Positions 1-64,000 of a stretch of 64,000 nt of DNA are shown one piece after another. The DNA lies in assembly GCF_001593605.1 (NCBI RefSeq), contig NZ_CP012836.1, positions 992,001 through 1,056,000 of the forward strand. The letters are read 5' to 3'. Every line of letters begins with the position of its first letter. Position 1 is the first letter of the stretch. The translations under genes were made by a program, and so were the position numbers. The stretch comes from Algoriphagus sanaruensis (GTDB lineage Bacteria; Bacteroidota; Bacteroidia; Cytophagales; Cyclobacteriaceae). The notes below the pieces were generated by a model. The model searched no databases, had not been told where the DNA came from, and was given only the letters and a program-made list of their open reading frames with translations.

Positions 1-1512
1 GTATATGATGCCTTCAAACTTGGAATTTCCTTCCGCACCATTCATGATTTGACTAAAATCGACAAGTGGTTCCTCAAGCAGATCGAGGAATTAATGCATG
101 TGGAGGCGGAGATAGAGAAATATACAATTGATACTATTCCACAGGAAGTGATGGACATGGCCAAGAAAAAAGGCTATGCGGATCGTCAAATCGCACACTT
201 GTTGGACTGCTTGGAAAGCGATGTTTTCAACAAGCGCTACCATGAAATGGGCATCAAGCGAGTGTACAAATTAGTAGATACTTGCGCTGCAGAATTTGAA
301 GCACAAACTCCTTACTACTACTCTACTTTTGGAGAAGAAAACGAATCCAAAAAGTCAGAAAAGAAAAAAGTGGTTGTCTTGGGTTCTGGTCCCAACCGTG
401 TGGGTCAAGGAATCGAATTTGACTATTCCTGCGTTCATGGCGTTTTGGCCGCTAAGGAGTGCGGTTACGAGACGATTATGATCAACTGTAATCCAGAGAC
501 CGTTTCCACGGATCCGGATGTAGCTGACAAACTTTACTTCGAGCCTGTATTCTGGGAGCATATCTACGAGATCATCCTTCATGAAAATCCAGTGGGTGTA
601 ATCGTACAGTTGGGCGGACAAACAGCCCTAAAGCTGGCTGAGAAACTTTCCAAATACGGCATCAAAATCATCGGAACCAGCTTCGAGGCTTTGGACTTGG
701 CGGAAGATAGAGGATTGTTCTCTACCCTTTTGAAAGAAAATAATGTGCCTTATCCAGAGTTTGGTACAATTCACAATACGGACGAAGCCCTTGAGCTTTG
801 CAAAACGATCGGATTCCCACTTCTTGTCCGTCCAAGCTACGTGTTGGGTGGTCAGGGGATGAAAATCGTAATCAATGAAAAAGAACTGGAAGAACATGTA
901 GTCAATGTGCTTCGAGACATTCCAAACAATGAGATCCTTCTTGATCACTTCCTCGAAGGAGCGATAGAAGCAGAAGCAGATGCAATCTGTGATGGGGAAA
1001 ATGTCTACATCATCGGGATTATGCAGCACATCGAGCCTGCAGGTATCCATTCTGGGGATTCGTATGCGGTGCTACCTCCCTACAATTTGGGGGATTTGGT
1101 GATCCGTCAGATTGAGACGTATACCGAAAAAATCGCCTTGGCCTTAAAAACAGTCGGACTGATTAATATTCAGTTTGCGATCAAAAACGACAAGGTGTAC
1201 GTGATCGAAGCCAATCCAAGAGCTTCTCGTACAGTGCCGTTTATTTGTAAGGCGTATCAGGAACCTTATGTCAACTATGCCGTAAAGGTGATGTTGGGTG
1301 AGAAAAAAGTCAGCGATTTTGAATTCAAACCGGTGAAAAAGGGTTATGCCATCAAGGAACCTGTCTTTTCATTCCACAAGTTCCCGAATGTTAACAAGGA
1401 ATTGGGACCTGAAATGAAATCCACTGGTGAAGCGATTTACTTTATCGATGACCTAATGGATGATTATTTCCTCAAAATCTACTCTGAGCGGAATATCTAT
1501 CTGAGTAGATAA
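1..1512 (+). CDS. carB: Carbamoyl-phosphate synthase large subunit, C-terminal half (5' truncated by window edge)
   Basis: Makes carbamoyl phosphate from bicarbonate, ammonia and two ATP for arginine and pyrimidine synthesis, with the small subunit CarA supplying ammonia. The reading frame is open from base 1 and has no start here, so the gene begins before the window; about 500 residues are seen, roughly half of the usual protein. The visible part holds the end of the oligomerisation region, then the start of the second ATP-grasp half (GSGPNRVGQGIEFDYS at about residue 127 of the visible frame, followed by NCNPETVSTD), and the ATP-grasp metal/nucleotide region (VIEANPRASRTVPF). The C-terminal allosteric domain seen in E. 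coli is very short or missing, as in other Bacteroidota. A DUF4834 gene follows after 23 bases. Confidence 0.96.
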   Translation, partial: VYDAFKLGISFRTIHDLTKIDKWFLKQIEELMHVEAEIEKYTIDTIPQEVMDMAKKKGYADRQIAHLLDCLESDVFNKRYHEMGIKRVYKLVDTCAAEFEAQTPYYYSTFGEENESKKSEKKKVVVLGSGPNRVGQGIEFDYSCVHGVLAAKECGYETIMINCNPETVSTDPDVADKLYFEPVFWEHIYEIILHENPVGVIVQLGGQTALKLAEKLSKYGIKIIGTSFEALDLAEDRGLFSTLLKENNVPYPEFGTIHNTDEALELCKTIGFPLLVRPSYVLGGQGMKIVINEKELEEHVVNVLRDIPNNEILLDHFLEGAIEAEADAICDGENVYIIGIMQHIEPAGIHSGDSYAVLPPYNLGDLVIRQIETYTEKIALALKTVGLINIQFAIKNDKVYVIEANPRASRTVPFICKAYQEPYVNYAVKVMLGEKKVSDFEFKPVKKGYAIKEPVFSFHKFPNVNKELGPEMKSTGEAIYFIDDLMDDYFLKIYSERNIYLSR

Positions 1513-1535
1513 TCAATTCACAAAACAGAATAATC

Positions 1536-1793
1536 TTGGTAAAATTTCTGATCATATTACTCGGAGTGGGTTGGCTTCTCGGCCAACTTCTCCGATATTT
1601 CTTACGCTCGAAGTTGGCGCAATTTGCGAGACAGGTAAATGAAGCTGCAAAAGAACAGCAGCGCGCTCAACAACACGCCTCTCGTCCCAAAGATTCTGTA
1701 GTGGTAGATTATATTCCAAAGGAAGAAATCGAACGGAGAAAGAAAGATATCGAAGGCGGCGAATACGTCGATTACGAAGAAGTGAAAGAGTAA
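1536..1793 (+). CDS. DUF4834 family small membrane protein
   Basis: An 85-residue protein of unknown role. Residues 2-22 form one hydrophobic membrane helix (KFLIILLGVGWLLGQLLRYF). This is followed by a basic, Gln/Ala-rich helical stretch and an acidic tail with VDYIPKEEIERRKK and YVDYEEVKE, the layout of the DUF4834 family found in Bacteroidota. The first usable start is TTG at 1536; no ATG or GTG lies nearby in frame. It follows carB by 23 bases and is probably co-transcribed with it. A strong terminator lies just after it. Confidence 0.75.
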   Translation: MVKFLIILLGVGWLLGQLLRYFLRSKLAQFARQVNEAAKEQQRAQQHASRPKDSVVVDYIPKEEIERRKKDIEGGEYVDYEEVKE

Positions 1794-1815
1794 CCGATAT
1801 TAACAATACTCGATT

Positions 1816-1848
1816 AAAGGTCTGTGGCATCACAGACCTTTTTCTTTT
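1816..1848. terminator. Bidirectional intrinsic terminator between DUF4834 gene and methyltransferase gene
   Basis: A perfect 11-base-pair stem (AAAGGTCTGTG / CACAGACCTTT, loop GCAT) is followed on the plus strand by TTCTTTT. It lies between the two convergent genes ending at 1793 and 1882, so it can stop transcription from both sides, with the better T-run on the plus strand. Confidence 0.85.
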
Positions 1849-1881
1849 GAGATTAAAATTTCACGCAGAACTGACTTCTTT

Positions 1882-3084
1882 TCACTGAATCCTTTTGCAC
1901 CAAAAAACTTTGTATCCACTTCCTGTTTTCGTTCCAATTAGAAAATCTTTTCCTCCGTCCTTCAACCCGAATTTCTTTTTAAAATCCTCTGGTTTGGAAG
2001 CATAATTTCTGAATAAGACATTCACTTTTCCGTTAGGAAACTTGGTTTTGATCTCTCCCTTTTTTAGCGAGAGTTCTTCTTGAATTTCAAAAATTCGTCC
2101 TGGTATTGATGTTGGAGACTCATTCGAAGTATAGAGGTGGCTGTTTTTGTCCAATTTTTTTAATCCAAAACGCACTCCAAACAGCTTAAAGGCGCCGGCT
2201 TTAAGGATACCACTGATGGGTTCAATCAGGAATTTTTCTGCCTCTCCAAATTTTGAAGAAGCAGATTCTTCTTCCGAAGGCGAAAAGATAAATTCGGGAA
2301 GTTCACTTCCAAGATCTTTGATCCGGATTGTTTTAGGCTTGTTTTCCTTTTCTTTTTCCCAAAAAAGAAGCAATTCCTTCACCTCGTTTTTGACTGAGAC
2401 GATGGTGATTTGTTGAATATCTGGAATTTCAGACCATGCCTGTGAAATGTCAAGCATGGGTGATGCTTTAATCAGAATTTGATTGGACTTACTTTTCAAA
2501 GTGGACCAAGCACTCACGACATCCGGTTCACAATCCTGAAGCTTATAAAGCTTTTGGTTGCCGGTTCCTCTTCTAGCCGGATCAGCATAAATCAAGTCAA
2601 AGGATTCGTCTGTTTTTGACAGGAATTCCAATCCATCACCTTCCACAAACTCAAACTTTCTATCTAAACCCTTGGAGGGTTCCAATAGCCCAAGGTTAAG
2701 GGTTGTGATCTGGAAGAGTTCAGGCTGTCTTTCGCAGTAAATTCCCTTTTCAAAGCCTTTGCTTATGTGATAAAAATCTACACCAAAACCTCCCGTAAGG
2801 TCGATCATAACTTTTCCGGTCAGGCCTTCTGCTTTGAATAGGGCTGTTTCCTCAGAAGAGCTTTGCTCCAAAGAAATACTTGCAGGAAAAAGAAGCTCGG
2901 GGTTGGCAGACCATTCGGGGAGTTTTTTGATCGCCTTCTGCCGTGCAGCAATTTGTTGAACTGCCACTTTTAGGTCAAAGGAAACTTTCCCTTGATACTT
3001 AAAAAGTAAAAGTGCAGGATCTTCCTGAAGATGATCCTGCACAAATTGTCTAAACTCAGCGCTATTGACCTCGCTGAAATTCAT
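1882..3084 (-). CDS. Class I SAM-dependent methyltransferase with THUMP-like C-terminal domain
   Basis: A 400-residue protein with a Rossmann methyltransferase core. SAM motif I is MIDLTGGFGVDFYHI (about residues 133-147), and YADPARRGTGN (about 166-176) is the motif IV-type catalytic loop of this family. The C-terminal ~100 residues resemble the THUMP-like domain found in Bacteroidota relatives, which suggests an RNA substrate; the actual target is unknown. The start ATG (3082-3084) overlaps the last base of the asd stop codon, so it is translationally coupled behind asd. The functional link with asd is not obvious; the pairing may only be co-transcription. Confidence 0.8.
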   Translation of the reverse strand: MNFSEVNSAEFRQFVQDHLQEDPALLLFKYQGKVSFDLKVAVQQIAARQKAIKKLPEWSANPELLFPASISLEQSSSEETALFKAEGLTGKVMIDLTGGFGVDFYHISKGFEKGIYCERQPELFQITTLNLGLLEPSKGLDRKFEFVEGDGLEFLSKTDESFDLIYADPARRGTGNQKLYKLQDCEPDVVSAWSTLKSKSNQILIKASPMLDISQAWSEIPDIQQITIVSVKNEVKELLLFWEKEKENKPKTIRIKDLGSELPEFIFSPSEEESASSKFGEAEKFLIEPISGILKAGAFKLFGVRFGLKKLDKNSHLYTSNESPTSIPGRIFEIQEELSLKKGEIKTKFPNGKVNVLFRNYASKPEDFKKKFGLKDGGKDFLIGTKTGSGYKVFWCKRIQ

Positions 3085-4076
3085 TAGACCAGTTTATTTT
3101 CCAAAAGGTATTCTGCAATTTGAACTGCGTTTGTCGCAGCACCTTTTCTCAGGTTATCCGCTACAATCCACATGTTTAGGGTATTGGGTTGAGATTCGTC
3201 TCTTCGTAACCGACCCACAAAAACTTCATCTTTCTTATGCGCGGTAATAGGCATTGGATAAATGAAATTAGTAGGATCATCCTGAACGATGACTCCTGGG
3301 GTAGCTTCTAGCAGCGCTCGAACTTCCGCCAAATCAAAGTCCTCTTTGAACTCAACGTTGACTGCTTCAGAGTGTCCTCCCATGGTTGGGATTCGAACTG
3401 TTGTAGAAGTTACCTGTATAGAGTTGTCACTGAAGATTTTTTTGGTTTCGTTGATCATCTTCATTTCCTCCTTGGTGTATCCATTGGCTTGGAATACATC
3501 GATGTGAGGAAGGACATTCATGTCGATTTTATGTGGATAGACCATCGGAGGATTTGCCTCGCCTGCTCGCTCGGCCATCATTTGATCTACAGCTGCTTTT
3601 CCAGTTCCTGTTACGGATTGATAGGTAGAAACCACAATTCGCTTGATGCCATATCGCTGACGCAACGGCTCGAGAGCTAGAACCATTTGAATGGTAGAGC
3701 AATTTGGATTTGCAATAATCTTATCTGTTTTGGTCAGTTCTTTGGCATTGATTTCTGGAACAACCAGTTTCTTGGTCGGGTCCATTCGCCATGCTGAAGA
3801 ATTGTCAACCACCACAGTTCCTACTTCTGCAAATTTTGGAGCCCACTCCAAAGAAGTGCTTCCACCTGCAGAAAAAATAGCGATTTCAGGTTTGGCTGCC
3901 ACCGCATCAGCTAAGCCAATTACGGTGTGTTTTTTACCCTTATACTCGATCTGTTTACCAACTGATCGCTCTGAAGCAACCAATAGAAGTTCGTCATAAG
4001 GAAAGTTGTGCTCATCCAGCACTTCAAGGATTTCGGAACCTACCAATCCGGTAGCACCGACTACAGCCAGTTTCAT
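3084..4076 (-). CDS. asd: Aspartate-semialdehyde dehydrogenase
   Basis: Reduces aspartyl phosphate to aspartate semialdehyde with NADPH, the branch step to lysine/diaminopimelate, threonine and methionine. The 330-residue length is normal. It has the N-terminal nucleotide motif GATGLVG (7-13), the catalytic cysteine in NPNCSTIQ (Cys126), and the conserved QSVTGTGKAAVDQM and VRIPTMGGHSEAVN blocks of the active site. A TAnnTTTG element stands 32 bases upstream. The downstream methyltransferase overlaps by one base, making a two-gene operon. Confidence 0.97.
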   Translation of the reverse strand: MKLAVVGATGLVGSEILEVLDEHNFPYDELLLVASERSVGKQIEYKGKKHTVIGLADAVAAKPEIAIFSAGGSTSLEWAPKFAEVGTVVVDNSSAWRMDPTKKLVVPEINAKELTKTDKIIANPNCSTIQMVLALEPLRQRYGIKRIVVSTYQSVTGTGKAAVDQMMAERAGEANPPMVYPHKIDMNVLPHIDVFQANGYTKEEMKMINETKKIFSDNSIQVTSTTVRIPTMGGHSEAVNVEFKEDFDLAEVRALLEATPGVIVQDDPTNFIYPMPITAHKKDEVFVGRLRRDESQPNTLNMWIVADNLRKGAATNAVQIAEYLLENKLV

Positions 4077-4107
4077 TTTAGGTATAGGTTTAGAATGTTT
4101 CGGGTTG

Positions 4108-4115
4108 CAAAAGTA
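4108..4115 (-). promoter_or_regulatory. Candidate -7 element for asd
   Basis: On the minus strand the sequence reads TACTTTTG, an exact fit to the Bacteroidota -7 consensus TAnnTTTG. It sits 32 bases upstream of the asd start codon. I did not find a convincing TTG -33 element, so the call rests on the -7 box and position. Confidence 0.45.
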
Positions 4116-4234
4116 AGGACTAAGAGTTCATTTTCAGGCTTATGAGTAAAAATTTCCATGATTTTTTGTCTAGAATCCAAAATCTCTCGATTTGAAACCT
4201 TTATATTTAGGTAACACTTTTAGAATTTATATTT

Positions 4235-6745
4235 ATGGTTCGCATTTTTCAGTCGATCCTTTGGGGATTAGTGCTTTGGCTATTCAGTAGTTTTTTTGGA
4301 CCAGGTTCGGTTTGGGCTCAGATTCAGGATTTTGAATCTCCTTTTCAGATAGTTTCTATTCCTGATTCATTTTTGGAAAAATGGTATGGGAACGAGGTTA
4401 GGACATCTTCTCGGATCTTTCAAGCCAATAGCGTCGGCAGAAATGGCTCAAAAGGATTGGCAGTACAGCCGATCAGTACATTTGATGGCGAAATTTGGGT
4501 GGAACTTGTACCTCAGGAGGAAAATTCATCTGTCTTATTCTATGCGCGGTCCCTTCAGAATGGCACTGGCAACAGACCCGCGGTTGTTTTTTATGGCTGG
4601 TCAGAAACTTTGGGTGGCGAAGTAATAGAGGAGTCAGTTTTGGGGTCTGAAACCCAATTTCCAAACCAGGACTCGGGTTTTGAAAAGTTTCGCCTTGATG
4701 TTCCTGAATTTGCTCAGCACCTAAAGTCCTTCTTCTTGCGCATTCGGGTTTCTTACGGAGGTGGGTCAGGAAGTGCTGCTCGATGGGTCATGGATGATTT
4801 CTTCTTTGGGGTGCTTGAAGAGGATGGTTCCCCTCCTGAGGTTATAATAGTCAGAGGATTTGATTCTAACCAACTACAGCTGATTTTTAATGAACGCGTT
4901 GATCCTGTATTTTCCCAAATTCCAATGGCATATTCCCTTGATGGTTTGGAACCGGATCAAATTATCGCTCAAAATGATTCTACGGTCATTTTGGAGTTTG
5001 AAACGACATTTCTTGAGGAAGGAAATTATTCCTTAACCATCCGGCAAATTCCAGATTTGGAGGGCAATTTTATCCAGGACACCACTCTTAGTTTTCAATT
5101 TGAAGATCCAACTGCCTATGCCTATAAATCACTCGTTATAAATGAATTGATGCCTGCACCAAAGCCAGATTTGGATCTGCCAAATGTCGAATATGTGGAG
5201 TTGTTTAATCCATCTACCAAAACTTGGAGACTAGATCCTTTACAATTTTCTAACTCAAGGTCTAGCACTTCAATTCCTCCATTTTGGCTTGAGCCGGGAA
5301 AGTTTCTTATCCTTTGTCCGAAGGGAAATTCTAATCTTTTGGAGGAATATGGTGAGGTGTTGGAGCTTTCGAATTGGCCGACTATGCTTAACTCCGGTGA
5401 CCAACTTCAGCTGACTGAAGAAGAGCTGATCGTGGATCAAATAGCGTATCAAAGTAGCACCTGGGGAGGGAGTGAGTTTTCGCAAGGAGGATATAGTCTT
5501 GAAGTCCCTTTTCCTGACTTTGGTTGCGAAAGTTCTGAGTTATTAGCTCCTTCTCAGCATCCTCAAAGAGGTACCCCGGGATTTGAGAACTCCCTCTTTT
5601 GGAAAATAGAACCGCCCTTACTTACTGAAGTATCAGCCTATTTTACTAGTCCAAAAACCATTCGAATCCGATTTGATGCTCCCGTGCCTGAGGGATTAAG
5701 TCAAACAAATGTTGAGATTTCTCCTGTTCAAAATATTCTGGAAATACAAAAAATAAATTCTCGAGAAATTGAATTGGAACTCAGCAGTGATGTCCAAACT
5801 GGACAGGTCTATCAATTAAATCTGATTAACTTTTCGGATTGCTTTGGGAATTTTGTGGAATCCTTGGGTCCAAGTACCCTTGTTAGAGGAGACCAACCCA
5901 AAGTAGGAGAGCTGGTATTGAATGAGCTGCTTTTTGACCCAAAGCCCGGTGATCCCAAATTCGTTGAAATAGCGAACCTTACAGATCGATACTTAAACCT
6001 AGAAGGATGGGCACTAGCTAATTTGGATGATCAGGGGATGCCTGCCCAGGTTCGGGTTTTTGGATTTCCTGGTCAGGTAATAGCACCTAAAAGTTTTTTG
6101 GCTATAACCTTAGACCCAGATGCACTTCGATTTTCCTATCCTAGATCAGCTCAGGGTAATTTTCAAGAAGTTTCTTCTTTACCAAGCTATCCAATTTCGG
6201 GAGGAACAGTACTACTTCTTTCGGATCAGCAGGAAGAGATGGATCGGTTGGACTATTCGGAAGACCTTCATCATCCGTTAATTCAAGATTCGAGAGGTGT
6301 ATCTTTGGAGCGAATAGATATGGGTGTTTTTGCTTCAGAGGGAAAAGAATGGACTTCTGCAGCTTCCACAGAGGATTTTGCTACGCCAGGCAGGAAAAAT
6401 TCTCAAAGTTTTGACCAAGATACAGAGGCCAAATGGCTTTCAGTTAGTCCTGAAGTTTTTGACCCAGAGGGCTTTCAAGGCGTGAGTTTTACAACTTTTT
6501 CCTATCAGCTTCCAGATTCAGGCTGGATAGGTTCATTGAAAATTTACAGTTCTTCGGGTAGGTTGATTGATCAAATAGTATCAAATCAACTGCTAGGTTC
6601 ACAGGGATCATTTGTTTGGTACGGAACCGGAGCAGGAAATAAAAGACTTCCTCCTGGGTATTATGTTGCCGTATTTGAACTTTTCGATCTAAGAGGGAGA
6701 ACTCACGCAGTGAAAAAGACAGTGGTTATAGCCTCTAAATTGTAG
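4235..6745 (+). CDS. Secreted protein with two lamin-tail (LTD) domains and C-terminal sorting-like domain
   Basis: An 836-residue exported protein. Residues 1-29 are a signal peptide ending near GSVWAQ. The N-terminal ~190 residues look like a beta-sandwich (carbohydrate-binding-like jelly roll). Two LTD units follow: LVINELMPAPKPDLDLPNVEYVELFNPS (from about 299, quoted here as LVINELMPAP...VEYVELFNPS) and LVLNELLFDP...KFVEIANLTDRYLNLEGW (from about 560). Each is preceded by an Ig-like segment with the pattern of bacterial SbsA-type Ig domains. The C-terminus (LPPGYYVAVFELFDLRGR) resembles the FlgD-like or type IX sorting domains seen in secreted Bacteroidota proteins. Family members are cell-surface or extracellular, sometimes linked to nucleases; no catalytic domain is visible here. 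It appears monocistronic. Confidence 0.8.
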   Translation: MVRIFQSILWGLVLWLFSSFFGPGSVWAQIQDFESPFQIVSIPDSFLEKWYGNEVRTSSRIFQANSVGRNGSKGLAVQPISTFDGEIWVELVPQEENSSVLFYARSLQNGTGNRPAVVFYGWSETLGGEVIEESVLGSETQFPNQDSGFEKFRLDVPEFAQHLKSFFLRIRVSYGGGSGSAARWVMDDFFFGVLEEDGSPPEVIIVRGFDSNQLQLIFNERVDPVFSQIPMAYSLDGLEPDQIIAQNDSTVILEFETTFLEEGNYSLTIRQIPDLEGNFIQDTTLSFQFEDPTAYAYKSLVINELMPAPKPDLDLPNVEYVELFNPSTKTWRLDPLQFSNSRSSTSIPPFWLEPGKFLILCPKGNSNLLEEYGEVLELSNWPTMLNSGDQLQLTEEELIVDQIAYQSSTWGGSEFSQGGYSLEVPFPDFGCESSELLAPSQHPQRGTPGFENSLFWKIEPPLLTEVSAYFTSPKTIRIRFDAPVPEGLSQTNVEISPVQNILEIQKINSREIELELSSDVQTGQVYQLNLINFSDCFGNFVESLGPSTLVRGDQPKVGELVLNELLFDPKPGDPKFVEIANLTDRYLNLEGWALANLDDQGMPAQVRVFGFPGQVIAPKSFLAITLDPDALRFSYPRSAQGNFQEVSSLPSYPISGGTVLLLSDQQEEMDRLDYSEDLHHPLIQDSRGVSLERIDMGVFASEGKEWTSAASTEDFATPGRKNSQSFDQDTEAKWLSVSPEVFDPEGFQGVSFTTFSYQLPDSGWIGSLKIYSSSGRLIDQIVSNQLLGSQGSFVWYGTGAGNKRLPPGYYVAVFELFDLRGRTHAVKKTVVIASKL

Positions 6746-6847
6746 TTGGGCTTTGTAATTTCTTAAAAGGAAATCAATCGATTTATCGTTCTAAAATCCT
6801 CAGTTGCGCATTCCAGTAGCCCAGTAAATATTATTTTTTGCAAATCG

Positions 6848-6862
6848 ATAAGACGGTCTTAT
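6848..6862. promoter_or_regulatory. 15-base palindrome in the leader of the DksA-like gene
   Basis: ATAAGAC-G-GTCTTAT is a perfect 7+7 inverted repeat with a single central base, too tight a loop for an RNA hairpin but typical in size for a protein-binding operator. It lies 63 bases before the start codon at 6925. It could also be the tail of a weak terminator for the LTD gene, since TTT follows. No regulator can be named. Confidence 0.3.
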
Positions 6863-6924
6863 TTTAGGGAGCTAAACCACTACAACCTCTATCCCAACAC
6901 TAATTTTAATTAATTGCAAAGCAT

Positions 6925-7308
6925 ATGAGTCAGGAAGAAAAAACAGCATATTCTCCGGAAGAGCTTAAGGAATTTGAAGAGATTATCCTTCAAAAATTGG
7001 CAGTAGCTAAAGAAGAACTGCATTCGCTCAAGGAGTCTTTAAGTAAGAAAAATGATAGTGGGACTGACTATACTGCATCGACTTCGAAACTTCTTGAAGA
7101 TGGAGCGGATACACTAGAACGGGAAAGTATGAGTCAATTGGCAGCTCGTCAGCAAAAGTTTGTCATCAACTTGGAAAATGCATTAATCCGAATCAAAAAC
7201 GGAACTTATGGTGTTTGCGTGGACACAGGTAAGTTGATCGCAAAGGAGCGCTTGAAGGCGGTGCCACATACCATGCATTCTATTGAAGCGAAATTGGCTA
7301 AAAAATAA
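6925..7308 (+). CDS. TraR/DksA family regulator with degenerate zinc finger
   Basis: DksA-type proteins bind in the secondary channel of RNA polymerase and modulate initiation, often with ppGpp. This 127-residue protein has a long charged coiled-coil N-terminal part (about 8-70) and the C-terminal DksA signature NGTYGVCVDTGKLIAKERL (about 92-110). The zinc site has decayed: only one cysteine (in GVCVDTG) remains of the four in E. coli DksA, which is usual for the Bacteroidota form, so the finger presumably folds without zinc. scpB starts two bases after its stop, so the two form an operon. Confidence 0.88.
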   Translation: MSQEEKTAYSPEELKEFEEIILQKLAVAKEELHSLKESLSKKNDSGTDYTASTSKLLEDGADTLERESMSQLAARQQKFVINLENALIRIKNGTYGVCVDTGKLIAKERLKAVPHTMHSIEAKLAKK

Positions 7309-7310
7309 GC

Positions 7311-7871
7311 TTGGACTTCCTTCATCGACATATAGAAGCACTGGTTTTTTGCTCTCCAGAACCACTTGCAGTGACCGAAATTGTCAAGTGTCTAAGTGAA
7401 ATGTTTGGAGCGGATGTTCCGTTTGAGCATGTAGAATCTGCACTTTATGATCTACGGAAAAAGTACAATCAAGAGGATTTTGCTTTTTCCTTAGAGCATA
7501 TTGGAGGAGGTTACCAATTTTTAACCAAACCTGCTTATCAAACTTCTATTTCAATACTTCTCCGACAGCAGAATCAAAAACGATTGTCAACGGCGCAGCT
7601 TGAGACTTTGTCGATCATTGCCTATAAGCAACCTGTGACAAAAGGTGAGATTGAGCAAATTCGAGGTGTAAGTAGTGATTACTCTGTTCAGAAGCTTTTG
7701 GAAAAAGAACTGATTGAAATTAAAGGGAAGTCTGAGGGAGTTGGAAAGCCTTTGATTTATGGAACTTCTCAAAAATTTATGGAATACTTTGGGATCAATT
7801 CTATCCAAGATTTACCCCAGCCCAAGGATTTTTCTCAACCCGAAAATCAAATTGGGGAAGAGAAAGATTGA
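7311..7871 (+). CDS. scpB: Segregation and condensation protein B
   Basis: ScpB dimerises and, with ScpA and SMC, forms the bacterial condensin that compacts and segregates the chromosome. The 186 residues hold two winged-helix domains (about 1-80 and 90-165), with the family signature LETLSIIAYKQPVTKGEIEQIRG and GRPLIYGT-like GKPLIYGTSQKFMEYFGI. The start is TTG at 7311, two bases after the preceding stop; it gives the family's usual N-terminus (MDFLHRHIEALVFCSPEPL). The 3' end overlaps the convergent SprT-like gene by 25 bases, so no terminator separates them. scpA is not in the window. Confidence 0.93.
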   Translation: MDFLHRHIEALVFCSPEPLAVTEIVKCLSEMFGADVPFEHVESALYDLRKKYNQEDFAFSLEHIGGGYQFLTKPAYQTSISILLRQQNQKRLSTAQLETLSIIAYKQPVTKGEIEQIRGVSSDYSVQKLLEKELIEIKGKSEGVGKPLIYGTSQKFMEYFGINSIQDLPQPKDFSQPENQIGEEKD

Positions 7872-8494
7872 TCCGATTCTAGCGGTTTTACCTTGGCTAA
7901 GGTAGAGACCAGAAATTTTTTACCCGTTTCTACTTCCTCGCATAGTACTCTTGTTCGACGAGTTTCTCCTTTTTTGAATTTTCTTCCTTGTAAAACAAAA
8001 TCCTGTCCTTTTGGGAGGTCTGATAGGAATTTTTCAAAAGATGATTCCTCTTTTCGATCGTATTTACTCAATTCTTTCATCAGGAATAAATCTCTTGCAG
8101 AACTGGCCGATGGGTTTTGCATATGCCGTCTAAGTGGAAGCAAAAGGTCTCGGGGAAACACATGTTCATTTAATAGCGGAGCAAAAAGAACCTGAAATGT
8201 TTTTTTCCATTCTGTTCCGTGCGGGGCATGTCTCGGTCCCAATTGCTCAAATACACGCAAATGGGCTACTTCATGGATATAGGTGATTAAAAATTGGAAT
8301 GGATTTAGATCGGCATTTAGGGTGATGGTCTGAATTTTTTGATCTCTTCGAAACCTAAAATCTCCCAGTTTAGACTGCCTGGGTTTTTTGACATAAAAAT
8401 GAAAAGGGATCTCTTTCCAAAGGTGGAGACAATACGGAATAGCCGGGGGAGGAAGGTGACGTTCAAAAATTTTTAAAAGGCCGGCGGTTTCCAT
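7847..8494 (-). CDS. SprT-like zinc metallopeptidase family protein
   Basis: A 215-residue cytoplasmic protein with the SprT/Spartan-like core: HEVAH (His74-Glu75...His78) as zinc-binding and catalytic motif, followed by HGTEWKKTF with His92 as the likely third zinc ligand. SprT relatives in eukaryotes degrade DNA-protein crosslinks; the bacterial role is poorly known, so activity is inferred from the motif. The C-terminal ~60 residues have the short beta-rich segment seen after the SprT core but without the four-cysteine zinc ribbon. It overlaps scpB tail to tail. Confidence 0.8.
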   Translation of the reverse strand: METAGLLKIFERHLPPPAIPYCLHLWKEIPFHFYVKKPRQSKLGDFRFRRDQKIQTITLNADLNPFQFLITYIHEVAHLRVFEQLGPRHAPHGTEWKKTFQVLFAPLLNEHVFPRDLLLPLRRHMQNPSASSARDLFLMKELSKYDRKEESSFEKFLSDLPKGQDFVLQGRKFKKGETRRTRVLCEEVETGKKFLVSTLAKVKPLESDQSFSSPI

Positions 8495-8500
8495 GACTAA

Positions 8501-8532
8501 AAATAAAAAAACCCTGACGTTTGCCAGGGTTT
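8501..8532 (-). terminator. Intrinsic terminator after the small lipoprotein gene
   Basis: On the minus strand, an 8-base-pair stem (AAACCCTG / CAGGGTTT, 8-base loop) is followed by TTTTTTATTT. It lies 20 bases after the stop codon of the lipoprotein gene (8553) and seven bases before the SprT-like start, so it separates the two. Confidence 0.85.
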
Positions 8533-8552
8533 AATTTTTTGAGCTGGTTGAA

Positions 8553-8735
8553 TTACTGAGCAGCAGTAGTGTCAGCAGCAACTGCAGTAGTGTCTACAGC
8601 AGGAGCTTCTTCTACAACTGGAGTTTCTTCAACAACTACAGTTTCTTCAACTGCAGCCTCTTCAGTAGCTTTGTTACCGCAAGAAGAAGTAGCGATCAAG
8701 CCAGCGATTGCGAAAATTGCAAATACCTTTTTCAT
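8553..8735 (-). CDS. Small acidic lipoprotein with Val/Glu/Thr repeats
   Basis: A 60-residue protein. Residues 1-20 form a type II signal peptide with lipobox-like TSSC (Cys19), so the mature part is a lipid-anchored tail of about 40 residues. That tail is almost wholly A, V, E, T, P and D, with EETVVVEETPVVEEAP-like near repeats and no aromatic residues, so it is probably disordered. It has its own promoter and its own strong terminator, which argues for a real, well-expressed gene despite its size. The function is unknown; relatives are annotated only as hypothetical. Confidence 0.72.
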   Translation of the reverse strand: MKKVFAIFAIAGLIATSSCGNKATEEAAVEETVVVEETPVVEEAPAVDTTAVAADTTAAQ

Positions 8736-8761
8736 TTGTTATGGTTTTCTTAATTACCTTG

Positions 8762-8793
8762 CAAAGGTACTAGTATTATTTTCAATTGCGCAA
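8762..8793 (-). promoter_or_regulatory. Promoter of the small lipoprotein gene
   Basis: On the minus strand TACCTTTG (8762-8769) is an exact Bacteroidota -7 box, with TTG at 8791-8793 after a 21-base spacer. The predicted start of transcription is about 20 bases before the start codon. Confidence 0.65.
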
Positions 8794-8811
8794 GTGCCGT
8801 TCAAATATTTT

Positions 8812-10125
8812 TTACTTGTTTTTATAAACAATTTTCACCGGAACTCCCTCGAAATCAAAGTTCTCACGAATACGGTTTTCTAGATACCTGGTATAAGGTG
8901 ACTTGATGTATTGTGGAAGATTGCAAAAGAAGGCAAATACCGGGTTTTTGGTCGGTAATTGTGTCACATATTTGATTTTTATGTATTTCCCTTTCCATGC
9001 TGGAGGAGGGTATTTTTCAATTTCTTGAAGAAGTGCATCATTTAGTTTGGAGGTAGGGATTCGTTTGGTTTTATTTTCAAAAACCTTCACCGCAAGCTCA
9101 ATGGCTTGAAAGATCCGTTGCTTTTCAGTGACTGAAGTAAAAATGATCGGAATCCATTTGTTTTCCCCAAGGCGTTCCAGCATTTCATCCTTAATCTTGT
9201 TCATGGTTTTGTGGTCTTTTTCGATCAAATCCCACTTGTTGACCATGATCATAACCCCCTTATTGTTTTTGATCGCCAGTCCAATCAGATTAATGTCCTG
9301 TGCTTCCAATCCTCTGGTAGCATCTACCATAACAATGACCACATCCGATTCTTCTAAGGTTCGGAGTGAACGCATCACCGAATAAAACTCAATATCTTCT
9401 TTGACTTTGGCTTTTTTTCGAATACCAGCTGTATCAGTGATGATAAAATCCTTACCAAATAAGGTATATCGAGAATGGATTGCATCCCTCGTGGTCCCTG
9501 CCTCATCCGTGACAATGGATCTTTCTTTTCCCAAAAGGGCATTTAGAAATGAGGATTTTCCAACATTTGGTCGTCCAAGAATGGAAATTTTAGGAACATC
9601 TGCATCCGGATCCTCTTCCCCCTCATCTACAAAATGGCTGATCACTTCATCCAGCAAATCCCCAGTCCCACTTCCGCTTACAGCAGCGATAGGAAAAATC
9701 TCAAAATCGGTCAAGCCTAGTGAATAAAACTCATTAGCCATTAGGGCTTTTTCGCCATTGTCAGCCTTATTTGCGACTACATAAAGTGGCTTTTTGGTGC
9801 CCCGTAGTTCATTTGCAAATTCAGTATCCAAATCGGTTAGACCATCTGCGCAGTCTACCACGAACAGGATTACATCTGCTTCCTCAATTGCTAGTTTTAC
9901 CTGTTTTCTAATTTCTGCTTCGAAAATATCCTCAGAACCGGTCACATATCCCCCGGTGTCGATAACCGAAAAGAATTTTCCTCCCCACTGAGCATGACCA
10001 TAATGCCGATCTCGAGTTACTCCACTGAGGTTGTCCTCAATGGCTTTTCTTTCTTCTACTAGTCGATTGAAAAGTGTGGATTTTCCCACGTTTGGTCTAC
10101 CGACGATTGCTACAATATTTGCCAT
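8812..10125 (-). CDS. der: Ribosome biogenesis GTPase Der
   Basis: Der (EngA) is an essential double GTPase needed for maturation of the 50S ribosomal subunit. The 437 residues contain two tandem G domains, each with a P-loop (GRPNVGKSTLFN at about 8-19 and GRPNVGKSSFLN at about 183-194) and NKxD motifs (NKAD, NKWD), followed by the KH-like C-terminal domain. Its start lies two bases after the era stop, so era and der form one operon of ribosome-assembly GTPases on the minus strand. Confidence 0.98.
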   Translation of the reverse strand: MANIVAIVGRPNVGKSTLFNRLVEERKAIEDNLSGVTRDRHYGHAQWGGKFFSVIDTGGYVTGSEDIFEAEIRKQVKLAIEEADVILFVVDCADGLTDLDTEFANELRGTKKPLYVVANKADNGEKALMANEFYSLGLTDFEIFPIAAVSGSGTGDLLDEVISHFVDEGEEDPDADVPKISILGRPNVGKSSFLNALLGKERSIVTDEAGTTRDAIHSRYTLFGKDFIITDTAGIRKKAKVKEDIEFYSVMRSLRTLEESDVVIVMVDATRGLEAQDINLIGLAIKNNKGVMIMVNKWDLIEKDHKTMNKIKDEMLERLGENKWIPIIFTSVTEKQRIFQAIELAVKVFENKTKRIPTSKLNDALLQEIEKYPPPAWKGKYIKIKYVTQLPTKNPVFAFFCNLPQYIKSPYTRYLENRIRENFDFEGVPVKIVYKNK

Positions 10126-10127
10126 GA

Positions 10128-11021
10128 TTAATAGGGGTCGTACCCGAATTTTTTAAGTTTTGCTTTATTTTTCCTCCAGTCAGGTTCTACCTTCACGAAG
10201 GTTTCGAGAAATACTTTTTTCCCGAAAAATTTTTCAAGATCTATTCTTGATTCAATGCCTACTTTCTTAAGCATTTTTCCTTTATTACCGATAATGATAC
10301 CTTTTTGACTATTTCTTTCTACGAAAATGGTCGCGCGGATACGAATGATTTGTTCCTCTTCGTGAAAATCCTCAATACCAACTTCTGTGCTGTAGGGGAT
10401 TTCTTTCTTATAGTTGGTAAAAATTTTCTCCCGAATGATCTCGGAGGCAAAGAACCGTTCTGGACGGTCAGTTAGTTCCTCTTTGTCATAAAAAGCTGGA
10501 TGCTCGGGAAGTCTTTCCAGAATTTCAGGAAGGATTCTATCAGTATTAAAATTTTCCTTTGCAGAAATTGGGATTACTAGTTGAGCTTTAACCCTCGAAG
10601 TCCAATAGTTTGTCACCTCCTCCAATTGACCTTCTTTGGCAAGGTCAATTTTGTTTATCACTAAAAGGACTGGGATAAGGGATTCATTGATCCGTTTGAT
10701 CACTTCCTCAATCTCCTCATCAGTTTCAAAGAGATCTGTCACAAAAAGAATGACATCAGCATCTTCCAAAGAAAGATTTACAAATCCCATCATGCTTTTA
10801 TGAAGCTCGTATTGAGGCTTCAGCATTCCTGGAGTATCTGAAAATACAATTTGATAATGATCGCTATTAGTCAGGCCGAGGATTCGATGGCGGGTAGTTT
10901 GTGCCTTAGGAGAAATGATTGAAAGTCGCTCACCGACAAGAATGTTCATGAGCGTGGACTTGCCTACATTAGGTTTTCCTACGATGTTGACAAAGCCTGC
11001 TTTATGTGGATGAGCGGTCAT
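10128..11021 (-). CDS. era: GTPase Era
   Basis: Era binds the 3' end of 16S rRNA and helps 30S assembly. It has an N-terminal G domain (GKPNVGKSTLMN P-loop, DTPG switch II, NKID) and a C-terminal KH domain with GxxG-type IIIGNKGKMLKKVG. I take ATG at 11021 as the start (297 residues). A longer frame opens at GTG 11039, but the candidate promoter -7 box begins at exactly that point, so a transcript would start inside those six codons. It is followed by der after two bases. Confidence 0.96.
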   Translation of the reverse strand: MTAHPHKAGFVNIVGKPNVGKSTLMNILVGERLSIISPKAQTTRHRILGLTNSDHYQIVFSDTPGMLKPQYELHKSMMGFVNLSLEDADVILFVTDLFETDEEIEEVIKRINESLIPVLLVINKIDLAKEGQLEEVTNYWTSRVKAQLVIPISAKENFNTDRILPEILERLPEHPAFYDKEELTDRPERFFASEIIREKIFTNYKKEIPYSTEVGIEDFHEEEQIIRIRATIFVERNSQKGIIIGNKGKMLKKVGIESRIDLEKFFGKKVFLETFVKVEPDWRKNKAKLKKFGYDPY

Positions 11022-11038
11022 TTTTAAAGAATTTTTCA

Positions 11039-11046
11039 CAAAGGTA
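11039..11046 (-). promoter_or_regulatory. Candidate -7 element for era-der
   Basis: TACCTTTG on the minus strand is an exact TAnnTTTG box, 17 bases upstream of the ATG chosen for era. It abuts the divergent tRNA promoter (TTG at 11048-11050), so the two polymerase sites overlap. No good -33 element was found for this side. Confidence 0.5.
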
Positions 11047-11047
11047 C

Positions 11048-11077
11048 TTGATTTTTGAGAGATAGTCCTTACCTTTG
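11048..11077 (+). promoter_or_regulatory. Promoter of the initiator tRNA gene
   Basis: TTG (11048-11050), a 19-base spacer and TACCTTTG (11070-11077) make a full match to the Bacteroidota promoter. Transcription should begin around 11084, a few bases before the mature tRNA end. Confidence 0.75.
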
Positions 11078-11088
11078 CATCACAATAT

Positions 11089-11161
<73 letters not shown>

Positions 11162-11166
11162 CTACG

Positions 11167-11196
11167 AAAAGGACACTAATCAGTGTCCTTTTTTTT
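11167..11196 (+). terminator. Terminator of the initiator tRNA gene
   Basis: A GGACACT / AGTGTCC stem extended by A-T pairs, loop AATC, followed by eight T residues. It begins six bases after the tRNA. Confidence 0.92.
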
Positions 11197-11200
11197 ATTA

Positions 11201-11227
11201 AAAAAAAAGAGGCCTTGGGCCTCTTTT
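11201..11227. terminator. Terminator, mainly minus strand
   Basis: The AAAAGAGGCC / GGCCTCTTTT stem has a three-base loop. On the minus strand it is followed by a run of eight T (11201-11208). It covers the stop codon of the small minus-strand frame ending at 11226 and supports the idea that something is transcribed from that side. Confidence 0.8.
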
Positions 11228-11537
11228 ACTTTTTATCCTTATCCTCGTCTTTGTAATATTCGGAAAGCCTTTCTAGATCCTCATCAAAACATAAAGGCAA
11301 AAACTGAATTCGGAATTGGTTTAATTTCTCCTCCCTTTTTCTTAAAATCTTCTTTCGAGCCTCTAGCCGTTTTTCCCAGCAAGCTTTTTTCAAAAAAGTA
11401 AGCTTTCGATGTAATCCGACTATTTTTCTTCTGTTCAAGGACAAGCGATTGGTTAGGTTTATTTTCGATTAGTATGAAATCGTCCTCATTTCTAAAATCA
11501 AATTCGGACAGATTTTCATCAGCAAAAATTCTGCACA
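11226..11537 (-). pseudogene. Possible frameshifted small gene of unknown function
   Basis: No single frame explains this stretch. One frame opens at ATG 11537 with an acidic start (MCRIFADENLSEFDFRNEDD) and runs on to 11284 with poor-looking sequence. A frame shifted by one base runs from about 11468 to a stop at 11226 inside a strong terminator, with a basic helical part (EARKKILRKREEKL) and an acidic C-terminus. Joining them across an A-rich stretch near 11460-11468 would give a protein of about 104 residues. This could be a one-base mutation or sequencing error. Alternatively only the 72-codon frame 11226-11444 (TTG start) is real. I do not recognise the product. Confidence 0.35.
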
Positions 11538-11632
11538 TTTTTAATGTTGTGCTAAAAGTAAAAAACAAAATATTCTGAAACATACCCACGACTGGGTATT
11601 TTCAAATTCTTTTTTCTTTCTATAATCTACTT

Positions 11633-12022
11633 TTATTTGGATTCGATTCTATCTAGGGAAATTTTACCTCCTTCAGTTACAAAAAGAACTAAGTATATCG
11701 CAAAATATAAAAGTGAGAGTTCTTTATCTCCAAAAGGATCATCCCAGTGGGCATAAAATGCAGCTACCAGCATGGTAATCATCAAAGGGATTGTTGCAAG
11801 TTTAGTTTTGAAGCCTAACATCACTAAAATGGCACAAATTACCTCTGCAAATACTGCCATGCCGAGACTAATTTCGGGCCCAAGCCCAAAAGGATCCGCA
11901 AACTTGACGGGTCCTTCAGCAAAAAATCGACTGATTTTCGGGATTCCATGCGTAAGCATCATTCCTCCTGCAAATAGTCTTCCGACTAATAATCCGATGT
12001 CTTGGAGAGCTGTAAATTTCAT
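11633..12022 (-). CDS. DoxX family membrane protein
   Basis: A 129-residue integral membrane protein with four predicted helices (about 8-28, 50-70, 75-95 and 102-120). The N-terminal block GLLVGRLFAGGMMLTHGIPK is typical of the DoxX family, whose members have been linked to quinone or thiol redox at the membrane in various bacteria; the substrate here cannot be told. It lies 27 bases after prmC on the same strand and may be co-transcribed. Confidence 0.85.
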   Translation of the reverse strand: MKFTALQDIGLLVGRLFAGGMMLTHGIPKISRFFAEGPVKFADPFGLGPEISLGMAVFAEVICAILVMLGFKTKLATIPLMITMLVAAFYAHWDDPFGDKELSLLYFAIYLVLFVTEGGKISLDRIESK

Positions 12023-12049
12023 ATTTAATAGGTTTAATTTGGCGCGAAA

Positions 12050-12883
12050 TTAGGGTTTGATAGCCGATATTATTCGTTCTTTTCCGTTTAAATCTTGATG
12101 AACTTCCATATCAGCATAACCTTGTCTTTCCAATTCGAAGCAAATTTCTTTTGAAGCCCTTTCATAAATTTCGAAATAGATTCGCCCAGTGTTTTTCAAA
12201 AGTGAAAGGCCTTTTTTAGCAATCATGCGATAGAAAATGATCGGATCTGAATCAGGTACGAAAAGGGCAAGGTGGGGTTCGAACTGAACCACATTTTGAT
12301 GCATTTCAGCCAAATCTTTTTGAGGGACATAGGGAGGATTTGAGACCAATATATCTAGTGGAGGAATTTCAGGAGTTTCAGTTAATATGTCACCGTGGAA
12401 AAAATGAACCCCTCCTTTGAGGCTTTGATTATTTCTTTTCGCAACCTCTAAAGCCTCATCAGAAATATCCATTCCAAACACTTGTGCTTGGTCCAATTCC
12501 AAATCCAAGGTAATCGGGATACAACCTGTTCCGGTCCCAATATCCAATATGGTAAGTCCTACTTTTTTATTTTCCTTTAGTATTAAATGAACCAGTTCCT
12601 CGGTTTCATTTCTAGGAATTAGAGTTGAGGAACTAACTTGAAATTCCCTTCCATAAAATGGTGCTTTGCCCAAAATATATTGAATAGGTTCCCCAGTTTT
12701 AAGCCGCTCAAAATCGTCTATAAGTGCTTTTGGTAAAGTTTCTCGATTAAGGAATTTAATCAAGTCTACTCTCTTTAAACCCAAATGGTGCTCCAGTAAC
12801 CAATGAATCAAGGTTTCGCTTTCTGTTTTGGGATAAATTGAAAGTTCATCAGACCATTGATTTACTAATTCGGAATAGGTCAT
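12050..12883 (-). CDS. prmC: Peptide chain release factor N(5)-glutamine methyltransferase
   Basis: PrmC (HemK) methylates the glutamine of the GGQ motif of release factors RF1 and RF2, which raises termination efficiency. The 277 residues hold the N-terminal helical domain that binds the release factor and a SAM methyltransferase domain with motif I LDIGTGTGCIPITL and the diagnostic active-site motif SNPPYVPQKDL. A complete promoter lies 30 bases upstream. prfA is not in the window. Confidence 0.96.
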   Translation of the reverse strand: MTYSELVNQWSDELSIYPKTESETLIHWLLEHHLGLKRVDLIKFLNRETLPKALIDDFERLKTGEPIQYILGKAPFYGREFQVSSSTLIPRNETEELVHLILKENKKVGLTILDIGTGTGCIPITLDLELDQAQVFGMDISDEALEVAKRNNQSLKGGVHFFHGDILTETPEIPPLDILVSNPPYVPQKDLAEMHQNVVQFEPHLALFVPDSDPIIFYRMIAKKGLSLLKNTGRIYFEIYERASKEICFELERQGYADMEVHQDLNGKERIISAIKP

Positions 12884-12913
12884 AGATTATTACTGAGGAA
12901 AATTTTAGATTTT

Positions 12914-12942
12914 CAAAGGTAAGGAGTCCAACATCACCCAAA
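12914..12942 (-). promoter_or_regulatory. Promoter of prmC
   Basis: On the minus strand TTG (12940-12942), an 18-base spacer and TACCTTTG (12914-12921) match the Bacteroidota consensus, 30 bases before the start codon. Confidence 0.65.
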
Positions 12943-13088
12943 AAAGATTTTTAAAAATGTGAGGATCCAAATTCTTCTTGGGGAAGTCGGATGACCTAGA
13001 ATCAAAAAAGACCAACTTAGAAGAATGCTCTAAAAGGAGATGATTGGCGTCATTTTCAACTGAAAAGTCGAACATCAGCAATTCTACC

Positions 13089-13096
13089 TACCTTTG
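13089..13096 (+). promoter_or_regulatory. Candidate -7 element for the RsmB-type methyltransferase
   Basis: TACCTTTG is an exact -7 box, 18 bases upstream of the ATG at 13115. No clear -33 TTG is found at the right distance. Confidence 0.5.
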
Positions 13097-13114
13097 CCTC
13101 AGAATTAGTTTCCC

Positions 13115-14302
13115 ATGAAGTTACACAACAATACCATCCGAGGAGTTCATACTGCGCTCCAAGCTATTTTTGAAGAAGGTCAATATGCAGACAAAGTCAT
13201 CGAGCGTACCCTCAAATCTAATCCAAAATGGGGCTCAAAAGACCGTTCGTTCATCGCTGAGACTACTTATGAAATGGTCCGTTGGTGGAGGTTGATTAAT
13301 TTTTTAAGTCCATCTACGAATCTTTGGGATTTGTTTGGCACCTATTGGTTGATGCAAGGAAATGATCTGCCAGATTGGGAAGAATTCGAGCGCCTACATC
13401 CGGAGAAGATTAAGGCCAAGTATGAGTCTATCAAAGATCCTGGACTTCTTGAATCGGTCCCGGAATGGCTGCATAATTTGGGAGCGAAAGAACTTGGAGC
13501 AATTTGGGAAAAAGAAATTCATGCCTTAAATGAAGAGGCTGAAGTGGTCTTGCGTGTCAATACCCTAAAAACCTCTCGAGAGCGATTGAAAAATCAATTG
13601 GCTGAGGATGGAATCAAAACCTATATTCTGAAGGGCTATCCAGATGCTCTGATCCTTGAAGAAAGACAAAATGTCTTCCGTCATCCGGCATTCAAGGCTG
13701 GGCTTTTTGAAGTTCAAGATGCAAGTTCTCAACTGGTAGCGACTACTTTGGCCGTGGAACCAGGAATGCGGGTAATTGATGCCTGTGCTGGGGCAGGTGG
13801 AAAATCTTTACACCTAGCCGCCTTGATGGAAAATAAAGGGAAGGTAATTTCGATGGATGTTGAAGAATGGAAGCTTCAGCAAGCCAAACTTAGAGCGAGA
13901 AGAAATGGCGTATCGATATTTGAACCCAAACTGATCGAAGGTTCCAAAACTATCAAGCGTTTAAAAGAAACGGCAGATCGATTGCTTCTTGATGTTCCTT
14001 GCTCTGGATTAGGAGTGCTCCGTAGAAATCCTGATACCAAGTGGAAGCTTTCACCAGAATCTATCGAGAAGGTACAGCAAACCCAACAGGAAATTCTTCA
14101 ATCCTATCCTTCGATGTTGAAAAAAGGAGGACAAATGGTTTATGCTACTTGTAGTATTTTACCATCTGAAAATGAGGAGCAAGTCAAGAAGTTCCTGGCC
14201 AGTGAGGCAGGGAAAGATTTTGAGTTGTTAGAAGAGAAGAAAGTTTTTGCTCATGAAAATGGCTTTGATGGCTTTTACATGGCGAGATTGTTGAAAAAAT
14301 AA
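13115..14302 (+). CDS. RsmB/NOP family rRNA (cytosine-C5) methyltransferase
   Basis: A 395-residue m5C methyltransferase acting on rRNA or tRNA. The SAM-binding motif is VIDACAGAGGKSLHLA. The two catalytic cysteines of the family are both present: the nucleophile in YATCSILPSENEEQV and the partner in LLDVPCSGLGVLRRNPDTKW. The N-terminal ~130 residues are helical and may be a NusB-like RNA-binding region. RsmB itself modifies C967 of 16S rRNA in E. coli; the exact target here is not certain. The gene has its own promoter and terminator. Confidence 0.9.
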   Translation: MKLHNNTIRGVHTALQAIFEEGQYADKVIERTLKSNPKWGSKDRSFIAETTYEMVRWWRLINFLSPSTNLWDLFGTYWLMQGNDLPDWEEFERLHPEKIKAKYESIKDPGLLESVPEWLHNLGAKELGAIWEKEIHALNEEAEVVLRVNTLKTSRERLKNQLAEDGIKTYILKGYPDALILEERQNVFRHPAFKAGLFEVQDASSQLVATTLAVEPGMRVIDACAGAGGKSLHLAALMENKGKVISMDVEEWKLQQAKLRARRNGVSIFEPKLIEGSKTIKRLKETADRLLLDVPCSGLGVLRRNPDTKWKLSPESIEKVQQTQQEILQSYPSMLKKGGQMVYATCSILPSENEEQVKKFLASEAGKDFELLEEKKVFAHENGFDGFYMARLLKK

Positions 14303-14309
14303 AAAATCT

Positions 14310-14346
14310 GCTTGGGATGGAATTGAATTTCTTTCCCAAGCTTTTC
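14310..14346 (+). terminator. Terminator after the RsmB-type gene
   Basis: The GCTTGGGA / TCCCAAGC stem with a 16-base loop is followed by TTTTCTATT, eight bases after the stop codon. Confidence 0.7.
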
Positions 14347-14452
14347 TATTAAAATTGAATTTTTTGAATGCTGACTAAATTTTTCCAAACTTTATTTTTG
14401 AGATTCAGGCCTACCGAAGGATTTTCCGCATTTATTTTTGTTTTCCTATGGC

Positions 14453-14480
14453 TTGGCATTGGATTTTGTTTGTACCTTTG
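14453..14480 (+). promoter_or_regulatory. Promoter of guaB
   Basis: TTG (14453-14455), a 17-base spacer and TACCTTTG (14473-14480) fit the Bacteroidota consensus, 36 bases before the guaB start. Confidence 0.6.
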
Positions 14481-14492
14481 ACGGGCAAATAG

Positions 14493-15995
<1,503 letters not shown>

Positions 15996-16001
15996 GGAAT
16001 T

Positions 16002-16027
16002 AAAAACCGGCCTCGGCCGGTTTTTTT
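16002..16027 (+). terminator. Terminator of guaB
   Basis: The AAAACCGGC / GCCGGTTTT stem (tip CTCG) is followed by a run of seven T, eight bases after the guaB stop. The stem is nearly symmetrical, so it is a strong hairpin. Confidence 0.9.
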
Positions 16028-16080
16028 ATGGAAAATGGGCGATTCTCCACTCATCTTTCCTCATTCCTCCTTGCATTTTC

Positions 16081-16088
16081 TATTTTTG
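16081..16088 (+). promoter_or_regulatory. Candidate -7 element for pyrD
   Basis: TATTTTTG is an exact TAnnTTTG box, 30 bases upstream of the GTG start chosen for pyrD. It lies downstream of an alternative ATG at 16035, which speaks against that longer frame. No -33 element is evident. Confidence 0.45.
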
Positions 16089-16118
16089 GACATTCATTCC
16101 ATTTTATCACTTCTCGCT

Positions 16119-17159
16119 GTGTATAAATCGCTGTTAAAACCTCTTCTATTTCTTCAGAAGCCTGAAAAGGCACATCATTTCACCTTCGATATGACCAAGT
16201 GGACCTTCAATCTTCCCTTAGTCAAATCCATGGTTAAAAATGCATTTGCATTGGATGATCCTCGATTGGAGCGAGAAGTTTTTGGTCTGAAATTCAAAAA
16301 CCCCGTTGGGCTGGCGGCAGGATTCGATAAAGACGCCAAGCTGATCGATGAAATGGCGATGTTGGGTTTTGGATTCATCGAAATTGGGACTTTGACTCCT
16401 AAGCCCCAAGAGGGAAATCCTCAGCCCAGGCTTTTCAGATTACCTCAGGATGAAGCCTTGATCAATCGTATGGGGTTCAATAATGGGGGTGTGATGGAGG
16501 CAGTCGAGCGATTGAAAAGCCGAAAATCTCAGGTAATTGTCGGAGGGAATATTGGTAAAAATAAAGTCACGCCCAACGAGAATGCTGTCGATGATTATTT
16601 GATTTGCCTCGAGGAGCTACATCCTTATGTAGATTATTTTGTAGTAAATGTGAGCTCTCCTAATACGCCAAATCTTCGCGATTTACAGGAAAAAGAACCT
16701 TTAAAGCAATTACTCACAGCTGTAAAAGCGGCGAATGATTCCAAGTCTAAACCCAAGCCTATCCTCTTGAAAATCGCACCTGATTTGACAGATGGTCAGC
16801 TAGATGATATCATTGAAATTGTGAAAGAAACCCAGATCGATGGTGTGATTGCGACCAATACTACGATTGATCGTTCGAAACTGACCACCACTGCTTCGGA
16901 AGTGGAAGCTATTGGAGCAGGGGGAGTGAGTGGAAAAGTGCTCAAGCAAAGAAGTACTGAGGTAATTCGATATCTCCATCAAAAATCTGAGGCGGCTTTT
17001 CCGATCATAGGAGTAGGAGGAATATTCTCAGCAGAAGATGCAATCGAAAAGTTAGAAGCGGGTGCGAGCCTTGTTCAGGTGTACTCGGGCATGATTTATG
17101 AGGGGCCAGGCTTGATTAAAAAGATAAAAAAGGGACTATTGGCATATTTTTCCAGGTAA
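16119..17159 (+). CDS. pyrD: Dihydroorotate dehydrogenase (quinone), class 2
   Basis: Oxidises dihydroorotate to orotate at the inner membrane and passes electrons to quinone, in pyrimidine synthesis. The class 2 signature is clear: an N-terminal helix that docks on the membrane ([22 protein letters not shown]), [37 protein letters not shown], the catalytic serine region [12 protein letters not shown] and FMN-binding [12 protein letters not shown] place the start at GTG 16119 (346 residues), which fits the family's N-terminus and lies behind a promoter box. The frame continues upstream to ATG 16035, but those 28 residues look unlike the family. Confidence 0.93.
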
Positions 17160-17189
17160 GTTGCCTTTCTTCGGCCTTTTGGCTAAACT

Positions 17190-17197
17190 TAAATTTG
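17190..17197 (+). promoter_or_regulatory. Candidate -7 element for ftsK
   Basis: TAAATTTG exactly fits TAnnTTTG and lies 15 bases upstream of the ftsK ATG, so the leader would be very short. No -33 TTG is found at usual spacing. Confidence 0.4.
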
Positions 17198-17212
17198 TAC
17201 TTGATCAAGTAA

Positions 17213-19726
17213 ATGGCATCAGAAACACCTCGGGCAAATACCTTCAGAAAAAAGAGTGAAAACTCTAAAAAGGCAGCTCCAAAAAAGGAAGGCATGAAAT
17301 TGTCTTTGGGCAATTTCAAGTTTAAACAGTTGGGGATCACTGCAGGGATTGTTCTAATTTCAGTGAGTGTCTTTCTGGTTATTGCTTTTCTTTCTTATTT
17401 ATTTAGCGGACCTGCAGACCAAAGTTTGGTCATGAATAATCCTGATCCAGCAGTACGAGAAGTGGCTCGGGATTCCCAAAACTGGGTTGGATATTTGGGA
17501 GCACAAGCTTCGCATTGGCTGATTTACCGATGGTTCGGAATCGCCGCCTTTCTTATCCCTCCCTTCTTATTTCTTTTAGGTATTCGCTGGACATTTCGGG
17601 TTGCCTTGATGTCATTGACCAGGTATTCGATTTTTGCGCTATTCTTTACCGCTTGGTTGGGACTGCTGGCAGGATATATCGTTATTTTGATTGAGGGGTA
17701 TTCTTTCTGGGGATTTATTGCTGGGGGATTGGGTTATGAACTCGCCTTGTTGTCTTCAGAATTTTTGGGAATGGGGACTTTCATCCTGATCGCAGGTTCC
17801 CTACTGATTTTCATAGTGCTTTATTTTGGGTTAGAACAACTCAATTGGTTCTCTGCTAAACCCTATGAGGAGGAAGATTTAGCTTCTCCCGCTGCGAAAA
17901 CATCCATTAATCCTTTCGCTTCTGATTTGGATGAGGAAATTTCCGATGAAAATGAACTCGAGGAAGAGGAGGTTTACGATTACGGAAGCCTGTGGGAAAT
18001 CAAAAGTTCGGAAGAAGAGGAATCACCAGTCACTTCAAACAATGTTTCCTTAAGTCTAAATCCTTCTGCTGAGGAAATCGCCGAGGAAGATTTATTTGAT
18101 GTGCCCCAAGTGAATTTGTTGGATGAAGGACTTCCTAAAAGCAAGGGGGTAAGTGAAGGTAATTTTACCGTTCAACAAGCACCAGAGGTTGAAAAAACCG
18201 CTGAGCAGGTTGAGAATCTGGATCCCTATGATCCGACACTGGATCTTCCAAGGTATCAATATCCGACCTTGGACTTGCTCAATGAGTATGATGTGAAAAA
18301 GGTGACAGTTTCTCGACAAGAACTCGAAGAAAACAAAGACAAAATCGTCACTACCTTGGAAAACTTCCAAATTGGAATCCAAGGAATTCAAGCCACTATT
18401 GGGCCTACCGTTACCTTATACGAGATTGTTCCAAATCCTGGGATCAAGATCAGTAAAATTAAGAATCTTGAAGATGACATTGCTTTGAGCTTGGCTGCAT
18501 TGGGGATTCGAATCATAGCCCCGATTCCAGGAAAAGGTACGATCGGGATTGAAGTTCCAAATAAGAATCGCGAATTGGTGCCTGCCCGTGCGGTAATTGG
18601 AACCGAGAAGTTTATGAAGTCAGACAAAGATCTTCCGGTGGCTTTGGGTAAAACTATTTCCAATGAAGTCTTTGTCATGGATTTGGCCAAGATGCCCCAC
18701 CTGTTAATGGCAGGTGCAACAGGCCAAGGAAAGTCAGTTGGGCTGAACATGATTTTGGCTTCCTTGATTTACAAGAAGCATCCTTCGCAATTGAAATTTG
18801 TCCTAGTAGATCCGAAAAAGGTAGAGTTGACACTTTTCAATAAGATAGAAAGGCATTTTCTAGCCAAGTTACCGGGATCCGAGGAAGCGATTATTACGGA
18901 TACCAAAAAGGTAATCTACACCCTCAATTCATTGTGTATTGAGATGGATAACCGATACAACTTGCTCAAGGATGCAGGCTGTAGAAATCTAAAAGAGTAT
19001 AATGCCAAGTTTATCGCAAGAAAACTGAATCCTGAAAAAGGGCATTACTTTATGCCTTATATCGTCTTGGTTATTGATGAGTTGGCCGATTTGATGATGA
19101 CTGCAGGCAAGGAAATCGAAGCGCCAATTGCTCGCTTGGCTCAGCTAGCTCGTGCTATCGGTATTCATTTGGTGGTAGCTACTCAGCGACCTTCGGTTAA
19201 TGTCATCACCGGTATTATTAAGGCCAATTTCCCAGCTAGACTTTCATTTAGAGTTACTTCTAAGATTGACTCTAGAACCATCCTTGATGCTGGAGGAGCA
19301 GATCAATTAATTGGAATGGGAGATATGCTTCTTTCCCAAGGCTCAGAAATGATTCGACTTCAATGTGCTTTTTTGGATACTCCAGAAGTGGATGCGATTT
19401 GCGATTGGATTGGAAATCAAAAGGGATATTCCTCAGCCTATTTGTTGCCGGAGTTCGAAGGAGAGGAAGGAGATGGCTCTGCCTCTGATGTTGATTTATC
19501 CGATCGAGATCCGCTTTTTGATGACGCAGCGCGACTGATTGTATTGCATCAGCAAGGCAGTACTTCGCTAATTCAACGGAAATTGAAACTTGGATATAAT
19601 AGGGCGGGAAGAATCGTGGATCAGTTGGAAGCGGCCGGAATTGTAGGTCCTTTTGAAGGATCTAAGGCTAGAGAGGTCTTGGTTCAGGACGAGGCTAGTT
19701 TGGAACGGTTATTGAATAGTTTGTAG
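17213..19726 (+). CDS. ftsK: DNA translocase FtsK
   Basis: FtsK anchors at the division septum and pumps chromosomal DNA to complete segregation and dimer resolution. The 837 residues hold a basic cytoplasmic tail, four membrane helices between about 40 and 205, an acidic linker rich in Glu and Asp (about 215-340), the RecA-like motor with Walker A MAGATGQGKSVG (about 498-509) and Walker B VLVIDELADLMM, and the C-terminal gamma winged helix (about 770-837, STSLIQRKLKLGYNRAGRIVDQLE) that reads polar DNA sequences. The full-length layout is normal. lolA follows after 32 bases and may share its transcript. Confidence 0.97.
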   Translation: MASETPRANTFRKKSENSKKAAPKKEGMKLSLGNFKFKQLGITAGIVLISVSVFLVIAFLSYLFSGPADQSLVMNNPDPAVREVARDSQNWVGYLGAQASHWLIYRWFGIAAFLIPPFLFLLGIRWTFRVALMSLTRYSIFALFFTAWLGLLAGYIVILIEGYSFWGFIAGGLGYELALLSSEFLGMGTFILIAGSLLIFIVLYFGLEQLNWFSAKPYEEEDLASPAAKTSINPFASDLDEEISDENELEEEEVYDYGSLWEIKSSEEEESPVTSNNVSLSLNPSAEEIAEEDLFDVPQVNLLDEGLPKSKGVSEGNFTVQQAPEVEKTAEQVENLDPYDPTLDLPRYQYPTLDLLNEYDVKKVTVSRQELEENKDKIVTTLENFQIGIQGIQATIGPTVTLYEIVPNPGIKISKIKNLEDDIALSLAALGIRIIAPIPGKGTIGIEVPNKNRELVPARAVIGTEKFMKSDKDLPVALGKTISNEVFVMDLAKMPHLLMAGATGQGKSVGLNMILASLIYKKHPSQLKFVLVDPKKVELTLFNKIERHFLAKLPGSEEAIITDTKKVIYTLNSLCIEMDNRYNLLKDAGCRNLKEYNAKFIARKLNPEKGHYFMPYIVLVIDELADLMMTAGKEIEAPIARLAQLARAIGIHLVVATQRPSVNVITGIIKANFPARLSFRVTSKIDSRTILDAGGADQLIGMGDMLLSQGSEMIRLQCAFLDTPEVDAICDWIGNQKGYSSAYLLPEFEGEEGDGSASDVDLSDRDPLFDDAARLIVLHQQGSTSLIQRKLKLGYNRAGRIVDQLEAAGIVGPFEGSKAREVLVQDEASLERLLNSL

Positions 19727-19758
19727 TTACCGAATTTCGGATAATTACTTTCTTTTCC

Positions 19759-20412
19759 ATGAGATTAATCCCAGTAGTCCTACTCACCTTTCTTTCTCTG
19801 ATTTTTTCGCCGAATCTACTGGCGCAAAAAGACCCTAAGGCCAAAACAATCCTAGATGGAATGGCTCAAAAGTACCAAAGCCTCAAAGGATTTACGGCAA
19901 GTTTTGATTATACCTTTCAAGATGCTGGAGGAGCCGGCGATCGGCAGACCGGAGAGATTGCCGTTTCAGGAGATAAATATCGACTCAAACTTCCCGACCA
20001 GGAAATCTACAACGACGGAAAAACGGTCTGGACTTTTATCCAATCCGATGGTTACAAAGAAGTTACGGTCAATGATGTTACTCAAATGGAGGGCGAATTG
20101 ACTCCTTCGAATATTTACAAAATGTATCAAACGGGATTTAACTACCGACTTCTTGCCGATAAAACCTACCAAGGTAAAGCCGTTAATGTAGTTGAATTGA
20201 TCGCCCAAAAACCGAATGCTCCCTTTAAGCAGGTAAAGTTGATGGTAGATAAAGCTACCAAAGACCTATTGGGTTGGGAAATGTCCGATGGGCAAGGAGG
20301 AGTTTTCTCATACTCTTTTAAAAACCTGAAAGCAGCACCAAGTTTACCGGCAGATTATTTCGTTTTTGATATCAAAAAACATCCTGGAATCGAGGTGATT
20401 GATTTGAGGTGA
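19759..20412 (+). CDS. lolA: LolA-like outer-membrane lipoprotein carrier protein
   Basis: A 217-residue periplasmic protein with a signal peptide ending near LLAQ (residues 1-22). The rest matches the LolA/LolB-type half-barrel: the N-terminal helix LDGMAQKYQSLKGFTASFDYTF, then strands including GEIAVSGDKYRLKLPDQEIYNDGKTVWTF (cited in part). LolA carries lipoproteins from the LolCDE complex to the outer membrane. It follows ftsK by 32 bases, a neighbour pair seen in many bacteria. Confidence 0.87.
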   Translation: MRLIPVVLLTFLSLIFSPNLLAQKDPKAKTILDGMAQKYQSLKGFTASFDYTFQDAGGAGDRQTGEIAVSGDKYRLKLPDQEIYNDGKTVWTFIQSDGYKEVTVNDVTQMEGELTPSNIYKMYQTGFNYRLLADKTYQGKAVNVVELIAQKPNAPFKQVKLMVDKATKDLLGWEMSDGQGGVFSYSFKNLKAAPSLPADYFVFDIKKHPGIEVIDLR

Positions 20413-20445
20413 AATCAAACCTTTTTCGATTTTTTGTTTACCTGA

Positions 20446-20994
20446 TTAAGGATTAATCTTTTCCTTTTTGAATTCCTCTACGATTTCCGCCATGGTGCCA
20501 ATGGCTTCTTTTACTTTGGGGAAAATAGGTTCCAAAACCCAAATTACGCTCGGGGCTAATGGTTCGATGTATTGAAGGTATTCACTTTTAGCTCTCCATT
20601 CTCTTGGCATTTTCAAATCAAATTGAAGAGACAGCCACATAAAGAGACTAATAAAAAATCCGGATTTGATTATCCCTAAAATCGCTCCTGCAATGCTATC
20701 AAAACCACCAAGCAGGATCATATCCATCATTTTTTTCAATACCCAACCTGCAAGATTAACGATGATCAGGGTCAGAAAAAATACGATTAGGAAGGCCATG
20801 ATTGGAAAGGCAAAGGTTAGTTCATCAGAGTGATCAGCCAACCATTGGCTCACAGGATCCATAAAATATACACCCAGAATAATGGCTAAAACAAAGCCTA
20901 TGAGACCCACAATACTCAGCAACAAGCCTTTTTTGTAGCCCTCATAGGCTCCTAGTCCAATTAGGATCAATATGATGATATCAATTGGCGCCAA
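20446..20994 (-). CDS. CvpA family membrane protein
   Basis: A 182-residue protein with four membrane helices (about 3-20, 27-47, 61-85 and 100-125), opening with the family-typical IDIIILILIGLGAYEGYKKGLL. In E. coli CvpA is needed for colicin V production and envelope stress tolerance; the molecular role is unclear. The C-terminal ~50 residues are soluble and charged. It starts one base after the yqeY-like stop and so shares its operon. Confidence 0.85.
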   Translation of the reverse strand: MAPIDIIILILIGLGAYEGYKKGLLLSIVGLIGFVLAIILGVYFMDPVSQWLADHSDELTFAFPIMAFLIVFFLTLIIVNLAGWVLKKMMDMILLGGFDSIAGAILGIIKSGFFISLFMWLSLQFDLKMPREWRAKSEYLQYIEPLAPSVIWVLEPIFPKVKEAIGTMAEIVEEFKKEKINP

Positions 20995-20995
20995 A

Positions 20996-21448
20996 TCAAC
21001 TATTGAGTAATGCTTTGACTTTATCTGCGATTGCTTTTCCGTCGGCTTTTCCTGCCAACTGCTTGCTCGCTACACCCATTACTTTTCCCATATCTTTTGG
21101 ACCAGCTGCACCGGTAGAACTGATTATTTCCTGAATAGCAGCACTCAATTCTTCATCAGAAAGCGCCTTCGGCAAAAATTCTTGGATTACGGCTAATTCA
21201 GCTAATTCGACTTCCAAAAGGTCTGCCCGTCCTTGCTTTTCATAGATATCAGCAGAGTCTTTTCGCTGCTTGGCGGCTTTTGTCAAGAGCTTCATCTCGT
21301 CATCCGCACTCAAGGTTCCTGAAAAACCCTCTTTAGTCTCTTCCAACAAAATCATCGATTTGATGGCTCGCAATGCAGTTAATCTTACCTTGTCCTTGGC
21401 AATCATTGCGGATTTTATTTGACTTTCTACATTCTGCTTTAAACTCAT
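20996..21448 (-). CDS. GatB/YqeY domain-containing protein
   Basis: A 150-residue YqeY-type protein, homologous to the C-terminal tRNA-binding domain of the GatB amidotransferase subunit. The N-terminal helical half (KSAMIAKDKVRLTALRAIKS) is followed by the YqeY domain proper (VIQEFLPKALSDEELSAAI, GPKDMGKVMGVASKQLAGKADGKAI). The free-standing protein's role is unknown; tRNA-related activity is inferred from the fold. It is divergent to pdxJ and leads the cvpA operon. Confidence 0.92.
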   Translation of the reverse strand: MSLKQNVESQIKSAMIAKDKVRLTALRAIKSMILLEETKEGFSGTLSADDEMKLLTKAAKQRKDSADIYEKQGRADLLEVELAELAVIQEFLPKALSDEELSAAIQEIISSTGAAGPKDMGKVMGVASKQLAGKADGKAIADKVKALLNS

Positions 21449-21454
21449 TCGTCC

Positions 21455-21462
21455 TAAGTTTG
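21455..21462 (+). promoter_or_regulatory. Candidate -7 element for pdxJ
   Basis: TAAGTTTG exactly fits TAnnTTTG and stands 48 bases upstream of the pdxJ start, just outside the divergent yqeY-like start codon. A matching -33 TTG would fall inside that coding region and is not clear. Confidence 0.35.
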
Positions 21463-21510
21463 TGTTACTACTTCAATACCGGGTAAAAATACCCCTTTTT
21501 CCTTGCCGAT

Positions 21511-22227
21511 ATGACAAAGCTGAGTGTAAATATCAATAAGATCGCCACCCTGCGCAATGCCCGGGGAGCCAATAATCCTGATGTAATTAAAGTTGCTCTA
21601 GATTGTGAGCGATTTGGTGCAGAGGGAATTACCGTACATCCACGGCCTGATGAGCGACATATTCGTTATCAGGATGCTGTGGATTTGGCTAAAGTGGTTA
21701 CGACTGAGTTCAACATCGAGGGCTACCCTGATCAGCGATTTATGCAGTTGATCCGTGAAGTGAAGCCTGCTCAAGCGACTTTGGTTCCTGATCCGCCGAA
21801 TGCCATCACCTCTAATACAGGATGGGATACCATTGCTCATCAGAGCATGCTGAAAGACATTGTGGCCGAGCTCAAAGAAATCGGCACGCGTGTATCCATT
21901 TTCATTAATCCTGAAGCGAAATATTTTGAGCCGGCCAAGCTTACAGGAACTGATCGGGTCGAACTGTATACGGAACCTTATGCTTCGAACTACCATCAAG
22001 ATCGGGAGAAAGCTGTGAAATCCTATGTAGAGGTAGCCCATGTCGCCCGAGAATTGGGTTTGGGACTGAATGCTGGGCACGATTTGGATTTACATAATTT
22101 GGCCTACCTCAAGCAGCAGATTCCATTCTTGGAAGAAGTCTCGATTGGTCACGCGCTAATCTGCGATGCGCTGTACTACGGATTGGAAAACACCATTCAG
22201 ATGTACAGGAGGCAGTTGGAGATTTGA
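21511..22227 (+). CDS. pdxJ: Pyridoxine 5'-phosphate synthase
   Basis: Joins 1-deoxy-D-xylulose 5-phosphate with 3-amino-2-oxopropyl phosphate to make pyridoxine 5'-phosphate in vitamin B6 synthesis. The 238-residue TIM barrel shows the family blocks [34 protein letters not shown] (active-site His and Arg) and [15 protein letters not shown] (catalytic His region), then [18 protein letters not shown]. The last codons overlap a long upstream extension of the next gene, but the real start of that gene lies 131 bases further on. Confidence 0.97.
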
Positions 22228-22254
22228 TTGAATTGAAAGATTGGAAAATTAGAA

Positions 22255-22289
22255 GTTGGAAGGTGGTAATGTTGGAAAGTTGTAAAGTT
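22255..22289 (+). repeat. Dispersed 35-base intergenic repeat, copy 1
   Basis: This stretch (GTTGGAAGG... to ...GTAAAGTT) matches the reverse complement of 38491-38525 at 29 of 35 positions. It is made of GTTGnAAAG-like units. It lies between pdxJ and the alpha/beta hydrolase, outside any believable coding frame. Confidence 0.55.
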
Positions 22290-22324
22290 TCCTCGTATCG
22301 ATGGCCTTCACTCTACCAAAGATC

Positions 22325-22350
22325 TCGTAAATCGTATTTCGTAAATCGTA
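22325..22350 (+). repeat. Direct repeat TCGTAAATCGTA, two copies
   Basis: TCGTAAATCGTA occurs at 22325-22336 and 22339-22350 with a two-base spacer, ending nine bases before the hydrolase start codon. The same 12-mer, with a further partial copy, is found at 59521 in front of a dipeptidase gene. Confidence 0.6.
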
Positions 22351-22358
22351 CTTTCAAA

Positions 22359-23117
22359 ATGAAGCTTAACTTCAGAAAAAGTGGCTCCGGCCCTCCTCTC
22401 GTCATTCTCCATGGACTTTTTGGTTCGCTGGACAACTGGTTTTCCATCGCCAAGGAATTGGTCGAGCACTACACCTTGTACCTAGTCGATCAACGAAATC
22501 ATGGAGACTCTCCCCATGCTGAGGAATGGAACTATGCCGTGATGGTGGAAGATTTAAAGGAATTGTTGGATGACGAAAGCCTGGAAAAAATCCACCTGAT
22601 GGGCCATTCCATGGGAGGGAAGACCGTTATGAACTTTGCGGTTACCTACCCCGATCGAGTTGAGAAACTGATTGTGGCTGATATTGCACCGAGATTTTAT
22701 CCGATTCACCATCAGACGATTTTGGAAGGATTGAATTCCCTGAATCTGAAGCAAATCAAATCCCGCAAAGAAGCCGATGATCAATTGGCAAAATACATTC
22801 CCGAACTGGGCGTGCGGCAGTTTTTGCTGAAAAGTCTGACCCGAGACAGCGAGGGCTTTGCATGGAAGATCAACCTGAAGGTCATCACCGAAAAGATTGA
22901 AAATGTAGGAGAAGCCTTGGATGAAGGTGCTGTTTTCGAAGGCCCAACCTTATTCCTTGCAGGAGCCAATTCCAACTATATCCAGCAAAAGGACTTGCCC
23001 GACTTGGAGGCCCATTTCCCAAATTACGAACTCGAGTTTATCCCCAATGCCGGTCACTGGCTCCATGCTGAGCAGCCTCATGCAGTCGTTGAGGAGATAA
23101 GGAGGTTTTTGGGCTAA
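22359..23117 (+). CDS. Alpha/beta-fold hydrolase (YbfF-like esterase)
   Basis: A 252-residue cytoplasmic hydrolase. The oxyanion segment LHGLFGSLDNW, the strand 4 motif DQRNHGDSPH, the nucleophile elbow GHSMGG (Ser84) and the C-terminal histidine in NAGHWLHAEQP make a complete catalytic triad layout with the style of the YbfF/acyl-CoA esterase group. The substrate is unknown. I start at ATG 22359, where the family N-terminus begins (MKLNFRKSGSGPPLV); the frame stays open back into pdxJ, but that part is repeat-derived. Confidence 0.85.
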   Translation: MKLNFRKSGSGPPLVILHGLFGSLDNWFSIAKELVEHYTLYLVDQRNHGDSPHAEEWNYAVMVEDLKELLDDESLEKIHLMGHSMGGKTVMNFAVTYPDRVEKLIVADIAPRFYPIHHQTILEGLNSLNLKQIKSRKEADDQLAKYIPELGVRQFLLKSLTRDSEGFAWKINLKVITEKIENVGEALDEGAVFEGPTLFLAGANSNYIQQKDLPDLEAHFPNYELEFIPNAGHWLHAEQPHAVVEEIRRFLG

Positions 23118-23121
23118 AACG

Positions 23122-23160
23122 AAAAAGGGGTGAATCTGAATTTGATCTCACCCCTTTTTT
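23122..23160. terminator. Bidirectional terminator
   Basis: The AAAAAGGGGTGA / TCACCCCTTTTT stem, with a 14-base loop, lies between the convergent hydrolase and amidohydrolase genes. T-runs follow on both strands. Confidence 0.88.
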
Positions 23161-23162
23161 TC

Positions 23163-23190
23163 AGCTTTCTGCCTTTAGCTTTCTGCCTTT
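23163..23190 (+). repeat. Tandem 14-base duplication
   Basis: AGCTTTCTGCCTTT occurs twice without a gap (23163-23176 and 23177-23190), ending at the amidohydrolase stop codon. Confidence 0.8.
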
Positions 23191-24524
23191 CACTTCACCT
23201 TCTTCCCATGCTTAATTACCAGATCCACATTCTGGAGCAAATTAATGTAGCGAAGGACGTCTCCACGAACAGCAATAATGTCAGCGAATTTTCCTTCGGA
23301 TATCGTCCCATAGTCCTTGTCCACTTTCATGGCTACTGCAGGCCAGTAGGTAGCCGCCTTAATCGTCAATAAGGGATCCATTCCAAACTGATTCACCCAC
23401 ACATCCAGCTCATTCCAAGTGCTTTGACTGTGGAATTTCATCGGAATGCCGCTGTCTGTTCCTACCAGCATCACCACGCCACTTTCTTTTAGCTGGGCAA
23501 ATTTGCGGGTAAGAGTAGGTTTTCTTACTGGAGTAAGTTGGAAGTAAGACATTCTTCCTGGATATCTCAAAGAAGCTCTAATATCTCTTATAATCGAATC
23601 CGGTAATCCCAAATGCCAAGAGGGGTCGTCCAGCTTTTCGGGATTGTCACGGACATATTCATAATTCCAAAGGCCCTCCACGGTTGGCGTCCAGAACAGT
23701 GGACCTAGATTCATTTTGGCAGCCCGCTCTTTCATCATCCGCATGATGTCTTCGGGATATTCCGGTGCCGAACTCAAACCCGTATGTTCAAAATTATCCA
23801 CGCCGATCTGCAAGCCGATTCGGATTTCGTCTGGACGATGGGAGTGGCCTACGACCATTTTTCCGTACTTATGAGCTTCATCGACTACTGCTTTGGCTTC
23901 CTCTAGGGTCATCTGATCCTGATCGATCAGCTTGATCACATCCACTCCGGCATCGATCAGTTTTTTGACTTTGGCGCGCGCATCGGCAGCTCCATTGACT
24001 CCCCAGCGGAAGGCTTCTGTGCCGGGATAGGGCGCTTTTTGGATAAAAGGGCCAGAAACATAAATGGTCGGACCGGGGATTTCACCTCGGTTAATCTTTT
24101 CTCGGACATTGATGCTGGGTTCCAAAGGGGCCCCCAAATCTCTGGTGCTAGTAACTCCAGCCATTAATAATTGATGCGCAGAAGAAGGCATGATGACTGA
24201 TTCCAATACGTCCAAATAGGTCGTGTCCCAATGGGTGTAATCGCTGTGACCATTGAGCATCAGGTGCACGTGCATATCCCAAAGTCCAGGAAGGACGCTC
24301 ATTCCCTCAGTGGAAATAACTTCTGCATCTGCCGGTATTTTCAGACTTCCAACTTGCCCCACGGCTTTGATCCGCTCGCCTTCGACGATGATGACCGAAT
24401 TGCGAATGGGAGTGCCTCCAAAACCGTCGATTAGGGTGCCGCCGACGAGGGCTTTTAAGTTTTGGGAGAAGGCTTGGAACGAAAGCAAATACAAAAGGCC
24501 GAGTGTAAGTATTCTAATCTTCAT
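23190..24524 (-). CDS. Secreted amidohydrolase family protein
   Basis: A 444-residue metal-dependent hydrolase with a signal peptide (residues 1-21, LYLLSFQAFSQ), so it acts in the periplasm or outside. The metal-site HxH motif is WDMHVHLML (His85, His87); further ligands are expected at KLI (lysine), GHSHR, the EHTG segment and GTDSG. The N- and C-terminal strands form the small beta-sandwich typical of imidazolonepropionase/prolidase-like amidohydrolases (GGTLIDGFGG; GKFADIIAVRGD). The substrate cannot be told; secreted relatives cleave dipeptides or cyclic amides. Start taken at ATG 24524 because the signal peptide begins there. Confidence 0.87.
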   Translation of the reverse strand: MKIRILTLGLLYLLSFQAFSQNLKALVGGTLIDGFGGTPIRNSVIIVEGERIKAVGQVGSLKIPADAEVISTEGMSVLPGLWDMHVHLMLNGHSDYTHWDTTYLDVLESVIMPSSAHQLLMAGVTSTRDLGAPLEPSINVREKINRGEIPGPTIYVSGPFIQKAPYPGTEAFRWGVNGAADARAKVKKLIDAGVDVIKLIDQDQMTLEEAKAVVDEAHKYGKMVVGHSHRPDEIRIGLQIGVDNFEHTGLSSAPEYPEDIMRMMKERAAKMNLGPLFWTPTVEGLWNYEYVRDNPEKLDDPSWHLGLPDSIIRDIRASLRYPGRMSYFQLTPVRKPTLTRKFAQLKESGVVMLVGTDSGIPMKFHSQSTWNELDVWVNQFGMDPLLTIKAATYWPAVAMKVDKDYGTISEGKFADIIAVRGDVLRYINLLQNVDLVIKHGKKVK

Positions 24525-24615
24525 GTCAGAATTAGGGAAGCTGATAATGATCAAAAAGGTAATGATTTTGACTGTTTAATTTTAACTTTCGCCCCCATTA
24601 TCTCTTTCTGATAAA

Positions 24616-25326
24616 ATGCCCAAAGGAAAGCTTTTCTTAATCCCTAGTGTCTTGGCTGAAAATACCGCCCATTGGGTGATTTCTCCCCAAGTACAGGAAG
24701 TCATCGCCCATACCAAGATCTTTTTGGTTGAAAATCCACGCTCTGCCCGCCGCTATATTTCCAGTCTAAAGCTCGGGGTTAATATTGAAGAATTGCATCT
24801 GGAGATCTTGGACAAAGACACCAAGCCGGAGCAATTACCCCGCCTGATGCTTCCGCTGATGAACGGGGCGGATATTGGGGTGATTTCCGAAGCGGGATGT
24901 CCGGGAATCGCCGACCCAGGAGCCTTGGCTGTTGCCTATGCCCACCAAAAGGGAATTCAGGTCGTACCCATTTCCGGGCCTAGTTCTATGTTTTTGGCAT
25001 TGATGGGTTCTGGCTTCAATGGACAGTCGTTCGCATTTCATGGCTATTTGCCTATCGATAAAAAAGACAGAGCTATCGCTGTCAAAAAACTCGAATCTGA
25101 GTCGATTCGGGAAAAACGCGCTCAAATTTTTATGGAAACGCCTTTTCGTAACAACCAACTCTTGGAAGATTTACTTTCCACTTTAGGTCCTCACACTAAG
25201 CTTTGCATTGCCAAAAACCTCACAGCTTCAGATGAATTTATTCAAACCAAAACTGTTGCCGATTGGAAAAATCATCCCGTTGATCTGCATAAAGTCCCTA
25301 CTGTATTTGTCCTTCAAGCCTTCTAA
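24616..25326 (+). CDS. RsmI-like SAM-dependent methyltransferase (tetrapyrrole methylase fold)
   Basis: A 236-residue protein of the tetrapyrrole methylase fold. It has the RsmI family core VISEAGCPGIADPG and VVPISGPSSMFLALMGSGFNGQSFAFHGYLP. RsmI methylates the 2'-O of C1402 in 16S rRNA; this is the shorter Bacteroidota paralogue that lacks the usual N-terminal GTLYLVPTPIGN motif (here LFLIPSVLAENTAHW), so the target may differ. The dipeptidase starts three bases after its stop. Confidence 0.82.
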   Translation: MPKGKLFLIPSVLAENTAHWVISPQVQEVIAHTKIFLVENPRSARRYISSLKLGVNIEELHLEILDKDTKPEQLPRLMLPLMNGADIGVISEAGCPGIADPGALAVAYAHQKGIQVVPISGPSSMFLALMGSGFNGQSFAFHGYLPIDKKDRAIAVKKLESESIREKRAQIFMETPFRNNQLLEDLLSTLGPHTKLCIAKNLTASDEFIQTKTVADWKNHPVDLHKVPTVFVLQAF

Positions 25327-25329
25327 GCC

Positions 25330-26400
25330 ATGTTTACCATAGACGCGCACCTCGACTTGAGTATGAATGCCCTCGAGTGGAATCGGGACCTCACCCGACC
25401 TGTTGCCGAGATCAATGCCCGCGAAAAAGGCCTGAGCGACAAACCCGACCGGGGAAATGCAACCGTCTCTCTTCCTGAGCTTCGCAATGGAAATATCGGG
25501 CTGGTAGTGGCAACACAGATCGCCCGATTCGTGGCACCGGAAAATCCCCTTCCGGGTTGGCATTCGCCAGAGCAAGCCTGGGCTCAGACTCAAGGTCAAT
25601 TGGCTTGGTATCGTGCCATGGTCGAAAAGGGCGAAATGACCCAAATCCGAAATTGGAGCGAGTTGGAAGCGCACTTGGCTCACTGGAATCAAGGCGAGGA
25701 CAAAAGCCAAAAGCCGGTGGGATTTATCCTTTCACTGGAAGGAGCTGACTCGATTGTGAATTTGGATTATTTGGAAAAAGCCTACGAAAGCGGGCTTCGT
25801 GCTTTAGGTCCTGCACATTATGGACCGGGACGATATGCCTTTGGGACAGATTCTTCTGCGCCTTTGAGTCAGCAAGGAAAAGACTTGGTGAAGAAAATGG
25901 ATGAGCTCGGGATTATTTTGGATGCCACTCACCTCTGTGATTTGGCATTTTGGGATGCTTTGGAGATTTACCAAGGGCCAGTATGGGCAAGTCACAACAA
26001 CTGCCGCGCACTGGTCGATCACAACCGACAGTTTTCCGACGAGATGATCAAAGCGCTGGTCGATCGAGGTGCAGTGATCGGTGGAGCATTCGATGCATGG
26101 ATGCTAAGTCCAGGTTGGGTGAGAGGGAAAAGCACTCCGAAAGAGCGAAATGTCACTATCTCAACGGTTTTGGATCACTTAGATCACATTTGTCAGATTG
26201 CGGGAAATGCCAATCACATCGGAATCGGATCGGACTTGGATGGTGCTTTTGGAACTGAGCAAAGTCCGGCAGACTTGGAGACTATTGCTGATTTGCAGAA
26301 AATCCCAGACCTCCTTCGGGCTAGAGGTTATTCGGAGATAGATCTAGAAAAAGTCATGCATGGCAATTGGCTACGTTTTCTGGAGAATGCTTGGAAGTAG
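25330..26400 (+). CDS. Membrane dipeptidase-type peptidase (family M19)
   Basis: A 356-residue zinc dipeptidase homologue. The metal residues of renal dipeptidase are recognisable: DAHLDLS (His7, Asp9), SLEGAD (Glu137), ATHLCD and the SHNNCRAL histidine, with the closing IGIGSDLDGAFG motif. There is no signal peptide, so it is probably cytoplasmic. It likely cleaves dipeptides, possibly with D-residues. It is coupled to the RsmI-like gene by a three-base gap. A second M19 gene lies at 59594 and is only distantly similar. Confidence 0.9.
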   Translation: MFTIDAHLDLSMNALEWNRDLTRPVAEINAREKGLSDKPDRGNATVSLPELRNGNIGLVVATQIARFVAPENPLPGWHSPEQAWAQTQGQLAWYRAMVEKGEMTQIRNWSELEAHLAHWNQGEDKSQKPVGFILSLEGADSIVNLDYLEKAYESGLRALGPAHYGPGRYAFGTDSSAPLSQQGKDLVKKMDELGIILDATHLCDLAFWDALEIYQGPVWASHNNCRALVDHNRQFSDEMIKALVDRGAVIGGAFDAWMLSPGWVRGKSTPKERNVTISTVLDHLDHICQIAGNANHIGIGSDLDGAFGTEQSPADLETIADLQKIPDLLRARGYSEIDLEKVMHGNWLRFLENAWK

Positions 26401-26493
26401 TTTGGAAGTTTTTGGCTAAATCCAAGAATTATCTTTTGCATAAGTGGTCTTAAATGAATTATTTGCACCTGTGTATCGCCCAACCTTTAGTAT

Positions 26494-27822
26494 ATGAAAA
26501 ATAGATATTTACTGATTTTAGCGCTTCTTTTAGCTTCCTCCCACTTCGCTTTTTCCCAGAAATTATTGCTTATGGCGAATCATAGCGATGCCAAGTTTAC
26601 CTTGTTAAATGATTATGATGACTCGGATAAACAGGAAATTGGGACTGGTACAGTTGAATTGAAATTGGAGAAAGATTCCAAAAACCGGGTAAAAATTTCA
26701 AAGCCAGGTTACCAAAGTGTCTTCAAGGAATACAACAAAGACCTCAAATGGGACAAGGAACAACGCATTACTTTGGATACCCGCCAAGTAGATATTTCTG
26801 TAGAGCCCTTTGATGCGGAAATCTTTGTAGATGGTCGTTTGATCGGCACCAAAGCAATTTTTCTTTACATCGTCAAAGACAGGTTTTTAACAGTTGAAAT
26901 TAGAAAGCCAGGGTTTGCGACCGTTTCAAAAGTGTATTACAATCAGCCAGATCGTGAAACTCCTCCATTTAAAGATCATTTTGTTTTGAAAGATCGTCAA
27001 GTGAGATTGGAAGTTTTGCCGGCTGATGCCTCAGTAAGCACCAATGGAATTACCCTTGGAAGAGGAAATCAAGATATTACGATTCCTTTTGGAGATTGTG
27101 TGACGACTACTGTTACCAAAGAGGGCTATGTGAATTATGAGAAAGTGTTTTGTAACAAGCAAGGCGATCCAGAGCCTCCAATTAGAGACAAGGCGGTTCT
27201 TGAGGATCGATTAGTAAAAATCACGACGGCTCCTAATGATGCAGCCATAGAAATTTCAGGGAAGCGGGTTGGAAATGGATCTTATGATTTAAAAGTTCCT
27301 AAAAATTCCTGTGTGGAAATTCGAGTGACTCGAGATGGTTTTGTGCAATACACTAAAAACTACTGTAATCAAGTGAGCATGCAAGAGCCTCCTTTGACAG
27401 ATTTCTTGGAATTGCCAGTGGATGAAGCCTACACTTCTTCAGTTTCGTCTGATTTGGCAAACGTTCGAATTACGATTCCGGTGCGTGCAGGCATTGCTCC
27501 TGAGGAAGCATGGAAAGTGCTTAGTTCGATTATTACGGGCTATTTTGACATTCTTGAAACTGTCGATTATAACACAGGCTATTTGACTACATCTTGGCAA
27601 GTTCAAAACTTCATGTCGAGTATTATCCGGACACGGGTCATTGTGTCCACAGGTGGAAATACGGATCAAGTGGCCTATGCTGTTAAACTCGTGAGCCAAG
27701 AAGCAAAAGTTTTTGGAGATGAAAAAGTCACCGTCAAGGACGATGAAAAATTCCAAGATTGGGCGAGGATTCTTAAAAAGTATGATGGGTTGATTCAGGA
27801 AATCCAAGCGAGATTGCAATAA
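26494..27822 (+). CDS. Secreted protein with four PEGA-like repeats
   Basis: A 442-residue exported protein with a signal peptide (1-21, ending SHFAFSQ). Four tandem units of about 70-75 residues follow, each with a strand pattern like PEGA domains: a variable N-terminal unit (about 23-95), RQVDISVEPFDAEIFVDGRLIG (from about 97), RQVRLEVLPADASVSTNG (from about 168) and RLVKITTAPNDAAIEISGKRVG (from about 242). Units 3 and 4 each carry a cysteine pair (GDC...VFCN; NSC...NYCN), absent from units 1 and 2. The C-terminal ~130 residues (from about 325) form a separate alpha/beta domain, perhaps BamC-like. PEGA domains are surface-layer or carbohydrate-linked; the role here is unknown. Confidence 0.7.
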   Translation: MKNRYLLILALLLASSHFAFSQKLLLMANHSDAKFTLLNDYDDSDKQEIGTGTVELKLEKDSKNRVKISKPGYQSVFKEYNKDLKWDKEQRITLDTRQVDISVEPFDAEIFVDGRLIGTKAIFLYIVKDRFLTVEIRKPGFATVSKVYYNQPDRETPPFKDHFVLKDRQVRLEVLPADASVSTNGITLGRGNQDITIPFGDCVTTTVTKEGYVNYEKVFCNKQGDPEPPIRDKAVLEDRLVKITTAPNDAAIEISGKRVGNGSYDLKVPKNSCVEIRVTRDGFVQYTKNYCNQVSMQEPPLTDFLELPVDEAYTSSVSSDLANVRITIPVRAGIAPEEAWKVLSSIITGYFDILETVDYNTGYLTTSWQVQNFMSSIIRTRVIVSTGGNTDQVAYAVKLVSQEAKVFGDEKVTVKDDEKFQDWARILKKYDGLIQEIQARLQ

Positions 27823-27844
27823 TCTCAAACCCCTATCAGCAAAG

Positions 27845-27875
27845 GCCCCGAATTTTTAGAAATCGGGGCTTTTTG
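27845..27875. terminator. Bidirectional terminator
   Basis: The GCCCCGA / TCGGGGC stem extended by AATTT/AAAT pairing is followed by a T5 run on the plus strand. It lies between convergent genes and contains the stop codon of the minus-strand ATP-grasp gene. Confidence 0.85.
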
Positions 27876-28932
27876 TTTTCCAAAGGTTTTCCCAACCCAA
27901 GCCTTTGAAATGTGGGCCAATTACAGCTTCTTCCATGTTATAGGATGGGGTGACTGTATTCCACTCCATAATTTTTATTCGGTCATTTTCATCCACTGTC
28001 ATATCCCAGGCGATAAGCCCAAATTGGGGGTTTTGATCGTGGAGTTTCTCACAAAAGGCTTTGATTTCCTGATACTTCGGGATTTGACGGGCATTTAGAG
28101 GAACTTGAGTTTCTGTATGTCTAACTACCATTTCCCAATCTCCAATAAAACCGAAGTCATGAGTTCGGCCATCTTGGATTCGAATCGCAAATCGGATGCA
28201 ATGATCTTCATAAATAAAAGGGACACCCTCCAAACCAATTCGGATTGCAGACTGGACGACCTTTGCCTGATTTTGAAAAGGCTTGTAGGTAGTCACTCGT
28301 AAACTGGGTACACAAGCGGGGCTAATTTCTTTAAAAAATGGATGAGGAGTTATCGGCGATTGAATTACAAAATTTCCAAGAACATCTAAATCTAATCTTG
28401 AAAATTTCTCTCGATCCACCTTCATCAGGCCTCCTCCTCTTGAAGTGTGATCTTCTTTGAGAAATACAAAAGGATGATCCTTAAATAGCGTTTGGCTTAA
28501 GGTGTGAAAGTCTGTTTTTTCGCCAGTCGCTAGAAGCCAGCTCCCCTGCACCCGGTAAGCTAAATCGGGTAGGGCATCCGTATTCAGGAATTTTTGTGTC
28601 AGGGTTTTTATTTTCCCAAGCGGTTGTAATGATCCATTTAATCTGGGATAAACGATGCGTGCTAAATAATCCAAGGGCATCCAGCCTTCCAAAAATTCCC
28701 CCCGGCATGCGGTGAATACTTTAAGCCATGCCGAAAAGGAAGCATTGCCTAAAACATCTGCAGCATAGGTTTCAATTTCTTGTTCTTGTTTGGCACTTAA
28801 GGCGTGATAGGGAAGCTGACGAATTAGCGATTGATAAGCCTTCGTTGCACCTAGTTGATAATAGGCATCGGTGGCTTGATTTCGCCTTTTTTCTTGGTTT
28901 TGCCGGTAGAGCTGTTTAAGGTTTGATATCAT
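27856..28932 (-). CDS. Sugar-transfer-associated ATP-grasp domain protein, paralogue 2
   Basis: A 358-residue member of the ATP-grasp family often found near sugar-transfer genes (PF14397 type). It shows the lysine strand VFLKEDHTSRGGGLMKV, the PSLRVTTYK motif, and the metal-binding C-terminal part IAWDMTVDENDRIKIMEWNT. The closing block GPHFKGLGWENLWK is shared with the neighbouring paralogue. ATP-grasp enzymes ligate a carboxylate to an amine via acyl phosphate; the substrates here are unknown. I start at ATG 28932, which overlaps the upstream stop as ATGA and aligns with the paralogue's N-terminus; an ATG 24 bases earlier is less likely. Confidence 0.82.
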   Translation of the reverse strand: MISNLKQLYRQNQEKRRNQATDAYYQLGATKAYQSLIRQLPYHALSAKQEQEIETYAADVLGNASFSAWLKVFTACRGEFLEGWMPLDYLARIVYPRLNGSLQPLGKIKTLTQKFLNTDALPDLAYRVQGSWLLATGEKTDFHTLSQTLFKDHPFVFLKEDHTSRGGGLMKVDREKFSRLDLDVLGNFVIQSPITPHPFFKEISPACVPSLRVTTYKPFQNQAKVVQSAIRIGLEGVPFIYEDHCIRFAIRIQDGRTHDFGFIGDWEMVVRHTETQVPLNARQIPKYQEIKAFCEKLHDQNPQFGLIAWDMTVDENDRIKIMEWNTVTPSYNMEEAVIGPHFKGLGWENLWKTKSPDF

Positions 28933-30005
28933 CTTGTTCCAGAAGAAATCTTCCAAAGATTTTCCCAGCCCAAATTTTTAAAATGAGGGCCTGTTGCTGA
29001 TTCAGAAAAAACGATTCCTGGCTCATCTGAATTCCATTCGATAAGCTGGGCTTTTCCTTCTTGATTGATTGAGACATCCCAGCCGATTAGCTGGACATGT
29101 GGCAATCGGTCATGAGTTTGCTCACAGAGAGCAACTGCCTCTAGAAAATTTGGAATAGATTTTCCGCTAAAAGTTGCCCCTGTATCTGGGTGTTTTTCCA
29201 AAATCCCCCAACCTGCAGTAGTTGCTGTATCAAAAAAACTTCCGTCTTCAATTCTAATTGGGACTCGAATGCAATCTTTGGTATAAATGTATTCCATCCC
29301 TTTTCGACCCACCCTGAGACCTGTAAGTTTATTTGTTGCCGGTTCTCCAGGAGGCTTGACAGTGGTGATCCGTATTGTGGCTACTGCTCCGGGACTAAAC
29401 TCTTCCAAAAGGGGATGCTGAAAGATGGGAGACTGGATAACAAAATCTCCAGCTTGCTTAAAATCAAACTGGTCGAAACCTTCTGGAGTCAATTTGATGA
29501 CTCCATTTCCCTGGAATGAAAAATCCTTTTTAAGGAAAACAATCGGATTTTGGTCAAAACACAAAGCCCTTACTTCTTGAAACGAAATTGGTTGACCAAA
29601 TCGATTGGACCAACATCCTCTGATATAATAGACCAAGTCAGGAAGAGCTTCAGTTTGAAGGATTCGCTTTGACAAGGTTTTACGATCACTTAGTCTTCTG
29701 AAATCTCCATTGATAGCTGGGCAGACAATTCTTCCTAAGTAATTGTCGGGAATCCAGCCCTCTTTAAACTCCCCTTGAAATGCAGAATAGACCTTTAACC
29801 AAGGAGCAAACTCTTTTCCTCCCAGCACTTCTTTCGCATAGGTTTCGCACTTGGATATTTGGGCAGGGCTTAAGTTTTTTCCTTGATTCAGGAGGCTTTG
29901 TAGTGCTTTATCGGCTTTGATATGATGGGGTTGATCGTATAATTTTTGCCACCTACGGATCCGTGATTTTCGGTAGATCCGTTTCAAAAGCTTTAGACTA
30001 TTCAT
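28929..30005 (-). CDS. Sugar-transfer-associated ATP-grasp domain protein, paralogue 1
   Basis: A 358-residue protein clearly paralogous to its downstream neighbour along its whole length: the same N-terminal helical part, the NYLGRIVCPAINGDFR block, VFLKKDFSFQGNGVIKL, ATIRITTVK, LIGWDVSINQEGKAQLIEWNSD and the shared ending GPHFKNLGWENLWK. The acidic metal-binding region is preserved, so it should be active. The pair is translationally coupled, with no glycosyltransferase or capsule gene nearby. Confidence 0.82.
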   Translation of the reverse strand: MNSLKLLKRIYRKSRIRRWQKLYDQPHHIKADKALQSLLNQGKNLSPAQISKCETYAKEVLGGKEFAPWLKVYSAFQGEFKEGWIPDNYLGRIVCPAINGDFRRLSDRKTLSKRILQTEALPDLVYYIRGCWSNRFGQPISFQEVRALCFDQNPIVFLKKDFSFQGNGVIKLTPEGFDQFDFKQAGDFVIQSPIFQHPLLEEFSPGAVATIRITTVKPPGEPATNKLTGLRVGRKGMEYIYTKDCIRVPIRIEDGSFFDTATTAGWGILEKHPDTGATFSGKSIPNFLEAVALCEQTHDRLPHVQLIGWDVSINQEGKAQLIEWNSDEPGIVFSESATGPHFKNLGWENLWKISSGTR

Positions 30006-30213
30006 AGATAAATGAGGAATGACTAAAAGTCGGGAATTCTATCGAAAAAAAATGGAAAAAATTCCAACTGAAAAAACCATATATCAATCGATTTCCTAAG
30101 GTATTTAGTTGTTTAGGTTCAGCTAATCAGGGAATTGGGTTTTTTTAACCCTTTCAAACTTTGTAATTTTTTCAAAATTTTCTCTTAGCAATATTCCCAT
30201 ACCCGATAACCTG

Positions 30214-31695
30214 ATGCGTAAACCCCAACTTTCTTTTTCCCAGATCATCAACATGAATGTTGGTTTCTTTGGGATTCAGTACAGCTTTGGTCTTCAGCAA
30301 AGTGCTGTAAATCCGATCTATGACATGCTCGGTGCAGCACCCGATGAAATTCCGATTTTAAACTTGGCAGGCCCAATGACCGGGTTATTGATTCAACCTA
30401 TCATTGGAGCATTGAGTGATAGTACTTGGAGTCCGAAATATGGTCGACGAAAGCCCTATTTCTTCATTGGTGCTTTGCTTTGTAGCATCTGTTTATTTTT
30501 CTATCCATTCAGTAGTTCACTATGGATGGCTGCGGGATTACTTTGGGTCCTTGACGCAGCCAATAACACGGCGATGGAGCCCTATCGAGCGCTGATCGCA
30601 GATTCCCTTCCTGAGGAGCAATATGGCCAAGGGTTTTTGACTCAAAGTTTCTTCACAGGCTTAGGAATTACCTTGGCAAACATTTCCTTGTTTGTCTTTC
30701 AGATTTTCTTCAAAGGGACCATTGGATCACTTCCAATGTGGGTGTATGCCTCTTTCTTTTTGGGGACGATTTGTTCTATCACCTCCGTGATGTGGAGTAT
30801 TTCCAAAACACCTGAATATCCGCCTTCGGACGAAGAATTAGCAGCTCTTCGCCAACGAAATGAGGGCATGCCACCTCCCGCCGTTCAGTTCTTCCTTTCA
30901 ATTCTGACTACTTTGGTCGCCTATTTAGTTTTTCTGATCCTGTTGGTTCCTTCCATTTTTGATCGAAAGATTATCCGAAAAACCATTCACTGGGCGGAGA
31001 CAAATCCCACCACCAAGGTCTTGTTCGCTCAAAATCTCGAAATCATCGAAGCCATAATTCAAATGCCATCTGTCATGTGGAAGTTGGCCTTAGTTTACCT
31101 CTTCCAATGGTATGCGCTGTTTTGTTATTGGCAAAATGCCGCCAAATCCATTGCACTTTCTGTTTGGGGTGCGACCCCTTCCAGCGATCCTGAAAAATAC
31201 GAACAAGCTGTGGGTTGGACTGGACTAGTTAACGGCTGGTATAATATCGTAACGTTTCTTTCGGCGTTTTTTCTTGTCGGACTAGCCAAGAAATTCGGTC
31301 CAAAAACCGTCCATTTCTTGTGTTTGATTTTAGCAGGCGTGGGTTTGATTTTATTTCCAATGATTGAAAATAAATACCTGCTTTTTGCACCTATGACTGG
31401 ATTTGGAATCGCTTGGGCCAGTATGATGGGCGTTCCCTATCTATTGGTTGTGAATGAAATTCCAAAGGAGCGATACGGAGTTTACATGGGAATCATCAAT
31501 ATGATGATTGTGATTCCGATGATATTGCAGACCCTCTCTTTTGGCTTTATTTCCAAAAACTTCCTTGGAAATGATGCCGGGCAAGCGGTGACTTTCGCAG
31601 GAGTATTGTTACTGATTGCTGCTGCGGCCACTCTTTTGATCAAAGACAATAAGAAAATGGATGAAACAACAGTGATTGTTTCATCAGGCCATTGA
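30214..31695 (+). CDS. SLC45-type MFS sugar transporter
   Basis: A 493-residue membrane protein with about 12 helices, of the GPH/SLC45-like branch of the major facilitator family, which includes sucrose and maltose/H+ symporters. The family-typical blocks are QYSFGLQQSAVNPIYDMLGA in helix 1, GLLIQPIIGALSDSTWSPKYGRRKPYF between helices 2 and 3 (shortened here to GALSDSTWSPKYGRRKP), and DAANNTAMEPYRALIADSLP. A long central loop (about 205-280) separates the halves. The amylosucrase gene begins 25 bases after its stop, which points to sucrose or a related glucoside as substrate. Confidence 0.87.
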   Translation: MRKPQLSFSQIINMNVGFFGIQYSFGLQQSAVNPIYDMLGAAPDEIPILNLAGPMTGLLIQPIIGALSDSTWSPKYGRRKPYFFIGALLCSICLFFYPFSSSLWMAAGLLWVLDAANNTAMEPYRALIADSLPEEQYGQGFLTQSFFTGLGITLANISLFVFQIFFKGTIGSLPMWVYASFFLGTICSITSVMWSISKTPEYPPSDEELAALRQRNEGMPPPAVQFFLSILTTLVAYLVFLILLVPSIFDRKIIRKTIHWAETNPTTKVLFAQNLEIIEAIIQMPSVMWKLALVYLFQWYALFCYWQNAAKSIALSVWGATPSSDPEKYEQAVGWTGLVNGWYNIVTFLSAFFLVGLAKKFGPKTVHFLCLILAGVGLILFPMIENKYLLFAPMTGFGIAWASMMGVPYLLVVNEIPKERYGVYMGIINMMIVIPMILQTLSFGFISKNFLGNDAGQAVTFAGVLLLIAAAATLLIKDNKKMDETTVIVSSGH

Positions 31696-31720
31696 TAAAC
31701 CTATCTCTAGATTACCTTAC

Positions 31721-33679
31721 ATGACTACCGAATTATTCCTTCAGGAAAAAATCAACGAACTGTTGGAAATCCATCAGCTGGATGCTCTGAAAAAAGATCA
31801 AGCATTTGTAGACCGGCTTTGGAACCATTTACCTAAAATTCATAGGCTTTTTGGGGAGATTTATGCCTCTCACCATCAGGCCGAACCCCAGTTTATTGAG
31901 CTGATTTCAAGTTTGATTAAAGCCTATCAATCACGTGAAAGTTCTCTCAAGAAACGTGATGCTGAAAAAGCCAAGCAAGATGGTTGGTTTCTAAGCAATC
32001 AATTAGCTGGGATGAGTTTATACGTGGATCGCTTTGCCGGGAATTTGAAAAAAATGCCGGAAAAGCTGACGCACCTGGAGGAGTTAGGGGTAAATTTTCT
32101 CCACCTCATGCCCATTTTTCAAAGTCCAGAAGGTGAAAGTGATGGAGGATATGCGGTATCTGATTTCCGAACAGTCGACTCAAGGTTTGGATCTTTAGAA
32201 GACCTTATCGCGCTTCGCAAAAAGATGCACAGCAAAGGCATGAATCTAATGTTGGATATTGTGCTGAATCATACTTCTCACCATCACGAGTGGGCGCAGA
32301 AAGCCAAGCAAGGAGATCCATATTACCGAGACTTTTTCTATACCTATCCAGACCGGTGGATGCCAGATGAATTTGACCGAAGTATGCCTGAGATTTTCCC
32401 AGAGGCAGCTCCCGGCAATTTTACTTGGTCAGAAGAAATGGGTCGATGGGTAATGACGGTGTTCCACCGGTATCAGTGGGATTTGAATTACACCAATCCC
32501 GTTGTTTTCAAGGAAATGATGGATACGGTATTGTTTTACGGGAATTTGGGGGTGGATCTTCTCCGCATCGATGCACCAGCCTTTATCTGGAAACAGCCAG
32601 GTACTTCCTGCCAAAACTTGCCGGAAGCGCATACTTTGCTTCGATTGATCAAGCAATGTGTACTGGTAGCTACTCCTGGAATGGCGATTTTGGGTGAGGC
32701 TATCGTGGCTCCAAAGGAAATCATGAAGTATTTCGGTACGGGAGAATTCATAGCTCAGGAATGTGATTTTGCTTACAATGCCACTCAAATGGCCTTGCAA
32801 TGGGATATGTTGGCTTCGGGCGAGACCAAAGTAATGCTTGCCGCCCAACACGAAATTCTTCAGAAACCTTACGGTACTTCTTGGATTACCTATACCCGAT
32901 GCCATGATGATATTGGCTTGGGATACGATGACTACATGATTGCCCATGCAGGCAAAGAACCCTATCAGCATCGTAAATTTTTGAAAGAATACTATTCTTA
33001 TTCTGGAGATCAATGGATGAGTCCTGCTCGTGGTGCGCTTTTTTCCTCTAATCCGAAAACTGGCGATGCCAGAATTAGCGGTACGCTTGCATCCTTGTGT
33101 GGATTAGAAAAGGCCTTGATTGAAGGAAATGGTCCAGCCATTGATCAAAGCATTCAAAAAATCCTAATGATGCAGGCGCATTCCATTTTCTTGGGCGGAT
33201 TACCGATGCTATTTTATGGAGACGAAGTGGGCTATACCAATGATTATAGCTTCCAAAATGATCCTGGTAAATATTACGACAATCGATGGATGCACCGTCC
33301 TATCATTGATTGGGAAAAAGTAAACCGGAAAAAGGTAGATGGTACCGTCGAGAATCAACTCTTTGAAGGGACTAAAAAGCTACTTTCCATTCGAAAATCT
33401 CAGGATGTTTTTGCGGATTTGAGCAATATCACCTGGATGAGTCCGCACAATATTCATGTTGCAGGATTTGTTCGCCGAAAAGGGAATGACCGGGTGTACT
33501 GCCTGTTTAATTTCAGCGATCGTGCAGCCTATCTCACCTGGTATGCCTTTAAAGAGCAAGGAGAGGGAGCCACAGCGCTCTGGGATCTTTGGGGAGAAAA
33601 AATTCATACCATTGGAGCAGATAATGAATACTTGATCTTGCCTCCTTATGGATTCTGCATCATGACGCCGCAGGGTTAA
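31721..33679 (+). CDS. Amylosucrase-type GH13 glucosyltransferase
   Basis: Amylosucrase splits sucrose and transfers glucose to a growing alpha-1,4-glucan, or to water, releasing fructose. The 652 residues align in style and numbering with the Neisseria polysaccharea enzyme: nucleophile in GVDLLRIDAPAFIWKQ (Asp284), acid/base in AILGEAIVAP (Glu326), and transition-state stabiliser in RCHDDIGL (His395-Asp396), plus GTSCQNLPEAH after the nucleophile. The helical N-terminal domain (about 1-90) is present. There is no signal peptide, so it acts in the cytoplasm after uptake by the MFS carrier. I start at ATG 31721; an in-frame upstream ATG overlaps the transporter gene. Confidence 0.9.
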   Translation: MTTELFLQEKINELLEIHQLDALKKDQAFVDRLWNHLPKIHRLFGEIYASHHQAEPQFIELISSLIKAYQSRESSLKKRDAEKAKQDGWFLSNQLAGMSLYVDRFAGNLKKMPEKLTHLEELGVNFLHLMPIFQSPEGESDGGYAVSDFRTVDSRFGSLEDLIALRKKMHSKGMNLMLDIVLNHTSHHHEWAQKAKQGDPYYRDFFYTYPDRWMPDEFDRSMPEIFPEAAPGNFTWSEEMGRWVMTVFHRYQWDLNYTNPVVFKEMMDTVLFYGNLGVDLLRIDAPAFIWKQPGTSCQNLPEAHTLLRLIKQCVLVATPGMAILGEAIVAPKEIMKYFGTGEFIAQECDFAYNATQMALQWDMLASGETKVMLAAQHEILQKPYGTSWITYTRCHDDIGLGYDDYMIAHAGKEPYQHRKFLKEYYSYSGDQWMSPARGALFSSNPKTGDARISGTLASLCGLEKALIEGNGPAIDQSIQKILMMQAHSIFLGGLPMLFYGDEVGYTNDYSFQNDPGKYYDNRWMHRPIIDWEKVNRKKVDGTVENQLFEGTKKLLSIRKSQDVFADLSNITWMSPHNIHVAGFVRRKGNDRVYCLFNFSDRAAYLTWYAFKEQGEGATALWDLWGEKIHTIGADNEYLILPPYGFCIMTPQG

Positions 33680-33685
33680 ACATTA

Positions 33686-33725
33686 AAAAGCCTTCCTAGA
33701 TTTAATCCAGGAAGGCTTTTATCAT
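33686..33725. terminator. Bidirectional terminator
   Basis: The AAAAGCCTTCCT / AGGAAGGCTTTT stem with an 11-base loop lies between the convergent amylosucrase and LacI genes; T/A runs flank both sides. Confidence 0.9.
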
Positions 33726-34744
33726 TTTTGGGAGGATTCCCGGATAATGAGTTCCGTTTTAATTTCATGAAACTCATCCGTTACGGGGTCCTGATTTTTG
33801 AGAATTTCAATTAATAGTTCCGCAGCTTTACTTCCCATTGCTTTTCCATGCTGATCGACCGAACTTAAAGTCGGACTGGTATAATCTGAAAGCATCCAGT
33901 TGCTAAATCCCATAATTCCGACTTGCTGGGGAATTGCAATCGATTTGGATTGGAGGTGTTTCATCGCTCCAAGCGCTACCACATCTGTAATACAGAAGAT
34001 CGCATCTGGCGCATTTCCACTTTCCATAAGTTCCTTCGTGAATTCCATTCCTTCTTTTTCGGAGATTTCCCAGCAGTTTTTAACCCAATCTTCCCGGAAC
34101 TCCAAGCCATGGTCTTCGATCGCTTTTCGATAACCCTTGTAGCGTTCATGGGCATTTTTTACATCCATTCTGCCGCTCAAATGGGCAATCTTGCGGTATC
34201 CTTGTTTGATCAAATGGGTAACAGCATCATAGGCACTTTGAAAATCATCCACCACCAATTTTGGGCTAACCAGGTAGTCTGTGATCTTATCAAATTGGAC
34301 GACGGGCTTTCCTTCATCCAAAAAAGCTTGAAGGTGCTCTGCCTCTTTGGTTTCATTGGAAACTGAGATCAATAAGCCATCCACTCCCATTCCGAGCAGG
34401 TGTTGGCTGGCTCGAATTTCGTCTTTTAGCATGTCCTGCGATTGTGCTAAGATGATGCTGTAGCCGTGTTTTTTGGCGGTTTCCATGGCTCCATCAATCG
34501 TCGTGGAGAAAAAGTGATGAACGATCTGAGGTACAATCATTCCCAAAATGGAGGTACGGTTTTTTCGGAAATTCACCGCCATGGTATTGGGAATGTAATT
34601 GTGCTTTTCAGCATAATCCTTGACCATCTGAATCGTTTCTTCGGAGAGCGAAGGATAGCCATTCAGCGCCCTTGAAACGGTGGAGGGTGATAGGTTTAAT
34701 TCCTTGGCAATATCCTTAAGCGTAATTTTCCGTTTTTCAGCCAT
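33722..34744 (-). CDS. LacI family transcriptional regulator
   Basis: A 340-residue regulator. Residues 5-52 form the LacI helix-turn-helix and hinge (ITLKDIAKELNLSPSTVSRALNG), followed by a periplasmic-binding-protein-like sensor domain (about 60-340) with the typical VDGLLISVSNE, RKIAHLSG and PDAIFCITDVVALG blocks. It is convergent with the amylosucrase gene and divergent from the HUMPS/dehydrogenase operon, so it may control either or both; the shared upstream region with the second operon makes that the likelier target. The effector is probably a sugar or sugar phosphate. Confidence 0.9.
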   Translation of the reverse strand: MAEKRKITLKDIAKELNLSPSTVSRALNGYPSLSEETIQMVKDYAEKHNYIPNTMAVNFRKNRTSILGMIVPQIVHHFFSTTIDGAMETAKKHGYSIILAQSQDMLKDEIRASQHLLGMGVDGLLISVSNETKEAEHLQAFLDEGKPVVQFDKITDYLVSPKLVVDDFQSAYDAVTHLIKQGYRKIAHLSGRMDVKNAHERYKGYRKAIEDHGLEFREDWVKNCWEISEKEGMEFTKELMESGNAPDAIFCITDVVALGAMKHLQSKSIAIPQQVGIMGFSNWMLSDYTSPTLSSVDQHGKAMGSKAAELLIEILKNQDPVTDEFHEIKTELIIRESSQK

Positions 34745-34825
34745 TAGACAGGGTATAGTTATTAAGTTCTTTTCAAGGGAGAAAGTACTAATATTCTATT
34801 GCAGTTCCACTATCCATTTTTCCAT

Positions 34826-34849
34826 TGATCTATTTTTTGTTCAAGATCA
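34826..34849. promoter_or_regulatory. Possible operator in the LacI/HUMPS divergent region
   Basis: TGATCT (34826-34831) and AGATCA (34844-34849) form an inverted repeat with 12 bases between. It lies midway between the two divergent start codons. LacI operators are usually palindromic, but this one lacks the common central CG, so the call is weak. Confidence 0.25.
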
Positions 34850-34895
34850 GGCCTAAAAATCGGTATATTATGGTCAAACATTAAACCCAAAATCT

Positions 34896-35603
34896 ATGAC
34901 CCCGATTGTCCAGATCTCCTTGGATCTGACCAATATTGACGAAGCTCTTGAAACTGCTGCTCTGGCGCTTCGAGCTGGAGTGGATTGGCTGGAAGCTGGT
35001 ACCCCTTTAATTCTTGCAGAAGGTCTTCATGGCGTTCGAAAACTTCGTGAAGCTTTTCCCGGAACTCCCATTGTTGCTGATCTGAAAACCATGGATGGAG
35101 GTTATCTAGAGGCCGAAATGATGGCTAAAGCTGGAGCTACCCACGTGGTGGTCATGGCTCGAGCCCATGCCGAAACGATAAAATGTGTGGTCCAAGCAGG
35201 TAAAGATTTTGGCGTAAAAGTCATGGGAGATAACATGATTTGTCCCGATATGGTGGAGGGAGCTAAGTTTTTGGAAGATCTGGGTTGTGATTATGTGATT
35301 CATCACATTGGTTATGATGAGCGAAGGGGAATTGCTGCAGCAGGTCATCGAATGCCAAGTCCGCTCGATCAACTTCGTGAAGTTGTAGCTGCGGTGAATA
35401 TCCCTGTTCAGGCTGTCGGAGGTCTTTCTCTGGAGCAGGCAATCCAATGCCCACAATATGGAGCCCCACTGGTTGTATTAGGCGCGCCGCTGACTATTGA
35501 TGCCGATTCTTTCAAGACTGCAGATGGAGATCTCGAAATATCCCTCAGAATGATCTGTGAAGCCATCCATGCCCAAACCACCGTTTTCCCCTCTAACTCA
35601 TAA
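34896..35603 (+). CDS. HUMPS family protein (hexulose-6-phosphate synthase / 3-keto-L-gulonate-6-phosphate decarboxylase-like)
   Basis: A 235-residue TIM barrel of the orotidine-phosphate decarboxylase suprafamily. The family's metal and catalytic residues are all in place: Asp10 (ISLDLTN), Glu33 (DWLEAGTP), and Asp62, Lys64 and Asp67 (VADLKTMDGG). The HHIGYDERR motif resembles HPS (HTGYD) more than UlaD (HRSRD). HPS joins formaldehyde and ribulose 5-phosphate; UlaD decarboxylates 3-keto-L-gulonate 6-phosphate. No phosphohexuloisomerase gene is present beside it, as a formaldehyde pathway would need. It leads a tight four-gene operon with two dehydrogenases and an isomerase, so a sugar-acid decarboxylase or aldolase role is inferred. 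Confidence 0.8.
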   Translation: MTPIVQISLDLTNIDEALETAALALRAGVDWLEAGTPLILAEGLHGVRKLREAFPGTPIVADLKTMDGGYLEAEMMAKAGATHVVVMARAHAETIKCVVQAGKDFGVKVMGDNMICPDMVEGAKFLEDLGCDYVIHHIGYDERRGIAAAGHRMPSPLDQLREVVAAVNIPVQAVGGLSLEQAIQCPQYGAPLVVLGAPLTIDADSFKTADGDLEISLRMICEAIHAQTTVFPSNS

Positions 35604-35606
35604 GCC

Positions 35607-36650
35607 ATGTCCAGCACCAAAATACCCGCCGTAGTCAACTACTCCGAGCAAAAGCATTCAGTAGAAATTCGTGAAATCCCTGTCCCTGAAATCGGCGAGG
35701 AAGATATCCTTCTTGAGGTCGAAAATGTCGGTGTTTGCGGCAGTGACTTGCATCAGTGGACTTCTGACCACAGTTGGCCGGTAAATTATCCGGTGGTCAT
35801 GGGGCACGAGTTTGGAGGGAAAATAGCCGCTTTGGGCTCCCGTGTATCAGGCTGGAAAGTCGGAGATCGAGTGGTCTCTGAAACTGCTGCCGTAATCGAC
35901 TCCCTTAATCCTATGAGTAAAGTCGGGCTCTACAATTTAGACCCAACTCGAAAAGGATTTGGCTATGGAGTCAATGGAGCCATGACCCGGTTTGTGCGGG
36001 TGCCAGCAAGATGCTTACACAACGTCCCCGAGAATTTATCCTTTGAAGAAGCCTGCCTGACCGAACCCTGTTGTGTCGCTTTCAATGCCTTGGTGGGTAA
36101 TTCCCACATCAAACCTGGAGATCGGGTCATTGTGATCGGGCCTGGAACAATCGGGATTCTATGTGCTGCCGTAGCCCGACTCTGCGGAGCTGAAGTGGCA
36201 GTCTTGGGATTAGAGGCAGATCGAGGTAGATTAGAAATTGCTAAAAATGCCTACGGCTGTGATCCATTAATTGGGGAAGATGTGGCAGAAGCTTGGGCGA
36301 GGAAAAGAGATGGACTAGGAGCTGATCTGATCGTGGACGCTGCAGGACATAGCATTACCTTAAGGACTGCGATGAAACTTGTCCGCCCCAATGGGCAAAT
36401 TACCAAAGTTGGATGGGGACCACAGCCTCTAAATTTTTCCATTGATCCTATTGTTCAGAAAAATGTGCGCCTTCAGGGGAGCTTTAGTCACAACTGGCCA
36501 ATCTGGGAGCGAGTGATTGCATTACTGGCCAGTGGGGCTTTAAACGTGAAGCCGATTATTGGTGGGGTTTGGTCGATTACTGATTGGCACGAGGCATTTG
36601 AAAAAATGCATACTGGACAAATTGTAAAAGCAGTATTAAAGCCAGTTTAA
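35607..36650 (+). CDS. Zinc-binding medium-chain alcohol dehydrogenase
   Basis: A 347-residue MDR-family dehydrogenase of the sorbitol/threonine dehydrogenase type. The catalytic zinc ligands are present (Cys44 in GVCGSDLHQW, His67-Glu68 in MGHEFGG, Glu153 in LTEPCC), as is the cofactor loop VIGPGTIGILC (about 177-187). The structural zinc lobe with four cysteines, normally around residues 90-115, is missing and replaced by a Cys-free stretch (VIDSLNPMSKVGLYNLDPTR). It probably oxidises a secondary hydroxyl of a sugar, polyol or sugar acid. It starts three bases after the HUMPS gene. Confidence 0.87.
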   Translation: MSSTKIPAVVNYSEQKHSVEIREIPVPEIGEEDILLEVENVGVCGSDLHQWTSDHSWPVNYPVVMGHEFGGKIAALGSRVSGWKVGDRVVSETAAVIDSLNPMSKVGLYNLDPTRKGFGYGVNGAMTRFVRVPARCLHNVPENLSFEEACLTEPCCVAFNALVGNSHIKPGDRVIVIGPGTIGILCAAVARLCGAEVAVLGLEADRGRLEIAKNAYGCDPLIGEDVAEAWARKRDGLGADLIVDAAGHSITLRTAMKLVRPNGQITKVGWGPQPLNFSIDPIVQKNVRLQGSFSHNWPIWERVIALLASGALNVKPIIGGVWSITDWHEAFEKMHTGQIVKAVLKPV

Positions 36651-36651
36651 C

Positions 36652-37443
36652 ATGCGACTCAAAGACAAAGTCATTATCGTCACTGGAAGTACTACAGGTA
36701 TCGGAAAAGCCATTGCCAAACGATGTGTGGCTGAAGGTGCCAAGGTGGTTTTACATGGTTTGGAAGGCTTTCTGGGAGAAGAAGTTTTAGATGAAATTGG
36801 GGCTGAAAATGCCGTTTTTCACCAAGAAGATATTTCTGTGGAAGCTTGCCCGGAGCGCTTGGTCAAATTGGCAGTAGACCACTTTGGAAAGTTGGATGCG
36901 GTGGTCAACAATGCTGCTTGGGTGATCCAATCCAATATTGAAAATACTGACCGGGCATTTCTCCAAAAAGTCCTGGACATCAATGCTGTTTCTCCTTTTT
37001 TGCTAATTCAAGCTGCCCTTCCCGAACTCGCTAAAAATCAAGGCTGCGTACTCAATATCGGTTCGGTCAATGCATGGAGTGGCGAACCTAATTTGCTTGC
37101 CTATTCGATTTCTAAGGGGGCATTGATGACCTTGACCCGAAATCTGGGCGATTCCTTGATGCGAGATCAGGGCATTCGTGTCAACCAAATCAATCCAGGC
37201 TGGGTCTTGACTGAGCGGGAAAAAGAACGCAAAAGGGATCATGGTCTTTCCGAAACTTGGTTTGAAGATCTACCCAAAATGTATGCTCCTGCAGGTCGGA
37301 TTCTCTGGCCGGAGGAAATTGCTGCTGCTTGTGTGTATTGGCTTTCAGATGAGGCAGGTCCAATTTCAGGTCAAGTAGTCGATCTCGAACAATATCCTAT
37401 GATCGGGCGAAATGCCCCAAAAGACACTTCAACAATCCACTGA
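36652..37443 (+). CDS. SDR family oxidoreductase
   Basis: A 263-residue short-chain dehydrogenase with the NAD(P) motif VTGSTTGIGKA (10-20), NNAAW (86-90), and the catalytic set Asn111, Ser138, Tyr151 and Lys155 (YSISK). The residue after the second strand is histidine rather than aspartate (VVLHGLEG), so cofactor preference is unclear. With the preceding zinc dehydrogenase it could oxidise and re-reduce a sugar at different carbons. It starts one base after the previous stop. Confidence 0.87.
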   Translation: MRLKDKVIIVTGSTTGIGKAIAKRCVAEGAKVVLHGLEGFLGEEVLDEIGAENAVFHQEDISVEACPERLVKLAVDHFGKLDAVVNNAAWVIQSNIENTDRAFLQKVLDINAVSPFLLIQAALPELAKNQGCVLNIGSVNAWSGEPNLLAYSISKGALMTLTRNLGDSLMRDQGIRVNQINPGWVLTEREKERKRDHGLSETWFEDLPKMYAPAGRILWPEEIAAACVYWLSDEAGPISGQVVDLEQYPMIGRNAPKDTSTIH

Positions 37444-37446
37444 TTT

Positions 37447-38334
37447 ATGCCAAAACTCGCCGCCTTTCCGAAGGCCTTTATGCAGCAGCTCTGCAAAGAT
37501 GGAAGTATGAAAATTGCCGATTGGGTTAAATTGGCAGCCCCGCTTCAGATCGATGGACTGGAGTGGTACGCTGGATTTTTGGAGATGGCTGATGAAAAAA
37601 ACTGGTCCAAATTCCGACGAATGGTTGAAAACGAAGGTATGGTTATTCCGATGATGTGCTGTTCGCCTGATTTTACCCATCGGGATAAATCCTTCCGTGA
37701 AAATGAAATCCAAAAGCAAAAACGCTGGATTGAGATGACGGATGCCCTAGGTGGGAAATATTGCCGCGTTCTTTCCGGGCAATATCGTCCCGAACTCTCC
37801 GTGGAGGAAGGAATCAAACTCGCTAAAGACTGCATCGAGGCCTGTCTCCCCTACGCTCAAAGTCTGGGAATTACGCTGATTATCGAAAATCATTACAAAG
37901 ATGACTTTTGGGAATATCCGGAATTTGCGCAGAAGCGAGACATTTTCACCAAACTGGTCAAGTCGATTCAGCATCCCAACTTTGGAGTGAATTACGATCC
38001 GAGCAATACGTTTTTGGCGGGAGAAGATCCCCTGGATTTGTTGTATGATGTCTCTGAGCGAGTCCTGACCATGCATGCGAGTGACCGATTTTTAAAATAC
38101 GGCACAATTGAAGATTTGCGAAAAGTAGAAGGTGGTGCCGTAGGGTATGCGAAAATGCTCAGCCATGGAGAAATCGGCAAAGGCATGAATGATTACGATG
38201 CGATCTTCACTGAGCTCAAGCGAGTCGGCTTTGATAACTGGATCAGCATCGAAGACGGGGTGGATGGCATGGATCAGTTGGAGCGGAGTGTGGCGTTTTT
38301 GAAGAAGAAGATAGCGCAGTATTGGAACAGATAG
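37447..38334 (+). CDS. Sugar phosphate isomerase/epimerase (xylose-isomerase-like TIM barrel)
   Basis: A 295-residue TIM barrel of the AP-endonuclease-2/xylose isomerase family. The usual metal ligands are present: Glu147 (LIIENH), Asp184 (VNYDPSN), His210 (TMHASD) and Glu269 (SIEDG), so it should be an active metal-dependent isomerase, epimerase or dehydratase. UlaE-type 3-epimerases, inositol-catabolic IolE/IolI and D-tagatose epimerases share the fold; I cannot choose among them. It is the fourth gene of the operon, three bases after the SDR. Confidence 0.85.
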   Translation: MPKLAAFPKAFMQQLCKDGSMKIADWVKLAAPLQIDGLEWYAGFLEMADEKNWSKFRRMVENEGMVIPMMCCSPDFTHRDKSFRENEIQKQKRWIEMTDALGGKYCRVLSGQYRPELSVEEGIKLAKDCIEACLPYAQSLGITLIIENHYKDDFWEYPEFAQKRDIFTKLVKSIQHPNFGVNYDPSNTFLAGEDPLDLLYDVSERVLTMHASDRFLKYGTIEDLRKVEGGAVGYAKMLSHGEIGKGMNDYDAIFTELKRVGFDNWISIEDGVDGMDQLERSVAFLKKKIAQYWNR

Positions 38335-38489
38335 TCCACGGTCGACACAAGACGGTCCACTGCAGAAAGAAAGACAAATGGTCAACTGTCCACAGTCGAC
38401 AGTCGACCGCAAAAAATACCAATTGGATTTGAACTTAAACCATTTAAACAAAGCGGCTGTGGTCTGTGGACCATGGACCGTTGACAATT
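38335..38489 (+). repeat. Cluster of GTCGAC/GTCCAC-type short repeats
   Basis: This intergenic stretch is packed with short related words (GTCCACGGTCGAC, GACGGTCCAC, GGTCAACTGTCCACAGTCGAC, GTGGACCATGGACC). The segment 38386-38402 matches the reverse complement of 58816-58832 at 16 of 17 bases. It begins directly after the isomerase stop codon. I see no gene in it. Confidence 0.55.
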
Positions 38490-38490
38490 A

Positions 38491-38525
38491 AACTTTCGAA
38501 CTTTGCAACCTTACCACTTTACAAC
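38491..38525 (-). repeat. Dispersed 35-base intergenic repeat, copy 2
   Basis: The reverse complement of this stretch matches 22255-22289 at 29 of 35 positions. It contains the TTG (38503) that is the only plausible start codon of the SMP-30 gene. Confidence 0.55.
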
Positions 38526-39381
38526 CATCCCTTCTCAGTGTTTTTTGGGCGAAGGCCCGCTTTGGATCGCCGAGCTCGGCTGTTTCTTTTGGGTAGATAT
38601 CGAAAAGGGCAACCTGCATCGCTATCATTTGAATTCAGAAACCCTAGAAGTCCGTCACTTTCCACATCGATTGGCGGTTGTGCTAGAGGGACAAAATGCT
38701 AAATTGATTCTGGGTTTGGATCGAAAGCTGGTTCGTTACGATTGGGAAACTCAAGACATCGAAGAGCTCTGTGAGGTGGAAGAAGATTTGGGCTTGAATC
38801 GTTTCAATGACGGTAAGGTTGATCCTCAAGGCAGAATCTGGATCGGGACGCTCAGTACACTTTTCACCGAAGGTGCGGGTTCCTTGTATCGAATTGGAGC
38901 GGATCTGAAACCTCTAACTAAATTGAACAACCTGACCATTTCCAATGGAATGGCTTGGACGGTTGATCAAAGGACGTTTTACTTTATCGATACACCTACC
39001 AAGAAGATTCAGGAATTTGCCTTTGATCCAGAAACGGGAGCCATTGAATTTCGACGAATTGCCGTTGAGATTTCGGAGGGATTGGGCTTTCCAGACGGGA
39101 TGTGCTTGGATCGGGAAGGGATGCTTTGGGTGGCGCATTATGCGGGTTCGGGCGTGTACCGCTGGGATCCGAATACGGGCCAACTTTTGGACAAAATCGA
39201 ATTACAGGTTCCCCACGTGACTTCTTGTTGTTTTGGAGGAGAAAATCTGGATATGATGTTGATTACTACAGCTCAAGAAAATCTGACATCGGATGATCTT
39301 AAAAAATATCCTCAGAGTGGGGATGTATTTTTGGTGAACGTGGAGGTAGGAGGATTTGAGTCGAATCCGGCGATGATTTAA
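38503..39381 (+). CDS. SMP-30/gluconolactonase family protein
   Basis: A 292-residue six-bladed propeller of the regucalcin/lactonase family that opens sugar lactones to acids. The metal ligands match regucalcin almost position for position: Glu17 (LGEGPLW), Asn102 (NRFNDG), Asn148 (SNGMAW) and Asp198 (PDGMC). The start is TTG at 38503, inside a dispersed repeat; the frame is open only from 38485, so no ATG or GTG is possible, and the next TTG lies inside the LGEG motif. It follows the isomerase gene by 168 bases of repeats, so it may or may not share the operon. Confidence 0.85.
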   Translation: MQPYHFTTIPSQCFLGEGPLWIAELGCFFWVDIEKGNLHRYHLNSETLEVRHFPHRLAVVLEGQNAKLILGLDRKLVRYDWETQDIEELCEVEEDLGLNRFNDGKVDPQGRIWIGTLSTLFTEGAGSLYRIGADLKPLTKLNNLTISNGMAWTVDQRTFYFIDTPTKKIQEFAFDPETGAIEFRRIAVEISEGLGFPDGMCLDREGMLWVAHYAGSGVYRWDPNTGQLLDKIELQVPHVTSCCFGGENLDMMLITTAQENLTSDDLKKYPQSGDVFLVNVEVGGFESNPAMI

Positions 39382-39387
39382 TTTTTT

Positions 39388-39460
39388 CCACTGATTTTCA
39401 CAGGTTTCAATGATTTGCTCTCTGTGCAAATCTTTGATTTTAATCTGTGTGAATCTGTGG
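39388..39460. repeat. Long imperfect hairpin repeat
   Basis: The left arm CCACTGATTTTCACAGG... pairs imperfectly with the right arm ...AATCTGTGTGAATCTGTGG, and the tip GATTTGC / GCAAATC (39412-39418 / 39426-39432) pairs perfectly. It lies between convergent genes. Words like AATCTGTG-n-GAATCTGTGG are, from memory, common in intergenic DNA of this phylum. Confidence 0.5.
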
Positions 39461-39463
39461 GAA

Positions 39464-39493
39464 ATAAAAAAAAGCCAATCTTTCGACTGGCTT
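39464..39493 (-). terminator. Terminator of pheS
   Basis: On the minus strand the AAGCCAGTC / GATTGGCTT stem (one G-T pair, loop GAAA) is followed by a long T-run (39464-39473), 11 bases after the pheS stop. Confidence 0.8.
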
Positions 39494-39503
39494 CTCAACT
39501 TTT

Positions 39504-40532
39504 CTATAACATCGGCCTAAACTGCCGCAAGAATCTCACATCATTTTCTGTAAACAATCGCAAATCTTTGATCTGATATTTCAGCATCGCAATTCGCTCG
39601 ATCCCCATTCCGAAAGCAAAGCCTGTGTATTTTTTGGAGTCGATTCCGCAGTTTTCAAGCACATTGGGATTAACCATGCCCGAGCCGCCAATTTCTACCC
39701 AGCCACTTCCTTTGCACACGTTGCAGCCTTTTCCTCCGCAGATCAGGCAGGAAATGTCGATTTCCGCGCTTGGTTCGGTGAAAGGGAAGAAAGAAGGACG
39801 GAATCGTACTTTGGTCTCTTTACCAAACATCTCCTTGGCGAAATGGTAAAGCGTATTTTTCAAGTCCGCGAAACCCACATTTTCATCTACATAGAGTCCT
39901 TCGACCTGATGGAAGATGCAGTGCGCACGGGCAGAAATTGCTTCGTTTCGGTAAACTCTCCCTGGTGAAAGGGTTCGGATGGGAGGTTTTTGATTTTCCA
40001 TCACTCGAACTTGCACAGAGGAAGTGTGAGTTCTAAGGGCGATATCTGGATTCTTTTCAATGAAAAAGGTATCCTGCATTTCGCGTGCAGGGTGATTTTC
40101 AGGGAAGTTCAGCGCGGTAAAATTATGCCAATCGTCCTCGATCTCCGGACCTTCGGATAGGTTGAATCCGATACGCTCAAAGATCTCGATGATTCGCTGG
40201 CGGGTTGCCGTAAGCGGGTGAATGCCTCCCAAGGCCACATTGGAAGGAGGAAGCGTCAGATCAATGTCTGCCGTTTTTGACTTCTTATTACTTGCATTGA
40301 CCTTTTCGATCAATTCCTGAAATTTCTCCTCGGCCAATTGCTTCACGCCGTTGACCAACTGACCATAGGCACGCTTTTCTTCATTGGGAATTTGACCCAT
40401 GGCGGCAAAAAGTTCACCTACCACACTTTTTTTGGAGATAAACTCCATACGGTAAGCTTCGAGTTGGTCTGGGGTACTGGCGTCAGCAGCGGCTATTGCC
40501 GCTTTAATGGCTTCGATTTTTTCCTGATACAT
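39504..40532 (-). CDS. pheS: Phenylalanine-tRNA ligase alpha subunit
   Basis: The catalytic subunit of the alpha2-beta2 enzyme that charges tRNA-Phe. The 342 residues include the N-terminal coiled coil (about 1-90) that contacts tRNA, then class II motif 2 (LRTHTSSVQVRVM ... SPGRVYRNEAISARAHCIFHQVEG, partly quoted) and motif 3 (GFAFGMGIERIAMLKY). It also has a cysteine-rich insertion CLICGGKGCNVCKGSGW in the catalytic domain, which is normal for this family. pheT is not adjacent; in Bacteroidota the two are often apart. Confidence 0.97.
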   Translation of the reverse strand: MYQEKIEAIKAAIAAADASTPDQLEAYRMEFISKKSVVGELFAAMGQIPNEEKRAYGQLVNGVKQLAEEKFQELIEKVNASNKKSKTADIDLTLPPSNVALGGIHPLTATRQRIIEIFERIGFNLSEGPEIEDDWHNFTALNFPENHPAREMQDTFFIEKNPDIALRTHTSSVQVRVMENQKPPIRTLSPGRVYRNEAISARAHCIFHQVEGLYVDENVGFADLKNTLYHFAKEMFGKETKVRFRPSFFPFTEPSAEIDISCLICGGKGCNVCKGSGWVEIGGSGMVNPNVLENCGIDSKKYTGFAFGMGIERIAMLKYQIKDLRLFTENDVRFLRQFRPML

Positions 40533-40553
40533 GACTGAAAATTAATCAAGTCA

Positions 40554-40561
40554 CAAAGCTA
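40554..40561 (-). promoter_or_regulatory. Candidate -7 element for pheS
   Basis: TAGCTTTG on the minus strand is an exact TAnnTTTG box, 21 bases upstream of the pheS start. No -33 TTG is obvious. Confidence 0.45.
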
Positions 40562-40591
40562 TCATTTTTAGGCTTTTTTTCGGAGAAAGAT

Positions 40592-40638
40592 GGACTTCAT
40601 CTCCAAATGGAGAAAGTCCCCCTATAAAAATTTTTTTT
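40592..40638 (+). promoter_or_regulatory. Hairpin plus T8 run in the leader of the fasciclin gene
   Basis: GGACTT-CA-TCTCC pairs with GGAGA-AAGTCC across an AAAT loop (40592-40619), and a run of eight T follows at 40631-40638. It resembles an attenuator or terminator, and stands 75 bases before the start codon. The 11-base gap between stem and T-run weakens a terminator reading. Confidence 0.3.
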
Positions 40639-40712
40639 CCCGCCCCATAATCCAATCGCAAAGCAAGGCTCGTAAGTGCTTTCAAATTCAGAAAACCAAA
40701 AACAAAACCTTT

Positions 40713-41273
40713 ATGAACAATTTATTGAAAGTGGCTTTCGCAGCCTTCGTCTTCTTGTCAGCAAATGTAGCTTTTGCCCAAATGGGAAAAACTGTAGAAG
40801 TGGGCGGTGCGCCGATGTATCCCTCCAAAAACATTGTGGAAAATGCGGTGAACTCTGCGGACCATACCACCTTGGTAGCAGCCGTAAAAGCAGCAGGACT
40901 GGTAGAAACCTTACAAACCGCCGGACCTTTCACCGTGTTTGCTCCAGATAATGCAGCTTTTGCTAAACTTCCAGCTGGAACAGTAGAGACTCTATTGAAG
41001 CCTGAAAACAAAGGTCAATTGACCGCAGTGCTCACCTACCATGTAGTAGCTGGCAAAATGGGCTCCAAGGATATCGCAGATGCAATCAAAAAAGGAAATG
41101 GAAAAGCGATCCTAACCACAGTGCAAGGAGGAAAATTGACTGCATGGATGAAGGGCAAAGACCTTTACATCACCGACGAAAACGGCGGTCAGTCTAAAGT
41201 CACCATTGCCGACGTATGGCAATCCAATGGGGTAATTCACTCGGTGGATACGGTAGTGCTACCAAAGATGTAA
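40713..41273 (+). CDS. Secreted fasciclin-domain protein
   Basis: A 187-residue exported protein. Residues 1-22 are a signal peptide ending VAFAQ. One fasciclin (FAS1) domain covers about 45-187, with the H1-type block GPFTVFAPDNAAFAKLPAGTVE and the YHVVAGK and IHSVDTVVLP (H2) motifs. FAS1 domains mediate adhesion in many organisms; bacterial single-domain forms are often abundant periplasmic or surface proteins of unclear role. The start at ATG 40713 is chosen because the signal peptide begins there; the frame extends 41 residues upstream without resembling the family. Confidence 0.92.
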   Translation: MNNLLKVAFAAFVFLSANVAFAQMGKTVEVGGAPMYPSKNIVENAVNSADHTTLVAAVKAAGLVETLQTAGPFTVFAPDNAAFAKLPAGTVETLLKPENKGQLTAVLTYHVVAGKMGSKDIADAIKKGNGKAILTTVQGGKLTAWMKGKDLYITDENGGQSKVTIADVWQSNGVIHSVDTVVLPKM

Positions 41274-41288
41274 TTAGAAATTAAAAAA

Positions 41289-41328
41289 GAAAAAGCCGCT
41301 TGAAAATTACTTTCAAGCGGCTTTTTTG
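41289..41328 (+). terminator. Terminator of the fasciclin gene
   Basis: The AAAAAGCCGCTTGAAA / TTTCAAGCGGCTTTTT stem (loop ATTAC) is followed by TTG. It is a strong 16-base-pair hairpin, 16 bases after the stop. Confidence 0.92.
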
Positions 41329-41348
41329 CTTTCAACTGCAGTTGAAAG
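41329..41348. terminator. Perfect 20-base palindrome, possible second terminator
   Basis: CTTTCAACTGCAGTTGAAAG is a perfect palindrome followed on the plus strand by ATTTTTT. It touches the fasciclin terminator on one side and the stop codon of the minus-strand barrel gene (41354) on the other. It could serve as a terminator for either direction or as a protein site. Confidence 0.4.
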
Positions 41349-41353
41349 ATTTT

Positions 41354-44230
41354 TTACCATGTTCTTCCTCCCGGAGGTCTGCCCATCATCCAAGGTTGCT
41401 GAGGCTGTGCTTCAGGTTGCTTGAAGTTGCCGATGATGTAAGTAAAAGTCACCATGCCATAGCGCGTCAGAACATTGGTGAAAACGTCGGTCACAGCCAC
41501 ATCGGAGATAGTTCGGCTGATGCTGTTGTTTTGGTTCAGAAGGTCAAATACGACAGCTTTCAGCTCTGCTTTATTGTTTTTGGCAAATCGGAAACCTCCC
41601 TCGATGTTCCACAACCAGAAGTTTTGATTAAATCCTTCCGATAGTCCGGTATACAAGGAGTGGGCGACATTGTTCCCCATAAAGAATTTCCCGTTTTGAG
41701 AAGAGAAATACAACCGGATATTGGATTCCTGCTGGTAGTAGTTGTTGTCCAGATTTTGCTGCAGGGAGGAATTCACAATATTGTAAGATCCTGTGGTGCT
41801 GATCGAGAAGTCCACATTTTGGCTGATGTTAGAGCTGAAAGTCAGCCCTTGGCTCAGCGTCAGGTTATCGTTGAGGTTACTTTCTCCATTGATCAAACCC
41901 GGAATACGATTGAAACTTACCCGTGAATTGGTATTGAACTGAGTTTTGATTTTTTTGATCGGTGCTCCATAGGTCAGGAATAGAGAAGTTCTGAAGTTCC
42001 CGTCCAAATTCACCGGCTGTGAGATCTGTCCACCGGGTCTGAGGAGAATTTCTCCATTGATCAAGGTGTCCTGCACGGCGAGGAAGGTGCTATTTCCGAT
42101 GTAATTGCTTGTCGAGGAGTAGTTGACAAACATGAATAGGGTGCGGCTTTTCTCCAGATTCACCTTGCTGATATTCGCGAAGATGTTGTGGTTGAAGCTT
42201 TGACCCAAGGAAGGATTACCCACTCGAAGATTGAGTGGATTTTGGTTATTGACTACATTTTGTAGTTCGGATACGCTTGGCTCGTCTGTATCGGTTCGAT
42301 ACCTCATTCTCCAGCTAAATCCCGTTTCGCGGTTTCGATAGTTGATATTAGCACTTGGTAGAATATTGTTAAAGTCTCGCTTAAAGATTCCTTTTTCAGG
42401 AAAAAATGCCTCATTGTCCAAGCGAGCATTTTGGTAGTCGAGGTTTAAATTGATGCTCCAACCTTGGTTATTGTAGGCATAACCAGAACGCAAGCGTTGC
42501 GTGATAAATTTGTTGTCAAACTCGTTGGAAAGGGCCGTATCGAGGACAAATAAATTTTCAGCGTTTAATACACGCGTTTTTTGGTCTGCTCGGGTTTTGT
42601 TATTAGCCACTTGATAGCCGAAAGTTCCGATGGATTTTTCACCTAATGGCTCAGTCCAAGTGGTATTAATTCGGTAATTGAAGCCATTGTTGAGCGAGTT
42701 GGTTTCTTGTTCTGCTGTGTCGATTAGGTTTCTTCGGTAATCCTGACTGGCGGCCAGGAGTGTTGAAAATTGATCTCGATTGTTCCAAGCAGTGTAAATG
42801 TCAGCTGAAAGTGTGCGTCCTTTTTTGTCAAACTTGTAGCGATAGGTCAAATTGTTGGCGATGTTGAAGGCTTTCGTCTCTGCATCAGAAATCGAGCGAA
42901 GAGAAGAAAGTGAATCGCCAGTGCTCGCAGTGGTCAATGCATCCCGATCACTAAAGGTATTGTTGGTTTGGAAGGAAATGTTTGGGGTTAGAATTATGGA
43001 GTTTTTTTCGTTGAGATCTGCTTCGATTCGAGCATTGGCGCGGTGATTATAATTGTCCACTGTGTTTATCAGGTTTTCCTGATAAAACTGTCGAAGGTTT
43101 TCATTGACTACAGTTTCCCGATTCGTGATTTGACGAAGGGTATTGGTGGTGTTATTGAAGAAATAGCTTCCGGTGAAATTTACTTTTTTACCCCATTTAT
43201 CTGAGTAATTCAGACCAAGGGCATTAGTACTAACAATTCCTCCCTGATTACCCACAAAGAAGTTGTTATTGCCACCTCCCCACATGCCGCCACCGCCACC
43301 TGGGCGACCACCGCCCATTCCTCTTCCTCCAGAAGCATTGGCGCTTAGGCCTGCCAAATCCTGACTCGAGAAATTTTGTTGATTGATATTGTTGAATAAG
43401 CCCAAAATGGATACTCTTCGATCCCCATTAAATAGGTTGATACTTCCTCCTGCGGCATATCGATCGTCACTTCCATAGCCTCCATAGACTCGTCCAAACT
43501 GTCCGTTTTTCCGATCCGAACGAAGGATAATATTGATGGTCTTCGTATAGTTACCATCATCAAATCCTGTCAATCTACTTTGATCCGATCGCTGGTCGAG
43601 TACTTCGACCCGATCGATAGCATCAGCTGGAAGATTTCTCAGGGCAATATTGGGGTCATTGCCAAAAAACTCTCGTCCATCCACCAAGATTTTCTGGACT
43701 TGTTCGCCCTGTGCCTGAACTTGTCCATTTTGCATGGTGATTCCAGGCATTTTTCGGATCAAATCTTCCGCTTGTGCATTGGCCTGAGTTTTAAAAGCAT
43801 TGGCATTGAAAGAAGTAGTATCTCCTTTTTGTTCTCCGACTACATTGACTCCCTCGATTACAACTTCACCCAATACTTTGGTGTCTTCCAGTAAAACCAA
43901 TTCACCGAGTTCCATGGGATCCCGGAAGCTATGAATTTGAGTAATGGTCTTGTAGCCTAGAAATGTGATTTCCAGTTTGACTTGTGGGATCCTAGGTCTA
44001 GCAATTTCAAAGCTTCCATCCGCACCTGTCACGGTGCCCCGAAGCAGGGAATCCGTAACGGTTTTGATCAGGACATTGGCGCCGATCATGGGAGTTTTAG
44101 TCACTCCATCCATTACTTTTCCAGTAAACTTTCGCTCTTCCTGAGGTGCTCCGGTTGGGCGTTGCCCAAAGGCTGCCACAGATAGCAAAAGGCTAAAAAT
44201 CAGTGCAGTGTAAATAAAGGGTCTAGTCAT
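41354..44230 (-). CDS. Outer-membrane beta-barrel protein with carboxypeptidase-regulatory-like domain
   Basis: A 958-residue TonB-dependent-receptor-like protein of the Bacteroidota OMP barrel family. It has a signal peptide (1-23, ending AAFGQ), a carboxypeptidase-regulatory-like domain (about 32-115, FTGKVMDGVTKTPMIGANVLIK), a plug-like part with LIRKMPGITMQNGQVQAQGEQVQKILVDGREFFG (quoted in parts: KILVDGREFFG) and then a barrel to the C-terminus. A glycine-rich insertion (GGRGMGGGRPGGGGGMWGGG) sits near residue 300, and the tail is Pro/Gln/Gly-rich. The ligand is unknown; no SusD-like partner lies nearby. Start at ATG 44230, where the signal peptide begins. Confidence 0.87.
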   Translation of the reverse strand: MTRPFIYTALIFSLLLSVAAFGQRPTGAPQEERKFTGKVMDGVTKTPMIGANVLIKTVTDSLLRGTVTGADGSFEIARPRIPQVKLEITFLGYKTITQIHSFRDPMELGELVLLEDTKVLGEVVIEGVNVVGEQKGDTTSFNANAFKTQANAQAEDLIRKMPGITMQNGQVQAQGEQVQKILVDGREFFGNDPNIALRNLPADAIDRVEVLDQRSDQSRLTGFDDGNYTKTINIILRSDRKNGQFGRVYGGYGSDDRYAAGGSINLFNGDRRVSILGLFNNINQQNFSSQDLAGLSANASGGRGMGGGRPGGGGGMWGGGNNNFFVGNQGGIVSTNALGLNYSDKWGKKVNFTGSYFFNNTTNTLRQITNRETVVNENLRQFYQENLINTVDNYNHRANARIEADLNEKNSIILTPNISFQTNNTFSDRDALTTASTGDSLSSLRSISDAETKAFNIANNLTYRYKFDKKGRTLSADIYTAWNNRDQFSTLLAASQDYRRNLIDTAEQETNSLNNGFNYRINTTWTEPLGEKSIGTFGYQVANNKTRADQKTRVLNAENLFVLDTALSNEFDNKFITQRLRSGYAYNNQGWSINLNLDYQNARLDNEAFFPEKGIFKRDFNNILPSANINYRNRETGFSWRMRYRTDTDEPSVSELQNVVNNQNPLNLRVGNPSLGQSFNHNIFANISKVNLEKSRTLFMFVNYSSTSNYIGNSTFLAVQDTLINGEILLRPGGQISQPVNLDGNFRTSLFLTYGAPIKKIKTQFNTNSRVSFNRIPGLINGESNLNDNLTLSQGLTFSSNISQNVDFSISTTGSYNIVNSSLQQNLDNNYYQQESNIRLYFSSQNGKFFMGNNVAHSLYTGLSEGFNQNFWLWNIEGGFRFAKNNKAELKAVVFDLLNQNNSISRTISDVAVTDVFTNVLTRYGMVTFTYIIGNFKQPEAQPQQPWMMGRPPGGRTW

Positions 44231-44347
44231 AATGATGCAAAGTTCACTCACTTTGACTGATTGAAAAAGCGTATGGTTTAAGGAAGATTTGCTAAAAAAT
44301 TAGAGCGGAAAAACAACAGGATAAAAGGTGAAATTACCCTTTGAAAA

Positions 44348-44683
44348 TTAGCTAAAGGCCATGATATCGGGGTAGGAAATCCCAAAATGACTATTGTCAT
44401 AGACGGCAACTCCCTCTTTTAGAACAATTGCTTGGGGCGAAGCATGCGGAATCCCAAAACTGTCCTCAATTTCGTCCGAAATAGCGCGGTTTTCGATCAA
44501 GTCCAGGTAATAAGGTTTGATTTTTTGAGCATCTTCCTCCTTCCAATTACGCAATAGTCGATCGAGGGCCATACTGCTGATGGAGCAGCGGGTGCTATGC
44601 TTGAAAATGAGAACCGGCTGTGAAAAGCTTTCCTTTTTGATTTCCTCAAGTTGGCTAATGTCTGTTAATTTATTCCAATTCAT
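44348..44683 (-). CDS. ytxJ: Bacillithiol system redox-active protein YtxJ
   Basis: A 111-residue thioredoxin-fold protein. The family motif FKHSTRCSISSMAL contains the single active cysteine (Cys33) in place of the thioredoxin CxxC, which fits a monothiol bacilliredoxin that removes bacillithiol from proteins. It implies that the organism makes bacillithiol, but no biosynthetic gene (bshA/B/C) is in the window. The gene stands alone between the barrel protein and the divergent DUF4403 gene. Confidence 0.88.
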   Translation of the reverse strand: MNWNKLTDISQLEEIKKESFSQPVLIFKHSTRCSISSMALDRLLRNWKEEDAQKIKPYYLDLIENRAISDEIEDSFGIPHASPQAIVLKEGVAVYDNSHFGISYPDIMAFS

Positions 44684-44751
44684 CGCTGCAATGACTTATT
44701 TTGGGGCAATTCTTGTAAAGGGAAAATAGTTCCTTTCTCCCAAAACTAACC

Positions 44752-46155
44752 ATGAAAATTTCATTTTCTTCCATCCTCTGCTGGGGACTGCTTTTGTGCT
44801 CTGGGATTCATTTTTCCTGTTCGAGTACTCGGCCCATTCCAGGGCCGTCTCGACCAGTTCCTGCTGCAATTTCTAAGGTGAATGTTCCTTTGGAAATCCC
44901 TTTGAGGACCTTGGAAATGATCTTGACTCAAGCCACTCCCCCACAGGTCAATCTTGGCGAAAAACTTGACTTTGGAAATGGAATTGAAGGTGATTTGTTT
45001 TTGGTCAAGGCTGGAATGATCCAGCTGAAGGCGATCGATGCGGATCAGCTTGAGGTCACGCTGCCTTTGCAATTGACGGGTGAATTGGGACTGAAGCCCG
45101 GGGGTATCCGGAATCTTTTCCGAGGAAAAGTCCCGATTAATCAACAACTATCCCCTGTTTTCAGGGTGAATCCTCAGATTTCTCATAATTGGTCTATCGG
45201 AGTTTCCAGCTTGGAAATGCTGGATTTAGGTGGGGAAATATCCTTGAATGTATTGGGAATGCGAGTTGATTTAAGTCGCTTTGTTGAGCAAGAGATTCAG
45301 AAATATATTCAGGAAAGCCTGATGGAAAAGAAGCAGGTAGCTTCTATCAAAGCCCAAGTGGATCAACTTTGGGAACAGGCTGGAAAGCCTGTCGTAGTTG
45401 ATTTCTTAGGAGAAAAACGAGCCTTTTCCATTCGACCCAAGGAAGTTTTGGTGGGGGAAAATCTTCATCCTCAAGCACAAACCTTGGTGCTTAATTTAGG
45501 TCTAAACGGGGAGGTGATCCCTCATCCTATCGATGGGGTCCCATCTCGAGCATTTCCACTACCTGCGCTTCAGCCGAATTCTAATGTAGCCTCTGAACTG
45601 GATATTCAGATTCCTTTGACTATTTCGTATGAATCGATCGATGAGCTAATCACTCAGAATTTTGAAGGAACAGGCATAGCGATCAATTCTCGGATGAAAT
45701 TTATTCCGTCCAATTTTTCTTCGGAGGCCTTCGGAGATCAACTTGGGGTTTCCATGGATTTTGAAGCGGTGGAATCAGGTAAGGACCCCATTTTCGGAAA
45801 ATTCTTGCTGATAGGTACACCCACTTTTGATCCTGAGGAAAAGGTCTTGGCGTTTTCTGATGTGGATTTCTTTCTCGAATCGGAGGAAAAGAAAGTTCAA
45901 GTTGCCACCCAATTGAGAAAGCGAAGAATAAAAAAACAATTGGAACGAAAGCTTCGGTTTTCTCTTGCTGAAACCCTCGATTCCAGTATCTCGGGAATTC
46001 AAGATCGCTTGAAAATCAATACCCCTTGGGTAGATCTTGGACTCGATTCCCTTCAAATTCAACCCAAAAATTTCTATCCATCTCCCCAAGGATTGACTGT
46101 TTTTTTCACAGCTTCGGGAGTAATGAATTACAGCTGGAAAAGCCTACCGGAATAA
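44752..46155 (+). CDS. DUF4403 family lipoprotein
   Basis: A 467-residue protein with a lipoprotein signal peptide (lipobox near HFSCSS, Cys23). The mature part shows the DUF4403 pattern: VNVPLEIPLRTLEMIL at the start and repeated long amphipathic strands, with the signature near SVSPEI-type segments such as NHNWSIG-like ISHNWSIGVSSLEML. The fold may be a tubular lipid-binding (BPI/SMP-like) structure according to its strand pattern, which is only my inference. The function is unknown. Its last 12 bases overlap the convergent exonuclease gene. Confidence 0.75.
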   Translation: MKISFSSILCWGLLLCSGIHFSCSSTRPIPGPSRPVPAAISKVNVPLEIPLRTLEMILTQATPPQVNLGEKLDFGNGIEGDLFLVKAGMIQLKAIDADQLEVTLPLQLTGELGLKPGGIRNLFRGKVPINQQLSPVFRVNPQISHNWSIGVSSLEMLDLGGEISLNVLGMRVDLSRFVEQEIQKYIQESLMEKKQVASIKAQVDQLWEQAGKPVVVDFLGEKRAFSIRPKEVLVGENLHPQAQTLVLNLGLNGEVIPHPIDGVPSRAFPLPALQPNSNVASELDIQIPLTISYESIDELITQNFEGTGIAINSRMKFIPSNFSSEAFGDQLGVSMDFEAVESGKDPIFGKFLLIGTPTFDPEEKVLAFSDVDFFLESEEKKVQVATQLRKRRIKKQLERKLRFSLAETLDSSISGIQDRLKINTPWVDLGLDSLQIQPKNFYPSPQGLTVFFTASGVMNYSWKSLPE

Positions 46156-46815
46156 ATCAGAATAGGTTCGAATTCCTTTTTTTTCAGCTTCTTTGAGCAT
46201 TTTAAGGAAAAGTTGAGCTGTCAAAAAAGCGTCACCTGCAGCGGTGTGTCTATCATCAAGCTGGATTCCAAATCGGGTACAAAGTTGATCCAGACTATAG
46301 GGCTCTTTGGCGATTTGAGAGAGATCGGCCAATGGTCCGTAATCCAATCGGATAGCAAACTGCACGGTGTCGATCACTGGGTTTAGGAAATTGGAAAGCC
46401 CAAAAGGCTTCAAAATTTGAGCGAGCATACTTAGGTCAAAGCCTACGTGATGCCCCACAAGGATTCCATTTCCCAGAAATTCCACCAATTTCACGGCAAA
46501 TTCTTTCAATTCCAGTTGATTTCTTTGCTGGAGGATTCCGTGCACTGTAGCTGTAGCATTGGGTTGGCGATCTGTCTTGGGATACCATTCCACACTATCA
46601 GCGATCTGAAGGATATTTTTTTTGATTTTAATACCTCCAAAGGAAAGCACATGATCGGAATTTGGATCAAAACCGGTCGTTTCAGTATCCAGGATTACAA
46701 AGGTTAATTGATCGATGGGACGAATGCCAGGGATTTTTTCTGTGTTTGCAGCGACATATCCTTCCAAAAATGCAGCCCTCGGCTTAGATGACTTGAACCA
46801 ATCTATCCAGCTCAT
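46144..46815 (-). CDS. DEDDh 3'-5' exonuclease (DNA polymerase III epsilon-like)
   Basis: A 223-residue exonuclease with all five catalytic residues: Asp43 and Glu45 (ILDTETTGF), Asp127 (HHVGFDLSM), His190 and Asp195 (DDRHTAAGDAFLTAQ). The first ~35 residues are an extra N-terminal segment not part of the fold. Its start overlaps the stop of the upstream cNMP/CBS/DUF294 gene by four bases (ATGA), so the two are translated together. In many bacteria such an exonuclease follows the DUF294 protein beside acetate genes, so it is probably not the replicative proofreader. Confidence 0.88.
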   Translation of the reverse strand: MSWIDWFKSSKPRAAFLEGYVAANTEKIPGIRPIDQLTFVILDTETTGFDPNSDHVLSFGGIKIKKNILQIADSVEWYPKTDRQPNATATVHGILQQRNQLELKEFAVKLVEFLGNGILVGHHVGFDLSMLAQILKPFGLSNFLNPVIDTVQFAIRLDYGPLADLSQIAKEPYSLDQLCTRFGIQLDDRHTAAGDAFLTAQLFLKMLKEAEKKGIRTYSDLFR

Positions 46816-48755
46816 GATCGGAATAAATCGAGTTGAAATCGAATCCGAACTATTTCCTGCAAATCAGAAATTGGCAGAAAAGTAGTTTTGAGAAGCTGCC
46901 GTTGTAATTTTCCGAGTGAAGTAGGAGAAAGGTATCGGCCACTGTTATTTTTTTCGAGGCCTTCGATGGCTCGCATTCGCATCAGGATTTCGTAGGCCTT
47001 CCCTGCTTGGGTGAATAATTCTGCATGTCCAGGCTCCAGTTCCGCTAATTTTTCAAATCGCTTGAAGGTGTTATTGACTCCCACGACTTCTTGACTCAGG
47101 ACTAAAACCCTTGCCAAATCGGTCAGCGGAAGCATGGCCCTCGATTTGATGTCAAACTGATCACGATGATCCCCGGATTTTTCGACAATGAAGTCCTTGA
47201 AAAATCCCAAAGGTGGTGGGGTATCCACCGCACTCTTTGCGAGGAAATTAAGGAAACCCTTCTTCACCCGAATTTCCTGATAGATATGCTCCGTTAATTC
47301 CTCCGCCAAGGGCTTGAACCCAGTGACCGGTCGGTAATCAAAAAATATGGAAGACTTCAGCAAAGCCTCTGGAGTTGGCAGGGAAATCCATTGGGAAAAA
47401 TAGGTTTTCCATTGACTCAAAGGCTGCACCCAATCAGGGTTATTGGCCATCATTTTGGCGGGGCAAGGTTCAAATCCACAAGCTAAAAGCGTTTCAAGGA
47501 CCTGTGACCCAAGTGTCAGAAAGTAAATCTTAGCCTGTTCCTGAAGATGGTCTGGGACATCCTCATAGAGAATAGCGTTATCCAAATCAGTCCGTAATAG
47601 TTGCTCTTCCCGGCCTTCGCTTCCTAAGGAAAGGAAGCAGAATTTGTAGGATTCTAATGCTGAGAACTCCTCAGAAAGTGAGCTTTTTGCCATTTCTACG
47701 GCTTTTTTGATGATCAAATCATTGATCTCAGTCATCACCGAAGAGACAAAATCCATGGCCACTTCATTTTCCAAATAGTACCGAAGCATCGCTTCGGCCC
47801 GATCGCGGATAGCCTTCATTTCCGAAATCTCCTTCGCATTCACTAAGGCGTGGATCAAAATGGCAGGACTATTTCCCATGGAGAGAAAAATATCATGATC
47901 AGAAATCAATCCTGTCACTGGAGATTGATCAGTTCCATCCGAAGTCAATACCAAGTGATGGAGGCGATTTTTGATCATGGTGAGATAGATCGTAGAAAAA
48001 TCATCCTGTCGGGCTTGAGTGATCACCGGACTGGTCATGATTTTAGAGACAGGATGATTCGGGTCCAAGCCAACCGCTAGCACACGAGATCGGAGATCCT
48101 TATCAGTCAAAATTCCAAGAGGGAATCCATCCGCATTCGTGATCACGATACTACTTACTTGAGATTGTGCCATCAGGCTTGCTGCTTTGCTGATGCTACA
48201 ATTGGGCTGACAAGTAAGGACTGATTCGGAAATCGTTAAGGCTGATTTTTCAGAGAAAATAAGTAATGAATGGTCTTTGTTTTGGGTTTTGAGAACACTC
48301 CTCGCCTTTTGTCCTTGAGAAAGGTCTTGTCGGACCACCACCTGCCCTGCAGCAAATCCTGCCGCAAAAAACAAAGAAACTCGGCTGTTTTTCTCTAGGA
48401 TTTTTTCAAAAACAGAAACCGGTATCGCATAAATCAAGCTGTTTTGAATGACCCTTGAGGTTAATAAATAAGGTCTTTTTCCCAAAAGAGCCAATACCCC
48501 AAATACATCCCCTTCGTCACAGATCTCCCGAATTTCTTCTTCGTTTTGGGTTTTTTCAACCAAGTGGATGGTGCCTTCCTTTAAAACAAAGAAACTGGGA
48601 CGGGCCGGCTCTCCTTGTGTAAATAGGGTTTCGCCTTTTTCTAAGTACTGAATTTCTACCTGTTGCGCGACAGACAGTAAATCCTCCCTCTCCAAAAATG
48701 AAAATGGAGGAAAGCGATGGAGAAATTCAGCAACTCGATTGACGATGACGTTCAT
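46812..48755 (-). CDS. Cyclic-nucleotide-binding / CBS / DUF294 nucleotidyltransferase-like protein
   Basis: A 647-residue signalling protein with four parts: a cNMP-binding domain (about 10-125, GETLFTQGEPARPSFFVLKEG), a CBS pair (about 175-295, with LTDKDLRSRVL and ISDHDIFLSM), a DUF294 nucleotidyltransferase-like domain (about 330-450, SLGSEGREEQLLRTDLDNA at 377-395, which keeps the GS and TDxD active-site residues) and a helical DUF294 C-terminal domain (about 490-645). By analogy with GlnD-like enzymes it may transfer a nucleotide to a partner protein in response to ligands. It lies downstream of acs, so acetate metabolism is the likely subject. Confidence 0.85.
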   Translation of the reverse strand: MNVIVNRVAEFLHRFPPFSFLEREDLLSVAQQVEIQYLEKGETLFTQGEPARPSFFVLKEGTIHLVEKTQNEEEIREICDEGDVFGVLALLGKRPYLLTSRVIQNSLIYAIPVSVFEKILEKNSRVSLFFAAGFAAGQVVVRQDLSQGQKARSVLKTQNKDHSLLIFSEKSALTISESVLTCQPNCSISKAASLMAQSQVSSIVITNADGFPLGILTDKDLRSRVLAVGLDPNHPVSKIMTSPVITQARQDDFSTIYLTMIKNRLHHLVLTSDGTDQSPVTGLISDHDIFLSMGNSPAILIHALVNAKEISEMKAIRDRAEAMLRYYLENEVAMDFVSSVMTEINDLIIKKAVEMAKSSLSEEFSALESYKFCFLSLGSEGREEQLLRTDLDNAILYEDVPDHLQEQAKIYFLTLGSQVLETLLACGFEPCPAKMMANNPDWVQPLSQWKTYFSQWISLPTPEALLKSSIFFDYRPVTGFKPLAEELTEHIYQEIRVKKGFLNFLAKSAVDTPPPLGFFKDFIVEKSGDHRDQFDIKSRAMLPLTDLARVLVLSQEVVGVNNTFKRFEKLAELEPGHAELFTQAGKAYEILMRMRAIEGLEKNNSGRYLSPTSLGKLQRQLLKTTFLPISDLQEIVRIRFQLDLFRS

Positions 48756-48770
48756 GAAAGATCCAACAGG

Positions 48771-48967
48771 TTAGATACAAGAAAGTAGCCACTAGATATA
48801 TGACTCTAGAGACAGGACCCAAGAAGCAAGTATTTCCCTCCTGATTTTACCCAGGAAGATTACATTCATTTTCTTTTTAGCCTTCCAAAATGCTCTCAGT
48901 CCTCAATTGAAAAACCCTAAGAAAACTGTGAAAGTCTTACGTCTTGAGTCTACTATCTTAAATCTAA
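48771..48967. repeat. Imperfect inverted repeat in the DUF294-acs gap
   Basis: TTAGATACAAGAAAGTAG (48771-48788) and the reverse complement of 48950-48967 (TTAGATTTAAGATAGTAG) agree at 15 of 18 bases. Flanking sequence (ACTCTAGAGAC; GTCTTGAGTC) looks related too. The 220-base gap holds no gene I can support. Confidence 0.45.
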
Positions 48968-48976
48968 AGACTGACT

Positions 48977-50869
48977 TTATTTTCTTCCTTCGATGATTTT
49001 CTCAACCACCTCTGGGTCAAGAAGTGTGGAGGTATCACCCATAGAGTCCAAAGCACCCTCCGCCACTTTTCGGAGAATTCGTCGCATGATTTTTCCTGAC
49101 CGAGTCTTTGGTAAACCTGGAACAATCTGAATTTTATCCGGCTTGGCAATTGGTCCAATAATTTTGGATACCGTGTCCTTGATCTCGTTGATCAAATTGT
49201 CTTCGGTACGGTTAGTCATGTCGCAGATCACGTATGCGTAAATGCCTTGTCCTTTGACTTCGTGAGGATATCCTACCACGGCAGATTCGATGACTTTAGG
49301 ATGCTCATTGATGGCGTTTTCCACCTCTGCAGTACCCATGCGATGTCCTGAAACATTGATCACATCATCCACTCGTCCTAGAATTCGGTAGTAGCCGTCG
49401 TGATCACGCTTTACCCCGTCTCCAGTGAAATACATGTTTTTGTAGGTGGAGAAATAGGTCTGCTTGCATCGCTCATGGTCTCCATAGGTAGTTCGAATCA
49501 TAGAAGGCCACGGGAACTTAATGCAAAGATTTCCTTCTACGGCATTGCCGGTGAGTTCATTTCCCTCTGCATCTACAATACTGAGTTGGATACCGGGAAG
49601 AGGAAGTGTGGCGTAGGCTGGTTTGGTTGGAGTGATTCCTGCAAGTGGAGAAACCATGATTCCCCCGGTTTCTGTTTGCCACCAAGTATCCACGATAGGG
49701 CAGTTGCCTTTCCCGATATGGGTATGGTACCAATGCCAAGCCTCTTCGTTGATCGGTTCCCCGACTGATCCTAATACTTTCAATGAACTCAGATCATATC
49801 CTTCAATGGGCTCAGTTCCGAAAGCCTGAAGCGCACGAATGGCTGTGGGTGCAGTATAAAATACATTCACTTTGTGTTTTTCCACAACTTCCCAGAATCT
49901 TCCTGGATGTGGATAAGTAGGAACACCCTCAAACATCAAGGTCGTTGCTCCGGCTAATAGTGGGCCGTAAACGATGTAAGAGTGCCCAGTAATCCAGCCA
50001 ATATCGGCAGTACACCAGTACACATCACCCGGAGAATATTGGAATACATTTTCAAAGGAATACTTCGTGTAAACCATATATCCGCCAGTAGTATGGACCA
50101 CTCCCTTTGGCTTTCCTGTAGACCCTGAGGTGTAAAGAATGAAAAGCATATCCTCGCTGTCCATTTCCTCGGCAGCGTTTTCATCTGACTGCCCTTCCAA
50201 TACCTCATCCCACCAGAAATCTCTTCCCGGAACCATCGCTGTGCCTTGTCCAGTTCGTCGGTAGACGATTACGGTTTCAACGGAAGATTTTTCAAGGGCC
50301 TCATCTACGACTCCTTTTACTGTGATTTTTTTGTTGCCACGGTAATTTCCATCCGAAGTTAAAATGGCCTTTGCTTGACAATCGTTAATGCGGTCTGCTA
50401 AAGAAGTACTGGAAAACCCTGCAAATACCACGGAGTGAATCGCGCCGATTCTGGCACAGGCCAACATGGCAATGGCTGCCTCTGGTACCATCGGCATGTA
50501 GATGATCACGCGATCGCCTTTTCCGATTCCTTTAGCTTTTAAAGCATTTGCAAATCGACATACTTCTCTGAAAAGTTGACGATAAGTGAGTGTTCGAGTG
50601 GGTTCATCTGGCTCATTGGGTTCCCAAATAATTGCAGGACGATCCCCGATGGTATATAAGTTTTTTTCAAAAATATTCTCCGTGATATTCAGCTTTCCAT
50701 CCACAAACCACTTCACATCTGGACCTTCGAAATTCCATTTGAGCACTTTGTTCCAGCGCTTTCTCCAATGAAAAGAATCTGCAATTCTTGCCCAAAACTC
50801 TTCGGGCTGTGCTACGCTTTTTTGGTATTCGTACAGGTATCCGCTGAGGGTATGAAGTCTGTCACTCAT
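48977..50869 (-). CDS. acs: Acetyl-CoA synthetase
   Basis: Activates acetate to acetyl-CoA via acetyl-AMP. The 630-residue enzyme carries the adenylate-forming signature YTSGSTGKPKGVVHTTGGY, the WWQTETGG motif of the acyl pocket, the TGDGVKRD hinge region, and the C-terminal PKTRSGKIMRR in which Lys593 is the residue usually controlled by acetylation. It follows the acetate symporter by 28 bases and forms an uptake-and-activation operon DUF4212-actP-acs. Confidence 0.97.
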   Translation of the reverse strand: MSDRLHTLSGYLYEYQKSVAQPEEFWARIADSFHWRKRWNKVLKWNFEGPDVKWFVDGKLNITENIFEKNLYTIGDRPAIIWEPNEPDEPTRTLTYRQLFREVCRFANALKAKGIGKGDRVIIYMPMVPEAAIAMLACARIGAIHSVVFAGFSSTSLADRINDCQAKAILTSDGNYRGNKKITVKGVVDEALEKSSVETVIVYRRTGQGTAMVPGRDFWWDEVLEGQSDENAAEEMDSEDMLFILYTSGSTGKPKGVVHTTGGYMVYTKYSFENVFQYSPGDVYWCTADIGWITGHSYIVYGPLLAGATTLMFEGVPTYPHPGRFWEVVEKHKVNVFYTAPTAIRALQAFGTEPIEGYDLSSLKVLGSVGEPINEEAWHWYHTHIGKGNCPIVDTWWQTETGGIMVSPLAGITPTKPAYATLPLPGIQLSIVDAEGNELTGNAVEGNLCIKFPWPSMIRTTYGDHERCKQTYFSTYKNMYFTGDGVKRDHDGYYRILGRVDDVINVSGHRMGTAEVENAINEHPKVIESAVVGYPHEVKGQGIYAYVICDMTNRTEDNLINEIKDTVSKIIGPIAKPDKIQIVPGLPKTRSGKIMRRILRKVAEGALDSMGDTSTLLDPEVVEKIIEGRK

Positions 50870-50897
50870 GAGATTATGGTTTTGGGGTAAAATTCAA

Positions 50898-52583
50898 TTA
50901 ATGATCTACGGCTTGTCCGGCACCTCTTGGGATTCGGATTTCTTGGATAAGTTCTTGTACCTCTGCCGGTGGAGGAGGAGTAAATTTGGACACGAAATAG
51001 CAGCAGGCAAAGTTGATCAACATGCCTACGGAGCCAATTCCTTCTGGTGAAATTCCCCACCACCAGTGTTCAGAGTTATTCAATTCGGGGGCAATAAATT
51101 TGAAATAGGAAATGTAGGCGATAGTAAATACCAAGCCTGCGATCATCCCTGTAATGGCGCCTGCCTTGTTGGTTCGAGTAGAGAAAATCCCTAAAATGAT
51201 CACCGGAAAGAAAGAGGCCGCAGCTAGCCCAAAAGCAAATGCGACTACCTCGGCCACAAACCCAGGAGGATTCACTCCAAAATAACCAGCCAAAATCACC
51301 GCTCCTGCTGCCGCTAGTCGGGCAATTCGAAGTTCTTTTTTCTCAGAAATTTCCGGTTTGAAGGTCTTAACCAAATCCCTAGAAACAGAGGTGGAAATCA
51401 CAAGGAGTAAGCCTGCAGCTGTAGATAATGCTGCGGCCATGGCCCCAGCTGCCACTAATCCAACCACCCAGTTGGGTAATTCGGCAATTTCTGGACTAGC
51501 CAAGACCATGATGTCTTTGTCAATGGTGAGTTCGTTGACAGCAGGATCGGCGACATACTGTACTTTTCCATCGTTATTTTTATCCTGAATAGAAATCAGG
51601 TTGGTTTTTTGCCAGTTTTGAACCCAAACGGGAAGCTCAGAAATTTCTTTTTCAGAAGTGGATTGGATGGCGTTATAAATGCCAAATGCCGCAATGGCAG
51701 GAGCAGTAGTGTATAGGATGGCTATAAATACCAAGGCATACCCTGCAGAAAGTCTGGCGTCTTTCACTTTGGGAACTGTGAAAAAACGAACGATCACATG
51801 AGGCAAGCCTGCAGTTCCCACCATCAGTGCCAGCGTAATCATAAAGATATCCCCCATGCTTTTCCGACCTGCGGTGTATTCTTTAAACCCAAGGTCAGCC
51901 AATACCCCATCTAGTTTTTCCAATAGGGGAACGCCTTCTTCCAAATTTCCTCCTAACCCCAATTGAGGAATAGGATTCCCTGTGAGTTGCATCGAGATGA
52001 ATATGGCAGGTACCATATAGGCAAAAATCAGCACGCAATATTGCGCCACTTGCGTGTAGGTTATTCCTTTCATACCACCCAAAACGGCATAGAAAAAGAC
52101 AATACACATTCCGATGACTACTCCCCATTCGATGGGAACTTCAAGGTATCTGGAAAATACAATGCCCACGCCTCGCATTTGTCCGGCAACATAAGTGAAG
52201 GAAATGAACAAAGCACAAATGACGGCCACTACACGGGCTTTGTTGGAATAATACCGATCCCCGACAAAATCCGGAACTGTGAATTTTCCGAATTTTCGAA
52301 GGTAGGGAGCTAAAAGAAGTGCAAGAAGTACATAGCCTCCCGTCCAACCCATGAGGTAAACCGATCCATCATATCCTGCGAAAGAGATCAATCCCGCCAT
52401 CGAAATAAAAGATGCGGCAGACATCCAATCGGCAGCTGTTGCCATCCCGTTTGCTAAGGGAGATACACCGCCTCCTGCTACATAAAATTCTTTGGTGGAA
52501 CCGGCTCTGGTCCAAATGGCAATTCCGATGTACAAGGCGAAACTCAGCCCAACCAAAATGTACGTCCAGGTGAGAATTTCCAT
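50898..52583 (-). CDS. actP: Sodium:solute symporter, cation/acetate type
   Basis: A 561-residue membrane protein of the SSS family with about 13 helices. It has the typical ATAADWMSAASFISMAGLISFAGYDG block (quoted in part: ADWMSAASFISMAG) and GTAGLPHVIVRFFTVP of the ActP branch. An insert at about 310-360 (NWQKTNLISIQDKNNDGKVQY) lies between helices and contains a DKNNDGK sequence like a calcium-binding loop. The small DUF4212 subunit gene ends one base before it and acs follows, so acetate or other short monocarboxylates are the likely substrates. Confidence 0.92.
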   Translation of the reverse strand: MEILTWTYILVGLSFALYIGIAIWTRAGSTKEFYVAGGGVSPLANGMATAADWMSAASFISMAGLISFAGYDGSVYLMGWTGGYVLLALLLAPYLRKFGKFTVPDFVGDRYYSNKARVVAVICALFISFTYVAGQMRGVGIVFSRYLEVPIEWGVVIGMCIVFFYAVLGGMKGITYTQVAQYCVLIFAYMVPAIFISMQLTGNPIPQLGLGGNLEEGVPLLEKLDGVLADLGFKEYTAGRKSMGDIFMITLALMVGTAGLPHVIVRFFTVPKVKDARLSAGYALVFIAILYTTAPAIAAFGIYNAIQSTSEKEISELPVWVQNWQKTNLISIQDKNNDGKVQYVADPAVNELTIDKDIMVLASPEIAELPNWVVGLVAAGAMAAALSTAAGLLLVISTSVSRDLVKTFKPEISEKKELRIARLAAAGAVILAGYFGVNPPGFVAEVVAFAFGLAAASFFPVIILGIFSTRTNKAGAITGMIAGLVFTIAYISYFKFIAPELNNSEHWWWGISPEGIGSVGMLINFACCYFVSKFTPPPPAEVQELIQEIRIPRGAGQAVDH

Positions 52584-52584
52584 C

Positions 52585-52848
52585 TTAGTCCTCGTTTACA
52601 TCAAATTCTCGATCCAGCTTGTTCATTCGGACCACATAAATAAAAATCACCGCGATGAAGGCGTAAATCGAACCTTGCTGAGCAAACCAAAAACCTAAGG
52701 GATATCCCCCAATTTTGATCGAATTAAGTGGTTCCACCAAAAGAATTCCGAAGCCGAAAGACACCACAAACCAGATGGCTAAGAGGAAGAGAAGTGTTTG
52801 GAGATTTTTCTTCCAATAGGCGGAAGAGTTGGATTTGGGATCGGTCAT
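52585..52848 (-). CDS. DUF4212 domain protein, small symporter subunit
   Basis: An 87-residue protein with two membrane helices (about 17-37 and 54-77), the pattern of DUF4212 proteins (YWKKNLQTLLFLLAIWFVVSFGFGILLV, partly quoted, and GFWFAQQGSIYAFIAVIFIYV). It is encoded directly before the symporter with a one-base gap, as in many bacteria where it acts as an accessory subunit. A weaker promoter-like box (TTCATTTG, one mismatch to TAnnTTTG) lies at 52873-52880. Confidence 0.88.
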   Translation of the reverse strand: MTDPKSNSSAYWKKNLQTLLFLLAIWFVVSFGFGILLVEPLNSIKIGGYPLGFWFAQQGSIYAFIAVIFIYVVRMNKLDREFDVNED

Positions 52849-53036
52849 AATTTTGGGTTTTTATTGAAAACACAAATGAAATTCCACTCGAATGCTTCTA
52901 TTTCAAAAAGAAATTCCGCATTTGTTTTCAATAAATGAAATACTCGAATCTCCCCCGAGAATCCAAAAGCTTTTACAGGAAAAAGCTAAAAATTTCCTTA
53001 AAGTTTTTGTCCTTTCACCAAATTCAGAAAAAAGGC

Positions 53037-53789
53037 CTAAATCAAATATTCTGAAATCATGGCCAATCCAGCAGCTAAAAATGTAACCAAAAGCTTGTTG
53101 AGCTGAAACTTATGATGGGGACTGCTTTCGAAAAATATGGTGGTGGAAATATGTAGAAATCCTCCCGTCACTAAGCCGTAAAGTATTCCGATACCTTCTT
53201 TGGATAGAAGGCCATTGTCAATAAAAAAAGAACTCGAAAACATACCTAATGGGGAGGCCAATGCAAATAATGTAAGCAGGGCAAAGGTCCATCTTTTAGA
53301 AAGTGAGGCAGAAAGAACTGCGGCAAGAGCAAATGCAGCAGGTCCTTTGTGCATGATGATTCCTAGCAAGACGGTTTTGTTATTGTGTACATGGCCAAGA
53401 TTGACTTGGTCAGCACCGATCACGCTTCCATGCGAAAGTAATGTCCCTTCCAGAAAGGCATGAATAAATAGCCCCAACATCAAAGTCAAAACTCCTTTGG
53501 AGGTTTCAGATTGGTGCTTATGAATGTGTCCGTGTTCAATTCCGGAAGACCAAAATTCCAGTAATTGCTGCAACAAAAAACCAATTAGAATATACAATCC
53601 CATTTCTCCATTGGAATATCCTGCTGCGAAAAGTTCGGGAATGATGTGGAGAATCGTAATTGAGAAAAGGTAGGAGCCCGCAAAAACCAAGACTAGCTTG
53701 AAGTATTTATCCCGAAATACCGGAGCAAAAAAGACCAAAAGGCCCGCAAACATGGCGGTAAGAAAGAGAAGAAGAAAGTTTATTCCCAT
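53037..53789 (-). CDS. ZIP family metal transporter
   Basis: A 250-residue membrane protein with about eight helices, importing zinc or other divalent metals. The metal-site motifs are in HAFLEGTLLSHG (helix 4) and IIMHKGPAAFAL (helix 5). A histidine-rich loop (HGHIHKHQSE) lies between helices 3 and 4, as in many ZIP proteins. It stands alone with its own promoter, and its leader contains a 10-base-pair hairpin. Confidence 0.9.
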   Translation of the reverse strand: MGINFLLLFLTAMFAGLLVFFAPVFRDKYFKLVLVFAGSYLFSITILHIIPELFAAGYSNGEMGLYILIGFLLQQLLEFWSSGIEHGHIHKHQSETSKGVLTLMLGLFIHAFLEGTLLSHGSVIGADQVNLGHVHNNKTVLLGIIMHKGPAAFALAAVLSASLSKRWTFALLTLFALASPLGMFSSSFFIDNGLLSKEGIGILYGLVTGGFLHISTTIFFESSPHHKFQLNKLLVTFLAAGLAMISEYLI

Positions 53790-53799
53790 GATGTGAATT

Positions 53800-53829
53800 C
53801 CAATATCCCCGTATTCAGAGGGATATTGG
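53800..53829 (-). promoter_or_regulatory. Inverted repeat in the leader of the ZIP transporter gene
   Basis: CCAATATCCC (53800-53809) and GGGATATTGG (53820-53829) form a perfect 10-base inverted repeat with a 10-base spacer. It falls between the likely transcription start (about 53837) and the start codon (53789), so it would be transcribed as a hairpin ending 10 bases before the ATG. It could be an operator for a metal-sensing repressor or an RNA element controlling the ribosome site. Confidence 0.55.
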
Positions 53830-53843
53830 GGCTATAACTGCAA

Positions 53844-53851
53844 CAAAGGTA
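53844..53851 (-). promoter_or_regulatory. Candidate -7 element for the ZIP transporter
   Basis: TACCTTTG on the minus strand is an exact TAnnTTTG box, 54 bases upstream of the start codon. No -33 TTG at standard spacing. Confidence 0.5.
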
Positions 53852-53881
53852 CAAAAATTCAATAATGTTGCATTTATATCT

Positions 53882-54928
53882 TCAATTAACCGGAAAGGAA
53901 AGAAATTGGATCAGTTCTGGACTGATGTATTGGGTGAGCTTTCCGCCTCGCTCGTGGTAAATCAACAGAAACTGAACATCATCTCGAAGGGAATCCAGTC
54001 TAAATGCGGTGGACTTTCCAGATATCCGTAAATAATCCGCCAAGGCATCAGTAGTCTCTGAATCTGTTCCGATGACCACTGCTCGGAGTAAACCGTGATT
54101 AGCCGGATAGCCCGTTCTAGGGTCCAGGATAAAACCTGTTTTTAAGGAATCGTTGAGGTAATAGTTACTTTCATCACCCCAAGCAGAAATGGCTTTGTTT
54201 TGCAGGGCAATCCATCCGGACGCAGATTTTTCAGTACTATCGATCAAATAGCTGATGGATGATTTCCATAGTTCTCCGTTTTCATTCACCCCGTTTGCCA
54301 ATTCACTTGCTCCCATTTTCAGATAGAAATTCCGAATTCCTTGGTCTTTGAGGAAAGATGCGATTCGATCCAAGGCTATTCCAGCTGAGATTTTTGAAAA
54401 ATCAATCTTCAAATCCATGGGCTTAACCATCATCGAATCAGAAAATAAAACTTTCGAAAATCCGGTTCGATTTAAAAAATATCCCACGTCGACACTATCC
54501 TGAAGCCTTGGTCCTGATGCAGAAAAACTCCAAATATCTTCCATCGGCTTTTCAGTAAATTCTACTGCCCCGTTGGTTTCTAAATTCCAGTTTTTGGCTT
54601 TTTTCATCCAGGTCAAAAGTTCACTGCTTGGAGATAAAAGAGTGTCCATTTGATTGAACTTGGACAATTCTGAATTAGATGCCCCAGCATAAACTGAATT
54701 TTCTAAGTGTATCAAAATCGAATCGATTGCGGTAGTAAAATCCCGGTTGGCTGAGTCCAAATACACCAGATTTAATTCCATCCCCATTCGATTTTTGGTA
54801 AGTTCTTTTTTACCAAAATTCATCCTAGGACTACTTTCTTCTCCGTGTCTTTTCAAAAATCCATCACAAGAAGCGAATTGGATCAGGAGAAAAAACAGAC
54901 TTAAGATGGGAAGAGGACGAAGGTTCAT
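53882..54928 (-). CDS. apbE: FAD:protein FMN transferase (ApbE family) lipoprotein
   Basis: ApbE proteins attach FMN covalently to threonine residues of exported or membrane redox proteins such as NqrB/C and RnfG. The 348-residue protein has a lipoprotein signal peptide (LIQFASC, Cys21). The family core is MELNLVYLDS, LKIDFSKISAGIALDRIA and ILDPRTGYPANHGLLRAVVIGTDSETTDALA (quoted in parts: LDPRTGYPA, DSETTDALA), with the metal- and FAD-binding residues there. Start at ATG 54928, at the signal peptide; a promoter box lies 18 bases upstream. No target flavoprotein gene is nearby. Confidence 0.9.
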   Translation of the reverse strand: MNLRPLPILSLFFLLIQFASCDGFLKRHGEESSPRMNFGKKELTKNRMGMELNLVYLDSANRDFTTAIDSILIHLENSVYAGASNSELSKFNQMDTLLSPSSELLTWMKKAKNWNLETNGAVEFTEKPMEDIWSFSASGPRLQDSVDVGYFLNRTGFSKVLFSDSMMVKPMDLKIDFSKISAGIALDRIASFLKDQGIRNFYLKMGASELANGVNENGELWKSSISYLIDSTEKSASGWIALQNKAISAWGDESNYYLNDSLKTGFILDPRTGYPANHGLLRAVVIGTDSETTDALADYLRISGKSTAFRLDSLRDDVQFLLIYHERGGKLTQYISPELIQFLSFPVN

Positions 54929-54946
54929 GCAGGAATTAATTTCTAA

Positions 54947-54954
54947 CAAATTTA
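54947..54954 (-). promoter_or_regulatory. Candidate -7 element for apbE
   Basis: TAAATTTG on the minus strand exactly fits TAnnTTTG, 18 bases before the chosen ATG. Confidence 0.45.
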
Positions 54955-55010
54955 GGTGAATTTTTATCAAGCATCGAAAAACTCAACCAAGCAGGACATG
55001 GGCTTTTGAT

Positions 55011-55018
55011 TATATTTG
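55011..55018 (+). promoter_or_regulatory. Candidate -7 element for ruvB
   Basis: TATATTTG exactly fits TAnnTTTG, 17 bases before ATG 55036. It lies after an earlier in-frame start (55006), which supports the shorter protein. Confidence 0.45.
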
Positions 55019-55035
55019 TGGGTAGCCGACTAGTC

Positions 55036-56067
55036 ATGAGAGAAGATTATTTAAAAGGAGATGAGGATCATTTGAGTCCCAAAGACCGTGAATTTGAGCG
55101 TGCCCTACGCCCACTAAGCTTTGATGATTTCACTGGTCAGGCCAAAATTTTGGAAAATCTCAGGGTCTTCGTTCATGCTGCAAAAAAGCGCAATGAGCCA
55201 TTGGATCACGTTCTTTTACATGGTCCTCCAGGATTGGGAAAAACTACCTTGAGTAATATCATCGCCAATGAACTTCAGGCAGGAATTAAAATTACATCTG
55301 GTCCGGTGCTTGATAAGCCTTCCGATTTGGCAGGCCTGCTGACCAACTTGGAGGAAGGTGATGTGCTTTTCATCGATGAGATTCATCGACTCAATCCCAT
55401 CGTGGAAGAATATCTCTATTCAGCGATGGAGGATTTTCGAATTGATATCATGTTGGATTCAGGACCAAATGCCCGGTCTGTTCAAATCTCCCTCAATCCA
55501 TTTACCCTAATTGGTGCGACTACCCGATCTGGCTTGCTGACTTCTCCCCTTCGGGCTCGATTTGGGATCAATTCACGCTTGGAATATTATGATGCCAAGC
55601 TGCTGACAGACATTGTAAGCCGATCTGCAGGAATTCTCCAAACACCAATTGATGACATTGCAGCCTTTGAAATAGCCCGCAGAAGTAGAGGAACACCAAG
55701 GATTGCGAATATGCTTCTACGTCGTACTCGTGATTTTGCAGAAGTCAAGGGGAATGGAACGATCACCTTGGAAATTGCAAAATTGGCCCTAAATGCCTTA
55801 GATGTAGATGAAAATGGCCTAGACGAAATGGATAACCGAATCCTCTTAACGATCATAGAAAAATTCAAAGGTGGCCCGGTAGGATTAGGTACAATTGCCA
55901 CAGCTTGCGGAGAAGAGGCAGAGACGATTGAGGAGGTTTACGAACCTTTTCTCATTCAAGAAGGCTACATGAAGCGGACTTCCCGAGGTCGTATGGCAAC
56001 TGAATTAGCCTACAAACATCTTAAAATCAAGCCGACTGGAGCAAGTGGGACCTTGTTTGATTTGTGA
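55036..56067 (+). CDS. ruvB: Holliday junction branch migration helicase RuvB
   Basis: RuvB is the hexameric motor that, with RuvA, moves Holliday junctions during recombination and repair. The 343 residues have the N-terminal [12 protein letters not shown], Walker [15 protein letters not shown], Walker [13 protein letters not shown], sensor 1 [20 protein letters not shown], and a C-terminal winged helix ([15 protein letters not shown]). Start at ATG 55036 rather than ten codons earlier, because the family N-terminus and the promoter both fit. Monocistronic; convergent with kmo across a weak AAGCGG/CCGCTT hairpin at 56071-56090. Confidence 0.97.
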
Positions 56068-56079
56068 TGGAAGCGGCTA

Positions 56080-57432
56080 TTACACCGCTTTTGCCGTTTC
56101 CATCTGATTGATGATGTCTTCGTAATCCAAGTTCTTCCAGTTTTCAGTAATCAGCGGATCTGCCATTACACGGTCCATGATGGATTCCTGAAGTTTTCCT
56201 TGAGCATAGGCTTCCGTATAGCTCATATCTGAGAAAGTCACCATGGAATACAGCGGGATCCATTCTTTGGGGTATAATTCATGTAGTTTAGCTTCGATTT
56301 TTTTGCGAAGCTGAAACTTGGGATCAGCTACACTATCTCGCATTTCGATGAAGTTTTCCATGGCTAACTGACAGATGGCATCCGTATCTGGCTTTCGCTT
56401 TTTCTGGAATTTTTCAAAAACCAAATCCCAAGAATTAGTACCAAGTTTTTCAATCAGTTGATTGAGAATGTAGCAATCTTCAAAGCCGCAGTTCATTCCT
56501 TGTCCATAGAAAGGTACCATTGCATGAGAAGCATCGCCGATCAGAAGGGAGTTTCCCTGAACCCAAGGATAACATTCCACATTAATTAAAGCAGAAGTGG
56601 GATTTTTGAAAAACTCGGTTTTCAAATCGGGCATCAACTGATAGGCATCGTCAAAATAGGCTCTGAAGACTGTATCCAAGTCTTGGGAGTCCTGAATTTT
56701 CTCAAAACAAACTTTGGTTCCCTCGAAAGGTAAAAACAAAGTACAGGTGAATGACTTATCTGGATTGGGAAGTGCAATCAGCATAAACTTTCCTCTTGGC
56801 CAAATATGGAGCGCATTCGGGTCCATCGCAAACTCACCTTGGGCTGTTGGAGGAATGGTCAGTTCCTTATATCCATGTGAAATATATTCCTGACGATAAT
56901 TGAATCGGATTTGCTTTTGCATGGACATTCGAAGCGCGGAGTAGGCTCCATCCGCTCCAATAATGACTTTTGGAGAAAGTTTCTCGATTCCTGAGGGAGT
57001 TTCAAAGGTGATTTCGTGCTTCCTAAAATCCACCTCACTGCATTTATGATCAAAGTGAATCTGAGCTCCAAGCTGTTCTGCCTCCTCTGCTAATAATTGA
57101 TTGAATTTTCCTCTGGAAATGGAGTATATCGCCTGATTGGCTTTTCCGTAAGGAATAAAAGTAGTTCCTCCATGTTCATCGTGTACTTTTCTTCCGTACA
57201 TCGGAATTGCAAGCGGGAGGACTTTGTCTTTCAGTCCCACTTGCTCGAGGCTTTTCCATCCTCGATGACTTAAAGCCATATTGATGGAGCGTCCTCCTTC
57301 GTCATATGGCGTTTTTCGCTTGTCAGGTCGTTTGTCATAAATTTGAACATCCAAACCTTGACGCTTGAGGTATATAGCCATCAAACTGCCGATCAAACCG
57401 GCTCCTAAGATGGTAATAGTATTATTTTTCAT
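56080..57432 (-). CDS. kmo: Kynurenine 3-monooxygenase
   Basis: An FAD- and NADPH-dependent hydroxylase that turns kynurenine into 3-hydroxykynurenine. The 450 residues show the FAD motif ILGAGLIGSLMAIYLKRQG (6-24), the VIGADGAYSALR motif, and GDASHAMVPFYGQGMNCGFEDC around the isoalloxazine. The C-terminal ~70 residues hold the helical segment that contacts the active site in bacterial KMO. It follows kynU by 21 bases, in the order nbaC-kynU-kmo. Confidence 0.95.
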   Translation of the reverse strand: MKNNTITILGAGLIGSLMAIYLKRQGLDVQIYDKRPDKRKTPYDEGGRSINMALSHRGWKSLEQVGLKDKVLPLAIPMYGRKVHDEHGGTTFIPYGKANQAIYSISRGKFNQLLAEEAEQLGAQIHFDHKCSEVDFRKHEITFETPSGIEKLSPKVIIGADGAYSALRMSMQKQIRFNYRQEYISHGYKELTIPPTAQGEFAMDPNALHIWPRGKFMLIALPNPDKSFTCTLFLPFEGTKVCFEKIQDSQDLDTVFRAYFDDAYQLMPDLKTEFFKNPTSALINVECYPWVQGNSLLIGDASHAMVPFYGQGMNCGFEDCYILNQLIEKLGTNSWDLVFEKFQKKRKPDTDAICQLAMENFIEMRDSVADPKFQLRKKIEAKLHELYPKEWIPLYSMVTFSDMSYTEAYAQGKLQESIMDRVMADPLITENWKNLDYEDIINQMETAKAV

Positions 57433-57453
57433 TGGTTAAGTTTCTCGCCTCTT

Positions 57454-58740
57454 TTAAGCGAATTTCTCCAAGGATTGTTCCAAAATGGTTGCAAATCGGA
57501 AAACATCCAAGTAGCTGTTATACAGTGGAGTAGGGGCTAGGCGAATTACATTAGGGTTTCTCCAGTCCCCGACAACACCATGTTTATAAAATTCATCAAA
57601 AACGGCTTTTCCGCCTCGGTGTATCAACAAAGATAATTGGCAGCCCCTTTCCGCTGGATTTTTTGGAGTGATAATTTCCAGTACACCGGAATTACCACTG
57701 ATATGCTCGATTAGAAATTCAAGGTAAGCCGTTAATCGTTCGCTTTTTGCACGCAAATTTTCCATGCCAGCTTCCTGAAAAATATCCAAAGAAGCCTGAT
57801 GAGCCGCCAAAGCCAAGACATTGGAGTTTGCTAATTGCCAACCGTCTGCACCGTGCATGGGTACGAAGCCCTTTTCCATTCGGAACCGCTCTCCTTCATC
57901 GTGTCCCCACCATCCTGCAAAACGGGGCAAGTCGGGTCTTTCCGCATAACGTTCATGAACAAATATTCCTGAAACGTTGCCTGGGCCTGAGTTTAGGTAT
58001 TTATAACTACACCAAGTAGCAAAGTCTACCTCCCAATCATGGAGTTTTAAGACTGCATTTCCGGCAGCGTGGGCAAGATCAAAACCTGCCATAGCGCCCA
58101 CTTCATGAGCTGCTGCCGTGATGGCTTTTAAATCAAAGAGTTGTCCAGTGTAGTATTGAATCCCCGACATATTCACCATGGCAAGAGAGTCTCCATGTAT
58201 TCGGATTTCTGCTAAAATGTCTTCTGTCCGAAGAGTATGTTCTCCAGTTCTTGGGCTGAGTTCTAGTAATACATTTTCAGGATTGAGTCCGTGAAACTTA
58301 ATCTGAGTTTCCAGCATATACTGATCTGAAGGAAAAGCTCCTGCTTCTACAATGATCTTGTAGCGCTCTTTGGTCGGACGATAAAATGAAACCATCAGCA
58401 GGTGAAGATTAACCGAAAGATTGTTCATGGCCACCACTTCATGCTCCTGTGCGCCCAAAATTTCGGCTAAAGCCGGTTTTGACTTTTTACGGATATGATA
58501 CCAAGCATCTTCTCCATGAAAGTGTCCATCCACCGCTAGGTCCGCCCAATTACTTAACTCTTTTCCCAAATAGTCTTTGACGGATTTTGGTTGTAGACCA
58601 AGAGAATTGCCGCAAAAATAAATGGCTTCTTTACCCTCTACTTTAGGAAAATGAAATCGGGTTCGGAAATGAGCAAGCTTATCTTTTGCATCCATTTCTC
58701 GTGCAAAAGATTCGGAGTATTCAAATGTATTTGGGTTCAT
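57454..58740 (-). CDS. kynU: Kynureninase
   Basis: A PLP enzyme that cleaves 3-hydroxykynurenine (or kynurenine) to 3-hydroxyanthranilate (or anthranilate) and alanine. The 428-residue protein shows IYFCGNSLGLQPKSV at the N-terminus, GFDLAHAAGNAVLKLHDWEVDFATWCSYKYLNSGPGNV with the PLP lysine in CSYKYLN, and the RLAPTPLYNS block at the C-terminal domain. Start at ATG 58740, five codons inside the longest frame, since MNPNTFEYSESFA fits the family start better. It is followed by kmo. Confidence 0.95.
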   Translation of the reverse strand: MNPNTFEYSESFAREMDAKDKLAHFRTRFHFPKVEGKEAIYFCGNSLGLQPKSVKDYLGKELSNWADLAVDGHFHGEDAWYHIRKKSKPALAEILGAQEHEVVAMNNLSVNLHLLMVSFYRPTKERYKIIVEAGAFPSDQYMLETQIKFHGLNPENVLLELSPRTGEHTLRTEDILAEIRIHGDSLAMVNMSGIQYYTGQLFDLKAITAAAHEVGAMAGFDLAHAAGNAVLKLHDWEVDFATWCSYKYLNSGPGNVSGIFVHERYAERPDLPRFAGWWGHDEGERFRMEKGFVPMHGADGWQLANSNVLALAAHQASLDIFQEAGMENLRAKSERLTAYLEFLIEHISGNSGVLEIITPKNPAERGCQLSLLIHRGGKAVFDEFYKHGVVGDWRNPNVIRLAPTPLYNSYLDVFRFATILEQSLEKFA

Positions 58741-58756
58741 AATTTTTCTTGTCAAG

Positions 58757-58844
58757 GGTCGACGGACTACAGTCCGCCGCCATAGAAAATAAGGTTTGAA
58801 GTTTGGGTTTTCCTGCTGTCGACTGTTGACAGTGGACTATTGAC
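58757..58844 (+). repeat. GTCGAC-type repeat cluster between nbaC and kynU
   Basis: The words GGGTCGACGGACTACAGTCCGCCGCC (quoted in parts: GTCGACGGACTACAGTCC) and CTGTCGACTGTTGACAG (58816-58832) fill this 105-base gap. The second matches 38386-38402 (reverse complement) at 16 of 17 bases. The first contains the near-palindrome GGACTACAGTCC and could form a small hairpin. Confidence 0.55.
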
Positions 58845-58845
58845 T

Positions 58846-59358
58846 TTACTTTTCCATCACTGTCCCACAGCTTTTGCAAGTTCTCAAATCCATATTAGAC
58901 CAGAATCTCTCCATGATGGGAGGGAGTTGGGTGACGATATCAGTGAGCTCGACGTATTCTTCGTGAAGTTTTTCTCCGCAATTTTCACAATGCCAAAGGA
59001 AACCGTCTTTTTCTCCGGGTCTGCGGTAGCGCTCCATCACCAACCCGATGGTATTGGCAGGACGGCGTGGAGAATGAGGAACTTTCGCAGGCAAAAGGAA
59101 GATTTCGCCTTCCTTGATTTCGATATCTTTGGGTTTGCCGTCTTCAATGATTTTCAGAATGATATCTCCTTCGAGTTGGTAGAAAAATTCCTCTCCTTCG
59201 TCATAGTGATAGTCCTTTCTGGAATTCGGACCACCAACAACCATGACGATAAAATCATCATTTCCCTTGTACACCTGCTGATTGCCTACAGGTGGCTTAA
59301 GGAGGTGTCGGTTGTCATCGATCCATTTTTTGAAGTTGAAAGGTTTTGCTACAGCCAT
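58846..59358 (-). CDS. nbaC: 3-hydroxyanthranilate 3,4-dioxygenase
   Basis: An iron dioxygenase that opens 3-hydroxyanthranilate to aminocarboxymuconate semialdehyde, which cyclises to quinolinate for NAD synthesis. The 170-residue cupin keeps the residues of the Cupriavidus enzyme at the same positions: iron ligands His51, Glu57 and His95, substrate-binding Arg47 and Arg99. The C-terminal rubredoxin-like zinc/iron site is intact (Cys124, Cys127, Cys161, Cys164). Start at ATG 59358; the frame stays open 61 codons upstream, but a promoter box lies inside that part. Confidence 0.95.
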   Translation of the reverse strand: MAVAKPFNFKKWIDDNRHLLKPPVGNQQVYKGNDDFIVMVVGGPNSRKDYHYDEGEEFFYQLEGDIILKIIEDGKPKDIEIKEGEIFLLPAKVPHSPRRPANTIGLVMERYRRPGEKDGFLWHCENCGEKLHEEYVELTDIVTQLPPIMERFWSNMDLRTCKSCGTVMEK

Positions 59359-59387
59359 TTTTTGATGGATTTGAATTAAGATGAACT

Positions 59388-59395
59388 CAAAGATA
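59388..59395 (-). promoter_or_regulatory. Candidate -7 element for nbaC-kynU-kmo
   Basis: TATCTTTG on the minus strand exactly fits TAnnTTTG, 29 bases before the nbaC ATG. It supports the short start of nbaC. Confidence 0.5.
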
Positions 59396-59520
59396 GGTAT
59401 TGAAAAGAAAAATTCAGGCTGGAGAGTTTTGCCGGGGGGCTTTAGGACAATTTCAGTTATGAGGTTTTCGTATTCATGAGGTTCCAATTTGATCTTTAAT
59501 GCTTGAGGAACATAAAAAGG

Positions 59521-59549
59521 TCGTAAATCGTAAATCGTCATTCGTAAAT
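59521..59549 (+). repeat. TCGTAAATCGTA repeat copy
   Basis: TCGTAAATCGTA (59521-59532) followed by AATCGTC and a partial copy TTCGTAAAT. The same 12-mer occurs twice at 22325-22350. Both sites lie just upstream of a plus-strand start codon. Confidence 0.55.
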
Positions 59550-59552
59550 TTG
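59545..59552 (+). promoter_or_regulatory. Candidate -7 element for the second dipeptidase
   Basis: TAAATTTG exactly fits TAnnTTTG, 41 bases before ATG 59594; part of it is made by the TCGTAAAT repeat. Confidence 0.4.
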
Positions 59553-59593
59553 GCCTGAGCTAAACTTTAGCAACGTAATCAACCCAAACTGCT

Positions 59594-60580
59594 ATGCCTT
59601 TTCCTATCGCTGATATGCACTGTGACCTCCTGTCTTTTTTTGCGGTAGTTCCCGGTGCAGACCCTTTCGACAAAAACCAAATTGCCTGCGCTTTTCCATG
59701 GATGCAAGAGGGAGGTGTCAAGATGCAGGTCATGGCGATTTATACCACGGTCGATTCGGGAAGTAGGGCCTTGGCCACCAAGCAGGCGGCTATTTTTGAT
59801 GAGTTGCTGCGCAAAGAAAAAGAAACGGTTTGCCGGTTTGATGGAAATTTCATCCGAAATCAATCTGAAAAAGGCCAAATCGGAATCATCGCTTCGGTGG
59901 AAAATGCTGCAGGTTTTGGTACGGAAAATTCTACCTGGACTGAAATCTATCGACAGTTTGATTCGATTGTCGAGCAAGTCGGTCAATTGGCTTACATTAG
60001 TCTGACCCATCATACTGAAAACCGATTCGGTGGAGGAAATTATACCGAAGGGATCGGTCTGAAGGAAGATGGAAAGCGTCTCTTGGATTATATGGCAGGA
60101 AAGCGGATTCCAATAGACTTGTCGCATACATCAGACTTACTTGCTGAAGGGATTCTGAAACACATTGATCGGCATCATCTGCCTATTCCGGTGATCGCAA
60201 GCCATTCCAATTTCCGCTCGATCTGGAATCACAAGCGTAATCTCAGTGATGAATTTGCTCAAGAAATCATCCGTCGAGGAGGAATTATTGGAGTGAATTT
60301 TCTCAGAGCGTTTTTAGATAATGAGGTGCCCGAACGCTTGTTTGAACATCTGCTCCATGGGGCTCAATTAAATGAAAACACGATCTGTTTTGGGGCTGAT
60401 TTTTTTTACACCAAGGATTTTCCAGACCCTAGCCGCCACCCATTCTACTTTCCCTTAGCTGAAAATGCCGGCAAGTATCCTTCTATTTTAGACCAAATGA
60501 GCGAAAATTTGTCGGAGTCTCAATTGCGTAAATTGGCTTTTGAAAATGTGTTCAATTTCTACCAAAAACTCTGGAGCTAA
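59594..60580 (+). CDS. Second M19-type membrane dipeptidase homologue
   Basis: A 328-residue zinc dipeptidase homologue with the metal residues ADMHCDLLSFF (His9, Asp11), IASVENAAGF (Glu103), DLSHTSDL and VIASHSNFRS (histidines). It has no signal peptide. It differs strongly from the M19 protein at 25330, so the two are not a recent duplication. The stop overlaps the start of the next gene by one base. Confidence 0.88.
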   Translation: MPFPIADMHCDLLSFFAVVPGADPFDKNQIACAFPWMQEGGVKMQVMAIYTTVDSGSRALATKQAAIFDELLRKEKETVCRFDGNFIRNQSEKGQIGIIASVENAAGFGTENSTWTEIYRQFDSIVEQVGQLAYISLTHHTENRFGGGNYTEGIGLKEDGKRLLDYMAGKRIPIDLSHTSDLLAEGILKHIDRHHLPIPVIASHSNFRSIWNHKRNLSDEFAQEIIRRGGIIGVNFLRAFLDNEVPERLFEHLLHGAQLNENTICFGADFFYTKDFPDPSRHPFYFPLAENAGKYPSILDQMSENLSESQLRKLAFENVFNFYQKLWS

Positions 60581-61194
60581 TGTCTAGTCATCATTTTGTG
60601 AAAGAACAACAAGAACCTGCAGTATTTATCCTGAATACAGCCGGGATATCGTTTGATGCAGTGAGTCCCTTGTTGGAGTGGGTTCCAACTGTTTTGGTTG
60701 CGCAAGAATGCGTCGATGTGGTGTTGAGCTGGGGGATCAAAATTGACGTGATTTTGGCCACTACTGAGTTTCAACGGACTAATTTTCACCTTTTGGAGGA
60801 GCAATATCCCGTTCGATTTTTGACAGTTTCCCAGTCCGATCCGCTTGAGGAAGGGATTCATTTTCTCCTTGCTTCTCAACACAAAGGAGTTCATTTGGTG
60901 GGTTTTGATCCCATCAACTTGGAATGCCTTCACTCCAAAATAGCGCTGTTGGATTTGACGATTTTGGACGAAGAATGGAAGTATTATCCGGTCAAGGAAG
61001 GAAAGTTCAAAAAATGGTTTGCAACTTCTGAGATTCGAATTTTGGCTAAAGAAAATCAGCCGCTGGAACTTTCAAATTCCAACGGCCAATTGCTTTTTCC
61101 GATACAATATTTGACTCAAATTGATTTGCCTGAAGGCATTTCGGAGTTTTCTAGTCCCGATATTTTTTGGATAGGGGAGCGAGTGATGTCTTAA
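60580..61194 (+). CDS. Thiamine pyrophosphokinase-like protein, probably inactive
   Basis: A 204-residue protein whose start (MSSHHFVKEQQEPAVFI) and layout resemble Bacteroidota thiamine pyrophosphokinases. The catalytic motifs seem lost: the GDFDR-type metal motif reads DVILATTEF (56-64), and the NKTDLEKA-type motif reads SQSDPLEEG (84-92). So it probably binds no ATP-magnesium in the usual way. I base the family call on memory of the family style, and a non-catalytic or altered role is inference. It is translationally coupled to the dipeptidase. Its TAA stop shares TTAA with the convergent glpF stop. Confidence 0.6.
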   Translation: MSSHHFVKEQQEPAVFILNTAGISFDAVSPLLEWVPTVLVAQECVDVVLSWGIKIDVILATTEFQRTNFHLLEEQYPVRFLTVSQSDPLEEGIHFLLASQHKGVHLVGFDPINLECLHSKIALLDLTILDEEWKYYPVKEGKFKKWFATSEIRILAKENQPLELSNSNGQLLFPIQYLTQIDLPEGISEFSSPDIFWIGERVMS

Positions 61195-61925
61195 ACTCCA
61201 GCCAAGAAATATACTCCAACTGCTAATAAAGCTCCTAGGATTGGCCCAGTCACCGGGACCCAAGAATAGCCCCAATCTGAACTTCCTTTTCCTTTGATTG
61301 GCAATAATTGATGCATAATACGCGGCCCCAGATCTCTGGCCGGATTGATGGCGTACCCTGTGGTGCCACCGAGTGCGAGCCCAATTACCCAAACCAAAAA
61401 AGCTACGGGTAATGCTCCCACCGATCCCAAACCGACGGGAGTTCCGTTGGTGTCTTCGATTTTGGCGCCGGTGATGTATAAGATCACGAATATCAAGACA
61501 AAGGTCCCTAAAACTTCAGAAATCACACTTGTGGTGAAGTTTCTTACCGCTGGGTCAGTACAGAAAGGTGCTCGCTTTAATCCTGCATCCTCAGCCATAT
61601 CAAAATGGTGACGGTACATCAGCCAGGCCAAACCTGATCCAAGCATTGCTCCTGCAAGTTGAGCGAAAATAAATCCAGGTGCCATCGCCCAATCAAATTT
61701 TCCCGCAGCCGCTAAACCAATTGTTACTGCTGGGTTGAGGTGAGCGCCACTATACGGACCTGCCACGACTACTCCGCAAAAGACTGCCAGAGACCAAGCT
61801 GTGGTAATCGCCATTAATCCACCGCCATTTCCTTTTGTGCCAGGTAATATGACATTGGCTACTACTCCTGAGCCGAGCAAGAGCAATATGCCCGTTCCGA
61901 TAAATTCTGCAACGATTGGGTTCAT
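61191..61925 (-). CDS. glpF: Glycerol uptake facilitator (aquaglyceroporin)
   Basis: A 244-residue MIP-family channel with six helices and both pore loops: GAHLNPAVTIG (first NPA) and GYAINPARDLGPR (second). The aspartate after the second NPAR marks the glycerol-conducting branch. It lies 112 bases after glpK in the order glpD-glpK-glpF on the minus strand. Confidence 0.95.
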   Translation of the reverse strand: MNPIVAEFIGTGILLLLGSGVVANVILPGTKGNGGGLMAITTAWSLAVFCGVVVAGPYSGAHLNPAVTIGLAAAGKFDWAMAPGFIFAQLAGAMLGSGLAWLMYRHHFDMAEDAGLKRAPFCTDPAVRNFTTSVISEVLGTFVLIFVILYITGAKIEDTNGTPVGLGSVGALPVAFLVWVIGLALGGTTGYAINPARDLGPRIMHQLLPIKGKGSSDWGYSWVPVTGPILGALLAVGVYFLAGV

Positions 61926-62037
61926 CTGTTTAGGATTGGGTTTTTACAGGGCAAATTGATTGATTTGATTTTTTCTGGGGAGAATTTCGCTAGGCTGAGA
62001 TTCCTCCTAGAGAATGATTTTGAAGTGAAGTTCGATT

Positions 62038-63537
62038 TCATTCTACCCAGTTTTTAGATCGTTCTACAGCTTTATGCCAAAATTTAACCAGCTGTTCGCG
62101 TTTTGAGGGTTCCATTTTCGGTTCGAAATCTTGATCTGCTTCCCATAATTTTTGCAATTCTTCCTGATTTTTCCAAAACCCGACGGCCAAGCCTGCTAAA
62201 AATGCTGCTCCGATGGCGGTGGTTTCGATGATTTTTGGACGTTTGATTTCGCAGTCCAATAGATCAGCTTGGAATTGCATTAAGAAATTGTTGGCAGTAG
62301 CCCCTCCATCGACCCGGAGTTCTTGAGTGGCTTTTCCCGAATCTTTTTCCATAGCCTTGAGTACATCATACACTTGGTAAGCAATTGCTTCTAAGGCTGC
62401 TCGGGTCATGTGCGCAATGGTTGTACCTCGGGTGATTCCAAAGAAAGCTCCCCTTGCATTTTGGTCCCAATGGGGCGCTCCGAGTCCAGCAAGAGCAGGC
62501 ACAAAATATACGCCTTCATTATCATCCAGGCTGGTGGCCAATTTTTCAGTTTCTTTGGCATGACTGAAAAGTTCAATCCCATCACGAAGCCATTGAATTG
62601 CCGCTCCGCCGATAAATACGGAGCCCTCGAGGGCATAATTGATCTCATCCCCGATTTTCCAAGCGACAGTTGTGAGCAATTGGTTTTGGGACTTTACTGC
62701 TTCTTTACCCGTATTCATCACCAAGAAGCAACCCGTTCCGTAGGTGGTTTTAGCCATTCCGGGTTGGGTGCAAAGCTGTCCAAAAAGAGCTGCCTGCTGA
62801 TCCCCGGCTACTCCTGCGATTGGTATTTTGGTATTCAGTACATCGCCTGCAGTTTCGGTAAAGATCTCACTGCAGCTTTTTACCTCTGGAAGCATGGATT
62901 CAGGAATTTCAAAAAGGGAAAGTAATTCCTTGTCCCATGCTTGGGTGTGAATGTTGAAAATCATCGTCCGGCTGGCGTTTGTGATATCCGTTTGATGACT
63001 TTGTCCGGCGGTTAATTTCCAAATCAGCCAGGAATCTACCGTGCCAAACGCCAATTCTCCCGCCTCGGCTTTTTGTCTTGCCCCTTCCACATTTTCTAAA
63101 ATCCAGCGAATTTTAGTCGCTGAAAAGTAGGCGTCGATTATTAAGCCTGTTTTCTCTGCGATTTGATCAGCAAATCCTTTTTCCTTGAGTCCATTGCAAT
63201 AGGAGGCGGTTCTTCGATCTTGCCATACGATCGCATTGTAAAGCGCTTTCCCTGTTTTTCGATCCCAGACTATAGTTGTTTCGCGTTGATTGGTGATTCC
63301 TATGGCTGCGATTTGATCGGCTCGAATTCCTTTGTTCACCAAGGCCTCAATCATGACGGAAGATTGACTCGACCAGATTTCTTCTGGATCATGTTCAACC
63401 CATCCTTGGTTAGGGAAGTATTGTTTAAATTCTTTCTGGGCAACGGAGATGATTTGCCCTTTTTGATCAAAAATTATGGCTCTGGAACTCGTAGTACCTT
63501 GATCCAAGGCCAAAATGTAAGGTTTGTTTTGGGACAT
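62038..63537 (-). CDS. glpK: Glycerol kinase
   Basis: Phosphorylates glycerol to glycerol 3-phosphate, trapping what GlpF lets in. The 499 residues begin with the FGGY-kinase phosphate motif [16 protein letters not shown], then GITNQRET and IVWQDRRT, and the C-terminal signatures [16 protein letters not shown] and [21 protein letters not shown] (quoted in part: [12 protein letters not shown]). It follows glpD by 15 bases. Confidence 0.97.
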
Positions 63538-63552
63538 TTTCGGGTTTACTGG

Positions 63553-64000
63553 TTAGGTATGCAATGGTTTAGACGATGGGTTTATCAAGTATTTTGTGGC
63601 AGTTTTTCTGAAATCCTCAAGTTCAGTGTCGATCCAAGATTGATCTTTATTTAAAACTGTCGCCATAACTTGAGCTACTTTTTTCGCTGAATCTAACGCT
63701 GCCTGCGCATCGAGAATCAACATACGAATTCTTCTGGAAAGAACATCTTCTACTTTGATCGCCATCTCGTTTTGACAGGACCAAGCGACTTCAGCAAGGA
63801 TATTTGGAAAGTTGGGATGTATTAATTCTGACCATTCAGCATGTGTCTTAGCAAGTGCTTGAATTTTTGAGGCATCTGAACCGTAGATTTTCCAATGGCC
63901 GGAAGGTAAGTCGGTGGTGTGCCCATGGATTTTTTGGTTCAGAGATTTACTTGGAGCAATGCTTTTTGAGGTAATTTGAGTGAAATAGTCCACTGTATCT
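63553..64000 (-). CDS. glpD: Glycerol-3-phosphate dehydrogenase, C-terminal part (5' truncated by window edge)
   Basis: The frame is open to the last base of the window, so only the last ~148 residues are seen. They match the C-terminal helical domain of FAD-dependent GlpD: WKIYGSDASKIQALA, AEVAWSCQNEMAIKVEDVLSRRIRMLILD (the family-typical VEDVLSRRIR). The FAD domain lies beyond 64000. GlpD oxidises glycerol 3-phosphate to dihydroxyacetone phosphate at the membrane, delivering electrons to quinone. It is the first visible gene of glpD-glpK-glpF. Confidence 0.9.
   Translation of the reverse strand, partial: DTVDYFTQITSKSIAPSKSLNQKIHGHTTDLPSGHWKIYGSDASKIQALAKTHAEWSELIHPNFPNILAEVAWSCQNEMAIKVEDVLSRRIRMLILDAQAALDSAKKVAQVMATVLNKDQSWIDTELEDFRKTATKYLINPSSKPLHT

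Follow-up and report, generated by a model that had tools for sequence, protein, structure and literature searches.

HUMPS enzymes serve as a model for the use of a single active site in either decarboxylation or aldol chemistry on phosphorylated sugars. A locus of Algoriphagus sanaruensis, in which a HUMPS gene stands in a row with the genes of two dehydrogenases and a TIM-barrel protein, raises the question of which reaction such an enzyme performs with these partners. The window analysed here is the whole stretch of 64,000 nucleotides that contains this locus.

Gene content of the locus

Protein families of the locus were assigned by Pfam (Table 1). The genes encoding the HUMPS protein, a zinc-dependent dehydrogenase (ZnDH), a short-chain dehydrogenase/reductase (SDR) and a xylose-isomerase-like TIM barrel (TIM) span positions 34896–38334 and are separated by 3 bases, 1 base and 3 bases, respectively, while the SMP-30 gene follows the TIM gene after a gap of 168 bases. 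The preliminary description had reported four tightly packed genes with intact catalytic residues, followed by a lactonase, next to a diverging LacI gene and lacking a kinase. Our analysis confirmed the tight gene group: motifs are present in all four proteins, the SMP-30 and LacI genes are both found, and no kinase is encoded within the operon.

Table 1 Features of the locus, with positions in the window
Feature	Positions	Strand	Status	Families and remarks
MFS transporter, GH13 enzyme (adjacent only in part of the Algoriphagus-type loci)	30214..33679	+
Inverted repeat lying between GH13 and LacI, probably a terminator for both	33680..33721	.		by-eye reading
LacI-family regulator, divergent	33722..34744	-	accessory	PF00356 + Peripla_BP
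HUMPS-family C-C lyase, distinct clade on HPS side	34896..35603	+	core	PF00215
Zinc-dependent dehydrogenase (ZnDH), sorbitol/threonine-DH-like	35607..36650	+	core	PF08240 + PF00107
Short-chain dehydrogenase/reductase (SDR)	36652..37443	+	core	PF13561, YSISK
Xylose-isomerase-like TIM barrel (TIM), isomerase or epimerase	37447..38334	+	core
SMP-30/gluconolactonase-like protein	38503..39381	+	accessory	PF08450; first codon TTG as listed

The HUMPS protein keeps D10, E33, T36, D62, K64, D67, H137 and D141 and has the D-E-DxK metal/lysine motif. ZnDH carries C44 and GHE at 66, SDR carries TGSTTGIG and YSISK, and the SMP-30 protein, whose lactonase activity is predicted from its sequence, scored 250.5 bits against PF08450 (SGL), over the Pfam cut-off, with the motifs GEGP, NRFNDG and PDGM and regucalcin as its best PDB match. 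TIM has a ketose 3-epimerase fold with four metal ligands (E147, D184, H210 and E269). We take the residues listed for the five proteins to have their usual catalytic roles, and N187 of TIM presumably occupies the position of the tagatose 3-epimerase histidine.

Sorbitol dehydrogenase and L-threonine 3-dehydrogenase were the top PDB matches of ZnDH, almost equal and with sorbitol dehydrogenase first; among NCBIfam models it scored highest against those of threonine 3-dehydrogenase, below their cut-offs. The product of threonine 3-dehydrogenase is a 3-keto acid. SDR scored 209.8 bits against PRK06198, below the cut-off of 240. Predicted fold matches of TIM were ketose 3-epimerases, of the isomerase type, and its profile match was weak for YgbM (31%) and reached 94% for UlaE, 90% for SgbU and 87% for Hyi. 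The invariant basic residues K9, R107, R114, H149, K151 and R214 of TIM fit an anionic substrate, which could also be a phosphate ester.

Conservation and distribution of the four-gene module

Eighty loci were gathered, of which 13 were excluded as too short. Loci were counted by tblastn, the phylum of each being taken from sequence-record names, and the module was scored when the four genes shared a strand, spanned ≤6 kb and had ≥50% identity, in Bacteroidota loci whose downstream flank measured 4.2 kb or more. HUMPS, ZnDH, SDR and TIM were found together in all 40 Bacteroidota loci with sufficient flank, a grouping far beyond chance. Moreover, the HUMPS clade and TIM occurred in the identical 12 genomes, from eight families, among 395 Bacteroidota genomes; HUMPS is deleted in one of the 12 module genomes. 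The four genes are one conserved unit, and SMP-30 and LacI do not belong to this core. At the same thresholds, SMP-30 was present in 28 of the 40 Bacteroidota loci and absent from the other 12 and from all 27 Verrucomicrobiota loci, which weakens the lactone step proposed in the preliminary description, as that step depends on SMP-30. LacI was found in 10 of the 40 Bacteroidota loci, a count in which the length of the upstream flank was not controlled, and eight intergenic regions searched for a LacI operator held no common palindrome. Twelve of the 40 included the MFS transporter and 11 the GH13 gene.

The module occurs in several groups of environmental bacteria. Window HUMPS is up to 93% identical to Verrucomicrobiota proteins, and in this phylum the module genes are often scattered. 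TIM was present in all eight scattered-gene genomes examined (four of them Verrucomicrobiota) and SDR in 11 of the 12 such Verrucomicrobiota examined. HUMPS stands beside ZnDH in 16/27 Verrucomicrobiota loci and SDR near TIM in 6 of the 11 examined. The pairing thus varies, and the idea of a module of two halves, raised by the joint absence of HUMPS and SDR from G194 and from the haloarchaeal plasmids, was rejected. An HpcH/HpaI aldolase is present in eight loci, adjoining HUMPS in some, and a PFK-family gene adjoins HUMPS in three genomes of one genus. Our literature search found no description of the four-gene module or its pathway, in line with the earlier view that the pathway had not been described.

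Family placement of the HUMPS protein

The HUMPS protein scored 77.1 bits against PF00215 (Pfam cut-off 27). It stayed below the cut-offs of the NCBIfam models for the 3-hexulose-6-phosphate synthase (HPS) HxlA (141.1 of 200 bits) and for UlaD and its subfamily (64.1 of 294 and 82.9 of 250 bits), and its highest-scoring models were those of HPS. In a tree without 9lj9, a bifunctional HPS/PHI of known structure, the HUMPS clade stood apart from HPS and KGPDC. Once 9lj9 was added the clade became its sister (96/96), on the HPS side, so the notion of a third branch was withdrawn; this tree has few reference rows and long branches. It separates 14 rows, including all HPS and the HUMPS clade, from the two KGPDC (100/100), and the HUMPS clade is itself supported by 100/100. 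Window HUMPS is 44% identical to 9lj9, across a long branch, and the Foldseek matches nearest to its structural model are HPS folds. The HUMPS protein therefore belongs to a distinct clade that is nearer to HPS than to KGPDC. In the alignment, sites 112 and 139 are the HPS-type D and Y, and site 169 is V. A G-A-P loop is peculiar to the clade, whose phosphate-binding loops retain their glycines.

The preliminary description had named clustering with HPS, together with a PHI gene elsewhere in the genome, as findings that would speak against it. With 9lj9 included, the tree groups the protein with HPS rather than with KGPDC, within the limits of its few reference rows and long branches. For PHI, the best match in the window's genome scored 38.6 bits against a cut-off of 160, in line with the reported absence of this partner. 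By eye, PHI-like and 6PGDH-like neighbours of HPS were named in L100. Plasmids searched with HUMPS gave 14 records, which were all from Bacillaceae and annotated hxlA.

The protein might be a true hexulose-6-phosphate synthase that fixes or releases formaldehyde, with TIM replacing PHI as the isomerase. The residues at 112 and 139, the sister relation and identity to 9lj9, the HPS folds and best model matches, and the isomerase-type fold of TIM argue for this. However, the 141 bits fall short of the 200-bit HPS cut-off, the branch to 9lj9 is long, the clade has its own G-A-P loop and a loop longer than in the HPS rows, haloarchaeal plasmids hold TIM with no HUMPS on the plasmid, and the dehydrogenases are of polyol or sugar type, so that we consider a true HPS unlikely.

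The same sites bear on the analogy with the ula pathway drawn in the preliminary description, which is weakened because D, Y and V in the window replace E112, R139 and T169 of UlaD and SgbH. We assume that E112 and R139 have the role generally ascribed to them in 3-keto-L-gulonate-6-phosphate decarboxylase; by their PDB titles, solved mutants at sites 112 and 139 contain ribulose 5-phosphate. In a ula-like oxidative decarboxylation, a CO2-releasing form of the route favoured below, SDR would oxidise a sugar to a lactone, SMP-30 would open it, ZnDH would oxidise C3, HUMPS would convert the 3-keto aldonate to a pentulose with release of CO2, and TIM would epimerise the pentulose for a xylulokinase. 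The threonine 3-dehydrogenase scores of ZnDH, the SMP-30 gene in 28/40 Bacteroidota loci, the invariant basic residues of TIM and, by eye, a xylulokinase-like gene beside a xylose-isomerase-like gene in the window's genome are consistent with such a route. It is nevertheless rather improbable, as HUMPS lacks the E112/R139 pair and groups with HPS in tree and structural model, SMP-30 is not core, and no 3-keto aldonate pathway was found in our literature search. The kinases named by eye in this genome are XylB- and RhaB-like.

Proposed pathway and comparison with known systems

Four haloarchaeal plasmids carry ZnDH-TIM together with a ketohexokinase-family gene and a DeoC/LacD aldolase, and HUMPS is not on these TIM-bearing plasmids. 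With one member of each scanned, the DeoC/LacD aldolase is of a different family from the HpcH/HpaI aldolase. The gene set of the plasmids fits phosphorylation after the ZnDH and TIM steps; against the pathway favoured below, however, the two enzymes could simply make a ketohexose there. Kinase co-occurrence was followed for one pentulose-kinase family, the FGGY kinase TIGR01315, which lies near the operon in L104; it was rejected as a partner, being over cut-off in 1/12 module and 3/14 module-free genomes, all of one genus. On a polyol route, ZnDH would oxidise a polyol to a ketose and TIM would epimerise it before cleavage by HUMPS in bacteria or by kinase and aldolase in haloarchaea. The sorbitol dehydrogenase match of ZnDH, the haloarchaeal kinase and aldolase genes and the ketose 3-epimerase folds of TIM agree with this, but no clear step is left for SDR and SMP-30, and we think the route improbable.

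The module might instead complete glycoside 3-oxidation, turning 3-keto hexoses released by 3-keto-glycoside hydrolases into a ketose. In two families GMC dehydrogenases (64% mutual identity) border the operon, a DUF1080 gene adjoining one of them, and the window's genome has 12 PF06439 stretches. PF13618 occurs in 12/12 module genomes and in 118 of 383 others; as a link to the module it was discarded, since it tracks kinship: all six genomes sampled from the window's own family that lack the module also carry it. PMC9007349 terms the fate of the 3-keto sugar unknown, which leaves room for such a role. With GMC adjacency in two of eight families and a PF13618 link that follows kinship, we hold this, too, to be unlikely.

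We tentatively favour a catabolic route of four enzymes. Its substrate would be a sugar or sugar acid of the keto type, probably without a phosphate group, and HUMPS would split C1 off a 3-keto intermediate. The 40/40 grouping, the shared 12 of 395 genomes and the conserved catalytic residues speak for this route, as do the presence of TIM and SDR in genomes with scattered module genes, the kinase and aldolase genes of the haloarchaeal plasmids and the basic residues of TIM. The dehydrogenases would introduce or take away a C3 carbonyl and, in loci with a lactonase, would also oxidise C1, and the metal-dependent TIM barrel may interconvert keto forms or epimers. HUMPS would then take C1 off the 3-keto compound through a metal-held 1,2-enediolate, an intermediate known from HPS and KGPDC, to leave a ketose one carbon shorter. 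The C1 product would be formaldehyde from an alcohol, formate from a hydrated aldehyde and CO2 from a carboxylate. An unphosphorylated substrate is less secure because HUMPS groups with HPS, which acts on phosphorylated substrates, and keeps the phosphate-loop glycines. More doubtful is the broader proposal that the HPS-derived clade has become a third kind of HUMPS enzyme, a lyase that removes C1 from unphosphorylated 3-keto sugars or sugar acids and works alongside an isomerase of its own and the two dehydrogenases. Their pathway would mirror, with unphosphorylated compounds, the making of pentoses from hexoses, and it might supply the end that glycoside 3-oxidation lacks; the module might then explain where 3-keto hexoses go, a point left open in PMC9007349.

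Among known systems, the threonate/2-oxo-tetronate pathway ygbJKLM resembles the module, by annotation, in combining a dehydrogenase, a TIM-barrel isomerase and a C1-removing enzyme, but it has a kinase, and window TIM matches YgbM weakly (31%). ZnDH and TIM match models of the Thermotoga inositol pathway (IolM, IolO) below cut-off, with 177 of 450 and 29.6 of 300 bits; to our knowledge that pathway is without HUMPS. D-tagatose/ketose 3-epimerases and the isomerase Art22 have at most about 20% identity to window TIM. UlaD/SgbH differ at the three sites given above, with 26% identity between window HUMPS and UlaD, and the window operon has no phosphorylating step. The closest known enzymes are HxlA-type HPS, above all 9lj9, from which window HUMPS differs by its own clade and by a longer loop and C-terminus. 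HPS loops read GG(G/A), GAA or GSA where the HUMPS clade has G-A-P, and no PHI partner over cut-off accompanies window HUMPS. Because the partners of this HPS-derived clade are three fixed ones and not PHI, one can test directly whether HUMPS enzymes have a third reaction.

The operon and its genomic setting

The gene listing of the window bore out the positions that a preliminary description had given for the operon, and profile matches agreed with its family assignments. The gaps of 1–3 bases claimed for the first four genes (HUMPS, zinc dehydrogenase (ZnDH), SDR and the xylose-isomerase-like TIM barrel (TIM)) were measured at 3, 1 and 3 bases, and the motifs that carry the catalytic residues, described as intact, are whole in the sequence. 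TIM is separated from the SMP-30 gene by 168 bases. A GTCGAC-type repeat was noticed inside this gap, with a second copy, carrying three mismatches, elsewhere in the window. A similar repeat is found between ZnDH and TIM at locus L112, from another Algoriphagus genome (G194), and the element looks like a dispersed intergenic repeat.

The source genome is a single contig of about 3.88 Mb that includes two PF00215 genes, the HUMPS gene and a second one that is presumably PyrF. It had also been stated that PHI, the partner isomerase of 3-hexulose-6-phosphate synthase (HPS), is absent, and the search of the genome is in accord with this, as the top match to the PHI model reached 38.6 bits versus a cut-off of 160. 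A true HPS in which TIM replaces PHI is a serious rival to the reaction that we favour for the HUMPS enzyme, in which a 3-keto intermediate would lose C1. At L100, a locus from another Bacteroidota genome, PHI-like, HPS and 6-phosphogluconate-dehydrogenase-like genes, named by eye, are consecutive.

Coordinates of the operon and of other features in the window and in compared loci
Feature	Sequence	Positions	Strand
Two side-by-side proteins (366 and 358 aa)	window	27856–30005	minus
MFS and GH13 genes	window	30214–33679	plus
LacI	window	33722–34744	minus
HUMPS	window	34896–35603	plus
ZnDH	window	35607–36650	plus
SDR	window	36652–37443	plus
TIM	window	37447–38334	plus
GTCGAC-type repeat	window	38385–38409	
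SMP-30	window	38503–39381	plus
GTCGAC-type repeat, second copy	window	58816–58833	
HUMPS with internal deletion (G194)	L112	9495–9917	
Four-gene set (G215)	L204	97–6076	
PHI-like, HPS and 6-phosphogluconate-dehydrogenase-like genes	L100	883–3560	

Conservation and co-occurrence of the four genes

A scan of species genomes yielded at least 590 stretches with the pattern, at least 576 of which encode relatives; the best 80 loci were retained. Each of these, by construction the nearest, has a HUMPS of 85% identity or more. Thirteen of the 80 (4 from Bacteroidota and 9 from Verrucomicrobiota) were excluded for having less than 4.2 kb downstream. Within these best 80 of at least 576, HUMPS, ZnDH, SDR and TIM occur together at 40/40 Bacteroidota loci, accompanied by SMP-30 at 28, an MFS gene at 12, a GH13 gene at 11 and LacI at 10 of the 40. 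Among the 27 Verrucomicrobiota loci from the same best 80, ZnDH is present at 16, TIM at 4 and SDR at 3, all four genes are found at two, and SMP-30 was found at none.

Genes missing from the HUMPS locus mostly sit elsewhere in the genome, as observed in the genomes queried for TIM and SDR. TIM was found elsewhere in all eight genomes queried for it, four of them Verrucomicrobiota, and SDR in 11 of 12 queried Verrucomicrobiota genomes that have no SDR at the HUMPS locus. Eleven SDR loci were retrieved, and six of them have TIM nearby.

The set extends to farther Bacteroidota lineages, in which HUMPS is 61–69% identical (six genomes). The four genes are clustered in G313, G352 and G376, and also in G179 with one additional gene between them; G254 has three of the genes, SDR being missing from the set, and in G215 the set includes a HUMPS truncated by the contig end. 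An additional lone HUMPS was seen on a separate contig of G215.

Fourteen of 395 Bacteroidota genomes have a HUMPS match at E 1e-10. Twelve of these matches belong to the HUMPS clade of the window, one of them internally deleted, and the remaining two are HPS-like proteins of 34–36% identity. TIM at E 1e-40 was found in 12 of the 395 genomes, exactly the 12 that encode the HUMPS clade (Fisher p 4e-23, uncorrected for kinship; eight families). The one kinase family compared, the FGGY pentulose kinase TIGR01315, does not follow the module. Among 288 Verrucomicrobiota genomes, 12 have HUMPS at E 1e-30, with 75–92% identity.

The deleted HUMPS is that of G194, where residues 50–142, the catalytic residues among them, are removed in frame. 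ZnDH and TIM are complete in this genome, the top relatives of SDR are at most 37% identical, and the SDR ortholog is thus lost alongside the HUMPS deletion. A transposase-like gene is located near the deleted HUMPS.

Haloarchaeal plasmids and neighbours linked with sugar 3-oxidation

Relatives of ZnDH (53–56% identical) and TIM (50–53%) are encoded on four haloarchaeal plasmids, where HUMPS was not found at E 1e-20 and no SDR exceeds 38% identity. All four plasmids encode an aldolase; Pfam assigns that of L174 to DeoC/LacD, and its relatives on the remaining plasmids are 73–77% identical. They also encode a ketohexokinase-family protein (PF25270 in L174, with relatives of 53–55% identity in the others), and this kinase suggests that phosphorylation comes later there. 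On these megaplasmid stretches (L174–L177) ZnDH and TIM lie among annotated sulfatases and Gfo/Idh/MocA proteins, and three of the four include annotated FAD-dependent oxidoreductases.

Oxidoreductases linked with sugar 3-oxidation surround the operon in other lineages. L103 and L104 encode GMC enzymes with PF13618 partners, 64% identical (the domain scan being of L104 alone), and in L104 a DUF1080 protein lies beside the GMC-type neighbours. PF12831 proteins occur in some Verrucomicrobiota loci and in one haloarchaeal locus, and the source genome of the window has 12 PF06439 stretches. These hints of 3-oxidation fail to set the module apart from the phylogenetic background.

Putative reactions and relation to known enzymes

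In the pathway that we favour, the dehydrogenases would handle the ketone, TIM would interconvert keto forms and HUMPS would take C1 off a 3-keto intermediate. The decarboxylating HUMPS of the preliminary description may hold, but is weakened by the kinship of the protein with HPS. No account of the four-gene module was found in the open-access literature searched. The HUMPS clade is a putative variant of a familiar kind of enzyme, within a well conserved pathway that has no assigned role.
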